Notes under the pieces: generated by a model
Seen by the model: only the letters and a program-made list of their open reading frames with translations
The model's database searches: none
What the model was told of the DNA's origin: nothing
NCBI GenBank assembly: GCA_020161775.1
Contig: JAIUOW010000020.1
Coordinates: 34,382 to 98,381 of the forward strand
DNA length: 64,000 nt
Origin: Pseudomonadota bacterium
Lineage (GTDB): Bacteria > Pseudomonadota > Gammaproteobacteria > Burkholderiales > Burkholderiaceae_C
Reading direction: 5' to 3'
In this document: positions 1-64,000 of the stretch, piece by piece
Numbering within the stretch: position 1 is the stretch's first letter
Layout of the letters: every line of letters begins with the position of its first letter
Made by a program: the position numbers and the translations under genes

Positions 1-243
1 GTCAAAGCCATCGGGCGCCTGGCCGATCTTGCGCACCTCGATGGTGATGCAGTGGTTGGACACGCCCCAGCGCCGGAAATGCGACGCGATCAGGCCCTGG
101 TAGTCGGTCTCCAGGCCCTCGCCCTGGCCGTTGACGGGCAGGTAATCGGTGTCTGCGGCGTCTTCAAAGCCGCCGGAATCGCCGCCGCTGCTGCTGCCGG
201 AAAAAAGTTTGCGCAGGTCAAATTTCAAGGCGTTCTGGGGCAC
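1..243 (-). CDS. Hypothetical protein, partial (N-terminal part only)
   Basis: An open frame on the minus strand runs off the left edge of the window. In-frame stops occur just upstream (around 331-340), so the gene begins in this window. The best start I can see is a GTG at 243-241, giving a protein that begins VPQNALKFDLRKLF, followed by a Ser/Gly-rich stretch and an acidic segment. The visible part ends ...EVRKIGQAPDGFD. No clear ribosome binding site precedes the GTG, so the start is uncertain. I do not recognise the family and propose no function. Codon composition is typical of the neighbouring genes, which is why I believe it is real. Confidence 0.5.
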   Translation of the reverse strand, partial: MPQNALKFDLRKLFSGSSSGGDSGGFEDAADTDYLPVNGQGEGLETDYQGLIASHFRRWGVSNHCITIEVRKIGQAPDGFD

Positions 244-392
244 ACCGCCGTGCCCGGGGTTGTCTCTGTCAGGGGGTTTCAGGCAGGGTGCGCACCCTGC
301 GGCGGGTGGCGTGCTTGAACTTTGGCGGTAATTCTAAATGACGCTGTGATGACAAAGGCTGACGGTGAGCTGATTTTTTTCCGGTTCGTCAA

Positions 393-1538
393 TCAGACGG
401 AAGTCTTTTTGCTGCCCAGCTTGCGGTACACCGTGGCCCGGCTGATGCCCAGGCTTTGCGCGGCCTGCATGACGTTGCCGCGCGCGTCCTGCACGGCCTT
501 GCGGATCAGCTCGGTTTCCAGGTCTTTCAGCGGCCGCCGCGCGGCGGATGCACGGGCTGGCGGTGCCTGCCCCGGCGCCTGCGCCAGCGCCGACAGGCGC
601 AGGCCGGACCACAGCGGCACTTCCAGCGGAGCCTCGCGCCCGGCGTTGTCAAACAGGGACTCCCAAGGCATGGCAAACAGCTCGCTGCAATGCGTGGCGC
701 CGCCGGCCTGGGTGGCCAGTTGCGACACCATCTGACGGGCGATCTGGTTGGCGGCGGTGACCCAGCCGTCGGCGTCCAGGCAGACCAGGCCGTCGGCTTC
801 GTCACCCAGCGCCCGCCCAGGCCAGTTCAGCCGCACCAGCAGGCTGTGCGGACGGGCCAGCGCCAGCGCGTTTTCAATGCTGCGGGCCGACTGCGCCACC
901 AGGTGCTTGAGTTCGGGGCGCTCGGCGGTTTCGATGCCGGTCAGGTCCAGCATGCCCACGCAGCGCCCGTCGGGGCCAAACAGCGGCGCGCCCGCGCAGC
1001 TGTACACGCTGGTGTCGTTGAAGAAATGCTCGCCGCGGTGCAGCCACAGCGGTTGCAGTTCGGCCAGCACGGCGCCGATGGCGCTGGTGCCCACGCTGCG
1101 CTCGGACAGGTCCACGCCGATGCGGGTAATCAGCTGCGCACGCCGGTCGCTGCGGTCGATCGGGCCGTTCACGTCCACCACCACGCCCTGGGCGTCGGTC
1201 AGGATGGCGAAATAGCGGGTGTTGGCAATGGCGCGCCCCAGCTTGTCCAGCACTGGCCGGGCGGCGCTGACCAGGGCGTGGCTGGCTTCGGCTGTACGGC
1301 GGCGCGCGGCCTCGGACACCATGTCAAAGGCCAGGCGCTGGTCGGGCCTGCGGCCCGCGGCCAGGCAACGCCGCCAGGAACGCTCGATCCAGGCCCGCTC
1401 GAACCAGGCGTCCACCGCCACGTCGGTCATGGAGCGGCCTTCCTGCATGACGGCCTGGCGGGCCAGTTCGATCTGGCGCAGGCGCAGCTGGTCCGGCTGG
1501 GTGCGGCTGTCCGTGGACGGGGGCAGGGCGGCGTTCAT
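393..1538 (-). CDS. GAF domain / Fis-type HTH transcriptional regulator (AcoR-like, lacking the AAA+ domain)
   Basis: A 381-residue DNA-binding regulator, divergent from the coxSLM operon. The middle (roughly residues 60-210) resembles the GAF sensor region of AcoR/DhaR-type activators ([31 protein letters not shown]). A PAS-like stretch follows, and the C-terminus is a Fis-type helix-turn-helix ([20 protein letters not shown], then [12 protein letters not shown]). The sigma-54-interacting AAA+ ATPase with Walker motifs and a GAFTGA loop, present in classical AcoR, is missing. It therefore probably does not act as a normal enhancer-binding protein. I chose the ATG at 1538 because upstream in-frame sequence overlaps the presumed promoter of coxS. 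From position it is the likely regulator of the cox operon (inference). Confidence 0.85.
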
Positions 1539-1556
1539 GGCGGGATTGTTGAGCCT

Positions 1557-1647
1557 GCCATTGTTCCATTTTGAGAATTTCGCGTGGGGACTTTTGCAAA
1601 CTAGGGTTTCGCCTAGGTACCCCCCAAAAAGCCGGTTCAACAATGGC
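1557..1647. promoter_or_regulatory. Divergent control region with an inverted repeat
   Basis: The 151 bases between the divergent regulator and coxS hold a perfect 9-base inverted repeat, GCCATTGTT (1557-1565) and AACAATGGC (1639-1647). The flanks (CCTG, then CCTGC) extend the symmetry imperfectly. Between the arms lies an imperfect palindrome around CTAGGGTTTCGCCTAGGT. I see no convincing sigma-70 or sigma-54 hexamers. A role as a binding site for the Fis-type regulator is inference. Confidence 0.3.
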
Positions 1648-1689
1648 CTGCGCCACGTTCATACCAACCCACAGATGGAGACAATTCCC

Positions 1690-2160
<471 letters not shown>

Positions 2161-2171
2161 GGGGAACAAAC

Positions 2172-4544
<2,373 letters not shown>

Positions 4545-4556
4545 GGAGACAACACC

Positions 4557-5348
4557 ATGTACGCATTTACCTTTGAGCGCCCCGCCTCCACGGCCGATGC
4601 CGTCAAGTTGGCGGCCGCGGGTGGCAAGCTGCTGGCGGGCGGCCAGACCCTGCTGGCATCCATGAAGCTGCGCCTGACCAGCGCCGAGCAGGTCGTGGAC
4701 CTGGGCGGCATTGCCGACCTGGCCGGCGTGAAGAAAGACGGCAACAGCGTCGTCATCGGTGCCATGACGCGCCACGCCGACGTGGCCAAAAATGCCGACG
4801 TGAAAGCCGCCATTCCCGCGCTGGCCGATCTGGCCAACGGCATTGGCGACCGCCAGGTGCGTGCCATGGGCACCATCGGCGGCTCGGTGGCCAACAACGA
4901 CCCGTCGGCCTGCTATCCCAGCGCCGTGCTGGCGCTGGGTGCCACTGTGCACACCAACCAGCGCAAGATCGCCGCGGATGACTACTTCCAGGGCATGTTC
5001 ACCACCGCGCTGAAAGACGGCGAGCTGATCACCGCCATCAGCTTTCCCGCGCCCAAGCGCGCGGCCTACATGAAGTTCAAGCAACCCGCGTCGCGGTTTG
5101 CGCTGATCGGCGTGTTCGTGGCGCAGACGGACAGCGGCGTGCGCGTGGCGGTGACCGGCGGCGGCAATGGCGTGTTCTGCCACAAGGGGCTGGAGGATGC
5201 CTTGAGCAAGAGCTTCACGCCCGAGGCTGCAGCGGCCGTCAAGATCGACGCCGGCGAGCTGAGCAGCGACCTGCATGCCAGCGCCGCCTACCGTGCCAAC
5301 CTCATCAGCGTGATGACCCAGCGCGCGGTGGCCAAGGCCCTGGCCTGA
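4557..5348 (+). CDS. coxM: Molybdenum hydroxylase medium subunit, FAD-binding (CoxM)
   Basis: A 263-residue flavoprotein that takes electrons from the small subunit and passes them to an acceptor. The FAD pyrophosphate-binding motifs are visible: AAGGKLLAGGQTLLASMKLR near residues 22-41, and TIGGSVANNDPSACYPSA near residue 104. It ends with a CO-dehydrogenase flavoprotein C-terminal domain. It is slightly shorter than many CoxM proteins (about 270-290) but has all expected blocks. It lies 12 bases after coxL with AGGAG before its ATG, so it is co-transcribed with coxS and coxL. Confidence 0.93.
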   Translation: MYAFTFERPASTADAVKLAAAGGKLLAGGQTLLASMKLRLTSAEQVVDLGGIADLAGVKKDGNSVVIGAMTRHADVAKNADVKAAIPALADLANGIGDRQVRAMGTIGGSVANNDPSACYPSAVLALGATVHTNQRKIAADDYFQGMFTTALKDGELITAISFPAPKRAAYMKFKQPASRFALIGVFVAQTDSGVRVAVTGGGNGVFCHKGLEDALSKSFTPEAAAAVKIDAGELSSDLHASAAYRANLISVMTQRAVAKALA

Positions 5349-5355
5349 GCAATGG

Positions 5356-5449
5356 CTGTCACCCCGGACTCGATCCGGGGTCCATACTTGCGCGACACCC
5401 AACGCTACTTCAACGCACCATGGATCCCGGGTCAAGCCCGGGATGACAG
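5356..5449. repeat. 94-base palindromic repeat element (two self-complementary halves)
   Basis: Bases 5356-5385 and 5420-5449 are inverted copies of each other with 5 mismatches in 30, all transitions. Each half is itself a palindrome: CCCCGGA-ctcga-TCCGGGG and TCCCGGG-tcaag-CCCGGGA. The spacer is 34 bases. This is the layout of a REP/BIME-like mobile palindromic unit. It fills nearly the whole coxM-coxD gap and ends 3 bases before the coxD start codon, so in RNA it could both slow readthrough and mask translation initiation. Confidence 0.8.
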
Positions 5450-5452
5450 TCA

Positions 5453-6355
<903 letters not shown>

Positions 6356-6395
6356 AGATGTTGGCGTTCAGTTTTGCTCGTTGCACCGCGCGGCC

Positions 6396-6632
6396 AAGTC
6401 ACGCCTGGGCGCACACCGGCCTGGGGGCTTCACTGGAACGGTCGCCTGCGGCGACTCCCCTGTGCTGCTCAGGGTTCGGTCGCGCTGCGGAACTCGCTGC
6501 GCGCTGCGCGCTGCGCTCAAACAGCCGCAGCGAGTCAGAGCACGAAGCGCGCTCACGCGCGCCGACACTCACCCTTGCGCTGCTCGGCGTCCCAGAGGCG
6601 CCCCCAGGCCGGTGTGCGCCCAGGCGTGACTT
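6396..6632. repeat. 237-base element with perfect 33-base terminal inverted repeats
   Basis: Bases 6396-6428 and 6600-6632 are perfect inverted copies (33 of 33), containing the core GTGCGCCCAGGCGTGACTT. The 171-base interior has its own symmetry: ACTCGCTGCG is followed by a GCTGCGC-type triplication and then by CGCAGCGAGT. No open frame inside resembles a known transposase. It could be a miniature inverted-repeat element or a large RNA hairpin. It lies in the 469-base gap between coxD and coxE, which carries no gene I can support. Confidence 0.8.
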
Positions 6633-6676
6633 TGCTGAGGTCGTGTTGGCGCGCCGCCGACGGCATACCCGTACTC

Positions 6677-6797
6677 GCTTCGCGGCAGGCGGGCCCGGCG
6701 GGGGCGATCTCTGCGGTGCCGAGCATCGCAGCGGAGTTTTCGCGCAGCGAAAACCACCGCAGTGTGAGCCCCCGCCGGGCACCGCCTGCCGCGAAGC
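6677..6797. repeat. Nested three-tier palindrome before coxE
   Basis: An outer stem joins 6677-6705 to 6768-6797 (GCTTCGCGGCAGGCGG... against its complement, with one inserted base). Inside it, CTGCGGTG (6711-6718) pairs with CACCGCAG (6755-6762). Inside that, GTTTTCGC (6736-6743) pairs with GCGAAAAC (6747-6754) around a 3-base loop. The sequence is symmetrical enough to fold in either DNA strand or RNA. It ends 27 bases before the coxE start. Confidence 0.75.
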
Positions 6798-6824
6798 CGC
6801 GAGAGAAACACAGCGACAACAGCT

Positions 6825-8021
6825 ATGCAACTAGGCGACTCTCGCACAGGAAAACTGGCCGCCAACATCGCCGGCTTCGGCAGGGCCCTGCGCAGGGCCG
6901 GCGTGCGGACGGACAGCGCGCGGATTGCGCTCGCGCAGGAAGCGGCGCTGCTGGTGGGCGTGGACAGCAAGCCCGACCTGGGCGCCGCCATGGAGGCCGT
7001 GATGGTCAGCCGCGAACAGGACCGCCTGGTGTTTCGCGAGCTGTTTGACGTTTACTTCCGCAACCCCGAAGTGGCCAACAAGCTGCTGTCGCAGCTGCTG
7101 CCCAGCGCCGAGGGCAAGGCCGAGCCCAGCAAACGCCGCCCGCGCGTGCGCGAGGCGCTGCAGCCGCAAAAGGCCTACGGCCAACAGGCCGCCCCCAAGA
7201 AGGAAGACCAGAAGCTTGAGTTTGACGCCGCCATGACGGCCAGCGATCTGCAGCGCCTGAAGCATGCCGACTTCAGCGCCCTGAGCGCCAGCGAATACCA
7301 CCTGGTCGAGCGGCTGGCGCGCGACGTGGCACTGCCACTGCCGCAGGTACGGTCGCGCCGGCTTCAACCGGGCGCGCGTGGCCATCGCATGCACTGGCCG
7401 GGCTTGATGCGCCGGGCCGCGCGCACCGGCGGCGAAATCCTGCAACTGCGCCGCCTGCAGCGCCAGCGCCAGCCACTGCCTTTGCTGGTGCTGGTGGATG
7501 TGTCGGGCTCGATGGAACGCTATGCGCGGCTGCTGCTGGCGTTTTTGCATGCGGCCACGCGCAACGCCAATGGCCACCGCGCGCAGCGCGACGTGTTTGC
7601 CTTCGGCACGCACCTGACCGACCTGACGCCGGCCTTCCGGCTGGCCGATACCGACGCCATGCTGGCGGCGGCCAGCGCGCTGATCGACGACTTTGCCGGT
7701 GGCACCCGTTTGGGCGAATCGCTGGCCACGTTGCGCCAGCAGCACGCGCGCCGGCTGGTGGGCCGGCGCACGCTGGTGCTGGTGATCAGCGACGGGCTGG
7801 ACACCGGCGAGCCCGCTGCACTGGATGCCGAGCTGGCCTGGCTGCGCCGGCGTTGCCGCCGCCTGCTGTGGCTCAATCCACTGCTGCGCTTTGACGGCTA
7901 TTCACCGTTGGCGCGCGGGGCGGCCGTGCTGCACCGCCATGCCCATGGCATGCTGGCGGTGCACAACATCACCAGGCTTGAGGAACTGGCGGGCAGTCTG
8001 GCCGCTCTGATGAAAAACTGA
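6825..8021 (+). CDS. coxE: VWA-domain protein (CoxE family)
   Basis: A 398-residue protein with a von Willebrand A domain in the C-terminal half. The metal-ion-dependent adhesion site motif DVSGSM begins at Asp225, and VISDGLDTGE lies near residue 325. The N-terminal half is basic and polar, as in CoxE proteins. CoxE is the usual partner of the MoxR ATPase CoxD in assembling the active site of CODH-like hydroxylases. The ATG at 6825 has only a weak purine stretch (GAGAGAAA) upstream. The gene follows a long palindromic region that could partly uncouple it from coxSLMD. It probably continues into coxG, 16 bases downstream. Confidence 0.88.
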   Translation: MQLGDSRTGKLAANIAGFGRALRRAGVRTDSARIALAQEAALLVGVDSKPDLGAAMEAVMVSREQDRLVFRELFDVYFRNPEVANKLLSQLLPSAEGKAEPSKRRPRVREALQPQKAYGQQAAPKKEDQKLEFDAAMTASDLQRLKHADFSALSASEYHLVERLARDVALPLPQVRSRRLQPGARGHRMHWPGLMRRAARTGGEILQLRRLQRQRQPLPLLVLVDVSGSMERYARLLLAFLHAATRNANGHRAQRDVFAFGTHLTDLTPAFRLADTDAMLAAASALIDDFAGGTRLGESLATLRQQHARRLVGRRTLVLVISDGLDTGEPAALDAELAWLRRRCRRLLWLNPLLRFDGYSPLARGAAVLHRHAHGMLAVHNITRLEELAGSLAALMKN

Positions 8022-8037
8022 CAGAAAGAACAACACC

Positions 8038-8619
8038 ATGGAAATGCAAGGAAGCCGCGCGCTGGCCATCACCCAGCAACAAGCCTGGGACGCGCTGAAC
8101 AATCCCGATGTGCTCAAGGTCTGCATCCCCGGCTGCGACAAGGTTGAGCCCACGGGCGACAACCAGTACGCCGTGGGCGTGGCCGTGAAGATCGGCCCGG
8201 TGTCGGCCAAGTTCAACGGCAAGATCACGCTGTCGGACATCAACCCGCCCAACAGCTACACCATCACCTTTGACGGGCAGGGTGGCGCGGCCGGCTTTGG
8301 CAAGGGCAATTCGCAGGTCAGGCTGTCGCCGCCCGAAGAAGGCCAGGGCTGCGTGCTCAGCTACAGCGTGCATGCCTCGGTGGGGGGCAAGATCGCACAG
8401 ATGGGCCAGCGCCTGATTGACGGTGTGGCCAAGTCCATGGCCGAGGATTTCTTCAAGCGGTTTGACGAAGAGATGCAGCGCCAGCACCCGGGCGCCTATG
8501 CCGCGGCAGCGCCTGCCCCCGCAGCGGCACCCGGACCTGGCACAGGCGGCGGCGTCCCGGCCTGGGCCTGGGTGGCCGGCGCCGTGGTGGTGCTGGCTGC
8601 CATCTGGCTGTTGCGCTGA
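8038..8619 (+). CDS. coxG: CoxG family SRPBCC protein with C-terminal membrane anchor
   Basis: A 193-residue protein. The first ~150 residues match the carbon monoxide dehydrogenase subunit G (CoxG, SRPBCC fold) family: MEMQGSRALAITQQQAWDALNNPDVL at the start is typical, and a GGAAGFGKGNS segment follows. An Ala/Pro-rich linker (about 157-175) leads to a single hydrophobic C-terminal helix (WAWVAGAVVVLAAIWLL) ending in Arg. CoxG is reported to anchor or recruit the hydroxylase to the membrane. The gene lies between coxE and the xdhC homologue, with short gaps on both sides. Confidence 0.9.
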   Translation: MEMQGSRALAITQQQAWDALNNPDVLKVCIPGCDKVEPTGDNQYAVGVAVKIGPVSAKFNGKITLSDINPPNSYTITFDGQGGAAGFGKGNSQVRLSPPEEGQGCVLSYSVHASVGGKIAQMGQRLIDGVAKSMAEDFFKRFDEEMQRQHPGAYAAAAPAPAAAPGPGTGGGVPAWAWVAGAVVVLAAIWLLR

Positions 8620-8653
8620 CTGTTGCGCTGACCCCTGCACGAAAGGAGCCGCC

Positions 8654-9724
8654 ATGGAAAACCTGGACGTCATGGTGCTGCGCACGCTGCGCGACTGGCG
8701 CGCAGCCGGTCAGCGCGCGCTGCTGGCCACGGTGGTGCGCACCTGGGGCAGCTCGCCCCGGCCCATCGGCTCGATCATGGCGCTCAGCGAGACGGGCGCT
8801 GTCGTGGGGTCGGTCTCGGGGGGCTGCATTGAAGACGACCTGATCTACCGCTTCACGCAAGCCTATTCAGGCCAGGGCGAGGACAGGCACATCCCCAGCG
8901 GCGCGCCGGGCTTTGTGAAGTACGGCATCAGCGCCGACGAAGCCCACCGCTTTGGCCTGCCCTGCGGCGGCACGCTGGAGCTGCTGCTGGAATACGACCC
9001 CGACGCGGCCCAGCTGGCGGCGCTGGTGATGGCACTGGAAGATGGCCAGCTCATGCAGCGAACGGTGCGGCTGGCCGATGGCGCGGTCACGCTGGCACAG
9101 GCGTCTGCGCCTGAAGAGCTGACCGTGTCTGACACAGCACTGGTCAATACCTTTGGCCCGGAATACCGCATGCTGCTGATCGGCGCGGGGCAGCTCACCG
9201 AATACCTGGCCACCATGGCGCTGTTCAGTGGCTTTGCGGTGACGGTGTGCGACCCGCGCGAGGAATACCGCGGCGCCTGGAGCGTGGCCGGTGCCAAGGT
9301 GGTGGCCGACATGCCCGACGACGTGGTGGCCGCCTTCAAACCCGACCGGCGCAGCTGCGTGGTGGCGTTGACACACGACCCCAAGCTGGACGACCTGGCG
9401 CTGCTGGAGGCGCTGAAGACCGACGCGTTCTACGTGGGCGCGATTGGCAGCCGCCGCAACAACGACGCCCGCCATGCCCGAATGGCCGAGCACTTTGACC
9501 AGACCGAGCAGGACCTCAAGCGCCTGCGCGGGCCCATTGGCATCTACATCGGCAGCAAGACCCCACCCGAAATCGCGGTGAGCGTCATGGCCGAAATCCT
9601 GGCGGTGAAAAACGGCGTGACCCTGCCACGCGACATGGACGTGGCCCAGGCCAAGAACGACCGCGCCGTGCCGGCCAACGACCCTGGTGCGCTGGTGTGC
9701 GGCGTGCCGCGCACGCAGCGTTGA
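8654..9724 (+). CDS. xdhC: XdhC/CoxF-family molybdenum cofactor insertion or sulfuration protein
   Basis: A 356-residue XdhC/CoxI family protein. Members bind molybdopterin cofactor and deliver the sulfurated form to the large hydroxylase subunit. The N-terminal XdhC domain shows VRTWGSSPRPIGS and GSVSGGCIE (residues ~27-60). The C-terminal Rossmann-like domain shows IGAGQLTEYLATMA and VGAIGSRRNN, then IGIYIGSKTPPEIAVS. The ATG at 8654 is preceded by AAAGGAG. It is the last gene of the cox operon and ends 6 bases before the convergent gene at 9731-10147. Confidence 0.9.
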   Translation: MENLDVMVLRTLRDWRAAGQRALLATVVRTWGSSPRPIGSIMALSETGAVVGSVSGGCIEDDLIYRFTQAYSGQGEDRHIPSGAPGFVKYGISADEAHRFGLPCGGTLELLLEYDPDAAQLAALVMALEDGQLMQRTVRLADGAVTLAQASAPEELTVSDTALVNTFGPEYRMLLIGAGQLTEYLATMALFSGFAVTVCDPREEYRGAWSVAGAKVVADMPDDVVAAFKPDRRSCVVALTHDPKLDDLALLEALKTDAFYVGAIGSRRNNDARHARMAEHFDQTEQDLKRLRGPIGIYIGSKTPPEIAVSVMAEILAVKNGVTLPRDMDVAQAKNDRAVPANDPGALVCGVPRTQR

Positions 9725-9730
9725 GGCCTG

Positions 9731-10147
9731 TCAGGCGCAGGCCGCCTTGATGATGCGCTGCGTCGGGTTGGGCTCCACGTCCAGGAACAGCATGGGACGC
9801 GGGTTGTCGCGGGAATAAGTGGAGGTCTGGTGCGGCGGGCCTTTCCACAGGGGCTGGTTGTAGAAGGTCAGCGACAGGTAGTGCGCCTTGCCATCGGTGC
9901 AGTTGAACAGCACCGTGGCGTAGTAAGACCGGTAGGGCACGCCGTCCCAGCTGGTGCGCGGGGCGGACCGGCTCACGCGCACGCCCAGTGTTCGTTCCGC
10001 GCCATGGATGTCCAGCGGTGCCGGGTCCACTTCAATGGTGTTCAGGCTGGGGTCGGCCCGGTCGCCCAGCACGGTGAACCAGTTGGGCGGGGTCTGCGCC
10101 AGCGCCTGGGTGCACCCCAGGCACAGCAGGAACAACACTGTCTTCAC
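9731..10147 (-). CDS. Small secreted protein, possibly surface-adhesin-E-like
   Basis: A 138-residue protein with a cleavable signal peptide (MKTVLFLLCLGCTQALAQ). The mature part (WFTVLGDRADPSLNTIEVD, later YYATVLFNCTDGKAHYLSL) resembles small betaproteobacterial exported proteins of the surface-adhesin E type, but the similarity is by eye only. It starts with GTG directly at the stop of crcB (TGAGTG), with GGAGG inside the crcB end, so translation is probably coupled. It is the last gene of the leftward TRAP/crcB transcription unit. Function unknown. Confidence 0.65.
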   Translation of the reverse strand: MKTVLFLLCLGCTQALAQTPPNWFTVLGDRADPSLNTIEVDPAPLDIHGAERTLGVRVSRSAPRTSWDGVPYRSYYATVLFNCTDGKAHYLSLTFYNQPLWKGPPHQTSTYSRDNPRPMLFLDVEPNPTQRIIKAACA

Positions 10148-10534
10148 TCAACCTCCGCGCAGGGCCAGCAGGTACCCTGCGGACCGCATGCCGGCCACAG
10201 TCAATACCAGGGAGCCCGCGAAGTGTAGCAACGCAGTGCCCATGGCCAGCAGGTAGCGTTGCTGCATCAGCATGCCCACCACCTCGGCGCTGAACGTCGA
10301 AAACGTGGTGAGTGCGCCCAGGAACCCGGTGACCAGCGCCAGGCGCCACACCGGGTCGATCTGGGGCAGGGCGTGGAAGATGGCAACACAGATGCCGACC
10401 AGATAACCGCCGACGAGGTTGGCCGCCAGCGTACCCCAGGGGATCAACGCCCCAGGGTTCAGCCACAGCGAGAGACCCCAGCGGCCGAGTGCGCCCACGC
10501 AGGCGCCGACGCAGATGGCCAATACGCTCAACAT
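10148..10534 (-). CDS. crcB: Fluoride exporter CrcB/Fluc
   Basis: A 128-residue membrane protein with four hydrophobic helices, the usual size for Fluc channels, which let fluoride leave the cytoplasm as dual-topology dimers. The signature GFLGALTTFSTFSAE (near residues 69-83) carries the Thr/Phe residues of the pore, and WGTLAANLVGGYLVG holds the conserved Asn. Its ATG shares one base with the TGA stop of the upstream TRAP permease gene (TGATG). No fluoride riboswitch is visible upstream, so expression here seems tied to the transporter genes. Confidence 0.92.
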   Translation of the reverse strand: MLSVLAICVGACVGALGRWGLSLWLNPGALIPWGTLAANLVGGYLVGICVAIFHALPQIDPVWRLALVTGFLGALTTFSTFSAEVVGMLMQQRYLLAMGTALLHFAGSLVLTVAGMRSAGYLLALRGG

Positions 10535-11835
10535 CACTTCATCATCTGCTGGGGCAACCAGGTCACGATGCCGGGGAATATGTAGATCAGCAGCACGCCT
10601 ACGCACATCAGCAGGAACATGGGGACGGTGACCTTGGCGATCCAGGTCAGCTCGCGCCCGGTCATGCCTTGCAGCACGAACAGGTTGAAGCCCACGGGTG
10701 GTGTGATCTGCGCCATCTCGACCACCAGCACGATGAAGATGCCGAACCAGATCGGGTCAATGCCGGCCTTCGCCACCGTGGGCATGATCACGCCCATGGT
10801 CAGCACCACCATGGAAATGCCGTCCAGGAAGCAGCCCAGGATGATGAAGAACACCGCCAGCGCCGCAATCAGCTGGCCTTGCGTGAGGCCCAGCGACGCG
10901 ATCCATTCCGCCAGGTGGCGTGGCAGCCCGATGTAGCCCATGCTTAGCGTCAGGAACGCCGCCCCGGCCAGGATCAGCGCGATCATGCAGTACAGGCGCG
11001 TGGCGCCCATGAGCGAGTCCTTGAATGACTGCCAGCTGAGCGAGCCCTGTACCCCCGAGATGATGAGCGAACCCACCACGCCCACCGCGGCAGCCTCGGT
11101 GGCCGTGGCGATGCCGGTGTAGATGGAGCCCAGCACGGCGGAGATCAGCAGCACCACCGGGATCAGGCTGCGCGACTCAGCCAGCTTCTGCATGAAGCTC
11201 AGCGTTTTGTCCGCGGCCGGTATCTTGCCGGGATTGACCAGGGCCCAAGCCGCGATGTAGCCCGAGAACAGCAGTGCCAGCATCAGCCCTGGCAACACGC
11301 CTGCAATGAACAGCCGGGCGATCGACACTTCCGCCGTCACGCCGTACACGATCATGATGATGGATGGCGGGATGAGCAGGCCCAGGGTGCTGGCGCCGGC
11401 CAGCGTGCCGACGATCATGTGCTCCGGGTAGCCGCGCCGGCTGAGCTCGGGCAGCGTCATCTTGCCGATGGTGGCGCAGGTGGCAGCGCTGGAGCCCGAC
11501 ACGGCCGCAAAGATGGTGCAGCCCGCCACGTTGGTATGCAGCAGCCGCCCAGGCAGGCTTTGCATCCACGGCGCCAGGCCCTTGAACATGTCGTTGCTCA
11601 GCCGGGTGCGAAACAGGATTTCGCCCATCCACACAAACAGCGGCAACGCCGTGAGCGTCCAGCTGGAGGCCGAGCCCCAGATGGTCACGGCCATGGCATC
11701 GCCCGCCGGGCGCGAACTGAACAGCTGCATGCCGATCCAGGCCACGCCCGACAGCGTGAGCCCGATCCACACGCCGCTGCCCAGGATCAGGAACAGGGAC
11801 AGGACCAGCAGGCCCGTGATGGCGAGGTCACTCAT
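10534..11835 (-). CDS. dctM: TRAP transporter large permease subunit (DctM)
   Basis: A 433-residue, about 12-helix membrane protein that moves an organic anion with sodium in tripartite ATP-independent periplasmic transporters. It has the family blocks GSSAATCATIGKMTLPEL, LGLLIPPSIIMIVYG and MAQITPPVGFNLFVLQG. It is closely similar to the DctM at 17561-18859 along its whole length. Its start overlaps the end of dctQ by 8 bases. The solute is probably an acidic amino acid or related acid, judged only from the neighbouring genes. Confidence 0.93.
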   Translation of the reverse strand: MSDLAITGLLVLSLFLILGSGVWIGLTLSGVAWIGMQLFSSRPAGDAMAVTIWGSASSWTLTALPLFVWMGEILFRTRLSNDMFKGLAPWMQSLPGRLLHTNVAGCTIFAAVSGSSAATCATIGKMTLPELSRRGYPEHMIVGTLAGASTLGLLIPPSIIMIVYGVTAEVSIARLFIAGVLPGLMLALLFSGYIAAWALVNPGKIPAADKTLSFMQKLAESRSLIPVVLLISAVLGSIYTGIATATEAAAVGVVGSLIISGVQGSLSWQSFKDSLMGATRLYCMIALILAGAAFLTLSMGYIGLPRHLAEWIASLGLTQGQLIAALAVFFIILGCFLDGISMVVLTMGVIMPTVAKAGIDPIWFGIFIVLVVEMAQITPPVGFNLFVLQGMTGRELTWIAKVTVPMFLLMCVGVLLIYIFPGIVTWLPQQMMK

Positions 11836-12337
11836 TGCGCAGGGCCTCGCCTGTTTCCACAGTCACGCGGCGTCCGCGCAGCTCCAGCACGAGCTCGTCC
11901 ACGAATGCGATGGCCAGGATGACGGTGCCCAGCGCCATGGCGAGCTGCGGTATCCACAGGGGCGTGGCGTCACTGGACGTGGAGATGTCGTGAAAGCTGT
12001 AGGACTGCCAGGACAGACGCACGCTGTAGAACGCAAACAGCAGGGCCAGCAGCGTGGCCGCGCCCAGCGCCCAGACCTCCAGGCCGCGTTTCCATCGGCC
12101 CTTCAGTGCATTGATGACCAGCGTGACGCGGATGTGCTCGCCACGCTTGAGGGTATGGGCCAGCGCCAGGAAGCCGCTGGCCGCCATGAAGTAGCCCGCA
12201 TAGGCATCCGTGCCCGGCACGTGGAACTGCAGTTGCCGGCTGACGATGGACAGCAGCACCATGACCAGCAGGCCCACCATGAAAAGCGCCGCCAGGGCGG
12301 CGGCGCTCAGGTACAGCGCATCGAGAAACTTGCGCAT
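11828..12337 (-). CDS. dctQ: TRAP transporter small permease subunit (DctQ)
   Basis: A 169-residue protein with four predicted membrane helices, the standard DctQ size. It has the conserved stretch GYFMAASGFLALAHTLKRGEHIRVTLV and a loop ending in TPLWIPQLAMALG. It joins the large permease in the inner membrane. The start is 6 bases after the dctP stop and the end overlaps dctM, so the three genes are one unit. It resembles the DctQ at 17033-17542, including the spacing of Trp residues (TPLWIPQ against SPLWIPQ). Confidence 0.9.
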   Translation of the reverse strand: MRKFLDALYLSAAALAALFMVGLLVMVLLSIVSRQLQFHVPGTDAYAGYFMAASGFLALAHTLKRGEHIRVTLVINALKGRWKRGLEVWALGAATLLALLFAFYSVRLSWQSYSFHDISTSSDATPLWIPQLAMALGTVILAIAFVDELVLELRGRRVTVETGEALRNE

Positions 12338-12343
12338 CGGTGC

Positions 12344-13309
12344 TTACTTGCGGAAGGCGTCAACCAGTTGCTGGCCTTCGGGGCCGGCCTTGTCCAGCCA
12401 TTCCTTGAGCATCACGTCGCCGACTTTCTTCATGTCGGCCTTCAGCGTCGCCGAGGGCGGCAGGATGTTCATGCCGGCGGCCTTGAGCTTGTCCAGCGTG
12501 TCGCCGTTGGCCTTCTTGCTGGCGGCCAGTCCGCGGGCTTCGGCGTCGGCGCCAGCCTTGAGCAGGGCGTCCTGCGTGGGCTTGTCCAGCGCGTCGAAAG
12601 CCTTCTTGTTGACCAGCACGGCGTTCTTGGGCAGCCAGGCCTGGGTGTCGTACCAGTACTTGATGTGCTCGTAGGTCTTGGAGTCAAAGCCGGTGGAGCC
12701 CGAGGACATGTAGCTTTCGATCACGCCCGTGGCCATGGCCTGCGACAGCTCGGCGGCCTGCACGGTCACGGGCTGGGCCCCCACCAGCTCGGCGATGCGC
12801 GCGGTGGCGGGGCTGTAGGCGCGCCACTTCACGCTCTTGAGGTCGGCTGCGCTGTTGATGGGCTTCTTGACGTAGATGCCTTGGGGGGGCCACGGCACGG
12901 CGTACAGGGCCATCATGCCGTCGGCGGCCAGCTTCTTGTCCATGAACGGCTTTTGCGCTTTCCACAGCTTGACCGCCGCGTCGTAGCTGTCAGCCAGGAA
13001 CGGGATGCCGTCGGCGCCAAAGAGCTGCCATTCGTTCTGGAAGTTCACCAGCAGCACCTCGCCGATCTGGGCCTGGCCGCCTTGCACGGCGCGCTTGATC
13101 TCGGGGGCCTTGAACAGCGCGGCATTGGGGTGCACCGTGATCTTGAGCTTGCCGCCGGTGGCCTTGTCCACGTCGTTGGCAAACTGAACGAGGTTTTCGG
13201 TGTGGAAATTGGTGGCCGGGTAGGCTGCGGGCAGATCCCACTTGGTTTGCGCGAAGGCCGATGCGCCCAGGGTCAAGGCGGCGGCCATCAGTCCGAGTTT
13301 GTATTTCAT
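12344..13309 (-). CDS. dctP: TRAP transporter periplasmic solute-binding protein (DctP)
   Basis: A 321-residue binding protein with a signal peptide (MKYKLGLMAAALTLGASAFA, cleavage before QTKWD). The DctP fold markers are present: TGGKLKITVHPNAALFKAPE, VPWPPQGIY, and the Arg of VKWRAYSPATARI, which in this family usually contacts the ligand carboxylate. GGAGAG precedes the ATG. Two paralogues lie at 15968-16933 and 18887-19864. The gene is divergent from the racemase-family gene with fewer than 30 bases between starts, so the two promoters must overlap coding sequence or the racemase start lies further in. Confidence 0.92.
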   Translation of the reverse strand: MKYKLGLMAAALTLGASAFAQTKWDLPAAYPATNFHTENLVQFANDVDKATGGKLKITVHPNAALFKAPEIKRAVQGGQAQIGEVLLVNFQNEWQLFGADGIPFLADSYDAAVKLWKAQKPFMDKKLAADGMMALYAVPWPPQGIYVKKPINSAADLKSVKWRAYSPATARIAELVGAQPVTVQAAELSQAMATGVIESYMSSGSTGFDSKTYEHIKYWYDTQAWLPKNAVLVNKKAFDALDKPTQDALLKAGADAEARGLAASKKANGDTLDKLKAAGMNILPPSATLKADMKKVGDVMLKEWLDKAGPEGQQLVDAFRK

Positions 13310-13333
13310 GGTCTCTCCGGGACAATGAGGTGG

Positions 13334-14122
13334 ATGAACGAGAGCGCCAGCATAAATGCAAATAGCGGGCCAGCCGCTACGGTATTTCCCCCGAGGGCTG
13401 TCACACAGGCGCCTGCGCCGGCCAGGCCGGTGCTGGGCATCGTCATGCTGGACACGCGCTTTCCCCGGCCGCCGGGCGACGTGGGCCATGCGGCCACCTG
13501 GGGTGTACCGGTCAATTTCAACGTGGTCCGCGGCATCTGGCCCGACAAGGTGGTGCGCTCCGCCAAGGGGCTGCGCGCCGGGCGCGTCACGCCCGCGTTC
13601 ATTTCCGTGGTGCGCCACCTGGAAAAATCGGGCGTGGCGGCCATCACCACCAGCTGCGGCTTTCTGGTGCTGTTGCAAAAAGAACTACAGGCCGCGTGCA
13701 AGGTGCCAGTGCTCACGTCCAGCCTGCTGCTGTTGCCGCGCCTGCTCAAGGAGGAGGCCCAGGTGGGGGTGCTGACCATCAGTGCCGCCGCGCTGGGTGA
13801 AGAGCACCTGCGCAGCGCCGGTGTGCTGCGCGACCGCGTGAAGGATGTGCTGGTGCAGGGCGTGGACCCGCAGGGTGAATTTGCCACGGCCATCCTGGGC
13901 AACCGCGAGCAGATGGACCTGCAGCGCGCGGGCGCCGACGTGGTGGCTGCCGCGCTGGCGCTCAAGGCCCGCGCGCCGCAGCTGCGCACGGTGGTGCTGG
14001 AATGCACCAACATGCCGCCGTACGCGCAGCAGATCCGTGACGCGACGGCGCTGCAGGTGCTGTCACTGCGTGACCTGCCGGCGCTCCAACCCTTCGCTGC
14101 GTTGCCACAGGAGCCGGCATGA
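13334..14122 (+). CDS. Aspartate/glutamate racemase family protein
   Basis: A protein of up to 262 residues of the Asp/Glu/hydantoin racemase superfamily. The first catalytic cysteine region is TTSCGFLVLLQ (residue ~105) and the second is VLECTNMPPYAQQI (residue ~225), the pair expected for two-base racemases. The first ~30 residues (rich in Ala, Pro and Ser) are poorly conserved in type, so translation may begin later, for example at a GTG shortly before VLGIVMLDTRFP. It overlaps the LysR gene by 4 bases (ATGA). The substrate is unknown; its place between two TRAP sets and a D-glutamate-cyclase-like gene suggests an acidic amino acid (inference). Confidence 0.82.
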   Translation: MNESASINANSGPAATVFPPRAVTQAPAPARPVLGIVMLDTRFPRPPGDVGHAATWGVPVNFNVVRGIWPDKVVRSAKGLRAGRVTPAFISVVRHLEKSGVAAITTSCGFLVLLQKELQAACKVPVLTSSLLLLPRLLKEEAQVGVLTISAAALGEEHLRSAGVLRDRVKDVLVQGVDPQGEFATAILGNREQMDLQRAGADVVAAALALKARAPQLRTVVLECTNMPPYAQQIRDATALQVLSLRDLPALQPFAALPQEPA

Positions 14123-15030
14123 ATCTGCGTTTTGTGGAGGCGTTTTACTGGGTTGCGTCGCTCAAGAGCGTGACGCGCGCGGCCGAGAAGCTGTTTCTCA
14201 CGCAGTCGGCCATGTCCAGCCGCATCGCTGCGCTGGAAGAAGAGCTGGGCGTGCTGCTGCTGGACCGGCGCGACAAGCAGTTTCGCCTGACGATTGCGGG
14301 CACGCGATTCTTCACCTATGCCCAGCGCCTGCTGGAGCTGCAGCGCGAGGTCAAGGCCGAAATGGGTTCGGGCGCGCCGATGGCCGTGTCCATGCGCATT
14401 GGCGCGATTGAATCGGTGCTGCACTCATGGCTTATCCCGTGGATCGAAAAGCTGCGCGCCGACCACCCGGCGCTGGAGCTGGAGCTGACGGTGGAAACCA
14501 CGCCCATCCTGGTGGAGCAGGTGCAGCGCGGCACGCAGGACCTGGTGTTCGCCGCGCTGCCCGCGTCGGCCGATGGCGTGCGCAGCCGGGCGCTGCCGCC
14601 CATGGAGATGGTGTTCATGGGCAATGCGCAGCTGCACCGCAAGCGCCGCTACACCCTGGCGGAGCTGGGCGAGCAGGAAATCCTGACGTTCCAGCGCGGC
14701 TCGCTGCCTCATGTGGCGCTGGTGGACCTGTTTCGCCAGGCGGGCGTGGAACCCAAACGGGTGCACACGATTTCGTCGATCTCCGCCATGGTGCAGCTGG
14801 TGCAGGGCGGCTTTGGCGTGGCCACGCTGCCGCGCCGCGCGGTGCAGCGGCTGCTGGCCTTTCCCAACCTGAAGCTGCTGCCCTGCGACACCGCGCTGCA
14901 GCCCTTGCCCATTCACGCCAGCTACCGCAATGACCCCAGCTCGCACACGGTGGAGACGGTCATCAAGTCGGCGTTCGCGTTCATCGACGCAAAATCCGGC
15001 ACCAAAAAGGTTCAGCGAAAAAATCGATGA
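14119..15030 (+). CDS. LysR-family transcriptional regulator
   Basis: A 303-residue regulator. The N-terminal winged helix-turn-helix is typical (VTRAAEKLFLTQSAMSSRIA, then LEEELGVLLLDRR). The effector domain fills residues ~90-295. The ATG overlaps the stop of the racemase-family gene, so the two are co-expressed. It precedes the DUF1445/TRAP/5-oxoprolinase operon and is the obvious candidate to control it or the divergent TRAP genes. Its ligand cannot be read from the sequence. Confidence 0.92.
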   Translation: MNLRFVEAFYWVASLKSVTRAAEKLFLTQSAMSSRIAALEEELGVLLLDRRDKQFRLTIAGTRFFTYAQRLLELQREVKAEMGSGAPMAVSMRIGAIESVLHSWLIPWIEKLRADHPALELELTVETTPILVEQVQRGTQDLVFAALPASADGVRSRALPPMEMVFMGNAQLHRKRRYTLAELGEQEILTFQRGSLPHVALVDLFRQAGVEPKRVHTISSISAMVQLVQGGFGVATLPRRAVQRLLAFPNLKLLPCDTALQPLPIHASYRNDPSSHTVETVIKSAFAFIDAKSGTKKVQRKNR

Positions 15031-15051
15031 TCTAAGCGAAAAATTTTGAAT

Positions 15052-15080
15052 TTGAACAAGCCCTGAGTGCCCACTACAAT
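15052..15080 (+). promoter_or_regulatory. Sigma-70-type promoter of the DUF1445/TRAP operon
   Basis: TTGAAC (15052-15057) and TACAAT (15075-15080) are separated by exactly 17 bases, a good match to the housekeeping promoter. Transcription would start near 15087, about 40 bases before the GTG of the first gene. Confidence 0.65.
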
Positions 15081-15090
15081 CCGCCCATCG

Positions 15091-15107
15091 TCATGCAATT
15101 GACATGA
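15091..15107. promoter_or_regulatory. Palindrome just after the predicted transcription start
   Basis: TCATG-caattga-CATGA is a perfect 5-base inverted repeat just downstream of the predicted transcription start. A regulator bound here would block the promoter. Which protein binds is unknown; LysR sites usually lie upstream of the promoter, so this may be for another factor. Confidence 0.35.
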
Positions 15108-15127
15108 TTTGAATCAAAGGACGTGCG

Positions 15128-15952
15128 GTGGGATCAGCTCTGGATTTGGCGCAGGCGGTGTTTGGCCGCGAAGGCACGCAGAACGCGGCCCATGTACGCG
15201 GGCTGATCCGCCAGGGCGTGTGGACGCACCACACCAGCGGTCTGGCCGACGAGCATGTGCAGGGCAACGTGGTGATCCTGCCGGAGGCCCAGGCCAATGA
15301 TTTCCTGCGCTACTGCCAGCGCAACCCCAAGCCCTGTCCGCTGCTGGCTGTATCGGAGCCCGGCCACGCGCTGCTGCCCACGCTGGGGCGTGACATCAAC
15401 ATCTGCACCGACGTGCCGCGCTACCGCGTGTGGCGCGATGGCGAGCTGGTGGAGGAGCCGTGCGACATCACCGCGCTGTGGCGCAACGACCTGGTGACCT
15501 TCGTCATCGGCTGCTCGTTCAGCTTCGAGCAGGCGCTGATGGATGCCGGGTTGCCGCTGCGCCATGTGCAGCAGGGCCGCAACGTGGCCATGTACCGCAC
15601 CAATATCGCCACCCAGCCCGCCGGTGTGTTCCACGGCCCCATGGTCGTGTCCATGCGGCCCATGAAGGCCGCCGCCGTGATCCGCGCGGTGCAGGTGACC
15701 TCCCGCTTTCCTGACGTGCATGGCGCGCCGGTGCACATCGGCGACCCGTCCCTGATCGGCATCGCCGACCTGCAGCAGCCCGACTATGGCGACGCGGTGG
15801 AGGTGATGCCCGATGAACTGCCGGTGTTCTGGGCCTGCGGCGTCACGCCGCAGGCCGCAATCCGCCAGGCCCGCCCCGCGTTCTGCATCACCCACGCGCC
15901 TGGCGCGATGCTGATCACCGATCTTCTCAACACCCAGCTTGCCAGCTTTTAA
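15128..15952 (+). CDS. DUF1445 protein, putative D-glutamate cyclase / hydro-lyase
   Basis: A 274-residue member of the DUF1445 (UPF0317, YcsI-like) family. The conserved blocks [31 protein letters not shown] and [12 protein letters not shown] are present, as is [13 protein letters not shown] near the end. The mammalian mitochondrial protein with this domain converts D-glutamate to 5-oxo-D-proline; bacterial members are usually only called putative hydro-lyases. The start is GTG with AAAGGACG upstream. The same operon ends with a 5-oxoprolinase, which supports the D-glutamate cyclase reading (inference). Confidence 0.85.
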
Positions 15953-15967
15953 CTCAAGGAGCCAACG

Positions 15968-16933
15968 ATGAAGAAACTCATGTTCTGCCTGACCGCCCTG
16001 ATGGTCGCAGCCAGCGCGACGGCGCAGACCAAGTGGGACCTGCCCACGGGCTACAGCGCCAACAGCTTCCAGACGCAGAACGTGCAGCAGTTCGCCACCG
16101 AGGTGGACCAGCTCACCGGCGGCAAGCTCAAGATCACGCTGCATCCGGGGGGCTCGCTGTACAAGGCCAACGAGATCAAGCGCGCCGTGCAGACGGGCCA
16201 GGTGCCCGCCGCTGAGTTCATCCTGTCGGGCGCGGCCAACGAGAACCCGCTGTTCGGCGTGGACTCCATTCCGTTCCTGGCCACCGGCTACGCCGACGCC
16301 AAGCGCCTGTACCAGGCCGCCAAGCCCGCGCAGGACAAGCTGCTGGCATCCCAGGGCATGAAGGTGCTGTTCACCGTGCCGTGGCCGGGCCAGTCGCTGT
16401 ATTCGCTCAAGCCCATCAATGCGCCGGCGGATTTTGCGGGTACCAAGATGCGCGCCTACAACCCCGCCACCACCCGCATCGCGCAGCTGCTCAAGGCGCA
16501 GCCCGTGACCATCCAGCTGGCGGAGCTGGGCCAGGCCCTGGCCACCGGCGGCGTGCAGAACTTCCTGACCTCCAGCGCGAGCGGCGTGGAAAGCAAGCTG
16601 CACGAGCAGGTGAAGTATTTCTATCCGGTCAGTGCCTGGCTGCCGCGCAATGCCACGGTGGTGAGCCAGAAGGCCTTTGACGCGTTGGACAAGCCCACGC
16701 AGGAGGCGGTGCTCAAGGCCGCCGCCGCAGCCGAAGCGCGCGGCTGGGCCACCAGCGAACGGCTGGACAGTGAATACATCAAGGAGCTCGGCGCCAAGGG
16801 CATGACGATTGCCGCGCCGTCTGACGCGGTGAAGAAGGTGCTGGCCGACATCGGCGAGACCATGACCGCTGAATGGCTCAAGACCGCTGGCGCCGAAGGC
16901 CAGGGCGTGATCGACGCTTACCGCAAGCCGTAA
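15968..16933 (+). CDS. dctP: TRAP transporter solute-binding protein (DctP), first of two in the operon
   Basis: A 321-residue periplasmic binding protein with a signal peptide (MKKLMFCLTALMVAASATA). It is the closest paralogue of the leftward DctP, sharing QTKWDLP at the mature N-terminus and TGGKLKIT a little later. The ligand-loop region MRAYNPATTRIAQLL contains the conserved Arg. It follows the DUF1445 gene by 15 bases with AAGGAG before the ATG. A stem-loop right after its stop probably keeps its mRNA more abundant than that of the permeases. Confidence 0.92.
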   Translation: MKKLMFCLTALMVAASATAQTKWDLPTGYSANSFQTQNVQQFATEVDQLTGGKLKITLHPGGSLYKANEIKRAVQTGQVPAAEFILSGAANENPLFGVDSIPFLATGYADAKRLYQAAKPAQDKLLASQGMKVLFTVPWPGQSLYSLKPINAPADFAGTKMRAYNPATTRIAQLLKAQPVTIQLAELGQALATGGVQNFLTSSASGVESKLHEQVKYFYPVSAWLPRNATVVSQKAFDALDKPTQEAVLKAAAAAEARGWATSERLDSEYIKELGAKGMTIAAPSDAVKKVLADIGETMTAEWLKTAGAEGQGVIDAYRKP

Positions 16934-16952
16934 GCCGCCCCGGTTGTCTCCT

Positions 16953-16995
16953 GCGGCGGGAAGCACCTTGCTTCTTCGGCCTTCCGCCGCTTTTC
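16953..16995 (+). terminator. Stem-loop with T-run between dctP and dctQM (attenuator-like)
   Basis: GCGGCGGGAAG pairs with CTTCCGCCGC (one bulge) and is followed by TTTTCCCCC. The position, directly after a binding-protein gene and before its permease genes, fits a partial terminator that gives excess binding protein over permease. Confidence 0.55.
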
Positions 16996-17032
16996 CCCCT
17001 TCCCTCAAGTCAGTCCGAACCAGGAGCGTGCG

Positions 17033-17542
17033 GTGGCCAAACTCGTCCTCAATTTCTACAAGCTGCTCATGCTGCTGGCCTGCGTGGCCATGGTGGCGGC
17101 CTTTGGCATCGTCCTGCTGGGGGTGGTGGCCCGTGAAGTCCATTGGGATATCCCGGGGCTGGACGCCTATGCCGGCTACGCGATTGCGGCGGCGCTGTTC
17201 CTGGCCTTGCCCGGCACGCTCCAGCATGGCGACCACATCCGCGTGACGCTGCTGCTGGACAAGGTGCCCACCCGGTTGCGTGGCGCGCTGGAATGGTGGT
17301 GCCTGGCGGCGGCCTTTGGCGTGGCGGTGTACCTCGCCTGGTATGCGGGGCGACTGGTCTGGGTGTCGTATGCCACCCATGACATCTCGCCCGCAGCGGA
17401 TGCCTCGCCCCTGTGGATTCCCCAGATCGCCATGGCGCTGGGCTGCATTGGCTTTGCCTTGTCATTTGGCCATGCACTCATAGAGCGCTGGCGCGGTGGC
17501 AGCTTCATTGGCGTGGCCGGTGATGCGGCCCATGTTGAATAA
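17033..17542 (+). CDS. dctQ: TRAP transporter small permease subunit (DctQ)
   Basis: A 169-residue, four-helix protein, the same length as the leftward DctQ. Conserved parts are GYAIAAALFLALPGTLQHGD and SPLWIPQIAMALG. The start is GTG at 17033 after AGGAGCG. It lies 99 bases behind dctP, a gap holding the stem-loop, and 18 bases before dctM. It partners the DctM that follows. Confidence 0.9.
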   Translation: MAKLVLNFYKLLMLLACVAMVAAFGIVLLGVVAREVHWDIPGLDAYAGYAIAAALFLALPGTLQHGDHIRVTLLLDKVPTRLRGALEWWCLAAAFGVAVYLAWYAGRLVWVSYATHDISPAADASPLWIPQIAMALGCIGFALSFGHALIERWRGGSFIGVAGDAAHVE

Positions 17543-17560
17543 AAGCGAAAGAACAACATC

Positions 17561-18859
17561 ATGGACGTCGTGATTGCATTCGCCCTGATCGTGCTGCTGT
17601 TTGCGGTGCTGGGCTCGGGCCTGTGGATCGGCTTGTCGCTGCTGGCGGTGGCGCTGATCGGCATGGAACTGTTTACCTCCCGGCCGGTGGGCGACAGCAT
17701 GATGCTGACCATCTGGGGTTCCACCTCCAGCTGGACGCTCACGGCCTTGCCGCTTTTCCTGTGGATGGGCGAAATCCTGTTTCGCAGCAAGCTGAGCGAC
17801 GACATGTTCAAGGGCCTGGCGCCCTGGCTGGACCGCCTGCCGGGCCGGCTGCTGCACACCAACGTGGTGGGCTGCACCATCTTTGCGGCCATCTCGGGCT
17901 CCAGCGCCGCCACCTGCGCGACCATCGGCAAGATCACCCTGCCCGAGCTGAAAAAGCGCGGTTACCCGGACGACATTTCCATCGGCACCTTGGCGGGTGC
18001 CGGCACGCTGGGCCTGCTGATCCCGCCGTCCATCATCATGATCGTGTACGGCGTGGCGGCCAATGTGTCGATTGCCAAGCTGTTCCTGGCGGGCGTGATT
18101 CCGGGGCTGCTGCTGGCGGCGCTGTTCATGGGCTACATCATCGTCTGGGCCCTGTTCAACAAGGACAAGGTGCCGGCGGCCGATCAGGCCATGAGCTTTG
18201 GCCAGAAGGTGTTTGCCTCGCGCCATTTGATCCCGGTGGTGTCGCTGATCGCCCTGGTGCTGGGCGGCATCTACAGCGGCATTGCCACCGCCACCGAAGC
18301 CGCGGCGTTGGGCGTGGGCGGTGCGCTGCTGCTGGCCAAAATTGAGGGGTCGCTGGACTGGGCGCGCTTCAAGGACGGACTGGTGGCCGCCTGCCGCGTG
18401 TACTGCATGATCGGGCTGATCCTGGCCGGCGCCGCGTTCCTGACGCTGGCCATGGGCTTCATCGGCCTGCCGCGGCACCTGGCGGAATTCATTGGCGCGC
18501 TGCACCTGTCGCCGTTTTCGCTGATGCTGCTGCTGATTGTGTTCTTCATCATCCTGGGCTGCTTCCTGGATGGCATCTCCATGGTGGTGCTGACGATTGC
18601 GGTGCTGTTGCCAACGGTCGAGGCCGCCGGCTTTGACCTGATCTGGTTCGGCATCTTCATCGTGCTGGTGGTCGAGATGGCGCAGATCACGCCACCGGTG
18701 GGGTTCAACCTGTTCGTGCTGCAGGGCCTGACCAAACGCGAGGTGACCTGGATCGCCCGCACCGCCATGCCGCTGTTCTTCCTGATGATCGCGGCCGTGA
18801 TCGCGACCTACTTCTTCCCTGACGTGGTCTTGTGGCTGCCACGCCAGATGCAGGGTTGA
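17561..18859 (+). CDS. dctM: TRAP transporter large permease subunit (DctM)
   Basis: A 432-residue, about 12-helix sodium-coupled permease. Family blocks GSSAATCATIGKITLPEL, LGLLIPPSIIMIVYG and VVEMAQITPPVGFNLFVLQG are intact. Apart from a few regions it mirrors the leftward DctM (10534-11835), so the two sets arose by duplication or repeated acquisition of one type. A second binding-protein gene follows 27 bases later, so one permease may serve two binding proteins. Confidence 0.93.
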   Translation: MDVVIAFALIVLLFAVLGSGLWIGLSLLAVALIGMELFTSRPVGDSMMLTIWGSTSSWTLTALPLFLWMGEILFRSKLSDDMFKGLAPWLDRLPGRLLHTNVVGCTIFAAISGSSAATCATIGKITLPELKKRGYPDDISIGTLAGAGTLGLLIPPSIIMIVYGVAANVSIAKLFLAGVIPGLLLAALFMGYIIVWALFNKDKVPAADQAMSFGQKVFASRHLIPVVSLIALVLGGIYSGIATATEAAALGVGGALLLAKIEGSLDWARFKDGLVAACRVYCMIGLILAGAAFLTLAMGFIGLPRHLAEFIGALHLSPFSLMLLLIVFFIILGCFLDGISMVVLTIAVLLPTVEAAGFDLIWFGIFIVLVVEMAQITPPVGFNLFVLQGLTKREVTWIARTAMPLFFLMIAAVIATYFFPDVVLWLPRQMQG

Positions 18860-18886
18860 GCCACTCCACCCCACCAGGAGTTCACC

Positions 18887-19864
18887 ATGAAGGTCTTGCT
18901 GATTGCCGCGCTCGCAGCGGCCGCGCTGAGTCACGCCCCGATGCTGCACGCCCAGACGAACTGGAAGCTCGCCACCGGCTACCGCGCCGAGTCGTTCCAC
19001 ACGCAGAACGTCATGCAGTTCGCCAAAGATGTGGAGCAGGCCAGCGCCGGTGCGCTGCGCATAGACGTGAAGCCCAACAACGAGCTGTTCAAGCTCAACG
19101 AGATCCGCCAGGCGGTGCAGGACGGCAAGGCCGAGGCTGGCGAGACCATCATGACCAGCATGGTCAAGGAGATTCCCATCGCCGGGGCCGACGCCATTCC
19201 GTTCGTGGTGAGCAGCTATGAGGACGCCAAGCGCATGTGGGACCTGCAGCGCCCGCTGATCGACAAGCATTTCGCGCAGCGCGGCCTGAAGGCGTTGTAT
19301 GCGGTGCCGTGGCCGCCACAGGGGCTGTACGCCGGCGCGCCGGTGCGTTCGTCGGCCGACTTCCGTGGCACGCGCATGCGCACCTACAACCAGTCCACCA
19401 TCCGCATTGCCGAGATGCTGGGCGCCACGCCGGTGGACGTGCCCATGGTGGAAGTCAACAAGGCGTTGGCCAGCGGCAAGATGGACAACATGATCACGTC
19501 CGCCGTGACCGGCGTGGAAAACCAGGTCTGGGGCCAGATCAGGCATTACTACGAAATCAATGCCTGGTTCCCCAAGAACATTGTTTTTGTGAACCTCAAG
19601 GCATTTGACGCCCTGAAGCCCGTCGTGCAGCAGGCCGTGCTGAAGTCCGCGCAAGAGGCCGAGGCGCGCGGCTGGGCCCTGAGCCGGGGCGTTGCCGCCG
19701 ATTCGACCGGCGAGCTGAAAGCCAGGGGCATGAAGGTGGATCGCATCCCGGCCGACTTCGAGGCTGAACTCAAGCGCATGGGCGAGAAATTCTCCCGCGA
19801 ATGGGTACGATCTGTCGGGAACGAGGCCAACAATATTTTCGTGCCGTACTACATCCAACGTTAA
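18887..19864 (+). CDS. dctP: TRAP transporter solute-binding protein (DctP), second of two in the operon
   Basis: A 325-residue binding protein with a signal peptide ending HAPMLHA before [10 protein letters not shown]. It is more diverged than the other two paralogues: the first half keeps [20 protein letters not shown], but TGGKLKIT is replaced by AGALRIDV. The ligand-loop Arg ([15 protein letters not shown]) is kept. AGGAG lies before the ATG. It sits between dctM and the 5-oxoprolinase gene, 11 bases before the latter. It probably binds a different but related ligand from the first DctP (inference). Confidence 0.92.
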
Positions 19865-19875
19865 CCTCACGCACC

Positions 19876-22800
19876 ATGCAAGACTCTCATTCCGTTCCGG
19901 GTTCAAGCCGCTGGCAATTCTGGATTGATCGCGGCGGCACTTTCACCGACATCGTGGCCAAGCGGCCCGACGGCACGTTGATCACGCACAAGCTGCTCAG
20001 CGAGAACCCCGAGCAGTACAAGGACGCTGCCGTGGCCGGCATCCGCCACCTGCTGGGTTTGAAGCGCGGCGAGCCGGTCACGCCCGAGGTGGTGGAGTGC
20101 GTGAAGATGGGCACCACGGTGGCCACCAATGCGCTGCTGGAGCGCAAGGGCGAGCCCACGCTGCTGGTCACTACGCGCGGCTTCCGTGACGCGCTGCGCA
20201 TTGCCTACCAGAACCGCCCGCGCCTGTTCGACCGCAACATCATGCTGCCCGAGCTGCTGTACACCGAGGTGATCGAGGCGCAGGAGCGACTGGGTGCGCA
20301 GGGTGAGGTGCTGCAGCCGCTGGACGAGGCATCGCTGCGCGGCGACCTGCTGGCCGCCTATGGCCGCGGCCTGCGCAGCGTGGCCATCGTGTTCATGCAC
20401 GGCTACCGCTATACGGAGCATGAACTGGCTGCCAAACGCATTGCCAAAGAGACGGGCTTCACCCAGGTCAGCACCAGCTTTGAGACCAGCCCGATGATGA
20501 AGTTCGTGAGCCGCGGCGACACGACGGTGGTGGATGCGTACCTGTCGCCCATCCTGCGCCGCTACGTGGAGCAGGTGGCCGGCGAGATGCCGGGCGTCAA
20601 GCTGTTCTTCATGCAATCGTCCGGCGGTCTGACCGATGCGCACGCTTTCCAGGGCAAGGACGCCATCCTGTCCGGCCCGGCTGGCGGCATCGTGGGCATG
20701 GCCAGGACAGCGGAGCTGGCCTTTGGCAAGTCTTCGGCGGCGGTGGCGGGGCATGACGTGAAGGTGATCGGCTTTGACATGGGCGGTACCTCCACGGATG
20801 TGAGCCACTATGCCGGTGAGTTCGAGCGCGAGTTCGAGACCCAGGTGGCTGGCGTGCGCATGCGCGCGCCGATGATGAGCATCCACACCGTGGCGGCGGG
20901 CGGCGGCTCCATCCTCGAATTTGACGGCGCGCGCTTTCGCGTGGGGCCCGAGAGCGCCGGCGCCAACCCCGGCCCGGCCAGCTACCGCCGTGGCGGCCCG
21001 CTGGCCGTGACCGACGCGAACGTGATGACGGGCAAGATCCAGCCGCGTTACTTCCCCAAGGTGTTCGGCCCGAATGCCGACGAGGCCCTGAGCTTCGAGG
21101 CGGTGGAGGCGAAGTTCAACGAGCTGGCCGGCAAGACGGGGCGCAGCGCCGAAGTGGTGGCCGAAGGCTTCATCAACATCGCCGTGCAGCAGATGGCCAA
21201 TGCCATCAAGAAGATATCGGTGGCGCGCGGCTATGACGTGACGCGCTACACGCTGCAGTGCTTTGGTGGTGCGGGTGGTCAGCATGCCTGCCTGGTGGCT
21301 GATGCCCTGGGCATGACGCGCGTGTTCGTGCACCCGCTGGCCGGTGTGCTCAGTGCCTATGGCATGGGGCTGGCTGACCAGAACGTGATCCGCGAGCAGG
21401 CGGTGGAAATGCCGCTGGCGGCGGCGTCGCTGCCGCTGGTGGCCGAGAAGCTGGACGCCCTGGGCGCGGCCGCCCAGGCAGAGCTGGAGCGCCAGCAGGT
21501 GAATGCCGGCACGGTCAAGGTGCATCACCGCGTGCATGTGCGGTATGAGGGCAGCGACTCGGCCCTGGTCGTGCCGTTTGGCGACCTGGCCACCATCAAG
21601 GCGGGCTTTGAATCGGCGTACCGCCAGCGTTTTTCCTTCCTGATGCAGGGCAAGCGGCTGGTGGTGGAGGCGGTGTCCGTCGAGGCCGTGGTGGCTGGCG
21701 ACGCGCCTGCCGAGCCGCGCCACGACACCCACGAGCCGCGCGAAGTGCCACGCCGCGAAGCCGTGCGCATGTATTCGGGTGGCCAGTGGCATGACGCCGC
21801 GCTGGTGGTGCGTGAGGACCTGCGGCCCGGCGACGTGGTGCCGGGCCCGGCCATCATTGCCGAAAAGAACGCCACCACCGTGGTGGAGCCCGGCTGGGAG
21901 GCGGAGCTAACCGCCTTGGACCATCTGGTGCTGGACCGTCGCATTCCGCGGGCCGTGAAGTTTGCCGTGGGCACCACGGTGGACCCGGTCCTGCTGGAGG
22001 TGTTCAACAACCTGTTCATGAACATTGCCGAACAGATGGGCCTGCAGCTGCAGAACACGGCCTACTCCGTCAACATCAAAGAGCGGCTGGACTTCAGCTG
22101 CGCGCTGTTTGACACCGACGGCAACCTGATCGCCAACGCACCGCACATGCCGGTGCACCTGGGTTCCATGGGCGAGAGCATCAAGACCGTGATCCGCGAG
22201 AACGCAGGCAAGATGCAGCCAGGCGATGTCTATGTGTTGAATGACCCCTACCACGGCGGCACGCACCTGCCGGACGTGACCGTCATCACGCCCGTTTACC
22301 TGGGTGCCGCGGCGCACGACAAGCCGTTGTTCTACGTGGGCAGCCGCGGCCACCATGCCGACATCGGCGGTACCACGCCCGGCTCGATGCCGCCGTTTTC
22401 CACGCGCATCGAGGAAGAGGGCGTTCAGATCAACAACGTCAAGCTGGTGGACCAGGGCGTGTTGCGCGAGGCCGAGATGGTGGCGCTGCTGCAAAGCGGG
22501 CAATACCCCAGCCGCAACCCGCAGCAGAACATGGCCGACCTGAAGGCACAGATTGCCGCCAATGAAAAGGGCGTGCAGGAACTGCGCAAGATGGCGGACC
22601 AGTTTGGCCTGGACGTGGTGCAGGCCTATATGGGCCATGTGCAGGACAACGCCGAGGAATCGGTGCGCCGTGTCATCACACGGCTGAAGGACGGTGCGTT
22701 TGCGCTGCCGCTGGACAACGGCGCGCAGATCCAGGTGGCGATCCGGGTGAACACAGCCCAGCGCAGCGCCGAAATCGACTTCACCGGCACATCGCCACAG

Positions 22801-23514
22801 CAGACCAACAACTTCAACGCGCCCACGGCGGTGTGCATGGCGGCGGTGCTGTACGTGTTCCGAACGCTGGTGGACGACGACATTCCGCTGAATGCGGGTT
22901 GCCTGAAGCCGTTGAAGGTGATCATTCCGCCGGGCTCCATGCTCAACCCAAACCCGCCGGCCTCGGTGGTGGCGGGCAATGTGGAGACTTCTACCTGCAT
23001 CACCAATTGCCTGTACGGCGCCCTGGGCGTGATGGCGGCTAGCCAGTGCACGATGAACAACTTCACCTTCGGCAATGCGTCGCACCAGTATTACGAGACC
23101 ATCTCTGGCGGGTCGGGCGCAGGGGAGGGCTTCCACGGCACGAGCGTGGTACAGACCCACATGACCAATTCGCGCCTGACGGACCCTGAGGTGCTGGAGT
23201 TCCGCTTCCCGGTGCGGCTGGACAGCTATGAAATCCGCCATGGCTCCGGCGGTGCCGGGCAGTACCAGGGCGGCAACGGTGGCGTGCGGCGCGTGCGCTT
23301 CCTGGAGAACATGACGGCCAGCATCCTGTCCAACGGGCGCAAGCATGGCGCGTTTGGCATGGCCGGTGGCCAGCCAGGGCAGGTGGGCATCAACCGCGTG
23401 GTGCGCAGCAACGGAACCGTCGAGGAACTGGGCCACATCGGCCAGGCTGAAATGAAGCCGGGCGATGTGTTTGAAATCCACACGCCAGGCGGCGGCGGCT
23501 ACGGCGCGGCCTGA
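19876..23514 (+). CDS. 5-oxoprolinase / hydantoinase, HyuA-HyuB fusion
   Basis: A 1212-residue fused protein, the length of single-chain ATP-dependent 5-oxoprolinases. The N-terminal hydantoinase A part has [16 protein letters not shown] (residue ~15), [17 protein letters not shown] and the phosphate-binding block [12 protein letters not shown] (residue ~300). The hydantoinase B part, beginning near residue 690, has [19 protein letters not shown] and [10 protein letters not shown]. 5-oxoprolinase opens 5-oxo-L-proline to L-glutamate using ATP; N-methylhydantoinases share the fold, so substrate is not certain. It closes the operon that begins with the D-glutamate-cyclase-like gene. The ATG at 19876 is within 11 bases of the dctP stop. 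Confidence 0.9.
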
Positions 23515-23643
23515 CGGGGCACACGCTGGCGCAGGACCTGGGGCAAGCCGAAGCACAGCGGCGCACGGCGGATTTGTTGCCGCTGTTTGGTGCTGCGGTG
23601 CCCGGCGTGGCGGTGCGGCGGCAAATTACCGACAATCGTGCGC

Positions 23644-24177
23644 ATGAACAGCGCTTTCATTGACAACTACCGCTTCCTGGCACGCTACAACGCCTGGTTC
23701 AACGAACGCCTGTACGGCGCGTGTGACGGGCTCACCGAGGCGCAACGCCTGCACGACCATGGCGCCTTCTTTGGCTCCATCCACGGCACGCTGAACCATC
23801 TGGTCTGGGGCGACACCATGTGGCTCCAGCGCTTCAACGCCCAAGGCGAGGGCTTTGCCGCCTTGGGCGGCGGTGTGCTGAGCTTGCCGTCGGGCGCCAC
23901 GTACGGCACGGTGCTGGAGTCTGACTGGGCTGCGCTCAAGGCCCGGCGTGAACGGCTGGACGCGGCCATTGAAGCCTGGCTGGCGCAGATGCCTGAAGAC
24001 TTTCCCTTGCGCACCATGCGCTATGCCAATACGCGGGGCGTGTGGCGTGAGCACCCGGCCTGGCAGGCCATGACGCATTTCTTCAACCACCAGACCCACC
24101 ACCGTGGCCAGGTGACCACGCTGCTGAGCCAGATCGGGGTGGATGTGGGGGTGACGGACCTGATCGCGCTGGTTTGA
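23644..24177 (+). CDS. DinB family protein
   Basis: A 177-residue protein of the DinB four-helix metal-binding fold. The pattern YNAWFNERLY near the start, HGTLNHLVWGDTMWLQRF in the middle and HFFNHQTHHRGQVTTLLSQ near the end supplies the usual three histidine ligands. Members include thiol transferases and damage-induced proteins; the specific role is unknown. It follows the 5-oxoprolinase after 129 bases that carry no supported gene, and is closed by a strong terminator. Confidence 0.88.
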   Translation: MNSAFIDNYRFLARYNAWFNERLYGACDGLTEAQRLHDHGAFFGSIHGTLNHLVWGDTMWLQRFNAQGEGFAALGGGVLSLPSGATYGTVLESDWAALKARRERLDAAIEAWLAQMPEDFPLRTMRYANTRGVWREHPAWQAMTHFFNHQTHHRGQVTTLLSQIGVDVGVTDLIALV

Positions 24178-24209
24178 GTCTGCAAGCGCCGCGCCCACGC
24201 GCGAGAAGC

Positions 24210-24235
24210 AAAAAGCCCGCTGCTGCGGGCTTTTG
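24210..24235. terminator. Bidirectional rho-independent terminator
   Basis: AAAAGCCCGC-tgct-GCGGGCTTTT is a perfect hairpin with A- and T-runs on its two sides. It separates the rightward dinB from the leftward helix-hairpin-helix gene and can serve both. Confidence 0.9.
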
Positions 24236-24252
24236 CGTTGGCGCGAGGTGGC

Positions 24253-24594
24253 TCAGTTCTTCGCCGTGTCGGCTTTCTTGCCGGCGGACTTGTCAGCCTT
24301 GGAGGCCTGGTCGGCCGGCGTCGCGGCAGCCGCCTTGAAGGCCTCGCCCTTGACCGTCAGGCCTTCCTTGGAGAAGCGCGCTGCGTTGGCGGGGCCGATG
24401 CCCTGGACGCGGGTGATCAGGTCGTTCCAGTCCTTGAATTCACCTTTCTTGCGCTCGTCCATGATGCGCTTGGTCATGGCCGGGCCGATGCCGCGCACGC
24501 CGTCCAGTTCGGCCTCGGTGGCCTTGTTGACGTCAGCGGCATGGGAAGTGACTGCACACAGCAAGGCCACAACGGCCAGCAGTTTCTTGAACAT
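24253..24594 (-). CDS. ComEA-like helix-hairpin-helix protein, exported
   Basis: A 113-residue protein with a signal peptide (MFKKLLAVVALLCAVTSHA) followed by two helix-hairpin-helix motifs (ELDGVRGIGPAMTKRIMDE and LITRVQGIGPANAARF). This is the ComEA-type module that binds double-stranded DNA without sequence preference. A Lys/Ala-rich tail follows. Periplasmic proteins of this sort take part in DNA uptake in competent relatives, but without other competence genes nearby the role is open. AGGAGG lies a few bases upstream of the ATG. Confidence 0.85.
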   Translation of the reverse strand: MFKKLLAVVALLCAVTSHAADVNKATEAELDGVRGIGPAMTKRIMDERKKGEFKDWNDLITRVQGIGPANAARFSKEGLTVKGEAFKAAAATPADQASKADKSAGKKADTAKN

Positions 24595-24671
24595 GGGAAT
24601 CCTCCTTGATTTGAATAAACACCCGGCCCGATTGCCAGGCTGGGCGAGTTTAATAAATCAAAAGTACCAAA

Positions 24672-25667
24672 TCAAGAGTTCAATAGTGACTTCATGTAAG
24701 AAGAAACACCGCTTTGCACATCCGCGAACGCATGGTCGCAGCCTGCGGTGCGCAATGCGCTCAGGTCGGCCTGGGTATAGCACTGGTACTTGCCCCTCAG
24801 TGCTTCGGGGAAGGGCACGTATTCAATCAGGCCTTGTGCCACCGCGCCCGCAAGGTCCAGTGGCGGTGCGCTGCGCAGCGCATTGACGGTGGCCAGTGCC
24901 ACGTCGTTGAACGGTTGCGCGCGCCCGGTGCCCAGATTGAACAGGCCGGATTTTTGCGGATGGTCAAAGAACCACAGGTTGACCGCCACGACGTCGTCGA
25001 TGAAGACAAAGTCCCGCTGCTGCTCGCCTGCGCCATAGCCGCCGTAGTCACCAAACAGCTTGACCTTGCCGTCGGCGCGGAACTGGTTGAACTGGTGAAA
25101 TGCCACGCTGGCCATGCGGCCCTTGTGCTGCTCGCGCGGTCCGTACACATTGAAGTACCGGAAGCCCGCTACCTGGTGGGTAGCGTCCTGGAACTGCGCG
25201 CCCAGCTCGCGGCGCATGCGCTGGTCAAACAGCAGCTTGCTGTAGCCATAGACATTCAGCGGCTTTTCAAATTCGGGGCTTTCGCGGAACGTGTCGGAGC
25301 CGCCATAGGTGGCTGCGGACGATGCGTACAGCAGCCGCACGCCGCGCTGGCGGCACGCATGGAACAGGCCGCAGGACAACGTGTAGTTGTTGTCCATCAT
25401 GTACTTGCCGTCGGTTTCCATGGTGTCGCTGCAGGCGCCTTCATGGAACACCGCCTCGACCTTGCCGAAGCCGCCTTCGGCAAACAGGTCGTAGAACAGG
25501 TCGGCATCCACATAGTCCGCGATGCGCAGGTCGGCCAGGTTGCGGAATTTGTCGCCCTGCGTCAGGTCGTCCACCGCAATGATGTCGTCGATGCCCCGGG
25601 CGTTCAGGCCCCGCACGATGTTGCTGCCAATGAAGCCGGCCGCGCCGGTGACGACTACTCTTGTCAT
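24672..25667 (-). CDS. hldD: ADP-L-glycero-D-manno-heptose 6-epimerase
   Basis: A 331-residue epimerase acting on ADP-heptose, the last step of heptose precursor synthesis for the LPS inner core. It has an N-terminal Rossmann motif ([11 protein letters not shown]), the active-site YGYSK pair (YxxxK) and heptose-epimerase blocks ([38 protein letters not shown]). Length equals the family norm. It overlaps hldA by 4 bases and is the last gene of the leftward run that begins around gyrA. Confidence 0.95.
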
Positions 25668-26596
25668 GCAAACAACTCCTCATAGGACACCGTGGCAGTG
25701 CCGAATTTGCCCACCACGATGCCGCCCGCCTTGTTGGCCAGCGGCATGGCCTCACGCAGGGGCAGGCCCGCAGCCACCAGGGTGGCCAGAGTGGCAATTA
25801 CCGTGTCCCCGGCACCCGTGACGTCAAACACCTCGCGCGCCTGGGCCTTGACGTGCAGTTCACCCTGCGCATCAAAGAGGCTCATGCCTTCTTCGCTGCG
25901 GGTCACGAGCAGGGCGCCCAGGGACAGCGATTCGCGCAGGGCCTGGGCCTTGTCGCGCAGCGCGGATTCACTGCCCCAACTGCCCACCACCTGCTGCAGC
26001 TCGGCCCGGTTGGGTGTGATGACGCTGGCGCCGGCATAACGTGAATAGTCCGAGCCCTTGGGGTCCACCAGCACCGGCTTGCCGGCGGCGCGCGCGGCGC
26101 TGATCATGGTGGCGATGTGGGCCAGGCCGCCCTTGCCGTAGTCGGAGAACAGTACGGCGTCATGGGCCGGTGCCAGGCGCGCGAAAGCCTCGGTCTGCGA
26201 GGCCAGCGCTTCGTGGTCGGGTTCGCTTTCAAAGTCCAGACGCAACAGCTGCTGCTGGCGGCCGATCACGCGCAGCTTCACCGTGGTTTGCAGGCCGGCG
26301 TCGCGCGCCAGGTGCGTGCTGATGCCGGTGCTTTGCATCAGATGCTCCAGCTTGCGCCCGGGCTCGTCGTCGCCGATCACGCCAATGAAGCTGGCCTGGG
26401 CGCCCAGCGTGGCGATGTTGTAGGCCACGTTGGCCGCGGCGCCGATGCGCTCTTCCTCGCGCGAGACGCGCACCACGGGCACGGGTGCTTCGGGGGAAAT
26501 GCGGTCCACGGCGCCGTGCCAGTAGCGGTCCAGCATGGCGTCACCCACCACCAGAACGCGGGCGGCGGCGAGGGTTTCTTTGGATATATGGCTCAT
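25664..26596 (-). CDS. hldA: D-glycero-beta-D-manno-heptose-7-phosphate kinase (RfaE domain I)
   Basis: A 310-residue PfkB-type sugar kinase that phosphorylates heptose 7-phosphate at C1. It has [10 protein letters not shown] and [18 protein letters not shown] near the start, and the ATP/anion-hole motif [14 protein letters not shown] near residue 255. It contains only the kinase half of the E. coli HldE protein, so the adenylyltransferase half must be encoded elsewhere (hldC type). It overlaps both neighbours by 4 bases. rfaE1 is a synonym. Confidence 0.92.
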
Positions 26597-27726
26597 AGCT
26601 CTTCAACCCGGCGGGCCGGGTAGCTGTCCCAGGCCTGGCAGCCGGGGCATTGCCAGAAATGCTGCTTGGCCTCAAAACCGCAGGCCGCGCAGCGGTAGCG
26701 GCGCAGGGGCTTCACGGCATGCTCCAGCGCGTTCTGGACATAGGGGTGGGCCTGCTCGTGCTCCAGCTTTTCACTGGCCAGCCAGCGCGACGCGGCCACC
26801 AGCGAGGGCTCGCGCTCCAGGTGGCGCATGTACCACGCGCGGGCCGCTTGGGGATCGGCTTCGAGTGCGGCAATCGCATCCAGCACATCCAGCGACGGGT
26901 GCAGTTCATAGCTGGTCTGCAGCACCTGCATGACCTGTTCCTGCTGGCCGCTGGTCATCGCGGCGTCGGCCAGCCGCGCTGCCATCAGCGGGATGGACGC
27001 CGGCGACCGGTTGGCCAGGCCCATCAGGGTTTTCATGGCGGCGTCGTGCTCGCCTGCGCGGGTCTGCATCGCGGCCAGTTCCATGCGCGCGCGCGGCGCA
27101 TCAGGCGCCACCGTCATGGCCTGGCGCAGCAACGGTTCGGCCGCTTCATCGCTGGCCTGGGCGGCCTGCTCGCACAGGTAATGGGCGATGCGGGTCGTGA
27201 AGGTGCCTTCGCTGCCGGTTTCCAGCCTGCGCGCGATGTCGGTGGCCTGGGCCCAGTCGCGCGAGCGTTCGTAGATGGCCAGCAACGCCAGGCGTGCCTG
27301 CGTTTCGAAGGCTGTGCCCTCCAGTTTGCGCAGGGCCTCCTCCGCGCGGTCCAGCAGGCCGGCTTTCAGGAAGTCCAGCGCCAATGCATGCTGGGCACGC
27401 TCGCGGTCGGCGCGGCTCAGGTCGCCGCGCGACAGCAGATGTTCATGCACGCGGACCGCGCGTTCGTACTCGCCGCGGCGGCGAAACAGGTTGCCCAGGG
27501 CAAAGTGCAGCTCGGAAGTGTCGGGGTCGTTTTGCACCGCCTCGATGAACGCGTCAATCGCCTGGTCCTGCTGTTCGTTGAGCAGGTAATTCAGGCCCTT
27601 GAAGTACGCCTTGGGCGCCTGGCGGTTCTCAATGCGCAGCTGGCGCAAGTCCAGCCTTGAAGCCAGCCAGCCCAGCACGAATGCCACCGGCAGCCCCAGC
27701 AGGATCCAGCTCAGGTCAAAGTCCAT
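26593..27726 (-). CDS. lapB: LPS assembly protein B, TPR membrane protein with rubredoxin-like zinc domain
   Basis: A 377-residue protein (YciM/LapB) that regulates LPS amount by targeting LpxC to FtsH in E. coli. It has one N-terminal membrane helix (WILLGLPVAFVLGWLA), a series of TPR repeats (e.g. YFKGLNYLLNEQQDQAIDAF) and a C-terminal rubredoxin-type metal site, CAAC and CPGC (residues ~348-370). All key elements are present. It overlaps lapA by 11 bases and hldA by 4. Confidence 0.93.
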   Translation of the reverse strand: MDFDLSWILLGLPVAFVLGWLASRLDLRQLRIENRQAPKAYFKGLNYLLNEQQDQAIDAFIEAVQNDPDTSELHFALGNLFRRRGEYERAVRVHEHLLSRGDLSRADRERAQHALALDFLKAGLLDRAEEALRKLEGTAFETQARLALLAIYERSRDWAQATDIARRLETGSEGTFTTRIAHYLCEQAAQASDEAAEPLLRQAMTVAPDAPRARMELAAMQTRAGEHDAAMKTLMGLANRSPASIPLMAARLADAAMTSGQQEQVMQVLQTSYELHPSLDVLDAIAALEADPQAARAWYMRHLEREPSLVAASRWLASEKLEHEQAHPYVQNALEHAVKPLRRYRCAACGFEAKQHFWQCPGCQAWDSYPARRVEEL

Positions 27727-28012
27727 GGGGGGCCGCCGGCGGGCTGTCGTCCGAGGTGGCCGCGGCTTGCGCGCCGTTCGGGGCCACTGTGGCCTTGTGC
27801 GCCGCTGTGCGTTGGCGCCACCAGCGCGGCACCATGCCCATGACGCCCACGGCCAGGCCCAGCGTAAAGGCGGTCAGCACCACGAGTACCAGCGGCGCAC
27901 GCCATTGGGTACCAAAGAAGAAGTGCACCGTTGCGTCCTGCTGGTTGTTCAGCGCGAAGGCGAACAGGGTAAAAAAAATGGCTGCCTTGAGCAGCCACAT
28001 GAGGTATTTCAT
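27716..28012 (-). CDS. lapA: LapA family membrane protein
   Basis: A 98-residue protein with two hydrophobic helices (near residues 5-22 and 40-62), the DUF1049/LapA type found before lapB. The N-terminal part has FFTLFAFALNNQQDATVHFF, a typical LapA block. The C-terminal third is polar and Ala-rich. It is coupled to lapB by overlap. Identification rests mainly on the context and the DUF1049 pattern. Confidence 0.88.
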   Translation of the reverse strand: MKYLMWLLKAAIFFTLFAFALNNQQDATVHFFFGTQWRAPLVLVVLTAFTLGLAVGVMGMVPRWWRQRTAAHKATVAPNGAQAAATSDDSPPAAPHGL

Positions 28013-28046
28013 TCATCTCCTCAGTGACGAGGGGATTCTATCGGGG

Positions 28047-28367
28047 TCAGCTGCCCGGCTTGCCGTCGGATGCCTGCAATTCAGCGGTGCGGCGGTCCAC
28101 GGCTTCGCGCAGGGCCTTGCCGGGCTTGAAGTGCGGGACGCGCTTTTCAGGAATGTGCACGCTTTCGCCGCTGCGCGGGTTGCGGCCCATGCGGGGCGGG
28201 CGGCGGTTGATTGAAAAGCTGCCGAAACCGCGGATCTCGATACGGTGCCCACGCACCAGTGCATCACTCATCGCGTCCAGGATCGCCTTGACGGCGTATT
28301 CCGCATCGCGGTGGGTGAGCTGGCTGAAACGCGCGGCCAGTTCTTCTACGAGGTCTGATCGGGTCAT
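28047..28367 (-). CDS. ihfB: Integration host factor subunit beta
   Basis: A 106-residue DNA-bending protein of the HU/IHF family. It has the beta-type N-terminus ([14 protein letters not shown]), the [20 protein letters not shown] arm that intercalates its proline in the minor groove, and [19 protein letters not shown]. It pairs with an alpha subunit encoded elsewhere. It lies behind rpsA, as in many proteobacteria, with a long hairpin in the gap. Confidence 0.96.
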
Positions 28368-28384
28368 GGAGTTCTAGCAAGTTG

Positions 28385-28431
28385 GGGACAGAGCACGCCG
28401 GCGGTCTGCGCCGCCGCGCGTGGTCTGTCCC
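28385..28431. other. Long interrupted hairpin between rpsA and ihfB
   Basis: GGGACAGA pairs with TCTGTCCC, and inside it CACGC pairs with GCGTG and CGGCGG with CCGCCG. There is no T-run on the ihfB side, so it is probably not a full terminator. It could be an RNA processing or attenuation site that separates very high rpsA expression from ihfB. Confidence 0.55.
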
Positions 28432-28437
28432 ACAAAT

Positions 28438-30126
28438 TTACTTGGACTCGTTGTTGTCCAGCTTGGCGCGCAGGAGGGCGCCCAGGCTGGTCGTGCCGGC
28501 GTTTTCACGCGCGGACTGCTGGCTCAGGCTGGCCATCGCACCTTGCTCGTCGGCCATGTCCTTGGCCTTGATCGACAGCTGGATGTTGCGCGTCTTGCGG
28601 TCAATGTTGACCACCACGGCGGACACTTCGTCGCCTTCCTTGAGCACGTTGCGGGCATCTTCCACGCGGTCGCGGGAGATTTCGCTGGCGCGCAGGTAGC
28701 CGATGATGTCTTCACCCAGGTCGATTTCAGCGCCCTTGGGGTCCACCGTCTTGACCTTGCCGGTCACCACGGCACCCTTGTCGTGCACCGAAGTGAAGGT
28801 GGCAAACGGGTCGCCGTCCAGCTGCTTGATGCCCAGGCTGATGCGCTCGCGGTCCACGTCCACGGCCAGCACGATGGCGTCCACTTCCTGGCCCTTCTTG
28901 TAGTTGCGCACCGCGGCTTCGCCGGGTTCGTTCCAGGACAGGTCGGACAGGTGCACCAGGCCGTCGATGCCGGCAGCCAGGCCCACGAACACGCCGAAGT
29001 CGGTGATCGACTTGATCGGGCCCTTGACGCGGTCGCCGCGCTTGGTGTTCTGCGCGAATTCCTGCCACGGGTTGGCCTTGCACTGCTTCATGCCCAGGCT
29101 GATGCGGCGCTTGTCCTCGTCGATTTCCAGGACCATGACCTCGACTTCGTCACCCAGGGCAACGATCTTGCTGGGGGCCACGTTCTTGTTGGTCCAGTCC
29201 ATCTCGGACACGTGCACCAGGCCTTCGATGCCGGGCTCCAGTTCCACGAACGCGCCGTAGTCGGCGATGTTGGTGATCTTGCCGAACATGCGCGTGCCTT
29301 GCGGGTAGCGGCGGTTCACGCCCATCCAGGGGTCGTCGCCCATCTGCTTCAAGCCCAGGGACACGCGGTTCTTCTCGGTGTCGAACTTGAGGATCTTGGC
29401 GGTGATTTCCTGGCCAGCCTGAACGACTTCGCTCGGGTGGCGGACACGGCGCCAGGCCATGTCGGTGATGTGCAGCAGGCCGTCGATGCCGCCGAGGTCC
29501 ACGAACGCACCGTACTCTGTGATGTTCTTGACGACGCCCCGAACCACGGAGCCTTCCTTCAGCGTTTCCATCAGCTTGGCGCGCTCTTCGCCCATCGAGG
29601 CCTCGACCACGGCACGGCGCGACAGCACGACGTTGTTGCGCTTGCGGTCCAGCTTGATGACCTTGAATTCCAGGGTCTTGTTTTCGTAGGGCGTCAGGTC
29701 CTTGATGGGACGCGTGTCGATCAGCGAGCCGGGCAGGAAGGCGCGGATGCCGTTGACCAGCACGGTCAGGCCGCCCTTGACCTTGCCGCTGGTGGTGCCG
29801 GTGACGAATTCGCCGGATTCCAGGGCCTTTTCCAGGCTCATCCAGGAGGCCAGGCGCTTGGCCTTGTCGCGCGACAGGATGGTGTCGCCGTAGCCGTTTT
29901 CGATGGCGTCGATGGCCACCGACACGAAGTCGCCCACCTGGACTTCGATCTCGCCCTTGTCGTTCTTGAACTCTTCGATCGGCACGTAGGCCTCGGACTT
30001 GAGTCCGGCATTGACCACGACGAAGCTGTGCTCGATACGCACGACTTCAGCGGTAATGACCTCGCCGGCGCGCATTTCCTGGCGCTGCAGCGATTCTTCA
30101 AAAAGGGCGGCAAAAGATTCAGACAT
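28438..30126 (-). CDS. rpsA: 30S ribosomal protein S1
   Basis: A 562-residue protein with six S1 (OB-fold) RNA-binding domains; clear repeats include [40 protein letters not shown] and [21 protein letters not shown]1 binds mRNA and brings it to the ribosome. The first ~100 residues form the ribosome-anchoring region ([20 protein letters not shown]). I chose the ATG at 30126; an ATG-free extension of five residues upstream is less likely. It lies between aroA-cmk and ihfB, the standard order. Confidence 0.97.
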
Positions 30127-30303
30127 TGAGTTTCCTTGCACGTCACACAGGTTTCCAGGCGCAAAAGCAAAATCGCTTCAGGGCGGCTGTTTTTAAGGCT
30201 GAGGACGGCGGTTTTTGCGGACGGGTCCGCGGGTTGCGTTGATGAACCACACCACCTGGGGCGCTGACGCGCGAGAAGGGCAATGCGGGCCGGGGCCAGC
30301 CGC

Positions 30304-32292
30304 TCAGGCGGACCTGAATGGCTGCTTGCCGTGCCACCACGTCAGCACCTGATTCACCGATTCTTCAATCGTCTGGTCAGAGTTGTCGAGCAGCAAGGCA
30401 TCTGCGGCAGGCTTCAAAGGGGCTACGCTGCGGGATGAATCCCTTGCGTCGCGCGCCTCCAGATCCTGGCGAAGACTGTCGAGTGTAGTCGAAAAACCCT
30501 TTGAAATCAACTGCTTATGTCTGCGCTCGGCTCTGCGGGCCGCGCTGGCCGTCAGGTACACCTTCAGCGGTGCCTGCGGGAAGATCACCGTGCCCATGTC
30601 GCGCCCGTCGGCCACCAGCCCGGGAAGCTCGCGAAACGCGTGCTGCAGTGCCACCAGGGCTGTTCGCACCAAGGGCAGGACGGACACGCGCGAGGCGTTC
30701 ATGCCGGCCTCTTCGGTGCGGATGGCGTCAGTCACGTCCTGACCGTCCAGCAACACATGCGAGCCTGTAAAGCGCACCGGCAGCCGAGCTGCCAGCCCAG
30801 CGATGGCTTCTTCGTTGGCGGTGTCCAGCGCCAGGCCGGCCTGCAGCGCGGCCAGCGCCGTCACGCGGTACAGCGCGCCGGAATCCAGGTAGTGGTAGCC
30901 CAGCCGCTGGGCCAGGCACGAGGCCAGCGTGCCTTTGCCCGAGGCGGTCGGCCCGTCCACGCAGATGACAGGCACTTGCCCCGGCCTGGGCGTGACCACG
31001 CTGAACAGCGCCTCGAAATAGTCCGGGAAAGTCTTGGCCACGCATTTGGGGTCTTCAATGCGGACCGGGACGCCTTCAGGATTGAAGGCCGCGAGCGAGA
31101 AGCACATGGCGACCCGGTGGTCGTCATAGGTGTGGATGCTGGCGGCCTGCCACCGCGCGGGCGGCGCGATGCGCAGCCAGTCGGCGCCTTCGGTGACCGT
31201 GGCGCCCAGCTTGGCGCACTCGGCGGTCATGGCGGCAATACGGTCGGTTTCCTTGACGCGCCAGCTGGCAATGTTGCGCAACGTGGTCGGTCCGTCGGCG
31301 AACAGGGCCATGACTGCCAGTGTCATGGCAGCGTCGGGGATGTGGTTGCAGTCCAGGTCGATTGCCTTCAGGGGCCAGGCGCCGCGCGAGACCTCCAGCC
31401 AGTTCGGGCCGCTGGTGACGTGGGCACCCATGGCCTGGGCTGCTTCCACGAAACGGATGTCGCCCTGGATGGAGCCCGCGCCCACACCCTGCACCCGCAC
31501 GCAGCCCTGGCTGGCTGCAAGGGCGCCCAGCGCAATGAAGTAGCTGGCCGACGAGGCGTCGGCTTCCACATGGATGTCGCCCGGGGTGCGGTACGTACTG
31601 CCGGCAGGGATGGTGAAACGTTCCCAGCCGCTGCGTTGCACTGCGATGCCAAAGCGCGCCAGCAGATTGAGGGTGATTTCAACGTAGGGCCGCGAAATCA
31701 GCTCGCCAGAGACTTCGATCACCACATCGCGCTTTGCGACCAGCGGCAGCGCCAGCAACAAGGCCGTCAGGAACTGGCTGGACACATCGCCGCGCACACG
31801 GATGGGCGCGTCCAGTGTGAGCGCGGGCTGGCCGATGTGCAGGGGAGGAAAGCCTTCGTTGCCGAGATACCGGACGTCGCACCCCAACTGGCGTAGTGCA
31901 TCGACCAGGTCGCCGATAGGACGCTCGTGCATGCGCGGCACGCCGCTCAATTCGAAATCGCCACCCAGTACCGCGAGCGCGGCTGTCAGCGGGCGCATGG
32001 CCGTGCCGGCGTTGCCCATGAAAAGCCTTGCCGGTGCTGAGGGCGCCTGCCCGCCCAGGCCGGTGATCCGCACCATCGCGCCGTCTTGCGCCACGTCGCA
32101 GCCCAGCTGGCGCAACGCGTCCAGCATGACGCGCGTGTCATCGGAGTCCAGCAGATCGTGCACCACTGTCGTGCCCTGACACAGGGCTGCCAGCAGCAGC
32201 ACGCGGTTGGAGATGCTCTTGGAGCCGGGCAGCGTGACCGTGCCTCCCGCGCTGGCCAGAGGGGGGATGTCCAGAAACGCTGTGGAGAACAT
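30304..32292 (-). CDS. aroA: Bifunctional EPSP synthase / cytidylate kinase (AroA-Cmk fusion)
   Basis: A 662-residue fusion. Residues 1 to ~430 are 3-phosphoshikimate 1-carboxyvinyltransferase ([32 protein letters not shown], then [11 protein letters not shown]), which makes EPSP for aromatic amino acids. Residues ~440-655 are cytidylate kinase ([16 protein letters not shown] Walker A, then [19 protein letters not shown]). The two genes are adjacent in many proteobacteria; here they are joined in one frame without an intervening stop. The ATG shares one base with the tyrA stop (TAATG). Confidence 0.96.
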
Positions 32293-33170
32293 TACTTTTT
32301 GGGGTTGGCGCCCATGCGCCAGTGGGCCCGGGCCGTGCTGGCCTGGTGGATGACGTTTTCAAGCGCGTCGGCGTTGCCGCTCTGGATCATGCGCTCCATG
32401 GCCTGCAGTGTGTCCTGGAAGATGCGGGACTGCGACAGCAGCTCTTCGCGGTTGGCCAGCAGGATGTCGCGCCAGACCTTGGGGTCGCTTGCCGCGATGC
32501 GGGTGAAGTCGCGAAAGCCGGGGCCGGCCAGCGACAGGAAATCCTTGCCATGGGGCTGGCCGGCAATGCCGTTGATCAACGCAAAGGCGATCAGGTGCGG
32601 CAGGTGGCTGACCGAGGCGAAAGCCGCGTCATGCGAATCGGGCGACATCTGCACGACCTTGCAGCCCAAGCCCGTCCAGAGGTCCACGGCCTGCTTGAGC
32701 TTGGCGGTCAAGGTCCGTTCGATGGGCGTGAGGATGACCTGCTTGCCGGCATACAGGTCCGGGTCAGCGTGTTCGACGCCGGAAACCTCCTTGCCCGTGA
32801 CCGGGTGGGCCGGCACAAACGTCGCCACGTGCACGCCCAGCACCCGGCGCGCGGCGTCCACCACGTCACGCTTGGTCGAGCCCACGTCCATGATCAGCGT
32901 GTTGGCCGTGACCAGATGCTTGATGGCCTTGAGCGTGGCTTCGGTGGCCGAGACTGGAACGGCCAGCAGCACGATGTCCGCGCCGGATACGGCCAGCAGC
33001 GCCGAGGGCGCCTCCACGTCGATCACGCCCATCTGGCGGGCGCGCTCGGTGGTGGAGGGCGATTTGCTGTACCCGACCACGCGCTTGACCAGCCCGGCCC
33101 GCTTCATGGCCAGGGCGAACGAGCCGCCCATCAAGCCGCAACCGATCAGACCTAGTTGTTCAAACATCAT
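32292..33170 (-). CDS. tyrA: Prephenate dehydrogenase
   Basis: A 292-residue NAD(P)-dependent enzyme converting prephenate to 4-hydroxyphenylpyruvate on the tyrosine branch. The N-terminal dinucleotide-binding motif is [18 protein letters not shown]. Further blocks are [12 protein letters not shown] and [20 protein letters not shown], whose His lies in the active site. Two ATGs in tandem (33170 and 33167) are possible starts; the first overlaps the pheA stop as ATGA. It sits between pheA and aroA. Confidence 0.94.
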
Positions 33171-34249
33171 TCGCCTATGGGGTAGGTGCCCAGCACCTTG
33201 TAGAACGCGCACAACGACTGAAGGTCCTGCAGCGCAGCTGCTACATGCGGCTGCGACGGGTGACCTTGCACATCAATATAAAAATAGTATTCCCACTGGC
33301 CCGAGCGGGCAGGGCGCGACTCGAACCGGGTCATGGACACGCCGTGCTGCTTGAGCGGCACCAGGATGTCGTGTACCGCGCCGGGCTTGTTGGGCACGGA
33401 CACCACCAGGCTCACGCAATCCTTGCCCGAGGCCTGCGGTGCGGCCAGTGTCTGCGGCAGGCACACCACCGCGAAGCGCGTGCGGTTGAAGGCGTCGTCC
33501 TGAATGGCATGGGCGACCGTGTGCAGGCCAAATTCGCTGCCCGCGCGTTCGCCTGCAATGCCGGCCCAGGCGGGGTTGCCAGCGGCCAGCCGGGCGCCTT
33601 CGGCATTGCTGGACACGGCGCGCCGCTCTACATGCGGCAGGTGCTTGGCCAGCCAGCCCTGGCATTGGGCCAGCGCCTGCGGATGCGCGAGCACGACCTC
33701 GATGCCCTCCAGTGAATCCGAGGTGCGCAGCAGATGGTGGCGCACCAGCAGGCTGATCTCGCCCACGATATGCAGCGGCGACTGCAGCAGCAGGTCCAGC
33801 GAGCGCGTCACGACGCCCTCGGTGTTGTTTTCCACGGGCACCACGCCAAAGTCAGCCGTGCCTGCGGTGGCGGCGTGGAATACCTCGTCGAAGTTCACAC
33901 AGGGCACGTGCTGGATGCTGGAGCCAAAAAACTGCACCGCGGCCTGCTCGCTGAACGTGCCTTTAGGGCCAAGGTAGGCCACGCGCTGTGGCGCCTCCAG
34001 CGCGCGGCAGGCCGACATGATTTCACGCCACACCGTGGCCACGTTCTCGGCCTTCAGCGGCCCCTGGTTAGCGGCTTGCAGGCCGTTGATAACCTGGGCC
34101 TCACGTTCCGGACGGAACACCGGCGAGCCTTCCGCGCGCTTGATTTCACCAACCTCATTGGCCAGCGCCGCCCGGCGGTTGAGCAAGGCGAGCAGTTCGC
34201 CGTCCACGGCGTCGATCTGGATACGGAGTTCCGCAAGGGTTTTGGGCAT
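33167..34249 (-). CDS. pheA: Chorismate mutase / prephenate dehydratase (P-protein)
   Basis: A 360-residue bifunctional enzyme for phenylalanine. Residues 1-85 are an AroQ chorismate mutase (LRIQIDAVDGELLALLNRRA). Residues ~95-275 are prephenate dehydratase (YLGPKGTFSEQAA; VPVENNTEGVVTRSLDLL). A C-terminal ACT domain (SVPNKPGAVHDILVPLKQHG, then ESRPARSGQWEYYFYID) gives feedback control by phenylalanine. I prefer the ATG at 34249; a TTG start at 34282, inside the serC end, is possible. Confidence 0.95.
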   Translation of the reverse strand: MPKTLAELRIQIDAVDGELLALLNRRAALANEVGEIKRAEGSPVFRPEREAQVINGLQAANQGPLKAENVATVWREIMSACRALEAPQRVAYLGPKGTFSEQAAVQFFGSSIQHVPCVNFDEVFHAATAGTADFGVVPVENNTEGVVTRSLDLLLQSPLHIVGEISLLVRHHLLRTSDSLEGIEVVLAHPQALAQCQGWLAKHLPHVERRAVSSNAEGARLAAGNPAWAGIAGERAGSEFGLHTVAHAIQDDAFNRTRFAVVCLPQTLAAPQASGKDCVSLVVSVPNKPGAVHDILVPLKQHGVSMTRFESRPARSGQWEYYFYIDVQGHPSQPHVAAALQDLQSLCAFYKVLGTYPIGE

Positions 34250-34262
34250 GTCGGCGAGTGTC

Positions 34263-35357
34263 TCAGGTGTGCTTTTGTTCAAATTCTCGCATGTAGCCTA
34301 CCAGCGCCTGGACGCCCGCCAGCGGCATGGCGTTGTAGATGCTGGCGCGCATGCCGCCGACGGATTTATGGCCCTTGAGCTGCAGCAGACCGCGCTCACG
34401 GGCGCCCGCCAGGAACGCCTCGTTGCGCGACTCATCCCGCAGGAAGAACGGCACATTCATGCGTGAGCGGCAGTTGGCGGCGACCTTGTTGACGTAGAAC
34501 TGCGAACTGTCGATATAGCCGTACAGCAGCTGCGCTTTTTCGATGTTGCGGCGCTCCATCTCGGCTACGCCGCCTTGACGCAGCAGCCACTGGAAGGTCA
34601 GGCCGGCGATGTAAATGCCCCAGGTGGGTGGTGTGTTGTACATCGACTGGTTGTCAGCCACGATCTTGTAGTCAAACGCGCTCGGACAGATGGGCAGCGC
34701 GTGGCCCAGCAGGTCTTCGCGCACGATCACCAGCGTCAGTCCGGCAGGGCCCAGGTTTTTCTGCGCACCGCCAAAGGCCAGGCCCACGCGTGACCAGTCC
34801 ACCGGGCGCGACGCCACATGCGACGAAAAATCAATCACCAGCGGTGCGTCGCTGCCCAGCGCCTTGAGGTCAGGCAGGCTGTGGAACTCCACGCCGTGGA
34901 TGGTTTCGTTGGTGCATACATGCACATAGCTGGAGCCAATGCCCAACTGCCAGCCTGCGGGGTCCGGCAGGCTCGTGTGGCCGTCTGCCTCGTTGCTGAC
35001 CACGGTGTTGACCTGGCTGCAGTACTTGGCGGCCTCCTTGCGCGACTTCTGGCTCCAGCTGCCCGTTATCACGATGTCCACGGCAGCAGCGCGCGAGAGG
35101 TTCATCGGCACGATGGCGTTCTCGCCCAGGCCGCCACCCTGCATGAACAGGATGCGGAAGTTCGCGGGCACGGCCAGAAGCTCGCGCAGGCTGGCTTCGG
35201 CCTGTTCGTAGATGCTGATGAACTCCTTGCCGCGGTGGCTCATCTCCATCACGCTCATGCCGCTGCCATGCCAGTCCAGCATTTCGGCCGCGGCCTGCTG
35301 CAGCACTTCGGGCGGGATCGCGGCGGGGCCGGCGGAGAAGTTGTAAGGGCGTTCCAT
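34263..35357 (-). CDS. serC: Phosphoserine aminotransferase
   Basis: A 364-residue PLP enzyme that makes 3-phosphoserine, and also serves pyridoxal synthesis. It has [17 protein letters not shown] at the start, EMSHRGKEF, and the PLP lysine in [20 protein letters not shown] (residue ~195). The ATG at 35357 gives the standard [11 protein letters not shown] beginning; an upstream GTG would add four residues. It follows gyrA on the same strand after 78 bases that contain a GC-rich hairpin. Confidence 0.96.
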
Positions 35358-35402
35358 GGTGTGTTTCACCGGTACAGACAGAAAAACAGGCGCCTTGTGA
35401 AC

Positions 35403-35429
35403 GGCCCGCCGGGTCCGATTCGGCGGGCC
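35403..35429 (-). terminator. GC-rich hairpin between gyrA and serC
   Basis: GGCCCGCCG and CGGCGGGCC form a perfect 9-base stem with a 9-base loop. The T-run comes only about 20 bases later on the minus strand (GCCTGTTTTTC), so it is at best a partial terminator after gyrA. Confidence 0.45.
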
Positions 35430-35447
35430 TGACGCGGCAAGACAGGG

Positions 35448-38084
<2,637 letters not shown>

Positions 38085-38198
38085 GAGGCGGGCTGAGCGG
38101 CGGGTAAGGGCGCGATTTTACGGCCAAGCGCTTGTCGCGAACCCGCAACACAACCCCCCCATGCGGTTTTGTCCTACGTATGCCTGAGCCAATAACCG

Positions 38199-38227
38199 TT
38201 GCGGCCTTGGGGACGTGTGGCACAATT
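38199..38227 (+). promoter_or_regulatory. Possible promoter of the OmpA-like gene
   Basis: TTGCGG (38199-38204) and ACAATT (38222-38227) are spaced by 17 bases, leaving an ~80-base leader before the ATG at 38307. The match is only moderate. The leader contains GCGGCTGCGGC, which could form a small hairpin. Confidence 0.35.
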
Positions 38228-38306
38228 GGTCAACGTTTTTGGTGATGGTCACCTTAATCGTCCAATAACGCAGCGCGGCTGCGGCTTTTTCCCCAAGAGG
38301 AGAACC

Positions 38307-38975
38307 ATGAAGAAACTGAACAAAGTGGCGATGTTGTTTGCCTCCGCTGCGCTCGCAACCGCCGCTGGCGCCCAGACGATCGACAACTGGCGCAATGGCA
38401 CTTCCGAACTCGTTTGGAAGAACGGCACCAACGAACTGTGCTGGCGCGATGCCAACTGGACCCCGGCAACGGCGGCCGCTGGCTGTGACGGTGCGATCAA
38501 GGCTGCCGCTCCCGCTCCGGCTCCTGCCGCTGCTCCGGCCGCTCCGCGCGCTGCTGCCCCGGCCCCGGCTCCCGCAGCTGCTCCCCGTCCGGCACCCGCT
38601 CCCCAGCCGCCCGCAGCCACCAAGGTGACCTACGCCGCTGACGCCTTCTTTGACTTCGACAAGTCCGTGCTCAAGCCCGAAGGCAAGGCCAAGCTGGATG
38701 ACCTGACCAGCAAGGTCAAGGGCATCAATCTGGAAGTGATCATCGCCGTTGGCCACACCGACTCCGTTGGTTCCGACGCCTACAACCAGAAGCTGTCGGT
38801 TGCCCGCGCTGAGTCCGTCAAGGCTTACCTCGTGTCCAAGGGCATCGAGAAGAACCGCGTGTACACCGAAGGCAAGGGCGAAAAGCAGCCCGTGGCTGAC
38901 AACAAGACCGCCGAAGGCCGCGCCAAGAACCGTCGCGTGGAAATCGAAGTGGTCGGCACCCGCGCCAACAAGTAA
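38307..38975 (+). CDS. OmpA-family outer membrane protein
   Basis: A 222-residue protein with a signal peptide ([22 protein letters not shown]). It has a short N-terminal region with two Cys ([16 protein letters not shown]), a long Ala/Pro linker (residues ~72-112), and a C-terminal OmpA-like peptidoglycan-binding domain ([48 protein letters not shown]). It has no beta-barrel, so it links the outer membrane or periplasm to peptidoglycan. AGAGGAG precedes the ATG, and a strong terminator follows, typical of a highly expressed gene. Confidence 0.93.
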
Positions 38976-38992
38976 TCCGCAAGGACTACTGG

Positions 38993-39020
38993 AAAAAAGC
39001 CCCGGTGACGGGGCTTTTTT
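38993..39020 (+). terminator. Rho-independent terminator after the OmpA-like gene
   Basis: AAAAAAGCCCC-ggtga-CGGGGCTTTTTT forms a near-perfect hairpin with a T-run. It ends 23 bases before the ubiG start. Confidence 0.92.
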
Positions 39021-39043
39021 CATGCCCGAAGCAAAATACGCCC

Positions 39044-39751
39044 ATGATCCCCTCTGTCAACGCCGACCCGGCAGAACTCGCCAAATTCTCGGACCTGGCC
39101 CATCGCTGGTGGGACCCGGACAGCGAATTCCGGCCACTTCACCAGATCAACCCCCTGCGCCTGGCCTGGATCAATGGCCTGGCCCCGCTGGCAGGCAAGC
39201 AGGTACTTGATGTAGGGTGCGGCGGCGGCATCCTGGCGGATGCCATGGCGCGCCAGGGCGCCGAGGTGACCGGTATCGACCTGGCCACCAAGGCACTCAA
39301 GGTAGCCCAGCTCCATGCGCTGGAGGCGCAAACCCCGCGTGTGCAGTACCGCGAAATCAGCGCCGAAGAACTGGCAGCCCAGGCGCCCGGCCAGTTTGAT
39401 GTGGTGACCTGCATGGAAATGCTCGAACACGTGCCAGACCCCGCATCGGTCGTGCAGGCTTGCGCCACGCTGGTCAAGCCCGGCGGGTGGGTGTTTTTTT
39501 CCACCATCAACCGCAACGCCAAATCGTTCCTGTTTGCGATTGTGGGAGCAGAGTACGTGCTGAACATGCTGCCGCGCGGCACGCATGAATACGCCAAGCT
39601 GATCCGCCCCAGCGAGCTGGCCGGCTACTGCCGCCAGGCGGGGCTGGCCCTGCAGGCCACGCGCGGCATGGAATACAACCCCCTCACGCGGCGGTACTGG
39701 CTGTCGGCCGACACCAGCGTGAACTACCTGCACGCCACGCGCAAGCTGTGA
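39044..39751 (+). CDS. ubiG: Ubiquinone biosynthesis O-methyltransferase
   Basis: A 235-residue SAM-dependent enzyme performing both O-methylations in ubiquinone synthesis. It has [20 protein letters not shown] at the start, the SAM motif [16 protein letters not shown] (residue ~53), and [15 protein letters not shown] chose the ATG at 39044, which lies after the terminator; a longer frame begins inside the hairpin and is unlikely. The stop overlaps the next gene's start (TGATG). Confidence 0.95.
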
Positions 39752-40410
39752 TGTTCAGCAACGTTGAAGCCGTCCTGTTTGACCTGGACGGAACCCTGAT
39801 CGACAGTGCGCCCGACCTGGGCGCCGCTGCCGACAAGATGCGCACCGACCGGGGCCTGGCATCCCTCGCGGCCGACCTTTACCGGCCCATGGCTGGCGCT
39901 GGTGCGCGCGGCATGCTGGGCGTTGCATTTGGCATGACGCCCGACCATCCGGACTACAACGCCATGCGCGAGGAGTTCTTCGTGAACTACGAGCGGCGCA
40001 TGACCGAGCTGACCTATGTGTTTGAGGGCGTGGCCGAGATGGTGGCCCAGTTGCATCAGCGCGGGCTGCCATGGGGCGTGGTGACCAACAAATCCATGCG
40101 CTTTGCCGGGCCGCTCACACGCACCATGCCGCTGTTTGCCACGGCCGGTACCGTGGTGGGGGGCGACACCACGCCCCATGCCAAGCCGCACCCGGCGCCG
40201 TTGCTGGAAGCGGCCCGCCAACTGGGGGTGGCGCCGCACCGGTGCGTGTATGTGGGTGACGACGAGCGCGACGTGGTGGCAGGCCTGGCCGCTGGCATGG
40301 GCACCGTTGCGGCGGCCTATGGCTACCTGGGCCACAACGCCGACACCCGCCAATGGGGCGCCCAAGCGCACATTCAGTCGCCCCTGGAGCTTATTTTGCT
40401 CTTGCAATAA
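39751..40410 (+). CDS. gph: HAD-family phosphatase, phosphoglycolate phosphatase or MupP-like
   Basis: A protein of about 219 residues of the haloacid dehalogenase superfamily. Motif I is VLFDLDGTLIDSAPDLG with the nucleophilic Asp, motif II is VVTNKS, motif III is KPHPAP, and motif IV is YVGDDERDV. Phosphoglycolate phosphatase is the usual call. In Pseudomonas the ubiG-linked homologue is MupP, which dephosphorylates MurNAc-6-phosphate in peptidoglycan recycling, so that role is equally possible. It is coupled to ubiG; a GTG at 39748 is an alternative start. Confidence 0.85.
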   Translation: MFSNVEAVLFDLDGTLIDSAPDLGAAADKMRTDRGLASLAADLYRPMAGAGARGMLGVAFGMTPDHPDYNAMREEFFVNYERRMTELTYVFEGVAEMVAQLHQRGLPWGVVTNKSMRFAGPLTRTMPLFATAGTVVGGDTTPHAKPHPAPLLEAARQLGVAPHRCVYVGDDERDVVAGLAAGMGTVAAAYGYLGHNADTRQWGAQAHIQSPLELILLLQ

Positions 40411-40428
40411 GCGGCAAGCGCCTAAAAT
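40402..40428 (+). promoter_or_regulatory. Promoter of ssrA
   Basis: TTGCAA (40402-40407, inside the last codons of the phosphatase gene) and TAAAAT (40423-40428) lie 10 bases before the tmRNA 5' end. The 15-base spacing is short, but the -10 is well placed. Confidence 0.5.
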
Positions 40429-40437
40429 AGAGGGCTT

Positions 40438-40824
40438 GGGGCTGCACTGGTTTCGACGTGGGTTCGGACGCGTGGCAGGGCATGTCGAGCTGAATGTGCT
40501 CGTAAAACAGATTCAAACAAACTAACTGCAAACGACGAACGTTTCGCACTCGCCGCTTAATTGCCGGTGAGCTTTGCAACAGCAGGCCTCTGGGCTGGGC
40601 AAGGGGTCTTTAGCGCAAGTTAAGGGCTCCCGGCTGCAAAGATAATTTCAGAGGCTGGTCCCGCGTCGGGTAACTTGGCGCGGGACGAGAAAATAGGTTG
40701 CTGGCGTCCTGTTTAGCGTGCCGCTGCGCGATTCAGGAAGCGAGACTCAAACCAGACGGCTACACATGTAGAACTGTGCGAAGAAGGCTTGCGGACGGGG
40801 GTTCAATTCCCCCCAGCTCCACCA
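40438..40824 (+). ncRNA. ssrA: Transfer-messenger RNA (tmRNA)
   Basis: A 387-base tmRNA for rescuing stalled ribosomes. The 5' GGGGCTG pairs with the 3' CAGCTCC before ACCA, with one G-U pair. The D-loop-like start GCACTGGTTTCGACGTGGG and the T-arm with GGTTCAATTCC are canonical. The tag reading frame at 40528-40560 encodes ANDERFALAA followed by TAA, the betaproteobacterial degradation tag. Pseudoknot stems can be seen, for example GGGCTCCCGGC and CCCGCGTCGGG. It is processed together with SmpB, encoded elsewhere. Confidence 0.97.
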
Positions 40825-40829
40825 TACAC

Positions 40830-40856
40830 AAGGGCTCGGATAGTCTCCGGGCCCTT
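40830..40856 (+). terminator. Rho-independent terminator of ssrA
   Basis: AAGGGCTCGGA-tagtc-TCCGGGCCCTT followed by TTTTC, six bases after the tmRNA end. There is a G-T pair in the stem. Confidence 0.88.
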
Positions 40857-40866
40857 TTTCTTGCCT

Positions 40867-40915
40867 GGAATCCCCGCGTAGCGCGGGGTTCCGGCCACCT
40901 GTGCTGCGGGTGGCC
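40867..40915. repeat. Two adjacent small hairpins after ssrA
   Basis: GGAATCCCCGCG pairs with CGCGGGGTTCC around TAG (40867-40892). It is followed directly by GGCCACC and GGTGGCC (40893-40915). The rest of 40916-41096 contains several CGGCC copies but no gene or other feature I can support. Confidence 0.45.
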
Positions 40916-41096
40916 ATCGGCCGAAACGCCCGAAATCGGCCGCTCTCTCGGCCAGAGCCGTCTCTATTCTCTGTTTGGCCTGCGGGTAGGCGCAGGTCAG
41001 GCTCTAGAAAAATCAACAACTTATGCGCGCCGGTTCGCTGTCAACCAACGCCGCCGGTCAGGCATCGAACGCCACCAGAGCATCGTCAACGGTTGC

Positions 41097-41125
41097 TTGA
41101 CCGTATCGCAATAGAGATACATAAT
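41097..41125 (+). promoter_or_regulatory. Toxin-antitoxin promoter with operator inside the spacer
   Basis: TTGACC (41097-41102) and CATAAT (41120-41125) are 17 bases apart. The spacer holds the inverted repeat GTATC-gcaataga-GATAC, ideally placed for autorepression by the RelB-like antitoxin. Confidence 0.6.
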
Positions 41126-41147
41126 TGCGGAAACAGAGGATCTGACC

Positions 41148-41426
41148 ATGGCCCATTCCACGATGCTGCACGTCCGAGTGGACGACGAAATCAAGACGCA
41201 AGCCAGCGAGGCGCTCGCAGCCATGGGGCTGTCCGTGTCCGACGCTGTTCGGATCCTGCTCAAGCGCGTGGTCAATGACCAAGCGTTTCCGCTGGAGTTG
41301 AAGGTGCCCAACGCCCAGACCCGTGCAGCGATGGAAGAAGCCCGCGCCATGACCAAGGCCCGCATCGCCCGTTTTGACTCCGCCGACGCCCTGATCGATG
41401 ACCTCGAAAAAGCCCGCCAGCAGTAA
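41148..41426 (+). CDS. RelB/DinJ family antitoxin
   Basis: A 92-residue antitoxin. The first ~45 residues form a ribbon-helix-helix DNA-binding domain (MLHVRVDDEIKTQASEALAA, then MGLSVSDAVRILLKRVV). The C-terminal half, rich in Ala and Glu, should wrap the toxin. It overlaps the toxin gene by 29 bases, typical of tight coupling. A palindromic operator lies in the promoter upstream. The pair sits just behind ssrA, in accessory DNA. Confidence 0.9.
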   Translation: MAHSTMLHVRVDDEIKTQASEALAAMGLSVSDAVRILLKRVVNDQAFPLELKVPNAQTRAAMEEARAMTKARIARFDSADALIDDLEKARQQ

Positions 41427-41718
41427 GCGGGCAGCGCAGCCCAGGGCGTGCGATTACACCAAGACCTTCCTCAAAGACTGGGAGCGCCTCTCGCGCTCAG
41501 GCCGATACGACCTGAAGCGCCTGAAGGAGGCGATGCTGCTACTCATTGGCAACGATGCGCCGCTGGGCCCCGAATGGCTGGACCACCCGCTTAAGGGCGA
41601 TTGGGCTGATCACCGCGAATGTCACATCGGCGGCGACTTCCTGCTCATCTACCGTCTGGATGGCAACGCCATCATCTTTGTACGGGCTGGCACGCACTCT
41701 GAATTGTTCGAGGAGTGA
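41398..41718 (+). CDS. YafQ-like type II toxin (RelE superfamily mRNA interferase)
   Basis: A 106-residue protein of the YafQ/RelE fold, which cuts mRNA on the ribosome. Motifs are TKTFLKDWERLSRSGRYD, PEWLDHPLKGDWADHRECHI and GDFLLIYRL, then FVRAGTHSELFE. The His residues in DHRECHIGGD and the Arg of LLIYR correspond to catalytic residues in YafQ. The N-terminus is longer than usual by about 15 basic residues; a later start is possible. It is translated from an ATG inside the antitoxin gene. Confidence 0.87.
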   Translation: MTSKKPASSKRAAQPRACDYTKTFLKDWERLSRSGRYDLKRLKEAMLLLIGNDAPLGPEWLDHPLKGDWADHRECHIGGDFLLIYRLDGNAIIFVRAGTHSELFEE

Positions 41719-41721
41719 TCC

Positions 41722-41841
41722 GTGGCGATTGAATCACTGCCCACTTTCACCAAGCCAGCCCGCCAGCGCTGGGAATCGATTGTCATGCAGGCAGTTTGGC
41801 TGCAAGCAGTTCGACCTTCTCGATATTGGGTGGAGAACTGA
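41722..41841 (+). pseudogene. Short broken reading frame downstream of the toxin gene
   Basis: A GTG start 4 bases after the toxin stop begins VAIESLPTFTKPARQRWESI, which looks like a natural protein N-terminus. It stops after 39 codons, having run into sequence that encodes the oppositely oriented monooxygenase. It may be the stump of a gene cut by a rearrangement near 41780. No family recognised. Confidence 0.25.
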
Positions 41842-42085
41842 GCAAGGTCGCGGCGTTGGCCATCAAGGCCGCGGCGATCTGGCCGTTCAGATGTGCTTGG
41901 CGACCTGCCTCATCGGCAAAGGCATCGAACACACCGAACGTCGAAGGGCCAAACTTCAATGCGAACCAGGCCGTGGTGCCGGACTCGGCGTTGGCGAGCG
42001 GCAGTGCGCTGGCCAGGAAGTCGGCAAGCGCAGCCTCCTGGCCGGGTTTGGCTTCGAGACGAACAAACAGGGCGAGCTTGGTCAT
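41783..42085 (-). CDS. Antibiotic-biosynthesis-monooxygenase (ABM) domain protein, putative quinol monooxygenase
   Basis: A 100-residue single-domain protein of the dimeric alpha+beta ABM/YgiN type. It has LALFVRLEAKPGQEAALADFL at the start, TTAWFALKFGPSTFGVFDAF, and EKVELLAAKLP at the end. YgiN-like enzymes oxidise quinols without cofactor, but the family is broad. It is divergent from the GlxA-type regulator at 42200, and the shared gap holds a palindrome, so it is probably that regulator's target. Confidence 0.85.
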   Translation of the reverse strand: MTKLALFVRLEAKPGQEAALADFLASALPLANAESGTTAWFALKFGPSTFGVFDAFADEAGRQAHLNGQIAAALMANAATLLSSPPNIEKVELLAAKLPA

Positions 42086-42166
42086 ACTGTAATCCTTTGG
42101 GTAAATGGGTTAGGTGAAGGGCTCGACGAGCCTGCAGTCTAAGTCTTCATGACAGCCATCTCCAGT

Positions 42167-42199
42167 GGCAATAATGACAACATTGGTATCATTGTTGCC
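42167..42199. promoter_or_regulatory. Palindromic operator between the ABM gene and the GlxA-type regulator
   Basis: GGCAATAATGACA (42167-42179) and TATCATTGTTGCC (42187-42199) are inverted copies with two mismatches. The right arm ends directly before the ATG of the regulator. Autoregulation and control of the divergent gene are likely (inference). Confidence 0.5.
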
Positions 42200-43162
42200 A
42201 TGAAACTCCACCTCCTTATTTGTGATGGCGTGTTTGATCTGGGGCTTGCGGCGCTCACTGACACAATAGGCTTGGCCAATGCGATGGCGGGCTCGCTGCC
42301 ACAGGCTCCCGGGCACATAGAGCTCACGCTGGTGGGTGTGCGGCGTCGCATCCGAACTGCGCAAGGCTTGACGGTGCCCGTGGTCACTGCGCGTGGTGTG
42401 CCCGAACCAGACGTCGTGCTCGTGCCCGCGTTTGGTGACAAGATGCCTGACACGCTCTCGGCTCGGCTCACACGCCCCGACGTGCCCGATGCGGTCACCG
42501 CGCTACAGCAGTGGTCCACCGCTGGCGCGCACCTTGGTGCCGCTTGCTCCGGTAGTTTCTTGCTTGCAGAGAGTGGCCTGCTTGATGGGCATCGTGCGAC
42601 GACGTCATGGTGGCTGGGGCCGATGTTTCGGCAGCGCTATCCGAACGTCACGCTGGACGAGTCACGCATGATCGTGAACTCGACACGCTTCACCACCGCG
42701 GGTGCCGCTTTGGCCCACGTCGACTTGGCCTTGCGCATCATCCGCGGGCGCAGTCCGGCGCTGGCGGCCCTAGTGGCACGCTATCTGCTGGTCGAGGCAC
42801 GCAGTTCGCAAGCCGAGTTCGTGATTCCCGACCACATTGCGCATGCCGACCCGATGGTAGAGCGCTTCGAGTGCTGGGCCAGACGTCGGCTCGCGAAGGG
42901 GTTCTCGCTGGCCGAGGCGGCCAGCGCCGCGGGCACAAGCGAGCGCACCTTGGCGCGGCGGCTGCAAAGCGTTTTGGGCAAGACACCGCTGTCGTATTTC
43001 CAGGACCTGCGCGTGGAGCATGCCGTCCATCTCTTGCGCACCGGAAACGCGAGCGTCGACCAAGTCGCCGCACAGGTCGGGTACTCGGATGGGGTGACCC
43101 TGCGGGCCCTGTTGCGCCGCAAGCTGGGCCGGGGTGTCAGGGAGTTGCGACGCGGTGGATGA
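42200..43162 (+). CDS. GlxA-family transcriptional regulator (DJ-1/PfpI-like domain plus AraC HTH)
   Basis: A 320-residue regulator. The N-terminal domain is a DJ-1/PfpI-like glutamine amidotransferase fold with the nucleophile-elbow cysteine in LGAACSGSFLLAESGLLDG (residue ~120). The C-terminal AraC-type domain carries two helix-turn-helix motifs (FSLAEAASAAGTSERTLARR and VDQVAAQVGYSDGVTLRALL). I start it at 42200; an ATG at 42149 would extend it into the operator region. It probably controls the divergent monooxygenase gene. Confidence 0.88.
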   Translation: MKLHLLICDGVFDLGLAALTDTIGLANAMAGSLPQAPGHIELTLVGVRRRIRTAQGLTVPVVTARGVPEPDVVLVPAFGDKMPDTLSARLTRPDVPDAVTALQQWSTAGAHLGAACSGSFLLAESGLLDGHRATTSWWLGPMFRQRYPNVTLDESRMIVNSTRFTTAGAALAHVDLALRIIRGRSPALAALVARYLLVEARSSQAEFVIPDHIAHADPMVERFECWARRRLAKGFSLAEAASAAGTSERTLARRLQSVLGKTPLSYFQDLRVEHAVHLLRTGNASVDQVAAQVGYSDGVTLRALLRRKLGRGVRELRRGG

Positions 43163-43739
43163 CCAGAGGCGTTTGGCGTATGTACGGCTGGAGACTGCCA
43201 GGAAACTGACGCAGGCCAAACGGCGCATTTGGACAAACTGACAAAACTACTGCCCGCCACGGCGCGCAAGCTCCAGTTTGACCCCGGACAAAGTTTTGCT
43301 GGCAATGTCGTGGTTGAGCAAATCAATACCTTGATTGAGCAACGCTGTGCCCTGACGATTCGGCGGCTCACCGACCCCGCCGCCAACAATGACGCAGCCG
43401 CCGAGCCCACCGTTTGGGCTACCGTGCGGACACGGGTTCGATTCCGGGTTTGGGAATTGAGCCGACATCCCATCGCAGACGAGTTTGATGCCCGTTTCCG
43501 GCGACCAGCATGGCTGAGAAACCTGCTTGCAGGTCTACAATCGGGCAGGCTTTACGATCGAGTTCGCAATGGTTCGCAGCAGCCCGCAGCGCTTCTATTG
43601 CGTACTTCAATAGTCGTTTGGTGCCGGGTGCTGCCCCTCCACCAATATTCATCCTTGGCCGCGTTCCGGCCAGCTTTTCATGCCTGCCTTGGGCCACGTA
43701 TCCATTGGTGTTAAAAACCAGCCCAGGAGGATCAAACCT
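43163..43739. other. 577-base stretch without a supported gene
   Basis: An open frame of 161 codons at 43229-43714 exists but has no recognisable domain, an odd composition (many Arg, Cys and Trp at the end) and no ribosome binding site. I do not accept it as a gene. The stretch contains a tRNA-like T-arm (see 43425-43445) and the palindrome ACCTGC-tt-GCAGGT followed by TACAAT near 43530, which might be part of a promoter for the downstream porin-like gene. Confidence 0.5.
43425..43445 (+). repeat. Degenerate copy of the ssrA 3' part (candidate attachment site)
   Basis: TGCGGACACGGGTTCGATTCC matches ssrA bases 40790-40810 at 18 of 21 positions. Integrases that use tmRNA genes recombine in this 3' region, so the copy may mark the far end of a decayed element spanning about 40811-43445. 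The core is shared by many tRNA T-arms, so chance or tRNA decay is possible. Confidence 0.4.
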
Positions 43740-44921
43740 ATGTATCAACCTCAACCGGGCCTGGCCGTCATGACCCGGGCGATGGCCCGCACGGCGCTGG
43801 GTGGCTGCATCGTGGCCAGCTTGCCTCTGGCAGCCCAGGCTGCTGAAGGTTTCAGGCTGCGCCACCCGCCCGTGGGCCTGTTCGGCGCGGAAATCGCCGC
43901 CCGCGCGGATGCGCCGGGATTTTTCGGCACCGTTTCGCTGAGCCACGCGCGCGTGACCGAAGTGGTGGGCGACACCGGCGACACGTTGACGGTACCTGGC
44001 CGCGTGGTGCCGTTGCCCACCGGTGCCGCGACAGGGGGGGCGGTGGCCAATGGCACGTATGCGCTGCAAGTGCCTGCAGGGCGCGTCGATCTGACGCAAA
44101 CCCAGACGCAGCTGAATCTGGTGGGCGGCCTCGTGACGCGGCCAGACTATGCTGGCGGCAGCTTTGTGCTGCGTGTGAACGTGCCGTTGATCCGCCAAAG
44201 CCGCAGTTTCCAGGCCACCCAGCCGCAAGGCACGCTGGCGCCGGTGCCCCCGGCACAGTTGCCGGCGCAGCTTCGCGGTGCCCTCAATGCTGCTGCGGCA
44301 GCGGCCAACGCCCAGGTGCAATCCGGCCTGGCCGCGACCGCTGCCTCCCAGAACACCGATGCCTCTGGCCTCGGGGACGTCGAGCTGTCCGTGGCGTGGG
44401 TGCGCAGGATGGAGCGGCTGCGCGTGGCCGCGAACGTCAACCTGCACCTGCCCACGGGCCGGTACGACCGCGCACGCGGGCCCAACCCCGGGTTTGGCGA
44501 CTTTTCCACGCTGCAGTCCGGCGTGGCGCTGACCTATGCGCTGGGGGACAACCCCGGCGGCCCGCGGTGGATGCAGGGTGTTTCGCTGGCGGGCCGGGCA
44601 TCGTATGGCGTCAATTCCACCAACCGCGACACCGCTTACCGCAGCGGCAACTTCGCCGCCCTGGAAGGCGCTGCCGTCAAAGTCACGGGGCCCTGGGCCG
44701 TGGGTGCCAATCTGCTCAGGCTCCAGCAAGTGACCGATGACCGTTCGGCGGGCGCCAGGGTGCCTGGCATGCGCTATCGCACCCATGCGGCGGGGCCTTT
44801 TGTGGCCTACAAGTTCCCTGGCCGCGACCTGGCCGTCAATGCCCAGTTGAACCAGAGCTTTGGCGGGCGCAATGCGCTCGTGGCGCGCACATTGCAGCTC
44901 AGGCTGGTGGGTGCCTGGTAG
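43740..44921 (+). CDS. Putative outer membrane transporter of the phenol-degradation meta-pathway type
   Basis: A 393-residue exported protein with a long signal region (RTALGGCIVASLPLAAQA). It is rich in alternating beta-strand-like segments and ends in VARTLQLRLVGAW, with a terminal aromatic residue as in outer membrane beta-barrels. Stretches such as LSVAWVRRMERLRVAANVNL and HLPTGRYD resemble the transporter family annotated with meta-pathway phenol degradation. Substrate unknown. A strong AGGAGG lies before the ATG. An Ala-rich insert (about 175-205) is unusual for a barrel and may be a loop. Confidence 0.65.
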   Translation: MYQPQPGLAVMTRAMARTALGGCIVASLPLAAQAAEGFRLRHPPVGLFGAEIAARADAPGFFGTVSLSHARVTEVVGDTGDTLTVPGRVVPLPTGAATGGAVANGTYALQVPAGRVDLTQTQTQLNLVGGLVTRPDYAGGSFVLRVNVPLIRQSRSFQATQPQGTLAPVPPAQLPAQLRGALNAAAAAANAQVQSGLAATAASQNTDASGLGDVELSVAWVRRMERLRVAANVNLHLPTGRYDRARGPNPGFGDFSTLQSGVALTYALGDNPGGPRWMQGVSLAGRASYGVNSTNRDTAYRSGNFAALEGAAVKVTGPWAVGANLLRLQQVTDDRSAGARVPGMRYRTHAAGPFVAYKFPGRDLAVNAQLNQSFGGRNALVARTLQLRLVGAW

Positions 44922-44930
44922 GCCTGGCTC

Positions 44931-45653
44931 ATGCGGCTTGAAGATCTGCTTTATTCACAAGGCTTTGGCACGCGCCGCGTCTGCGCCGGGCTGGTCCAGC
45001 AAGGGCTGGTGACGGTGGGCGGCGAGCCCGTAACCGACGCAGGCCTGGATGTGCAGCCCGAGGGCCTGCATTTCACCGTGCAGGGCAAGGCCTGGGAATA
45101 TCATGCGCCGGCCTATGTCATGCTGCACAAGCCCGCGGGGACGGAGTGCTCCCAGAAGCCCTCCACCTGGCCCAGCATCTACACCCTGCTACCCGCGCCA
45201 TTGCGCCAGCGGCCGCAGAAGGGCCCGGTGCAGGGCGTGCAGGCCGTGGGCCGGCTGGACCAGGACACGACCGGTTTGCTGCTGCTGACCGACGACGGCA
45301 AGTTCATCCACCGCATGAGTTCCCCGCGCCACCATGTGCCCAAGGTGTACGAGGTGACTGTGAAGCACCCGCTGGATGACCGCCAGGTGCAGCGCCTGCT
45401 GCAGGGCGTGGTGCTGGATGACGACCCCAAGCCCGTCGCCGCGGCCGCCTGCGAGGCAGTGGCAGACCACCATCTGCGCCTGACGCTGACCGAGGGCAAA
45501 TACCACCAGGTCAAGCGCATGGTGGCGGCGGTGGGCAACCGGGTGGAGGGGCTGCACCGCTCGCGCATCGGCGGCCTGGCGCTGCCGGCGGACTTGCCGC
45601 CCGGTCAGTGGCGGTGGCTGTCCGCCGCTGATCTTGCGTCCATCACGGGCTGA
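44931..45653 (+). CDS. rsuA: 16S rRNA pseudouridine synthase RsuA family
   Basis: A 240-residue enzyme with an N-terminal S4 RNA-binding domain (LEDLLYSQGFGTRRVCAGLV) and the pseudouridine synthase domain. The catalytic Asp is in VGRLDQDTTGLLLLTDDGKF, followed by KVYEVTV and the EGKYHQVKRMVAAVGNRV block. E. coli RsuA modifies U516 of 16S rRNA. It begins 9 bases after the porin-like gene and overlaps the convergent hydrolase gene by 11 bases. Confidence 0.92.
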   Translation: MRLEDLLYSQGFGTRRVCAGLVQQGLVTVGGEPVTDAGLDVQPEGLHFTVQGKAWEYHAPAYVMLHKPAGTECSQKPSTWPSIYTLLPAPLRQRPQKGPVQGVQAVGRLDQDTTGLLLLTDDGKFIHRMSSPRHHVPKVYEVTVKHPLDDRQVQRLLQGVVLDDDPKPVAAAACEAVADHHLRLTLTEGKYHQVKRMVAAVGNRVEGLHRSRIGGLALPADLPPGQWRWLSAADLASITG

Positions 45654-46431
45654 TCTGCCGCAAAAAGCGGGCGATCAGGTCCGTGACCTGCGCCGGCTGG
45701 TCGCGGTGCGGCGAATGGCCACACGCCGCGATGGCCTGCAACTGCAGCGGCCCCTGGGTGGGCGCGATTTCTTCAATCTGGCGCATCGTGCCGTAGGCAT
45801 CGTCCACCCCCTGCAGCGCCAGCACGGGCGCGGTGATGCGGCGGCAGTCCTCTCGGATGTCGAATGCGCGGAACGCGCTGCTCAGCCAGACGTCGTTCCA
45901 TTGCCAGAAGGCTGTGTCCACGTCGGCGTGGTAGCGGGCCAGGCGCTCGCGCAGGCCGCCTGATTCAAAGGCCGTGCGGGCCTGTTCGATCGAGCGGATG
46001 GACACGTCCTCGACCATCACATGCGGCGCCATCACGATGCAGGCCTGCACCGGGTGGCGGCTGGCATGCAGCAGGGCAATGCTGCCCCCGTCGGAATGGC
46101 CCAGCAACACGGGCCGGCTCACGCCCAGTTGCTCCAGCAACGCTGGCAACACGTCCCAGGCTTCGTGGTGCATATAGTCAGGCCGCAGCCGGCCCGTACC
46201 GCGCACGTCCGGCACCGGATCGGACTGACCGTAGCCCCGTCGTGAATAGACAATCCCGCTGCGGCCTGTGGCAGCGCACAGGGCTTGCGGCCATGAGCCT
46301 TCGCGGCCCTGCCACATGGCTACCGAGCCCAGCCCTTCATGCAGGAACACGATCGGCGGCGCAGCGGCGCTGGTGGTGCACGGGATGAGTTGCACCTCCA
46401 GCCGCACGCCCTTGACATTGATCAATTCCAT
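45643..46431 (-). CDS. Alpha/beta hydrolase
   Basis: A 262-residue hydrolase. The oxyanion-hole region is FLHEGLGSVAMW (residue ~32), the nucleophile elbow is LLGHSDGGSIALLHA (Ser ~106), and the catalytic His is in AIAACGHSPHRDQP near the end. The acid residue is likely in LALQGVDDAYGT. The family includes esterases and C-C hydrolases, so the substrate is unknown. I take the ATG at 46431, since sequence further upstream in frame overlaps the divergent gene. Confidence 0.9.
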   Translation of the reverse strand: MELINVKGVRLEVQLIPCTTSAAAPPIVFLHEGLGSVAMWQGREGSWPQALCAATGRSGIVYSRRGYGQSDPVPDVRGTGRLRPDYMHHEAWDVLPALLEQLGVSRPVLLGHSDGGSIALLHASRHPVQACIVMAPHVMVEDVSIRSIEQARTAFESGGLRERLARYHADVDTAFWQWNDVWLSSAFRAFDIREDCRRITAPVLALQGVDDAYGTMRQIEEIAPTQGPLQLQAIAACGHSPHRDQPAQVTDLIARFLRQISP

Positions 46432-46507
46432 GGCGGCGATGTTACGGGAAGCGGCTGCAGCGGCCCGGGAGGGGCGGCTACACTTGCCGGTTAGTCCCTG
46501 AACTGGT

Positions 46508-47494
46508 TTGTCCGTGAAATTGTCCTCCCGTCTGGCCGCGTTTTTTGTGGCCTTTCTGTCTGCCTCCTGCCTGCATGCCACCGCGCAGACGCCCCCGATT
46601 CTTGTGCTGAACTCGCTGGACGCCAGCGTCAGCGTGATCGATCCGGCCACCTGGAAGGAAACGCGGCGCATTCCCACCGGCAAGGAGCCGCACCACCTGT
46701 ACCTCACGCCTGATGAAAAGTCGGTGATCATCGCCAACGCGCTGGGTGATTCCCTCACGTTCATTGATCCGCGCACAGCGGAAGTCCAGCGCACCGTGCG
46801 CGGCATCCTGGACCCGTACCACCTGCGCTTTTCGCCGGACATGAAATGGTTCGTCACGGCGGCCAACCGCCTGAACCATGTGGACATCTACCGCTGGGAC
46901 GGCAAGGACATGGTGCTGGCCAGGCGTATCTCTACCGCCAAGACGCCCAGCCACCTGTGGATCGACAGCAAGAGCAGCGCGGTGTATGTGTCCATGCAGG
47001 ACAGCGACGAGCTTGTCGCCATCGATCTGGCGACCCAGACGCAGAAGTGGCGCATCAAGACCGGCCCGATGCCGGCGGACGTGTACGGCACGCCGGATGA
47101 CCGCCATGTGCTGGTCGGCTTGACCGGCAGCGACAGCGTGGAGGTGTTTGACGTCAGCGGCAAGGAGCCCCGGTCCGTGCGCAAGATCAGGACCGGCGAT
47201 GGCGCGCATGCCTTCCGGGCCGCTGGCGACCGCCGCCATGTTTACGTGAGCAACCGCGTTGCCAACACCATCAGCAAGATTGACATGCAGACCTTTGAAG
47301 TCACGGGCAGCTTCGCCGCACCGGGCGGCCCGGACTGCATGGACATCATGAGTGGGGGCAAGCTGTTGCTGGTTACGTCACGCTGGTCGCGCAAGCTCAC
47401 GGTGATCGATACCGAGCAGAAAAAGGTCGTGCGCCAGATCAATGTCGGAAAATCGCCGCATGGTGTCTGGACGCTTGATCACGTGCCGCGCTGA
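46508..47494 (+). CDS. Exported YVTN-type beta-propeller repeat protein
   Basis: A 328-residue periplasmic protein with a signal peptide ending SASCLHATAQ. The body consists of ~40-residue repeats typical of seven-bladed YVTN/lactonase-like propellers (VLNSLDASVSVIDPATWKET, HVYVSNRVANTISKIDMQTF, LTVIDTEQKKVVRQINVGKS). Such proteins act as scaffolds or as quinohemoprotein-like subunits, and the role here is unknown. The start is TTG at 46508 or GTG at 46514. It overlaps the next gene by 53 bases. Confidence 0.82.
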   Translation: MSVKLSSRLAAFFVAFLSASCLHATAQTPPILVLNSLDASVSVIDPATWKETRRIPTGKEPHHLYLTPDEKSVIIANALGDSLTFIDPRTAEVQRTVRGILDPYHLRFSPDMKWFVTAANRLNHVDIYRWDGKDMVLARRISTAKTPSHLWIDSKSSAVYVSMQDSDELVAIDLATQTQKWRIKTGPMPADVYGTPDDRHVLVGLTGSDSVEVFDVSGKEPRSVRKIRTGDGAHAFRAAGDRRHVYVSNRVANTISKIDMQTFEVTGSFAAPGGPDCMDIMSGGKLLLVTSRWSRKLTVIDTEQKKVVRQINVGKSPHGVWTLDHVPR

Positions 47495-48302
47495 GCGGGC
47501 CCTGCGGTGGGCTGGGGCCGCCGTTGCCGCCCTGTGGATAGCGGTTGCTGCCCCGGGTGCCGCCCATGCCCAGGCCTGCGACCGGCCGCTGTACCTGACT
47601 TTTGACACCGGCCACATGGAAGTGGCCCCGCTGATCGCCGACGTGCTGCGCCGCCAGCAGGTGCGCGTGACCTTCTTTGGCGCCAATGAGCGCACAAAGG
47701 CAGGTGACGGCAGCTTGGGCGACCATTGGGCGCCCTGGTGGAAAGCCCGCGCGGACGAAGGCCACGAATTCGCCTCTCACACCTGGGACCATGTTTACTG
47801 GCGTGCCGATCTGCCCGCCGTGGCCGGCCAGCCTCAGCGCTTCCGGGTGCGCGCATCCGCCGGAGACCAGGCCGGGCGAGACTTTGAATGGACCGCCGCG
47901 CAGTACTGCGAGCAGATCACGCGGGCCGCCCGGCGGCTGCAGGCGCTGACCGGCAGGAAGCCGCTGCCGCTGTTTCGCGCGCCGGGCGGCAAGACATCGG
48001 CCCGGTTCCTGGCGGCCACCCGGTCTTGCGGCTATGCCCATGTGGGCTGGGCGCCGGCAGGCTTTCTGGGCGACGAATTGCCCAGCGGGCAATTCAGCAA
48101 TGACGCGCTGCGCGACAAGGCCCTGCGCGACATCCGAAGCGGTGACATCCTGCTGGCGCACCTGGGCATCTGGTCGCGCCAGGACCCCTGGGCACCTGCC
48201 GTGCTGGAGCCGCTCATCACGGGGCTGAAGGCCCGCGGCTTCTGCTTTGAAACCCTGCGCGAGCACCCGGCCTACAAGGGCTGGATCGCCCAGCAAGGCT
48301 GA
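47442..48302 (+). CDS. Polysaccharide deacetylase family protein (NodB-like), exported
   Basis: A protein of 286 residues (280 if the ATG at 47460 is used), with a hydrophobic signal (WAGAAVAALWIAVAAPGAAHA). NodB motif 1 reads YLTFDTGHMEV, with Thr where the usual TFDDG has its second, metal-binding Asp. Motif 2 is intact (FASHTWDHV, with both His), and motif 3 reads FRAPGGKTS. The altered motif 1 may change metal binding or substrate. It overlaps the beta-propeller gene and is 5 bases before the hydroxylase gene. Confidence 0.85.
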   Translation: MSENRRMVSGRLITCRAERALRWAGAAVAALWIAVAAPGAAHAQACDRPLYLTFDTGHMEVAPLIADVLRRQQVRVTFFGANERTKAGDGSLGDHWAPWWKARADEGHEFASHTWDHVYWRADLPAVAGQPQRFRVRASAGDQAGRDFEWTAAQYCEQITRAARRLQALTGRKPLPLFRAPGGKTSARFLAATRSCGYAHVGWAPAGFLGDELPSGQFSNDALRDKALRDIRSGDILLAHLGIWSRQDPWAPAVLEPLITGLKARGFCFETLREHPAYKGWIAQQG

Positions 48303-48307
48303 TTCAG

Positions 48308-49264
48308 ATGGACTGGCTGGAAAGCGCTTTCTCCACCGCGCAGCAATGGCTGTTCGAGGGCGCGGTGCAACCGCTGATGTTCATGCTGGGGCTGGGCAAC
48401 CTGCTGGAAGACGGCTATGCCGCCACCGGCTGGCTGCTGGTGGGTTGCATCCAGATCGCCCTGATGCTGGCGGTGATCGGCCCGCTGCAGCGCTGGCGCC
48501 CGGTGGAGCCGGTGACGGACCGGCCGGCGATCCGGACCGACATCCTGTACACCCTGATTCACCGGTTGGGCCTGTTCCGCCTGGCGATGTTCTTCACGCT
48601 GGAGCCGGTGTTTGACGGGCTGTTCGGCGCGTTGCGCGTGGCCGGTGTGCCCACGCTGCACCTGGACGCACTGTGGCCGGCCGTGACCGACGTGGCCCTG
48701 GTCAGCTTTGTCATCTATCTGGTGGTGTTCGACTTCGCCGACTACTGGATCCACCGCGGCCAGCATGGCTTCAACTGGTGGTGGAGCCTGCATTCACTGC
48801 ACCATTCGCAGCGCCAGATGACCCTGTGGAGCGACAACCGCAACCACCTGCTGGACGATGTGTTGCGTGACAGCCTGCTGGTGCTGCTGGCGCAGGCCAT
48901 TGGCGTGCCACCGGGGCAGTTCGTGGCGGTGGTGGCGTTCACGCAGCTCAGCGAAAGTTTCCAGCATGCGAACCTGCGCCTGTGGTTTGGCCGCGTGGGC
49001 GAGCGGCTGTGGATCAGCCCGCGCTATCACAGGCTGCACCACAGCGTGGGCATCGGGCACGAGACGGCCGGCAAGGGCACCCTGGGGGGGTACAACTTTG
49101 GCGTGCTGCTGCCCTGGTGGGACATGCTGTTTCGCACCGCCAATTTCGAGCTGCGCTATGACCCCACCGGCATACGCGACCAGCTGGAGGTCGGCCGCGA
49201 CTACGGCCGGGGCTTCTGGTCGCAGCAGTGGCTGGGCCTCAAGCGGCTGCTGGGCCGGGCCTGA
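48308..49264 (+). CDS. Sterol desaturase / fatty acid hydroxylase superfamily protein
   Basis: A 318-residue integral membrane diiron enzyme. The histidine clusters are HRGQH (residue ~152), HSLHHS (~163) and YHRLHHSVGIGH (~240), the eight-His pattern of the superfamily. Several hydrophobic helices lie before and between them. Bacterial members hydroxylate or desaturate lipids, carotenoids or sterols. The tight link to the deacetylase gene suggests a shared envelope role, but this is inference. Confidence 0.9.
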   Translation: MDWLESAFSTAQQWLFEGAVQPLMFMLGLGNLLEDGYAATGWLLVGCIQIALMLAVIGPLQRWRPVEPVTDRPAIRTDILYTLIHRLGLFRLAMFFTLEPVFDGLFGALRVAGVPTLHLDALWPAVTDVALVSFVIYLVVFDFADYWIHRGQHGFNWWWSLHSLHHSQRQMTLWSDNRNHLLDDVLRDSLLVLLAQAIGVPPGQFVAVVAFTQLSESFQHANLRLWFGRVGERLWISPRYHRLHHSVGIGHETAGKGTLGGYNFGVLLPWWDMLFRTANFELRYDPTGIRDQLEVGRDYGRGFWSQQWLGLKRLLGRA

Positions 49265-49293
49265 AACCGCGCCAACCGGCTATCCTTGCGGGC

Positions 49294-50172
49294 ATGAGCC
49301 TGCTGCTTGACTCTTTCTGGCGCGCCGTGGCGTACTGCGTGCACCCGCGCGTGATTGCACTGTCGTTCCTGCCCCTGGTGCTGATGGTGGCGCTGGCCCT
49401 GGGGCTGGGCTACCTTTACTGGGAGCCGGCCATCGATGCGGTGCGCGGGCTGCTGGAATCCGCGGACCTGCTGCAGGGTTTCTGGGCCTGGCTGCAGGGC
49501 ATGGGCGCTGGCGACCTGAAGTCCGTGGTGGCGCCGCTGATCGTGATCTTCACCGTCACGCCGGTCATCGTGCTGCTGTCCCTGATCATCGTGGCCGTGG
49601 CCATGACGCCGTCGCTGGTGGCCATGGTGGCCGAGCGCCGGTTTGCCGCGCTGGAGCGCAAGAAGGGCGGCTCGCTGCTGATGAGCCTGGCCTGGTCGCT
49701 GGGCTCCACGCTGCTGGCTGTGGTGGCGCTGGTGGTGTCCATGCCGCTGTGGCTGGTGCCGCCGCTGATCCTGGTGTTGCCCCCGCTGATCTGGGGCTGG
49801 CTCACTTACCGCGTCATGACCTTCGATGCGCTGGCCGACCATGCGAGCGCTGCCGAGCGCCGCGAGATTTTCCGCCGCCACAAGGCGTCCTTGCTGGGCA
49901 TTGGCATCCTGACCGGTTACCTGGGCGCAGCCCCCAGCATCGTATGGGCCTCCGGCGCGCTGTTTGCGGCGGCCTTTGTCATCCTGGTGCCGGTGGCCAT
50001 CTGGATCTACACGCTGGTGTTCGCGTTCTCGTCCCTCTGGTTCGCACACTACAGCCTGGCGGCGCTGGAAAGGCTGCGCGCCGAAGAGGCTGCTGCTGCG
50101 GTGGCCGTCACGCCGGCGGCCGAACCGCTAGCATTGGCAGATGGTGCGACTCGAAGTCGCTCTTGTAGCTGA
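49294..50172 (+). CDS. EI24 domain membrane protein, C-terminus altered by the group II intron
   Basis: A 292-residue EI24/CysZ-like protein with four or more hydrophobic segments (e.g. SFLPLVLMVALALGLGYLYW; VVAPLIVIFTVTPVIVLLSL). Up to Asp at codon 50141-50143+1 the sequence is genuine. The last residues (GATRSRSCS) are encoded by the intron's 5' end. If bases up to 50143 are joined to 52926, the frame instead runs ...EPLALADDSAKPDLPPPA and stops at a TGA, which I take as the native end. The change affects only a polar tail, so the unspliced product may still work. Confidence 0.82.
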   Translation: MSLLLDSFWRAVAYCVHPRVIALSFLPLVLMVALALGLGYLYWEPAIDAVRGLLESADLLQGFWAWLQGMGAGDLKSVVAPLIVIFTVTPVIVLLSLIIVAVAMTPSLVAMVAERRFAALERKKGGSLLMSLAWSLGSTLLAVVALVVSMPLWLVPPLILVLPPLIWGWLTYRVMTFDALADHASAAERREIFRRHKASLLGIGILTGYLGAAPSIVWASGALFAAAFVILVPVAIWIYTLVFAFSSLWFAHYSLAALERLRAEEAAAAVAVTPAAEPLALADGATRSRSCS

Positions 50173-52925
50173 ACTAATCAGCCTTCATAGGAGTGCGTTT
50201 CCCCTCTGGGAGCGCAACGATTTCCTCCCTGGAAATCACTCAGAAATGGTCGAATTAATGCCACGCATTTTTCGACCGGAGGGGCCCACCTTGGGCCTCC
50301 TCGCAACAAAATTCGGCCTCACGGCAGGGATTTTTGTTGCCTGAACGCTACAGTTACAAAATAAAAGTACTGTAGCCGCCGCCTCTCCGGGCGGCCAACA
50401 AAGCGGCACCGCTTTTGGTGCCTTGTTTCTCACCGAAACCACTTTTGGAATGAAGTGACCTCGTCTGTGCGTGCATCTTGGGTAACTGAGTTGTGCGGAG
50501 CCATGGATAAACGACCCGCGCGCAAGCGCACAAATCCGGCGCGAGCTGGATGAATTTCAAGAACAAGACTTGAGAGGGTGGCCGAGGTATAGGGCAAGGG
50601 AAACACAAGTGAACGTTCGCGAGAACCGCCGTCACAATGAAGTAGCTAACTCTTGTGTCCCGGGGCAACCTGGGGAGCTACGGCCAAAAGGCAACGCGTC
50701 TGAGACTGAATGTCATCTACTTCAGTCTGTTCCCATTGAACGCGCGGCGGATAGAACGTCCCTAACCCCATCTTCCGGCCTGCCGGCCGGATGGGCACCA
50801 AGGGAAACGAGGTAAACCCGACACATCGCCACCGCCAGTACGGGGTGGCAACCGAAGCGCAAGCGACGGCCATGGTGTAGCGGGTAGAGGAAGAAGCAAA
50901 AAGCGAATGCCGGCCTGTAACGGGCCGGATAGGGGTTCAAGATTTGCCCCAGCGTGAAAGCGCGCTGACTTGCTTCAGGTGCGACGGCGTAAAGCCTTTG
51001 CAAACTTCAACATGGCCCCGCGGGTAGTCTGCCCGCAGGGGCAGACCTTCGCCCAATGGGTCTCCTCACTGGAGAAGGTATGGCAACACAGCGAAGTGCT
51101 CCGGCACCTCGCGCTGCGTCTTCAGGCGAGCAAATGGATTGGCACCTAGTTGACTGGGGGCTGGTTCAGATGTTTGTCGGGAAGATGCAGACGCGCATTG
51201 CGCAGGCAGAAATGGACAAGGACTATCGACGGGTCAAACGACTTCAGAGAAGCCTTGTTCGATCCTGGCAGGCCAAGGCATTGGCGGTCAGGAAAGTTTC
51301 CGAGAACCAAGGGAAGCGGACGAGTGGCGTCGACCGCGAACTATGGCCTTCACCGAAGGCCAAATGGAATGCGGTGTGTCGATTGAACAAACAGGGATAT
51401 CGGGCGAAGCCTCTGAGGCGCGTCTGGATCCCAAAGACGAACGGCAAGGAGCGCCCTTTGGGCATTCCAACACTGTTCGACCGGGCGATGCAGGCCTTAT
51501 ACCTGCTCGCGCTGGAACCGGTGTCAGAGTGTGCGTCCGACCCAAATAGCTACGGCTTTCGTAAAGGACGATCAACCCACGATGCCCGGAGCCAGTTGTT
51601 CGTGTCGCTATCCCAGAAGGCTTCGGCCCAATGGATTTTGGACGCGGACATCACGGGATTCTTCGACAACATCAACCACGAATGGTTGCTAGCGAATGTT
51701 CACATGAACAAACGCATTCTCCGAAAGTGGTTGAAAGCAGGTGTCGTCGACAGAGGACAACTGCACAGCACCGAGATGGGAACGCCGCAAGGCGGGATCA
51801 TTTCGCCGACATTGGCGAACATCACCTTGAACGGGTTGGAGCGCGGACTCAAGCAGTACCTTAAAAAGGAACTCGGGTCCAAAGCGGCTGACAAGGTGAA
51901 AGTGAATCTGGTTCGATATGCCGACGATTTTGTGGTGACGGGCGACTCGAAGGAGCTGCTTGAATCCATGGTCATACCTTGGATTGTGGAATTCCTGCGC
52001 GAGCGGGGTCTGCAGTTCTCTGAGGAGAAGACCAAGATCGTGCACATCGATGAAGGATTTGACTTCTTAGGGTGGAATTTCCGGAAGTACGACGGAAAGA
52101 TGCTGATCAAGCCGAGCAAGAAAAACGTGAAAGCGTTCTACAGCAAGGTGAGTGAGGGCATCGGAAGTTCGCTGTCAGTTCCAACTGAACTGCTCATCAG
52201 AAAACTCAATCCAGTGCTCCGCGGCTGGGCTGAGTACCACAAAGGAGTGGTTGCCAAAGCGACGTTCTCACGACTTGACCACCTGATTTACTGGAGGTTG
52301 ATGAAATGGGGACGGCGCCGGCATCCTAGAAAGTCGGGCAAGTGGGTCTACGACCACTACTGGCCACAACTCGGCTCACGCCGGGCCATGGCCGTGCACT
52401 TGCCCGATCAGAATGGGGATCTGAGGTCGCTGGTCTTGTACCAGCTTGCGGACACGATAATTGTCCGCCATCAGAAAGTCGACGGGAAATACAACCCGTT
52501 CGACCCTGCGTGGTTTGCCTATGCGGAACGGTTGCTGACGGCCCGAATGTCGCAAGACATCTGGGACACCCAGCGCCTGAAGCTGTGGTTGCAGCAAGGC
52601 GGCAAGTGCGTCTTGTGTGAGCAATTCATTGACAGTACGCGCGCTATGGACGATCACCACATCGTCTACCGCGAGTACGGAGGGAGCCATGCTCTTTCCA
52701 ACCGCGTGCTTCTGCACCCGGTCTGTCACCGGCGGGTACACGCCCTCGGTTTGGAGGTAACCAAGCCGGTCCCAGCACGGGGACTTTAATCTGGAGAAGT
52801 AGACTAGGGTTATGCAACCCAATGAAGCTACCGATCCAGTGGTCGTGCTTGAGCCGGATGCGTCGAAAGGCGCACGTCCGGTTCTTAGGGGGGAGGGAGG
52901 CCGAGAGGCCTCCTTCCTACCCTCC
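50144..52925 (+). mobile_element. Group II intron, full length, with encoded maturase
   Basis: The 5' end starts GTGCGACTCGAAGTCGC, matching the GUGYG consensus. Domains I-III fill 50144 to about 51050, a stretch with no gene but much structure. Domain IV carries the protein gene at 51080-52789. Domain V is canonical, 34 bases, at 52851-52884 (GAGCCGGATGCG, GAAA loop, CGTCCGGTTC). Domain VI follows with the bulged adenosine at 52919. The 3' end is at 52925 by reading-frame reconstruction of both flanking genes, or 52927 by the terminal AY rule. It lies directly behind the ATG of the downstream gene and reads in the same direction, so it can be spliced from that mRNA. Confidence 0.93.
51080..52789 (+). 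CDS. ltrA: Group II intron reverse transcriptase / maturase with HNH endonuclease domain
   Basis: A 569-residue intron-encoded protein. Reverse transcriptase blocks include FRKGRSTHDARSQLFVSL, WILDADITGFFDNINHEWLL, GTPQGGIISPTLANITLNGL and the catalytic YADD at residues 280-283. The maturase X domain follows (LNPVLRGWAEYHKGVV). The C-terminal HNH nuclease has a zinc-type CVLCEQ and DDHHIVYREYGG...CHRRVH. All catalytic residues appear intact, so the intron may be mobile. I chose the ATG at 51080 after GGAG; an upstream ATG at 51056 is less well placed. Confidence 0.95.
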   Translation: MATQRSAPAPRAASSGEQMDWHLVDWGLVQMFVGKMQTRIAQAEMDKDYRRVKRLQRSLVRSWQAKALAVRKVSENQGKRTSGVDRELWPSPKAKWNAVCRLNKQGYRAKPLRRVWIPKTNGKERPLGIPTLFDRAMQALYLLALEPVSECASDPNSYGFRKGRSTHDARSQLFVSLSQKASAQWILDADITGFFDNINHEWLLANVHMNKRILRKWLKAGVVDRGQLHSTEMGTPQGGIISPTLANITLNGLERGLKQYLKKELGSKAADKVKVNLVRYADDFVVTGDSKELLESMVIPWIVEFLRERGLQFSEEKTKIVHIDEGFDFLGWNFRKYDGKMLIKPSKKNVKAFYSKVSEGIGSSLSVPTELLIRKLNPVLRGWAEYHKGVVAKATFSRLDHLIYWRLMKWGRRRHPRKSGKWVYDHYWPQLGSRRAMAVHLPDQNGDLRSLVLYQLADTIIVRHQKVDGKYNPFDPAWFAYAERLLTARMSQDIWDTQRLKLWLQQGGKCVLCEQFIDSTRAMDDHHIVYREYGGSHALSNRVLLHPVCHRRVHALGLEVTKPVPARGL

Positions 52926-53762
52926 ACTCCGCAAAGCCAGACCTCCCACCCCCTGCCTGACCCTGCCGCCGGCATCGGCCTTGTCATCGTCGGCGACGAA
53001 ATCCTGTCGGGCAAGCGTGCCGACAAGCACATGGACAAGGTCATCGAACTGCTGGCCGCGCGCGGCTTGGCGCTGGACTGGGCCGAGTACGTGGGGGACT
53101 CGCCTGGACGCATCACCGCCACGCTCAAGCGGGCATTTGACGGCGGCGGCCTGGTGTTCTGTACCGGCGGCATCGGTGCCACGCCCGACGACCACACCCG
53201 CCAATGTGCCGCGACGGCGCTGGGCGTGGGGCTGCAATTGCACCCGGGCGCCGAGGCGCTGATCCGTGAGCGCATGCAGGATGTGGCGCGCGAGCAGGGC
53301 GTGCCCTACGAGCCCGACCGGCCTGACAACATCCACCGGCTGAACATGGGGGTGTTCCCTGTGGGCGCCCGCCTCATTCCCAACCCCTACAACAAGATCG
53401 CCGGTTTCAGCGTGGGCCATGTGCATTTCGTGCCGGGCTTTCCCGTCATGGCCTGGCCCATGGTCGAGTGGGTGCTGGATACCCAGTACGCCCCACTGTT
53501 TCGCCAGGCCGCCTGGGCTGAGAAATCAGTCATCGTCTTTGGCGCCATGGAAGCTTCCCTGACGCCGCTGATGGAAAACATCGAACAGGCCCACCCCGGC
53601 GTGAAGGTGTTCAGCCTGCCCAGCGTGGACCACCCCCAATATGGCCGCCACATCGAACTGGGCGTCAAGGGCGCGCCGGTGGCGGTGGAAGGCGCCTACA
53701 CGGCGTTGCTGTCGGGGCTGCGGGGCTTTGGCGCGGAGCTTGGCCCTGAATTGGTGCGTTGA
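52812..53762 (+). CDS. Molybdopterin-binding-domain protein (CinA/MoaB-like), start codon separated by the intron
   Basis: From 52926 on, 279 codons encode a protein with a MoCF_biosynth domain: GIGLVIVGDEILSGKRADKH, VFCTGGIGATPDDHTRQ, and NPYNKIAGFSVGHVHFVPGF. Such CinA-N-type proteins are of unclear function (competence-damage or molybdopterin binding). The native start appears to be the ATG at 50141-50143, which after splicing reads MTPQSQTSHPLPDPAAGIG. In the unspliced RNA, an ATG at 52812 inside the intron is in frame and would add 38 intron-encoded residues; I give these coordinates as the present open frame. Confidence 0.88.
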   Translation: MQPNEATDPVVVLEPDASKGARPVLRGEGGREASFLPSTPQSQTSHPLPDPAAGIGLVIVGDEILSGKRADKHMDKVIELLAARGLALDWAEYVGDSPGRITATLKRAFDGGGLVFCTGGIGATPDDHTRQCAATALGVGLQLHPGAEALIRERMQDVAREQGVPYEPDRPDNIHRLNMGVFPVGARLIPNPYNKIAGFSVGHVHFVPGFPVMAWPMVEWVLDTQYAPLFRQAAWAEKSVIVFGAMEASLTPLMENIEQAHPGVKVFSLPSVDHPQYGRHIELGVKGAPVAVEGAYTALLSGLRGFGAELGPELVR

Positions 53763-53768
53763 ATTTGA

Positions 53769-53810
53769 TGCACCAAAGATGTGCATTCCGGGATTGCACA
53801 TCTTTGGTGC
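53769..53810. promoter_or_regulatory. Paired NtrC-like enhancer boxes in a 16-base inverted repeat
   Basis: TGCACCAAAGATGTGCA (53769-53785) and TGCACATCTTTGGTGC (53795-53810) each resemble the NtrC site (TGCACC-N5-GGTGCA). Together they form a perfect 16-base inverted repeat with a 9-base loop. They lie about 95-130 bases upstream of a sigma-54 promoter, normal for an enhancer. The repeat might also act as a weak terminator for the gene before. Confidence 0.65.
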
Positions 53811-53901
53811 TTGCAATCAAAAATACGCGGCTATCAAGCGGGGAAGCGCGGAACTCCGGGCAAAATGCCCTGCGTTGCGAGCGCTGCGGATGCACCAGCT
53901 T

Positions 53902-53917
53902 TGGCACAAAAACTGCA
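53902..53917 (+). promoter_or_regulatory. Sigma-54 promoter of glnA
   Basis: TGGCACAAAAACTGCA matches the -24/-12 consensus (TGGCAC-N5-TTGCA), with GG and GC exactly 12 bases apart. It lies 50 bases before the glnA start, downstream of the NtrC-like boxes. Confidence 0.8.
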
Positions 53918-53966
53918 TTCTGCAATCGTCAATCTTTTTAACAACCATCCAACCCAGGAGAACCTG

Positions 53967-55382
53967 ATGGCAAAGACCGTCGCAGACGTGATGAAGATGG
54001 TGAAGGAAAACGAGGTCAAGTTCGTTGACTTCCGCTTCACCGACACCCGTGGCAAGGAGCAGCACGTGACCGTGCCCGTGTCCGCCTTTGACGAAGACAA
54101 GTTCACGTCCGGCCATGCCTTTGACGGTTCGTCCATTGCGGGCTGGAAGGGTATTGAAGCCTCGGACATGCAGCTCATGCCCGACCCCAACACCGCCAAC
54201 ATCGACCCCTTCTTTGAAGAGTCCACGCTGTTCCTGCAGTGCGACGTGGTCGAGCCCAGCGACGGCAAGGCCTACGACCGCGACCCGCGCTCGATCGCCA
54301 AGCGCGCCGAGGCCTACCTGAAGGCGTCCGGCCTGGGCGATACCGCCTACTTCGGACCGGAACCCGAATTCTTCATCTTCGACGGCGTGCGCTGGAGCAA
54401 CGAGCCCGGCAAGGTCGGCTTCGAGATCGATGAATACGAAGCCCCGTGGAATTCCGGCAAGGTCCTGGAAGGCGGCAACCGCGGCCACCGGCCCACGGTC
54501 AAGGGCGGCTACTTCCCCGTGCCCCCGGTTGACAGCACCCAGGACATGCGCGCCGAGATGTCGCTGATCCTTGAATCGCTGGGCATCCCGGTCGAGGTGT
54601 TCCACCACGAAGTGGCGGGCGCCGGCCAGAACGAAATCGGCACCCGGTTCAGCACGCTGGTCGAGCGCGCCGACTGGACGCAGGTCCTGAAGTACGTGGT
54701 GTGGAACGTGGCCAATGCCTACGGCAAGACGGCAACCTTCATGCCCAAGCCCTACGCTGGCGACAACGGCTCGGGCATGCACGTGCACCAGTCCATCTGG
54801 AAGGACGGCAAGAACCTGTTCGCAGGCGACGGCTACGCCGGCCTGTCCGACTTTGCGCTGTTCTACATTGGCGGCATCATCAAGCACGCCCGCGCGCTGA
54901 ACGCCATCACCAACCCCGGCACCAACAGCTACAAGCGCCTGGTGCCCGGCTTTGAAGCGCCGGTGAAGCTGGCCTACAGCGCCCGCAACCGCTCGGCCTC
55001 CATCCGCATCCCGTTCGTGGCCAACCCCAAGGGCCGCCGCATCGAGGCGCGTTTCCCCGATCCTTCGGCCAACCCGTACCTGGCCTTCTCGGCCCTGATG
55101 ATGGCTGGCCTGGACGGCGTGGAAAACAAGATCCATCCCGGCGAAGCCGCCACCAAGGACCTGTACCACCTGCCGCCCGAAGAAGACGCGAAAGTGCCGA
55201 CCGTGTGCCACAGCCTGGACCAGGCGCTGGACTACCTGGACAAGGACCGCGGCTTCCTGACCAAGGGCGGCGTGTTCACCGACTCCATGCTGGACGCCTA
55301 CATCGAGCTGAAGATGGGTGAAGTGACCCGCTTCCGCATGGCACCGCACCCGGTGGAATACGACATGTACTATTCGCTGTAA
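53967..55382 (+). CDS. glnA: Glutamine synthetase type I
   Basis: A 471-residue enzyme that makes glutamine from glutamate, ammonia and ATP. The family signatures are [17 protein letters not shown] near residue 52 and the ATP-binding block [20 protein letters not shown]. The adenylylation tyrosine is Tyr400 in [10 protein letters not shown]. Length equals the beta-type GS-I norm. AGGAG precedes the ATG at 53967. Control by NtrC/sigma-54 is indicated upstream, and a terminator follows. Confidence 0.97.
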
Positions 55383-55402
55383 TTTCATACAGCCTGTGGT
55401 GC

Positions 55403-55430
55403 AAAAAGGACGGCGCAAGCCGTCCTTTTT
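55403..55430 (+). terminator. Rho-independent terminator of glnA
   Basis: AAAAAGGACGG-cgcaag-CCGTCCTTTTT, a perfect hairpin 20 bases after the glnA stop. Confidence 0.93.
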
Positions 55431-55533
55431 CATTGGTGCGGGCCGCAGGGATATACCGTCGTATTTTGAAAATGCCACCGATTGCCGCATACTGGCAGAC
55501 CGTCCCTGCATTTCCATGATGCGAGGAGAAAGC

Positions 55534-56031
55534 ATGAAGTACCCTGTATTGATCCCGTTGCTTGCTATGTTTCTGGTAGCAAACAGCTTCGCGCAAAGCC
55601 GCATCTTCCGCTGCGGCAACGAATACACCAACAACGCCACCGAAGCCCAGGCGCGTGGCTGCAAGGTGGTGGAAGGCGGCAACGTCACCGTGGTTGAAGG
55701 CACCCGCGTGGCCAATACACCGGCGCCGGTGCGCGTGGCCAATGCCCCGCAGGCCACCCAGCGCGTGGACAACACCGAGCAGCGCGCGCGCGACAACGAC
55801 GCGCGCACGATCCTGGAGGCCGAGCTCAAGAAGGCCGAGGCCCGCCGCGCCGAACTGCTCAAGGAATACAACAACGGCGAACCGGAAAAGCAGGGGCCCG
55901 AGACGCGCAACTACCAGAAGTACCTGGACCGCGTGGCCGAACTCAAGGCCAGCATCGCCCGCAACGACAGCGACATCGCCGGCATTCGCCGCGAATTGGG
56001 CCGCGCCGCCAGCGCGGGTGGGCCAAAATAG
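55534..56031 (+). CDS. Small exported coiled-coil protein between glnA and ntrB
   Basis: A 165-residue protein with a signal peptide (MKYPVLIPLLAMFLVANSFA). The first mature part has two Cys (FRCGNEYTNNATEAQARGCK), reminiscent of short DUF4124-type domains. The second half is a charged helix rich in Ala, Arg and Glu (ILEAELKKAEARRAELLKEY), likely a coiled coil. CGAGGAG lies before the ATG. Its place inside the nitrogen regulation locus, 5 bases ahead of ntrB, implies co-expression. No function is known to me. Confidence 0.8.
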   Translation: MKYPVLIPLLAMFLVANSFAQSRIFRCGNEYTNNATEAQARGCKVVEGGNVTVVEGTRVANTPAPVRVANAPQATQRVDNTEQRARDNDARTILEAELKKAEARRAELLKEYNNGEPEKQGPETRNYQKYLDRVAELKASIARNDSDIAGIRRELGRAASAGGPK

Positions 56032-56036
56032 GCGGC

Positions 56037-57110
56037 TTGAAACCCGCCACCCGCCCCCCCATCACCCAACGCTTCCAGTCGTTTGACCTGCTTGCCACCC
56101 TGGTGGCCGTGGTCCAGAGCGACGGTGCCGTCCTCTTTGCGAACTCTGCCCTTGAAGACGCCCTGGGCACCTCTCGGCGCACGATCGAGGGCGCAAAGCT
56201 GCCAGACTGCTTTACCGAGCCGCACATCCTGCAAAACGCGCTCGAAGGTGCGGGCAGTAATGAGTTTGCGGCCCTGCGCTACGACGCCTGGCTCAAGCGC
56301 CTGAACCACGATCCGCTGCCCGTGCACGTCATCGTCGCGCAGACCGAGCGGCCTGGAGAGATCATCGTGGAGCTGCTGCCGCTGGAGCAGCAGGCCAAGC
56401 AGGACCGTGAAGAGCGCCTGATCGACCAGGCCCAGGCCAACAAGGAACTCATCCGCAACCTGGCGCATGAAATCAAGAACCCGCTGGGCGGCATCCGTGG
56501 CGCGGCGCAGCTGCTGCAGCTGGAGATTGACGCTAGCCTGACCGAATACACCCAGGTGATCATCCACGAGGCCGACCGGCTGCAGACGCTGGTGGACCGC
56601 CTGCTGGCGCCGCACCGCCGTCCGCATGTGGTGGGTGACGTGAACATCCACGAGGTATGCGAGCGTGTTCGCTCGCTGATCCTGGCGGAATTTCCGCGCG
56701 GGCTGAAGGTCGTGCGGGAGTACGACATCTCGATCCCCGAGTTTCGCGGCGACCGCGAACAGCTGATCCAGGCGGTGCTCAACATCGCCCACAACGCCTG
56801 CCAGGCGCTGTCGGAACGCATTGCCGCGGGTGACGCGCAACTGGTGTTTCGCACGCGCATCGCCCGACAGGTGACATTCGGTAAACAGCGGTACCGACTG
56901 GCATTGGAATTGCATGTCATCGACAACGGGCCCGGCGTGCCGGACTCGATCAAGGACCGCATCTTCTATCCACTGGTGTCAGGGCGTGAAGGCGGTTCGG
57001 GGCTGGGGCTGACGCTGGCGCAAACCTTCGTGCAGCAGCACCATGGCCTGATCGAGTGCGACAGCGTGCCCGGGAGGACGGATTTCAAGCTGTTGATTCC
57101 GTTGCCATGA
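56037..57110 (+). CDS. ntrB: Nitrogen regulation sensor histidine kinase NtrB
   Basis: A 357-residue cytoplasmic kinase/phosphatase that controls NtrC and responds to PII. An N-terminal PAS-like domain (VAVVQSDGAVLFANSALEDA) precedes the phosphorylated His in NLAHEIKNPLGGIRGAAQLL (residue ~143). The ATP-binding N and G boxes (NIAHNACQAL; DNGPGVPDSI; GGSGLGLTLAQ) are complete. There is no membrane segment, as expected. The start is TTG at 56037, 5 bases after the previous stop. The synonym is glnL. Confidence 0.94.
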   Translation: MKPATRPPITQRFQSFDLLATLVAVVQSDGAVLFANSALEDALGTSRRTIEGAKLPDCFTEPHILQNALEGAGSNEFAALRYDAWLKRLNHDPLPVHVIVAQTERPGEIIVELLPLEQQAKQDREERLIDQAQANKELIRNLAHEIKNPLGGIRGAAQLLQLEIDASLTEYTQVIIHEADRLQTLVDRLLAPHRRPHVVGDVNIHEVCERVRSLILAEFPRGLKVVREYDISIPEFRGDREQLIQAVLNIAHNACQALSERIAAGDAQLVFRTRIARQVTFGKQRYRLALELHVIDNGPGVPDSIKDRIFYPLVSGREGGSGLGLTLAQTFVQQHHGLIECDSVPGRTDFKLLIPLP

Positions 57111-57151
57111 AAACCCCAACGCAGTCTGACCTGAGGTGACAAAAAACATGA

Positions 57152-57226
57152 CAGCCCCCACGCTCACAGCGTTCGCTGCCCCCCGAGGGGGCCGCCAGTG
57201 CCCTTCGGGCGGCCGGGCGGGCACTG
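57152..57226. repeat. Palindromic GC-rich repeat between ntrB and ntrC
   Basis: The stretch contains CCCCACGCTCAC...GTTCGCTGCC, then CCCCCGAGGGGGC, and GCCGCC-agtgcccttc-GGGCGGC, making several nested hairpins. From general knowledge, sequences of this look recur many times in Comamonadaceae genomes. It ends 1-2 bases before the ntrC start. Confidence 0.65.
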
Positions 57227-57227
57227 T

Positions 57228-58742
57228 ATGAAGCCGATCTGGATCGTTGACGATGACCAGTCCATCCGGTTCGTGCTGGAAAAGGCGCTGTTGCGCGAAG
57301 ACCTGCCCACGCGCAGCTTCACCAACCCCCGCGAAGTGCTGGCCGCGCTGGAAGCCGGCACCGACGAGGACGGCCCGCAGATCCTGGTGAGTGACATCCG
57401 CATGCCGGGCGGCTCGGGCCTGGACCTGCTGTCCAAGGTCAAGGAAAAGCACCCTGGGCTGCCGGTCATCATCATGACCGCGTTCTCTGACCTGGACAGC
57501 GCCGTATCGGCCTTCCAGGGCGGTGCGTTTGAGTACCTGCCCAAGCCCTTTGACCTGCCCAAGGCGGTGGAGCTGATCCGCCGCGCGGTAGAGGAAAGCC
57601 AGCGCGAGGAGGTGGCCGAGGAGCGCATGGCGGCCGCGCCTGAAATGCTGGGCCAGGCGCCCGCGATGCAGGACGTGTTCCGCGCCATTGGCCGCCTGAG
57701 CCAGAGCAACGTCACGGTCATGATCACCGGCGAATCCGGCTCGGGCAAGGAGCTGGTCGCGCGCGCATTGCACAAGCATTCACCGCGCGCCAACGGCCCG
57801 TTCGTGGCGATCAACACCGCAGCCATTCCCAAGGATCTGCTGGAGTCCGAGCTGTTTGGCCACGAGCGCGGCGCCTTCACCGGCGCGCAGACCATGCGCC
57901 GCGGCCGCTTTGAGCAGGCCGAAGGCGGCACGCTGTTCCTGGACGAAATTGGCGACATGCCGTTTGACCTGCAGACGCGGCTGCTGCGCGTGTTGAGCGA
58001 CGGGCATTTCTACCGGGTGGGCGGGCACAACGCCGTCAAGGCCAATGTGCGCGTCATTGCCGCGACCCACCAGGACCTGGAGCAGCGCGTGAAGGAAGGT
58101 GTGTTCCGCGAGGACCTGTTTCACCGGCTCAACGTGATCCGCCTGCGCCTGCCCGCCTTGCGTGAACGCAAGGAAGACGTGCCCATGCTCACGCGTCATT
58201 TCCTGCAGCAAAGCGCCAAGCAGCTGGGCGTGGAGCCCAAGCGAATTTCCGACCAGGCCTTGGCGCAACTGGGGGGCTTCAACTTCCCCGGCAACGTGCG
58301 TCAGCTGGAGAATATCTGCCACTGGCTCACCGTGATGGCGCCGGCCCAGGTGATCGAGCCCAAGGACCTGCCACCCGAAGTGGCGGGACTGGCGCCTGCG
58401 GCGCCCGCCGATGCCGCGGTGCGTGCCGATGCCACCCGCGCGGCACCAGTCATGGACGATGCGGCCGAGGCCCGGATGCCGGCTGGAGTGGGTGCGCCCG
58501 CCGTGGGCGCGGCGGCAGCGTTCAACGGCTCGGGCTGGGAAACCGGCCTGGAAGCCGAGGCGCTCGAGCTTCTGGCCACCGGCCGGCACGACGTGTGGGA
58601 CGAGCTCACCAAGCGGTTTGAATCCAAGCTGATCCTGACCGCGCTGGCCAACACGCGCGGGCGCCGCATCGAGGCGGCTCAAAAGCTCGGTATCGGGCGC
58701 AACACCATCACCCGCAAGATTCAGGAACTAGGTCTGGAGTAG
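57228..58742 (+). CDS. ntrC: Nitrogen regulation response regulator NtrC
   Basis: A 504-residue enhancer-binding activator of sigma-54 promoters. The receiver domain has the acidic pocket VDDDQ and the phospho-acceptor Asp56 (VSDIRMPGG). The AAA+ domain has GESGSGKELVARALH, GAFTGA and DEIGDMP. A long Ala-rich linker (~395-445) leads to a Fis-type HTH (RRIEAAQKLGIGRNTITRKI). The ATG at 57228 lies directly behind a palindromic repeat with no clear ribosome binding site, which may limit translation. It overlaps xthA by 15 bases at the 3' end. Confidence 0.96.
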   Translation: MKPIWIVDDDQSIRFVLEKALLREDLPTRSFTNPREVLAALEAGTDEDGPQILVSDIRMPGGSGLDLLSKVKEKHPGLPVIIMTAFSDLDSAVSAFQGGAFEYLPKPFDLPKAVELIRRAVEESQREEVAEERMAAAPEMLGQAPAMQDVFRAIGRLSQSNVTVMITGESGSGKELVARALHKHSPRANGPFVAINTAAIPKDLLESELFGHERGAFTGAQTMRRGRFEQAEGGTLFLDEIGDMPFDLQTRLLRVLSDGHFYRVGGHNAVKANVRVIAATHQDLEQRVKEGVFREDLFHRLNVIRLRLPALRERKEDVPMLTRHFLQQSAKQLGVEPKRISDQALAQLGGFNFPGNVRQLENICHWLTVMAPAQVIEPKDLPPEVAGLAPAAPADAAVRADATRAAPVMDDAAEARMPAGVGAPAVGAAAAFNGSGWETGLEAEALELLATGRHDVWDELTKRFESKLILTALANTRGRRIEAAQKLGIGRNTITRKIQELGLE

Positions 58743-59510
58743 CTCCACGACCACCGGTGCGTGGTCGCTGGGCTTTTCCCATTTGCGGGGCACGCGGTCG
58801 ATCCGGCAGGACCTGACCAGCGGCTTGAGCGGCTCGCTTACCAGGATGTGGTCGATGCGCAGGCCGCGGTTCTTCTGGTAGCCCAGCATGCGGTAGTCCC
58901 ACCATGAATAGCTTTTTTCAGGCTGGTCAAACATGCGAAAGCTGTCGGTCAGGCCCAGCCCGATCAGCCGCTGGAAATGCTCGCGCTCCTGCACCGTGTG
59001 GTGGATCGTGTCCTTGAGCCCCACCGGGTCGTACGAATCCCTGTCTTCGGGCGCGACGTTGAAATCGCCCAGCAGCACCAGGCGCGGGTGGCGCGCCAGC
59101 TCGTCGGCGATGTAGCGGTGCAGGCCGGTCAGCCAGTTCATCTTGTAGCTGAACTTCTCGCTGCCGGGTTCCTGGCCGTTCACGAAATAGCCATTCACCA
59201 CACGCACTTCGCCCCCGGGGCCGTCCAGCGTGGCGGCGATCACGCGTGAATGCTCGTCGTCAAAGCCCGTGATGTTCTTCACCACGTCGCGCACCGGCTG
59301 GCGTGACAGGATGGCCACGCCGTTGTAGGTCTTCTGGCCAAACGCCGCGGCGTGGTAGCCCGCCGCCTGCAGCGCGTCAAACGGAAACTTGTCGTCCGTC
59401 ATCTTCAGCTCCTGCAGGCACAGCGCATCCACCGGGTTGGCGGCCAGCCAGTCCAGCACATGCTGCAGCCGGGCGGTGAGCGAATTGACGTTCCAGGTGG
59501 CGATCTGCAT
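58728..59510 (-). CDS. xthA: Exodeoxyribonuclease III
   Basis: A 260-residue AP endonuclease of the EEP superfamily for base excision repair. Motifs are MQIATWNVNSLTAR, CLQELKMTDDKFP (metal Glu), GDFNVAPEDRD and WWDYRMLGYQKNRGLRIDHI, ending with SDHAPVVVEL (catalytic His). Length is normal. It is convergent with ntrC (15-base overlap) and divergent from the five-gene cluster. Confidence 0.95.
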   Translation of the reverse strand: MQIATWNVNSLTARLQHVLDWLAANPVDALCLQELKMTDDKFPFDALQAAGYHAAAFGQKTYNGVAILSRQPVRDVVKNITGFDDEHSRVIAATLDGPGGEVRVVNGYFVNGQEPGSEKFSYKMNWLTGLHRYIADELARHPRLVLLGDFNVAPEDRDSYDPVGLKDTIHHTVQEREHFQRLIGLGLTDSFRMFDQPEKSYSWWDYRMLGYQKNRGLRIDHILVSEPLKPLVRSCRIDRVPRKWEKPSDHAPVVVELLQT

Positions 59511-59526
59511 GGGTCTTTGAAAAAGA

Positions 59527-59580
59527 GGTGTTCTGGCGAGCTTAATCGAGGTTGGCAGCGCGGGCCGATTAAGGTGTTCT
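59527..59580. promoter_or_regulatory. Candidate operator region before the five-gene cluster
   Basis: The xthA/hemolysin gap holds the inverted repeat CTTAATCG (59541-59548) and CGATTAAG (59566-59573). It also holds a direct repeat GGTGTTCT (59527-59534 and 59573-59580), the second copy touching the right arm. CTTAAT occurs again just after. No clear promoter hexamers are evident. The regulator is unknown. Confidence 0.4.
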
Positions 59581-59652
59581 TAATCCAGCCCTTCCACCAT
59601 CTGCTCCATGACCCGCCCACGACCCGTGTGCGGTTGCCTGAAAGGAGCATGA

Positions 59653-60300
59653 ATGCTGATGGCCACAACCTCGTACCCGGCCGGGGGGCTGCCCCCGCCG
59701 CGCGAACCGGTGCGCACCACCCGGCTGGCGGTTCACCGCGCCGGGGACGCCAGCCGCAGCGGCGTTGAAGATTTCATCCGGCAGGTGTATGCCCGCCGGT
59801 TTGGTGCCGATGTCACGGCCTTCGCGCCGGTGCTGGTGAGCCTGCACGACCCGGTTGAAGGCATCGTGGCGGCCGCGGGTTACCGCCAGGCGTCGGCGGG
59901 AAACCTTTTCCTGGAGCGCTACCTGGACGCGCCTGTGGAGCAGCTGCTGGGCCGGGCCAATGGCGAGGTGCCCGTGCGCCAGGGCATTTTTGAGGTGGGG
60001 CACCTGGCGGCGCAGCGCGCGGGCGAAGGGCGCCGCCTGATCTTCCTGCTGGGTGAGCATCTGGCGGGCGAGGGCGCGCAGTGGGTCGTGAGCACCCTGA
60101 CCGAAGAGCTGCGCCACCTGTTCGTGCGTCTGGGCATCACGCCGCTGGCGCTGGGCCGTGCCGACCCCGCCGCGCTGGGCGACACCGCCGGCCTGTGGGG
60201 CAGCTATTACGACCACCACCCCGTCGTGCTGGCCGGTCAGGTGGACCAGGCCCTGCGCCTGCTGGCGCGTGGCCGGCGCCAATCACAGGAGCGCGCATGA
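59653..60300 (+). CDS. Thermostable hemolysin family protein
   Basis: A 215-residue member of the thermostable hemolysin family (PF12261), which is named after a Vibrio hemolysin but has a GNAT-like acyltransferase look. Visible blocks are DFIRQVYARRFGADVTAFAP, LVSLHDPVEGIVAAAGYRQA, FLERYLDAPVEQLL, and FEVGHLAAQRAGEGRRLI. There is no signal peptide, which argues against secretion as a toxin. AAAGGAG lies upstream; a second ATG at 59659 is possible. It overlaps the ligase gene by 4 bases and starts a tightly packed operon. Confidence 0.82.
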   Translation: MLMATTSYPAGGLPPPREPVRTTRLAVHRAGDASRSGVEDFIRQVYARRFGADVTAFAPVLVSLHDPVEGIVAAAGYRQASAGNLFLERYLDAPVEQLLGRANGEVPVRQGIFEVGHLAAQRAGEGRRLIFLLGEHLAGEGAQWVVSTLTEELRHLFVRLGITPLALGRADPAALGDTAGLWGSYYDHHPVVLAGQVDQALRLLARGRRQSQERA

Positions 60301-61790
60301 GCCCGGTCGCAGATGGAGCCGCCCTGAGCGACGGGCAATCCAGCCTCAGCGCGCTGCAGCTGCGCGCGGCGGTGGATGCCTTTGCCGCCCTGCTGCGCGA
60401 ACGCGGCACGCGGGTGCTTGCCACGCTGATGGACAACTCGCCCGCGTGGGTGGTGGCTGACCTTGCCGCCGCGCAGGCGGGCGTGGTGCACGTGCCGCTG
60501 CCTGTTTTCTTCACACCGGCGCAGACCGGCCACGCGCTGCGCGCGGCGGGCGTGGACACCGTGCTTGCCGCGCGTGCAGCGTTGCAGGCCTGGCCCGGCA
60601 TCACACCGGTGGCCGGCAGCCTGGCGGGCCAGTCCCTGTTCCTGCTGGCCTTGCCGGCGCAGCCCGTGCCCATGCCCGAGGGCACGGCCAAGATCACTTT
60701 CACGTCCGGTACCACCGGCACGCCCAAGGGCGTGTGCCTGAGCCAGCCTGCAATGCAGCAGGTGGCTGCGGGCATCCGCCAGGCGCTGCAACCGCTGGGC
60801 ATTGAGCGGCATCTGTGCGTGCTGCCCCTGGCGGTGCTGCTGGAAAACATTGCCGGCGTGCTGGCGCCGCTGTCGCACGGCGCGCAATGCGTGATCCCGC
60901 CGCTGGCCGATGTGGGCCTGACGGGCTCCTCGGGCTTTGACCCGGCCCGTTTTCATGCGGCGGTGCAAAGCCACCAACCCCACAGCCTGATCCTGCTGCC
61001 CCAGATGCTGCGGGCCTGGTCCGGCTGGCTGGCGCAAACCGGCCAGCGTGCGCCCGCATGCCTGCGCATGGTGGCCGTCGGGGGCGCGGCGGTGGGCGCG
61101 CGGCTGGTCGCCGGGGCCCGCAGCGTGGGCATACCGGCCTACGAGGGCTACGGGCTGTCCGAGGGTGCCTCCGTGCAGACGATGAACCTGCCGGGCGCCG
61201 ACCGCCCCGGCACCGCCGGGCGGCCCCTGCCGCATGCCCGTGTGCGCGTGAGCGCGGCGGGTGAGATCGAGGTGGCCGGCAGCCTGTTTGCCGGCTACCT
61301 TGGCGACCCGGCGGGCCACGCCGCGCCGGCGCAGTGGTGGCCCACGGGCGACCTGGGCCGTATCGACGCGGACGGCTTCCTGCACGTGCTGGGCCGCAGC
61401 CGCAACGTGCTGATCACCTCATTCGGCCGCAACGTCAGCCCGGAATGGGTGGAGTCCGCCCTGCGCGAGGGGCCCGGCATCGCGCAGGCGGTGGTGCTGG
61501 GTGATGCCCAGCCCGCGCTCAGCGCGGTGCTCTGGCCGGCGGACCCGGCCCTGCCCGACACCGCGCTGCAGGCGGCGGTGGATGCTGCCAATGCCGGCTT
61601 GCCCGACTACGCCCGCGTGGGCCGCTGGATGCGCAGCGTGGTGCCCTTCAGCGCGGCCACCGGACTGGCCACCGCCAATGGCCGGCCACAGCGCGCCGCC
61701 GTGCTGGCCATGTATGCGCACGCGCTGGGCCTGGCCGGCAACACCCCCCATGAACCTGTCGATAACGGAGTGAACCATGAGTTTTCATGA
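60297..61790 (+). CDS. AMP-dependent synthetase/ligase (acyl-activating enzyme)
   Basis: A 497-residue ANL superfamily ligase that would adenylate a carboxylic acid. The phosphate loop is ITFTSGTTGTPKGVCLSQ (residue ~134), followed by YEGYGLSEGASVQT and WPTGDLGRIDADGFLHVLGR. The short C-terminal domain has NVSPEWVESAL. Where most members have the catalytic lysine (NGKxxR), this one reads TANGRPQR, with Arg instead. The N-terminus is also shorter than in long-chain acyl-CoA synthetases. It overlaps both neighbours, by 4 and 14 bases. Confidence 0.88.
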   Translation: MSPVADGAALSDGQSSLSALQLRAAVDAFAALLRERGTRVLATLMDNSPAWVVADLAAAQAGVVHVPLPVFFTPAQTGHALRAAGVDTVLAARAALQAWPGITPVAGSLAGQSLFLLALPAQPVPMPEGTAKITFTSGTTGTPKGVCLSQPAMQQVAAGIRQALQPLGIERHLCVLPLAVLLENIAGVLAPLSHGAQCVIPPLADVGLTGSSGFDPARFHAAVQSHQPHSLILLPQMLRAWSGWLAQTGQRAPACLRMVAVGGAAVGARLVAGARSVGIPAYEGYGLSEGASVQTMNLPGADRPGTAGRPLPHARVRVSAAGEIEVAGSLFAGYLGDPAGHAAPAQWWPTGDLGRIDADGFLHVLGRSRNVLITSFGRNVSPEWVESALREGPGIAQAVVLGDAQPALSAVLWPADPALPDTALQAAVDAANAGLPDYARVGRWMRSVVPFSAATGLATANGRPQRAAVLAMYAHALGLAGNTPHEPVDNGVNHEFS

Positions 61791-62454
61791 ACGATTGCTG
61801 AGAGATACCCAACAGGCCCGCGCCGGCCTGCTGGGCGCCCCCATCATCCAGGGCTGCCTGCGCGGCGAGGTATCGCTGCCCAGTTACCTCGCCTTCCTGC
61901 AGCAGGCCTGGCATCACGTGCGCCACACGGTGCCGCTGCTCAAGGCCTGCAAGGCGGCGTTGCCGGCCCGCCATGCCTGGCTGAACGACCCCCTGGACGA
62001 ATACGTGGAAGAAGAGCAGGGCCATGACGAATGGATCCTGGACGACATCCGCGCCTGCGGCGGCGACGTGGACGCCGTGCGCCGCAGCCGGCCGGGCGCC
62101 GCGGTCGAGGTCATGGTGGCCTATGCCTACGACACCATTGCCCGTGGCAACCCGCTGGGCTTCTTCGGGATGGTGCATGTGCTGGAGGGCACCAGCGTAT
62201 CGCTGGCGCTGCTGGCGGCCGACAACATCCAGAAGCCGCTGGCGCTGCCCGATGCCGCCTTCAGCTACCTGCGCTCGCACGGCACGCTGGACCGTGAGCA
62301 CACGGCCCATTTCGCCGTGCTGATGGACGCCATTGCCGACCCGCAGGACCAGGACGACATCGTCCACGCCGCACGCATGTTCTACCGCCTGTATGGCGAC
62401 GTGTTCCGCGAACTGCCCATGCCGGTGATGCAGCCTGCCGGAGCGCTGGCATGA
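61777..62454 (+). CDS. Heme-oxygenase-like (TenA/PqqC fold) iron-containing redox enzyme
   Basis: A 225-residue all-helical protein of the iron-containing redox enzyme type (heme-oxygenase-like diiron oxidases such as UndA). Likely metal ligands are Glu80 and His83 (EEEQGHDEW), Glu137 (HVLEGTS), and His175 and His178 (DREHTAHFAVLMD), with an early His pair (AWHHVRHT) near residue 46. Family members cleave, decarboxylate or N-oxygenate fatty acids and amino acids using oxygen. The adjacent ligase and dehydrogenase suggest it acts in the same pathway (inference). Confidence 0.85.
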   Translation: MSFHERLLRDTQQARAGLLGAPIIQGCLRGEVSLPSYLAFLQQAWHHVRHTVPLLKACKAALPARHAWLNDPLDEYVEEEQGHDEWILDDIRACGGDVDAVRRSRPGAAVEVMVAYAYDTIARGNPLGFFGMVHVLEGTSVSLALLAADNIQKPLALPDAAFSYLRSHGTLDREHTAHFAVLMDAIADPQDQDDIVHAARMFYRLYGDVFRELPMPVMQPAGALA

Positions 62455-63242
62455 AGGCCGCCCAGGCCCGCGTGCTGCTGACCGGTGCGACCGGCGGCAT
62501 CGGCCAGGCCATGGCGCAGGCGCTGGTGAGCGGCGGCGCGTCCGTCATGCTGGCCGGGCGCCGTGATGACACCCTGAAGGCGCTGGCCCGGCGCATCGAC
62601 CCGGGCGCTGCGCACACCGTGTGCCAGCAGGCCGACCTGCTGCAGCCGCAGGGCGTGGCCAGCCTGGCCGCGGCCGCCGCGCACTGGGGCTGCAACGTGG
62701 TGGTCCATGCCGCGGGTATCCCGGCGTTCGGCCCGCTGCAGGCCATCCCGGCCAGGGACATGGGTGCCGTGCTCCAGACCAACCTGCTGGCGCCGATGCT
62801 GCTGACGCAGGCGCTGCTGGCGCATCTGTGTGCCCAGCCGCAAGCGCAGGTGATCTGTGTGGGCTCGGCGTTGGGGCGCATTGGCCTGCCGGGCTACAGC
62901 GTTTACAGCGCCAGCAAATTCGGGCTGCGCGGCTTTGCCGAGGCATTGCGCCGCGAGCTGGCCGACACGGCCGTGCGCGTGCAATACCTGGGCCCGCGCA
63001 GCACCCGCACGGCGTTCAACAGCGCCGGTGTCGATGCCTACAACCAGGCCACGGGAACCGCCGTGGACGCGCCCGAACGCGTGGCCGGGCACCTCATGGC
63101 GCTGCTTGCATCCGGCGCGGCCGAGCGCTTTATCGGCTTTCCCGAAACGCTGGCCGTGCGCATCAACGGCGCCGTGCCGTCCTGGCTGGACGGCAGCTTC
63201 AAGACCCATCGCCGCACCCTGGCTGTTTTGCCATCCACCTGA
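62451..63242 (+). CDS. Short-chain dehydrogenase/reductase
   Basis: A 263-residue classical SDR. The cofactor motif is VLLTGATGGIGQAMAQALV (residue ~8), and NVVVHAAGIPAFGP replaces the usual NNAG. The catalytic Ser is in CVGSALGRIG, and YSVYSASKFGLRGF supplies Tyr and Lys. The Arg of AGRRDD after the second strand suggests NADP(H). It overlaps the preceding gene by 4 bases. It may reduce a keto or aldehyde intermediate made from the ligase product. Confidence 0.92.
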   Translation: MKAAQARVLLTGATGGIGQAMAQALVSGGASVMLAGRRDDTLKALARRIDPGAAHTVCQQADLLQPQGVASLAAAAAHWGCNVVVHAAGIPAFGPLQAIPARDMGAVLQTNLLAPMLLTQALLAHLCAQPQAQVICVGSALGRIGLPGYSVYSASKFGLRGFAEALRRELADTAVRVQYLGPRSTRTAFNSAGVDAYNQATGTAVDAPERVAGHLMALLASGAAERFIGFPETLAVRINGAVPSWLDGSFKTHRRTLAVLPST

Positions 63243-63253
63243 ATCGAGTCAAC

Positions 63254-63922
63254 ATGAATACACAGCTTCATTCCACCCGCCGTACCTTTCTGGCCGCGGC
63301 ACTTGCCCTGACCGCCGCGCTGGCGTTGCCTTCTGGCGCGGGCGCCGCCACCCTGGAGGAATCCATCAGCGAACTGCAGCGCGACTGGGAAGTGATCCGC
63401 TACCAGACGCCCGTGAGCGAGCGCGAAAAGCGCTTCGAGCAACTGGCCGCCCGCGCCCACAAGGCCAGCACCACCTACGCAGGCCGCGCCGAGCCGCTGG
63501 TGTGGGAGGGCATCATCGTCAGCTCCTGGGCGGGCGAAAAGGGCGGGCTGGGCGCGCTGGGGCTCGTCAAGCAGGCCAAGGCGTTGTATGAGGCCGCGAT
63601 CCAGGTGGACGGGAATGTGCTGGACGGCTCGGCGTACAACAGCCTGGGCGTGCTGTACTACAAGGTGCCCGGCTGGCCCGTGGGTTTTGGCGACAAGGCC
63701 AAGGCGCGCGAACTGCTGCAAAAGGCGCTGGCCATCAATCCCAAGGGCATTGATGCGAACTTCTTTTATGCCGAGTATCTGTTGGAGATCCGGCAGCCCG
63801 AGGAGGCCGTAACCTACCTGGAACGCGCCCTGCAGGCGCCCGCACGGGCGGGCCGCCAGATTGCGGATGCGGGCCGGCGCGAGGAAGCCCGCCAGCTACT
63901 GGACAAAATCCGGGGACGCTAG
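63254..63922 (+). CDS. Exported TPR-repeat protein
   Basis: A 222-residue protein with a signal peptide containing a twin-arginine-like stretch (STRRTFLAAALALTAALALP). The mature part has TPR-like helices (YEAAIQVDGNVLDGSAYNSL; ARELLQKALAINPKGIDANF; PEEAVTYLERAL). It is 11 bases behind the SDR gene and seems to be the last gene of the cluster in this window. Similar proteins are annotated only as TPR proteins. The final 78 bases of the window hold nothing I can name. Confidence 0.82.
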   Translation: MNTQLHSTRRTFLAAALALTAALALPSGAGAATLEESISELQRDWEVIRYQTPVSEREKRFEQLAARAHKASTTYAGRAEPLVWEGIIVSSWAGEKGGLGALGLVKQAKALYEAAIQVDGNVLDGSAYNSLGVLYYKVPGWPVGFGDKAKARELLQKALAINPKGIDANFFYAEYLLEIRQPEEAVTYLERALQAPARAGRQIADAGRREEARQLLDKIRGR

Positions 63923-64000
63923 GTGTGAAGGTTCAATAGGTTATTGCGGGTGTTCACCCGGAGAGGTTTTGAGAGACTGGGAATCGCCAAACCCCCAAAT

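What the first reader, a model, noticed from the sequence alone, without database searches (positions are those of the whole stretch)
50141..52928. Group II intron inserted exactly after the start codon of one gene and inside the overlapping end of another
Seen: joining base 50143 to 52926 gives ATG-ACT-CCG and an open CinA-like frame (MTPQSQTSHPLPDPAAGIG...). The same join restores the EI24 gene to a natural end (...ALADDSAKPDLPPPA, stop). Both genes regain sensible termini from one junction. The intron reads in the sense direction and its maturase looks intact. Inference: splicing is needed for the native start of the molybdopterin-binding-domain protein, so the intron may act as a post-transcriptional switch on translation initiation.
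Basis: partly seen in the sequence, partly recalled or inferred. Interest (0 to 1): 0.8.

Follow-up and report, generated by a model that had tools for sequence, protein, structure and literature searches.

The report
Mobile introns that land in promoters

Summary
The larger result lies outside the given coordinates. The four other copies of this type in the genome also read ATG|GTGCG. Among relatives, the best sigma70-like -10 hexamer in the 100 nt upstream ends 9-12 nt before the intron in 50 of 54 non-redundant sites (background 4-5%), in 10 of 10 further in-clade introns, and, at score >=4, in 0 of 24 outgroup introns. Insertion is therefore about 3-5 nt past the expected transcription start; in one mainly Comamonadaceae subclade it is directly behind an ATG, usually a start codon. 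Each copy carries its own EBS1 and EBS2 matching its site, EBS2 pairing with the 3' half of the -10 box. Genes hit include secA, serS, glnS, def, guaB, hemB. I read this as a promoter-targeting group II intron lineage. A regulatory switch is not supported. There is no RNA evidence, and two relevant papers could not be read.

The parts
50129..50134 (+). TAGCAT, sigma70-like -10 hexamer (inferred promoter of the CinA-like gene), inside the 3' end of EI24
   Evidence: best -10 match in the 100 nt upstream; TAGCAT/TACCAT-N6-ATG kept at the intron-free site of L105, L107, L121
50132..50136 (+). IBS2 (CATTG), overlapping the 3' half of the -10 hexamer
   Evidence: 5 bp with EBS2; same layout in 50 of 51 sites
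50139..50143 (+). IBS1 (AGATG), its last three bases being the start codon
   Evidence: 5 bp with EBS1
50141..50143 (+). ATG start codon of the CinA-like gene = last codon of the 5' exon; expected transcription start at its A (inferred)
49294..50143 (+). EI24/CysZ-type gene, 5' exon part; reads on into the intron to a stop at 50170-50172 if unspliced
   Evidence: Pfam PF07264 E 2.8e-33; ORF list; joined end
50144..52925 (+). group II intron, 2782 bp
50635..50639 (+). EBS2 (CAATG)
   Evidence: covariation scan and per-copy pairing
50714..50718 (+). EBS1 (CATCT)
   Evidence: covariation scan and per-copy pairing
51056..52789 (+). intron-encoded reverse transcriptase/maturase with HNH domain, 577 aa (start codon not settled)
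52849..52925 (+). domains V and VI; bulged A at 52919
52926..53762 (+). 3' exon: CinA-like molybdopterin-binding-domain gene without its ATG
   Evidence: PF00994 E 3.7e-23

Best explanation
The element is a mobile group II intron of a Pseudomonadota lineage that retro-inserts into host promoters. It enters the sense strand 9-12 nt past the end of the -10 hexamer, about 3-5 nt past the expected transcription start. In one subclade, mostly of Comamonadaceae, this falls directly behind an ATG, usually the start codon of a gene with no room for a leader. Recognition, as I read it: EBS1 pairs with the last 5-6 nt (in the subclade including ATG); EBS2 pairs with the 3' half of the -10 hexamer and the next 2-3 nt; the invariant TA at the start of the hexamer is read by the protein or is simply open DNA. 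The host promoter then transcribes the intron, and splicing gives back the native mRNA, which is how a copy can sit in front of essential genes. Shown from sequence: position, spacing, gene context, pairing, intron-free promoters. Inferred: transcription starts, splicing, recognition of TA by protein, selection for harmlessness.
For: Window and four other own copies all ATG|GTGCG with open genes behind. -10 hexamer in place in 50 of 54 non-redundant sites, against 4.0% of 4000 random positions and 4.7% of 10576 ATGs; 10 of 10 further in-clade introns not identical to earlier sites; at score >=4 none of 24 outgroup introns. EBS1 fully paired over 5 positions in 46 of 51 (exons swapped: 3.7%) and EBS2 run >=5 in 50 of 51 (swapped: 13.8%); IBS2 covers hexamer positions 4-6, never 1-2. 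The guaB promoter box exists without intron: TATAAT in 24 of 30 intron-free relatives, one base off in 6. The window's own -10/ATG exists intron-free. Motif TANNNT-N6/7-ATG marks real starts in 9 of 15 other places, any ATG in 356 of 5105.
Against: No -35 enrichment. No transcription start or spliced RNA is known. If transcription starts at the A of ATG, only 3 nt of 5' exon remain, and RmInt1 excision fails when IBS1 positions -7 to -5 are changed (PMC3123198, passages). 24 of 29 relatives lack the -10/ATG motif at this gene. Gene-context tests are crude: first caller 22 of 47 against 19%, second 37 of 47 against 23%. Within ATG sites 15 of 19 pass a start-codon test, no clear gain over 9 of 15 motif controls. 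Two subclade members, L031 and L039, end in TTG followed by TAG, so not at a start codon. Sites are phylogenetically related. The tree's support for the whole clade is only 80 (SH-aLRT).
Confidence: 0.75

Rival explanations
1. The intron enters DNA opened by RNA polymerase: the non-template strand of the sigma70 open complex is single-stranded up to about +3, just where the intron lands, and the RNP uses this bubble.
For: Sense strand in all sites analysed by construction of the motif; the three most conserved hexamer bases T, A and final T are those sigma70 needs most (recalled); spacing shifts of 9-12 nt fit variable start sites.
Against: The motif alone already marks promoters in these genomes (9 of 15 real starts), so no polymerase is needed; no -35 enrichment; EBS2 pairs inside the hexamer that sigma would occupy.
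Confidence: 0.25
2. No targeting: insertion is guided by EBS pairing alone and copies elsewhere were lost; only those transcribed from a promoter and spliced without harm survive.
For: EBS1 and EBS2 are tuned to every site, so pairing is clearly used; intragenic copies would be purged.
Against: Selection for being transcribed would tolerate any place in a 5' leader, not a 9-12 nt window behind the hexamer (50 of 54). The seven outgroup introns and 17 survive elsewhere.
Confidence: 0.15
3. One reading: a gene-specific switch controlling translation of the CinA-like protein.
For: Splicing does restore the native start.
Against: Same placement at many unrelated genes; intron-free relatives do without; in-frame ATG inside the intron.
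Confidence: 0.05
4. A single lucky insertion of an ordinary homing intron.
For: Each copy has ordinary EBS/IBS pairing.
Against: Five own copies and 54 non-redundant sites follow one rule.
Confidence: 0.02

Closest known systems
Thermosynechococcus T.el4h and relatives (CL/IIB1 introns; PDB 6me0) and EcI5
   Same: Maturase is closest to 6me0_C among solved chains (E 2.8e-166). IBS1/IBS2 pairing, and preference of the RNP for A/T at -13 to -16 (PMC2882425, passages). Copies there too carry different EBS sets.
   Different: There the passages describe ordinary homing sites and twintrons; no promoter rule is described in what I saw.
Group IIC introns (terminator- or attC-targeting)
   Same: They recognise a functional element of transcription, not just a sequence (PMC4424553, passages).
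   Different: They sit behind terminators; ours behind the -10 box. Ours has an HNH domain and long EBS1 and EBS2 pairing.
Azotobacter groEL intron at the stop codon (recalled; the groEL intron appears only as a reference title)
   Same: Intron at a gene boundary of an essential gene.
   Different: Stop codon of one gene, not a lineage-wide promoter rule.
Yeast Ty3 (recalled)
   Same: Works like it: a retroelement inserting within a few nt of transcription starts.
   Different: No kinship: integrase, Pol III genes, host factors TFIIIB/C.

Membership tests
group II intron | 5' GUGYG and domain V/VI with bulged A | tested here: met
group II intron | reverse transcriptase/maturase ORF in the intron | tested here: met
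group II intron | EBS1-IBS1 and EBS2-IBS2 pairing | tested here: met
group II intron | 3' terminal AY dinucleotide | tested here: not met
   the window copy and four own 3' halves end ...CTACCCTCC; other members end ...CCGAC or ...CTAC; a known variation point, not used to exclude
group II intron | splicing and mobility activity | not testable with these tools
   only multiple copies and tuned EBS suggest past activity
CL/IIB1 class | maturase kinship with T.el4h | tested here: inconclusive
   closest solved chain 6me0_C; formal class profiles not available
group IIC intron | insertion behind an intrinsic terminator | not tested
   no terminator scan of the sites was made; the sites follow a -10 rule
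leaderless gene (host site) | -10 hexamer about 6 nt before ATG, no room for Shine-Dalgarno | tested here: met
leaderless gene (host site) | mapped transcription start at the A of ATG | not testable with these tools
   no RNA data

The most novel reading that the evidence does not exclude
A retroelement that uses bacterial promoters themselves as its attachment sites, probably through DNA melted at the -10 box, so that the host promoter fires straight into the intron and the 5' exon of the mRNA is only 3-5 nt long (in one subclade, just the start codon). Such introns would have to splice with almost no 5' exon while keeping EBS2 matched to untranscribed promoter DNA purely for homing.
Probability: 0.35. 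Interest if true: 0.95.

Novelty: new variant of a known kind. Interest (0 to 1): 0.82.

Why it matters
A 2015 review lists three target specificities for bacterial group II introns (homing sites, terminators, attC; PMC4424553, passages), and the abstract of PMC6003770 (listing) says they seldom interrupt housekeeping genes. A lineage tuned to promoters, in front of genes such as secA, serS, glnS and def, would be a fourth specificity, would give genomic markers of leaderless promoters, and raises a testable puzzle: how an intron splices with a 3-5 nt 5' exon. Each copy being retuned to its site also offers natural guides for insertion at transcription starts.

Tried and rejected
A -35 box at 15-19 nt spacing: not enriched. 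A conserved reading frame from the exon ATG into the intron: 67 codons in the window, 8 in several relatives, not conserved. A simple longest-ORF gene caller for the context test gave a weak contrast, 22 of 47 against 19% of 922; a codon-based caller gave 37 of 47 against 23% (35% of 167 stronger hexamers). Of the ten missed by the second caller, L015, L023, L032, L034 and L042 do have an open frame of 184-669 codons behind ATG and L067 has def at +34; L061 and L063 have unidentified ORFs at +14; L014 and L059 stay unclear. Intron ending at 52927 (AC) instead of 52925: rejected, it breaks the frames and moves the bulged A to -9.

Rows dropped before counts: 8 of 80 loci had no 5' end in the held DNA (L016, L018, L030, L035, L036, L038, L055, L082); L017 had only 6 nt upstream; 77 full sites were thinned to 54 by 40-nt identity. 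EBS counts used 71 of 77 aligned introns, 51 non-redundant. Where two GTGCGA candidates existed I took the one with the family's 5' sequence. The four sites whose best hexamer lay elsewhere (L027, L032, L033, L047) have a weaker hexamer in place. first gave 11 of 11; L187 proved identical to L024 and was dropped, leaving 10, of which L173 and L189 are one site and L193 is guaB again. Outgroup: 3 of 24 have their best hexamer at -9 to -12 nominally (L194, L202, L204) but with scores 1.5, -0.6 and 1.5; the 17 thin to 12. L131, L141, L182, L195 had no 5' end and L142 was ambiguous. L031 is frameshifted and falls at the root of the tree; L042 shows ATG outside the ATG subclade.

Literature: ten searches found no report of promoter targeting; passages only were read in PMC4028801, PMC8919778, PMC4424553, PMC2882425 and PMC3123198. 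Michel et al. 2007 (Specialized lineages of bacterial group II introns) and Waldern et al. 2020 are not held, so they may already describe part of this.

Full report
OBSERVATION. The intron runs 50144-52925: GTGCG at the 5' end, Rfam domains V/VI to 52925, bulged A 52919. ATG 50141-50143 is joined to ACT CCG at 52926, giving a 279-aa CinA-like frame, and EI24 then ends ...LALADDSAKPDLPPPA. The maturase ORF is unbroken with RT, maturase and HNH domains.

EMPTY SITE. The CinA-like gene was found in 50 of 60 relatives; the 29 best loci were read. Five of 29 have a -10-like hexamer six nt before ATG without an intron: L105 and L107 TAGCAT-tgccgg-ATG, L121 TACCAT-tgccgg-ATG, L116 TACGAT-gcgctc-ATG, L104 TAAGCT-cggggc-ATG; the window has TAGCAT-tggcag-ATG. 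In L105, L107 and L121 the EI24 frame overlaps the CinA frame as in the joined window. The other 24 have a different start.

OTHER COPIES IN THE GENOME. A DNA search of the genome found the window copy, four 5' halves and four 3' halves at contig ends, and one diverged copy. All four 5' halves read ATG|GTGCGACTCGA. The four 3' halves continue as open frames for MlaE, a PAS/HisKA protein, quinolinate phosphoribosyltransferase and DUF924. Which halves belong together is not known. The diverged copy (60% maturase identity, one TAA inside) reads TACAAT-gcgccgatca|GTGCGACACG, so it is not behind ATG but keeps the -10 spacing.

FAMILY RULE. A scan of GTDB genomes found 358 relatives, of which 80 were kept. 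With the genome's own copies this gave 78 5' junctions, 77 with 100 nt upstream, 54 non-redundant. The best sigma70 -10 hexamer in those 100 nt ends 9-12 nt before the intron in 50 of 54 (49 with score >=4), against 4.0% of 4000 random positions and 4.7% of 10576 ATGs in the same loci. Hexamer bases T1, A2 and T6 are at about 82-85% outside the ATG subclade. No -35 box is enriched. Sites are related by descent, so the binomial value overstates the case.

FURTHER TEST. Maturase searches of 398 and 250 more genomes gave 11 in-clade introns with a readable 5' end, all 11 with the hexamer in place; one, L187, was identical to an earlier site, leaving 10. Among 24 outgroup introns (7, 17; maturase identity up to 53%) none has it with score >=4; three have it nominally with scores of 1.5 or less. 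In a maturase tree of 91 rows the promoter lineage forms one clade (SH-aLRT 80) and the window lies in a 26-row subclade (100) whose readable sites end in ATG apart from one TTG.

PAIRING. A covariation scan over 77 introns, made without assuming a place, found EBS1 at 50714 and EBS2 at 50635. Over 51 non-redundant introns EBS1 pairs at all five positions in 46 and at four or more in 51; with exons swapped among introns these are 3.7% and 19.9%. EBS2 makes a run of five or more in 50 of 51; swapped, 13.8%. IBS2 covers hexamer positions 4-6 (3 in half) and the next two or three bases, never positions 1-2. The five own copies differ at 32% of EBS positions against 9.2% elsewhere, yet each fits its own site. 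If transcription starts at the A of ATG, IBS2 and part of IBS1 are not in the RNA; that pairing would then serve DNA targeting. This agrees with RmInt1, where IBS2 is needed for homing but not for excision (PMC3123198, passages), but RmInt1 also needs IBS1 positions beyond -4, so splicing of a 3-nt 5' exon is an open problem. In the window, read-through RNA of EI24 would contain both IBS1 and IBS2.

PROMOTERS ARE THE HOST'S. At guaB, hit by the intron in L040, L041, L064 and L083, thirty intron-free relatives in the order have TATAAT (24) or a hexamer one base off (6) upstream of the gene. Genes behind the intron elsewhere: guaB, serS, ribF, secA, def, pmbA, psd, efp, glnS, hisZ (all ten scanned) and, in frame behind ATG, hemB, two YceD, UPF0093, YcaO, a transglycosylase, a cytochrome c assembly protein, a TPR and an FAD protein (9 of 10 scanned; L015 no match).

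GENE CONTEXT. With a codon-based caller 37 of 47 sites lie near a sense gene start, against 23% of 922 other -10-like hexamers and 35% of 167 stronger ones; a cruder caller gave 22 of 47 against 19%. In 19 ATG-site loci 15 pass a start-codon test; so do 9 of 15 TANNNT-N6/7-ATG motifs elsewhere, but only 356 of 5105 ATGs. So the motif itself marks leaderless starts in these genomes, and reading that motif would be enough to land behind start codons.

MECHANISM. Most likely the RNP reads the -10 hexamer as DNA: EBS2 its 3' half, the protein (or local melting) the TA. T.el4-type RNPs select A or T at -13 to -16 (PMC2882425, passages), a possible starting point. Entry into an RNA polymerase open complex is not excluded. 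The host promoter then drives the intron and splicing restores the mRNA.

NOVELTY. A group II intron by every sequence feature tested except the 3' AY end; the new thing is the target. Ten literature searches found no such report; two papers that might hold one could not be read.

Noticed in passing
L176, L196, L197, L199, L205 (5' junctions near 560-613 of the maturase strand; tRNA about 760-817 nt into the intron): Outgroup group II introns whose 5' exon is a tRNA-Gly-like half ending in the anticodon loop (cttcccaagc|GTGCGACC), and which carry a complete tRNA-Gly(CCC) gene of their own between the intron 5' end and the maturase: an intron that seems to replace the tRNA it breaks.
   Followed up: partly
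L137 (CP075775.1, whole record): A 2837-bp circular record called a Pseudomonas aeruginosa plasmid begins at the intron's 5' GTGCG and has the maturase as its only CDS: an intron DNA circle or an assembly artefact.
   Followed up: no
flanks of the window and of 18 ATG-site loci: TANNNT-N6/7-ATG passes a start-codon test in 9 of 15 places against 7% of all ATGs, suggesting many leaderless genes in these bacteria.
   Followed up: partly
L018: A contig filed under Akkermansia muciniphila carries a Comamonadaceae-type copy of this intron, probably a binning error.
   Followed up: no
window 50141-50344: Read unspliced, the leaderless ATG opens a 67-codon frame into the intron; lengths vary from 5 to 134 codons among copies.
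   Followed up: partly
window 40438-40824: tmRNA gene on the + strand.
   Followed up: no
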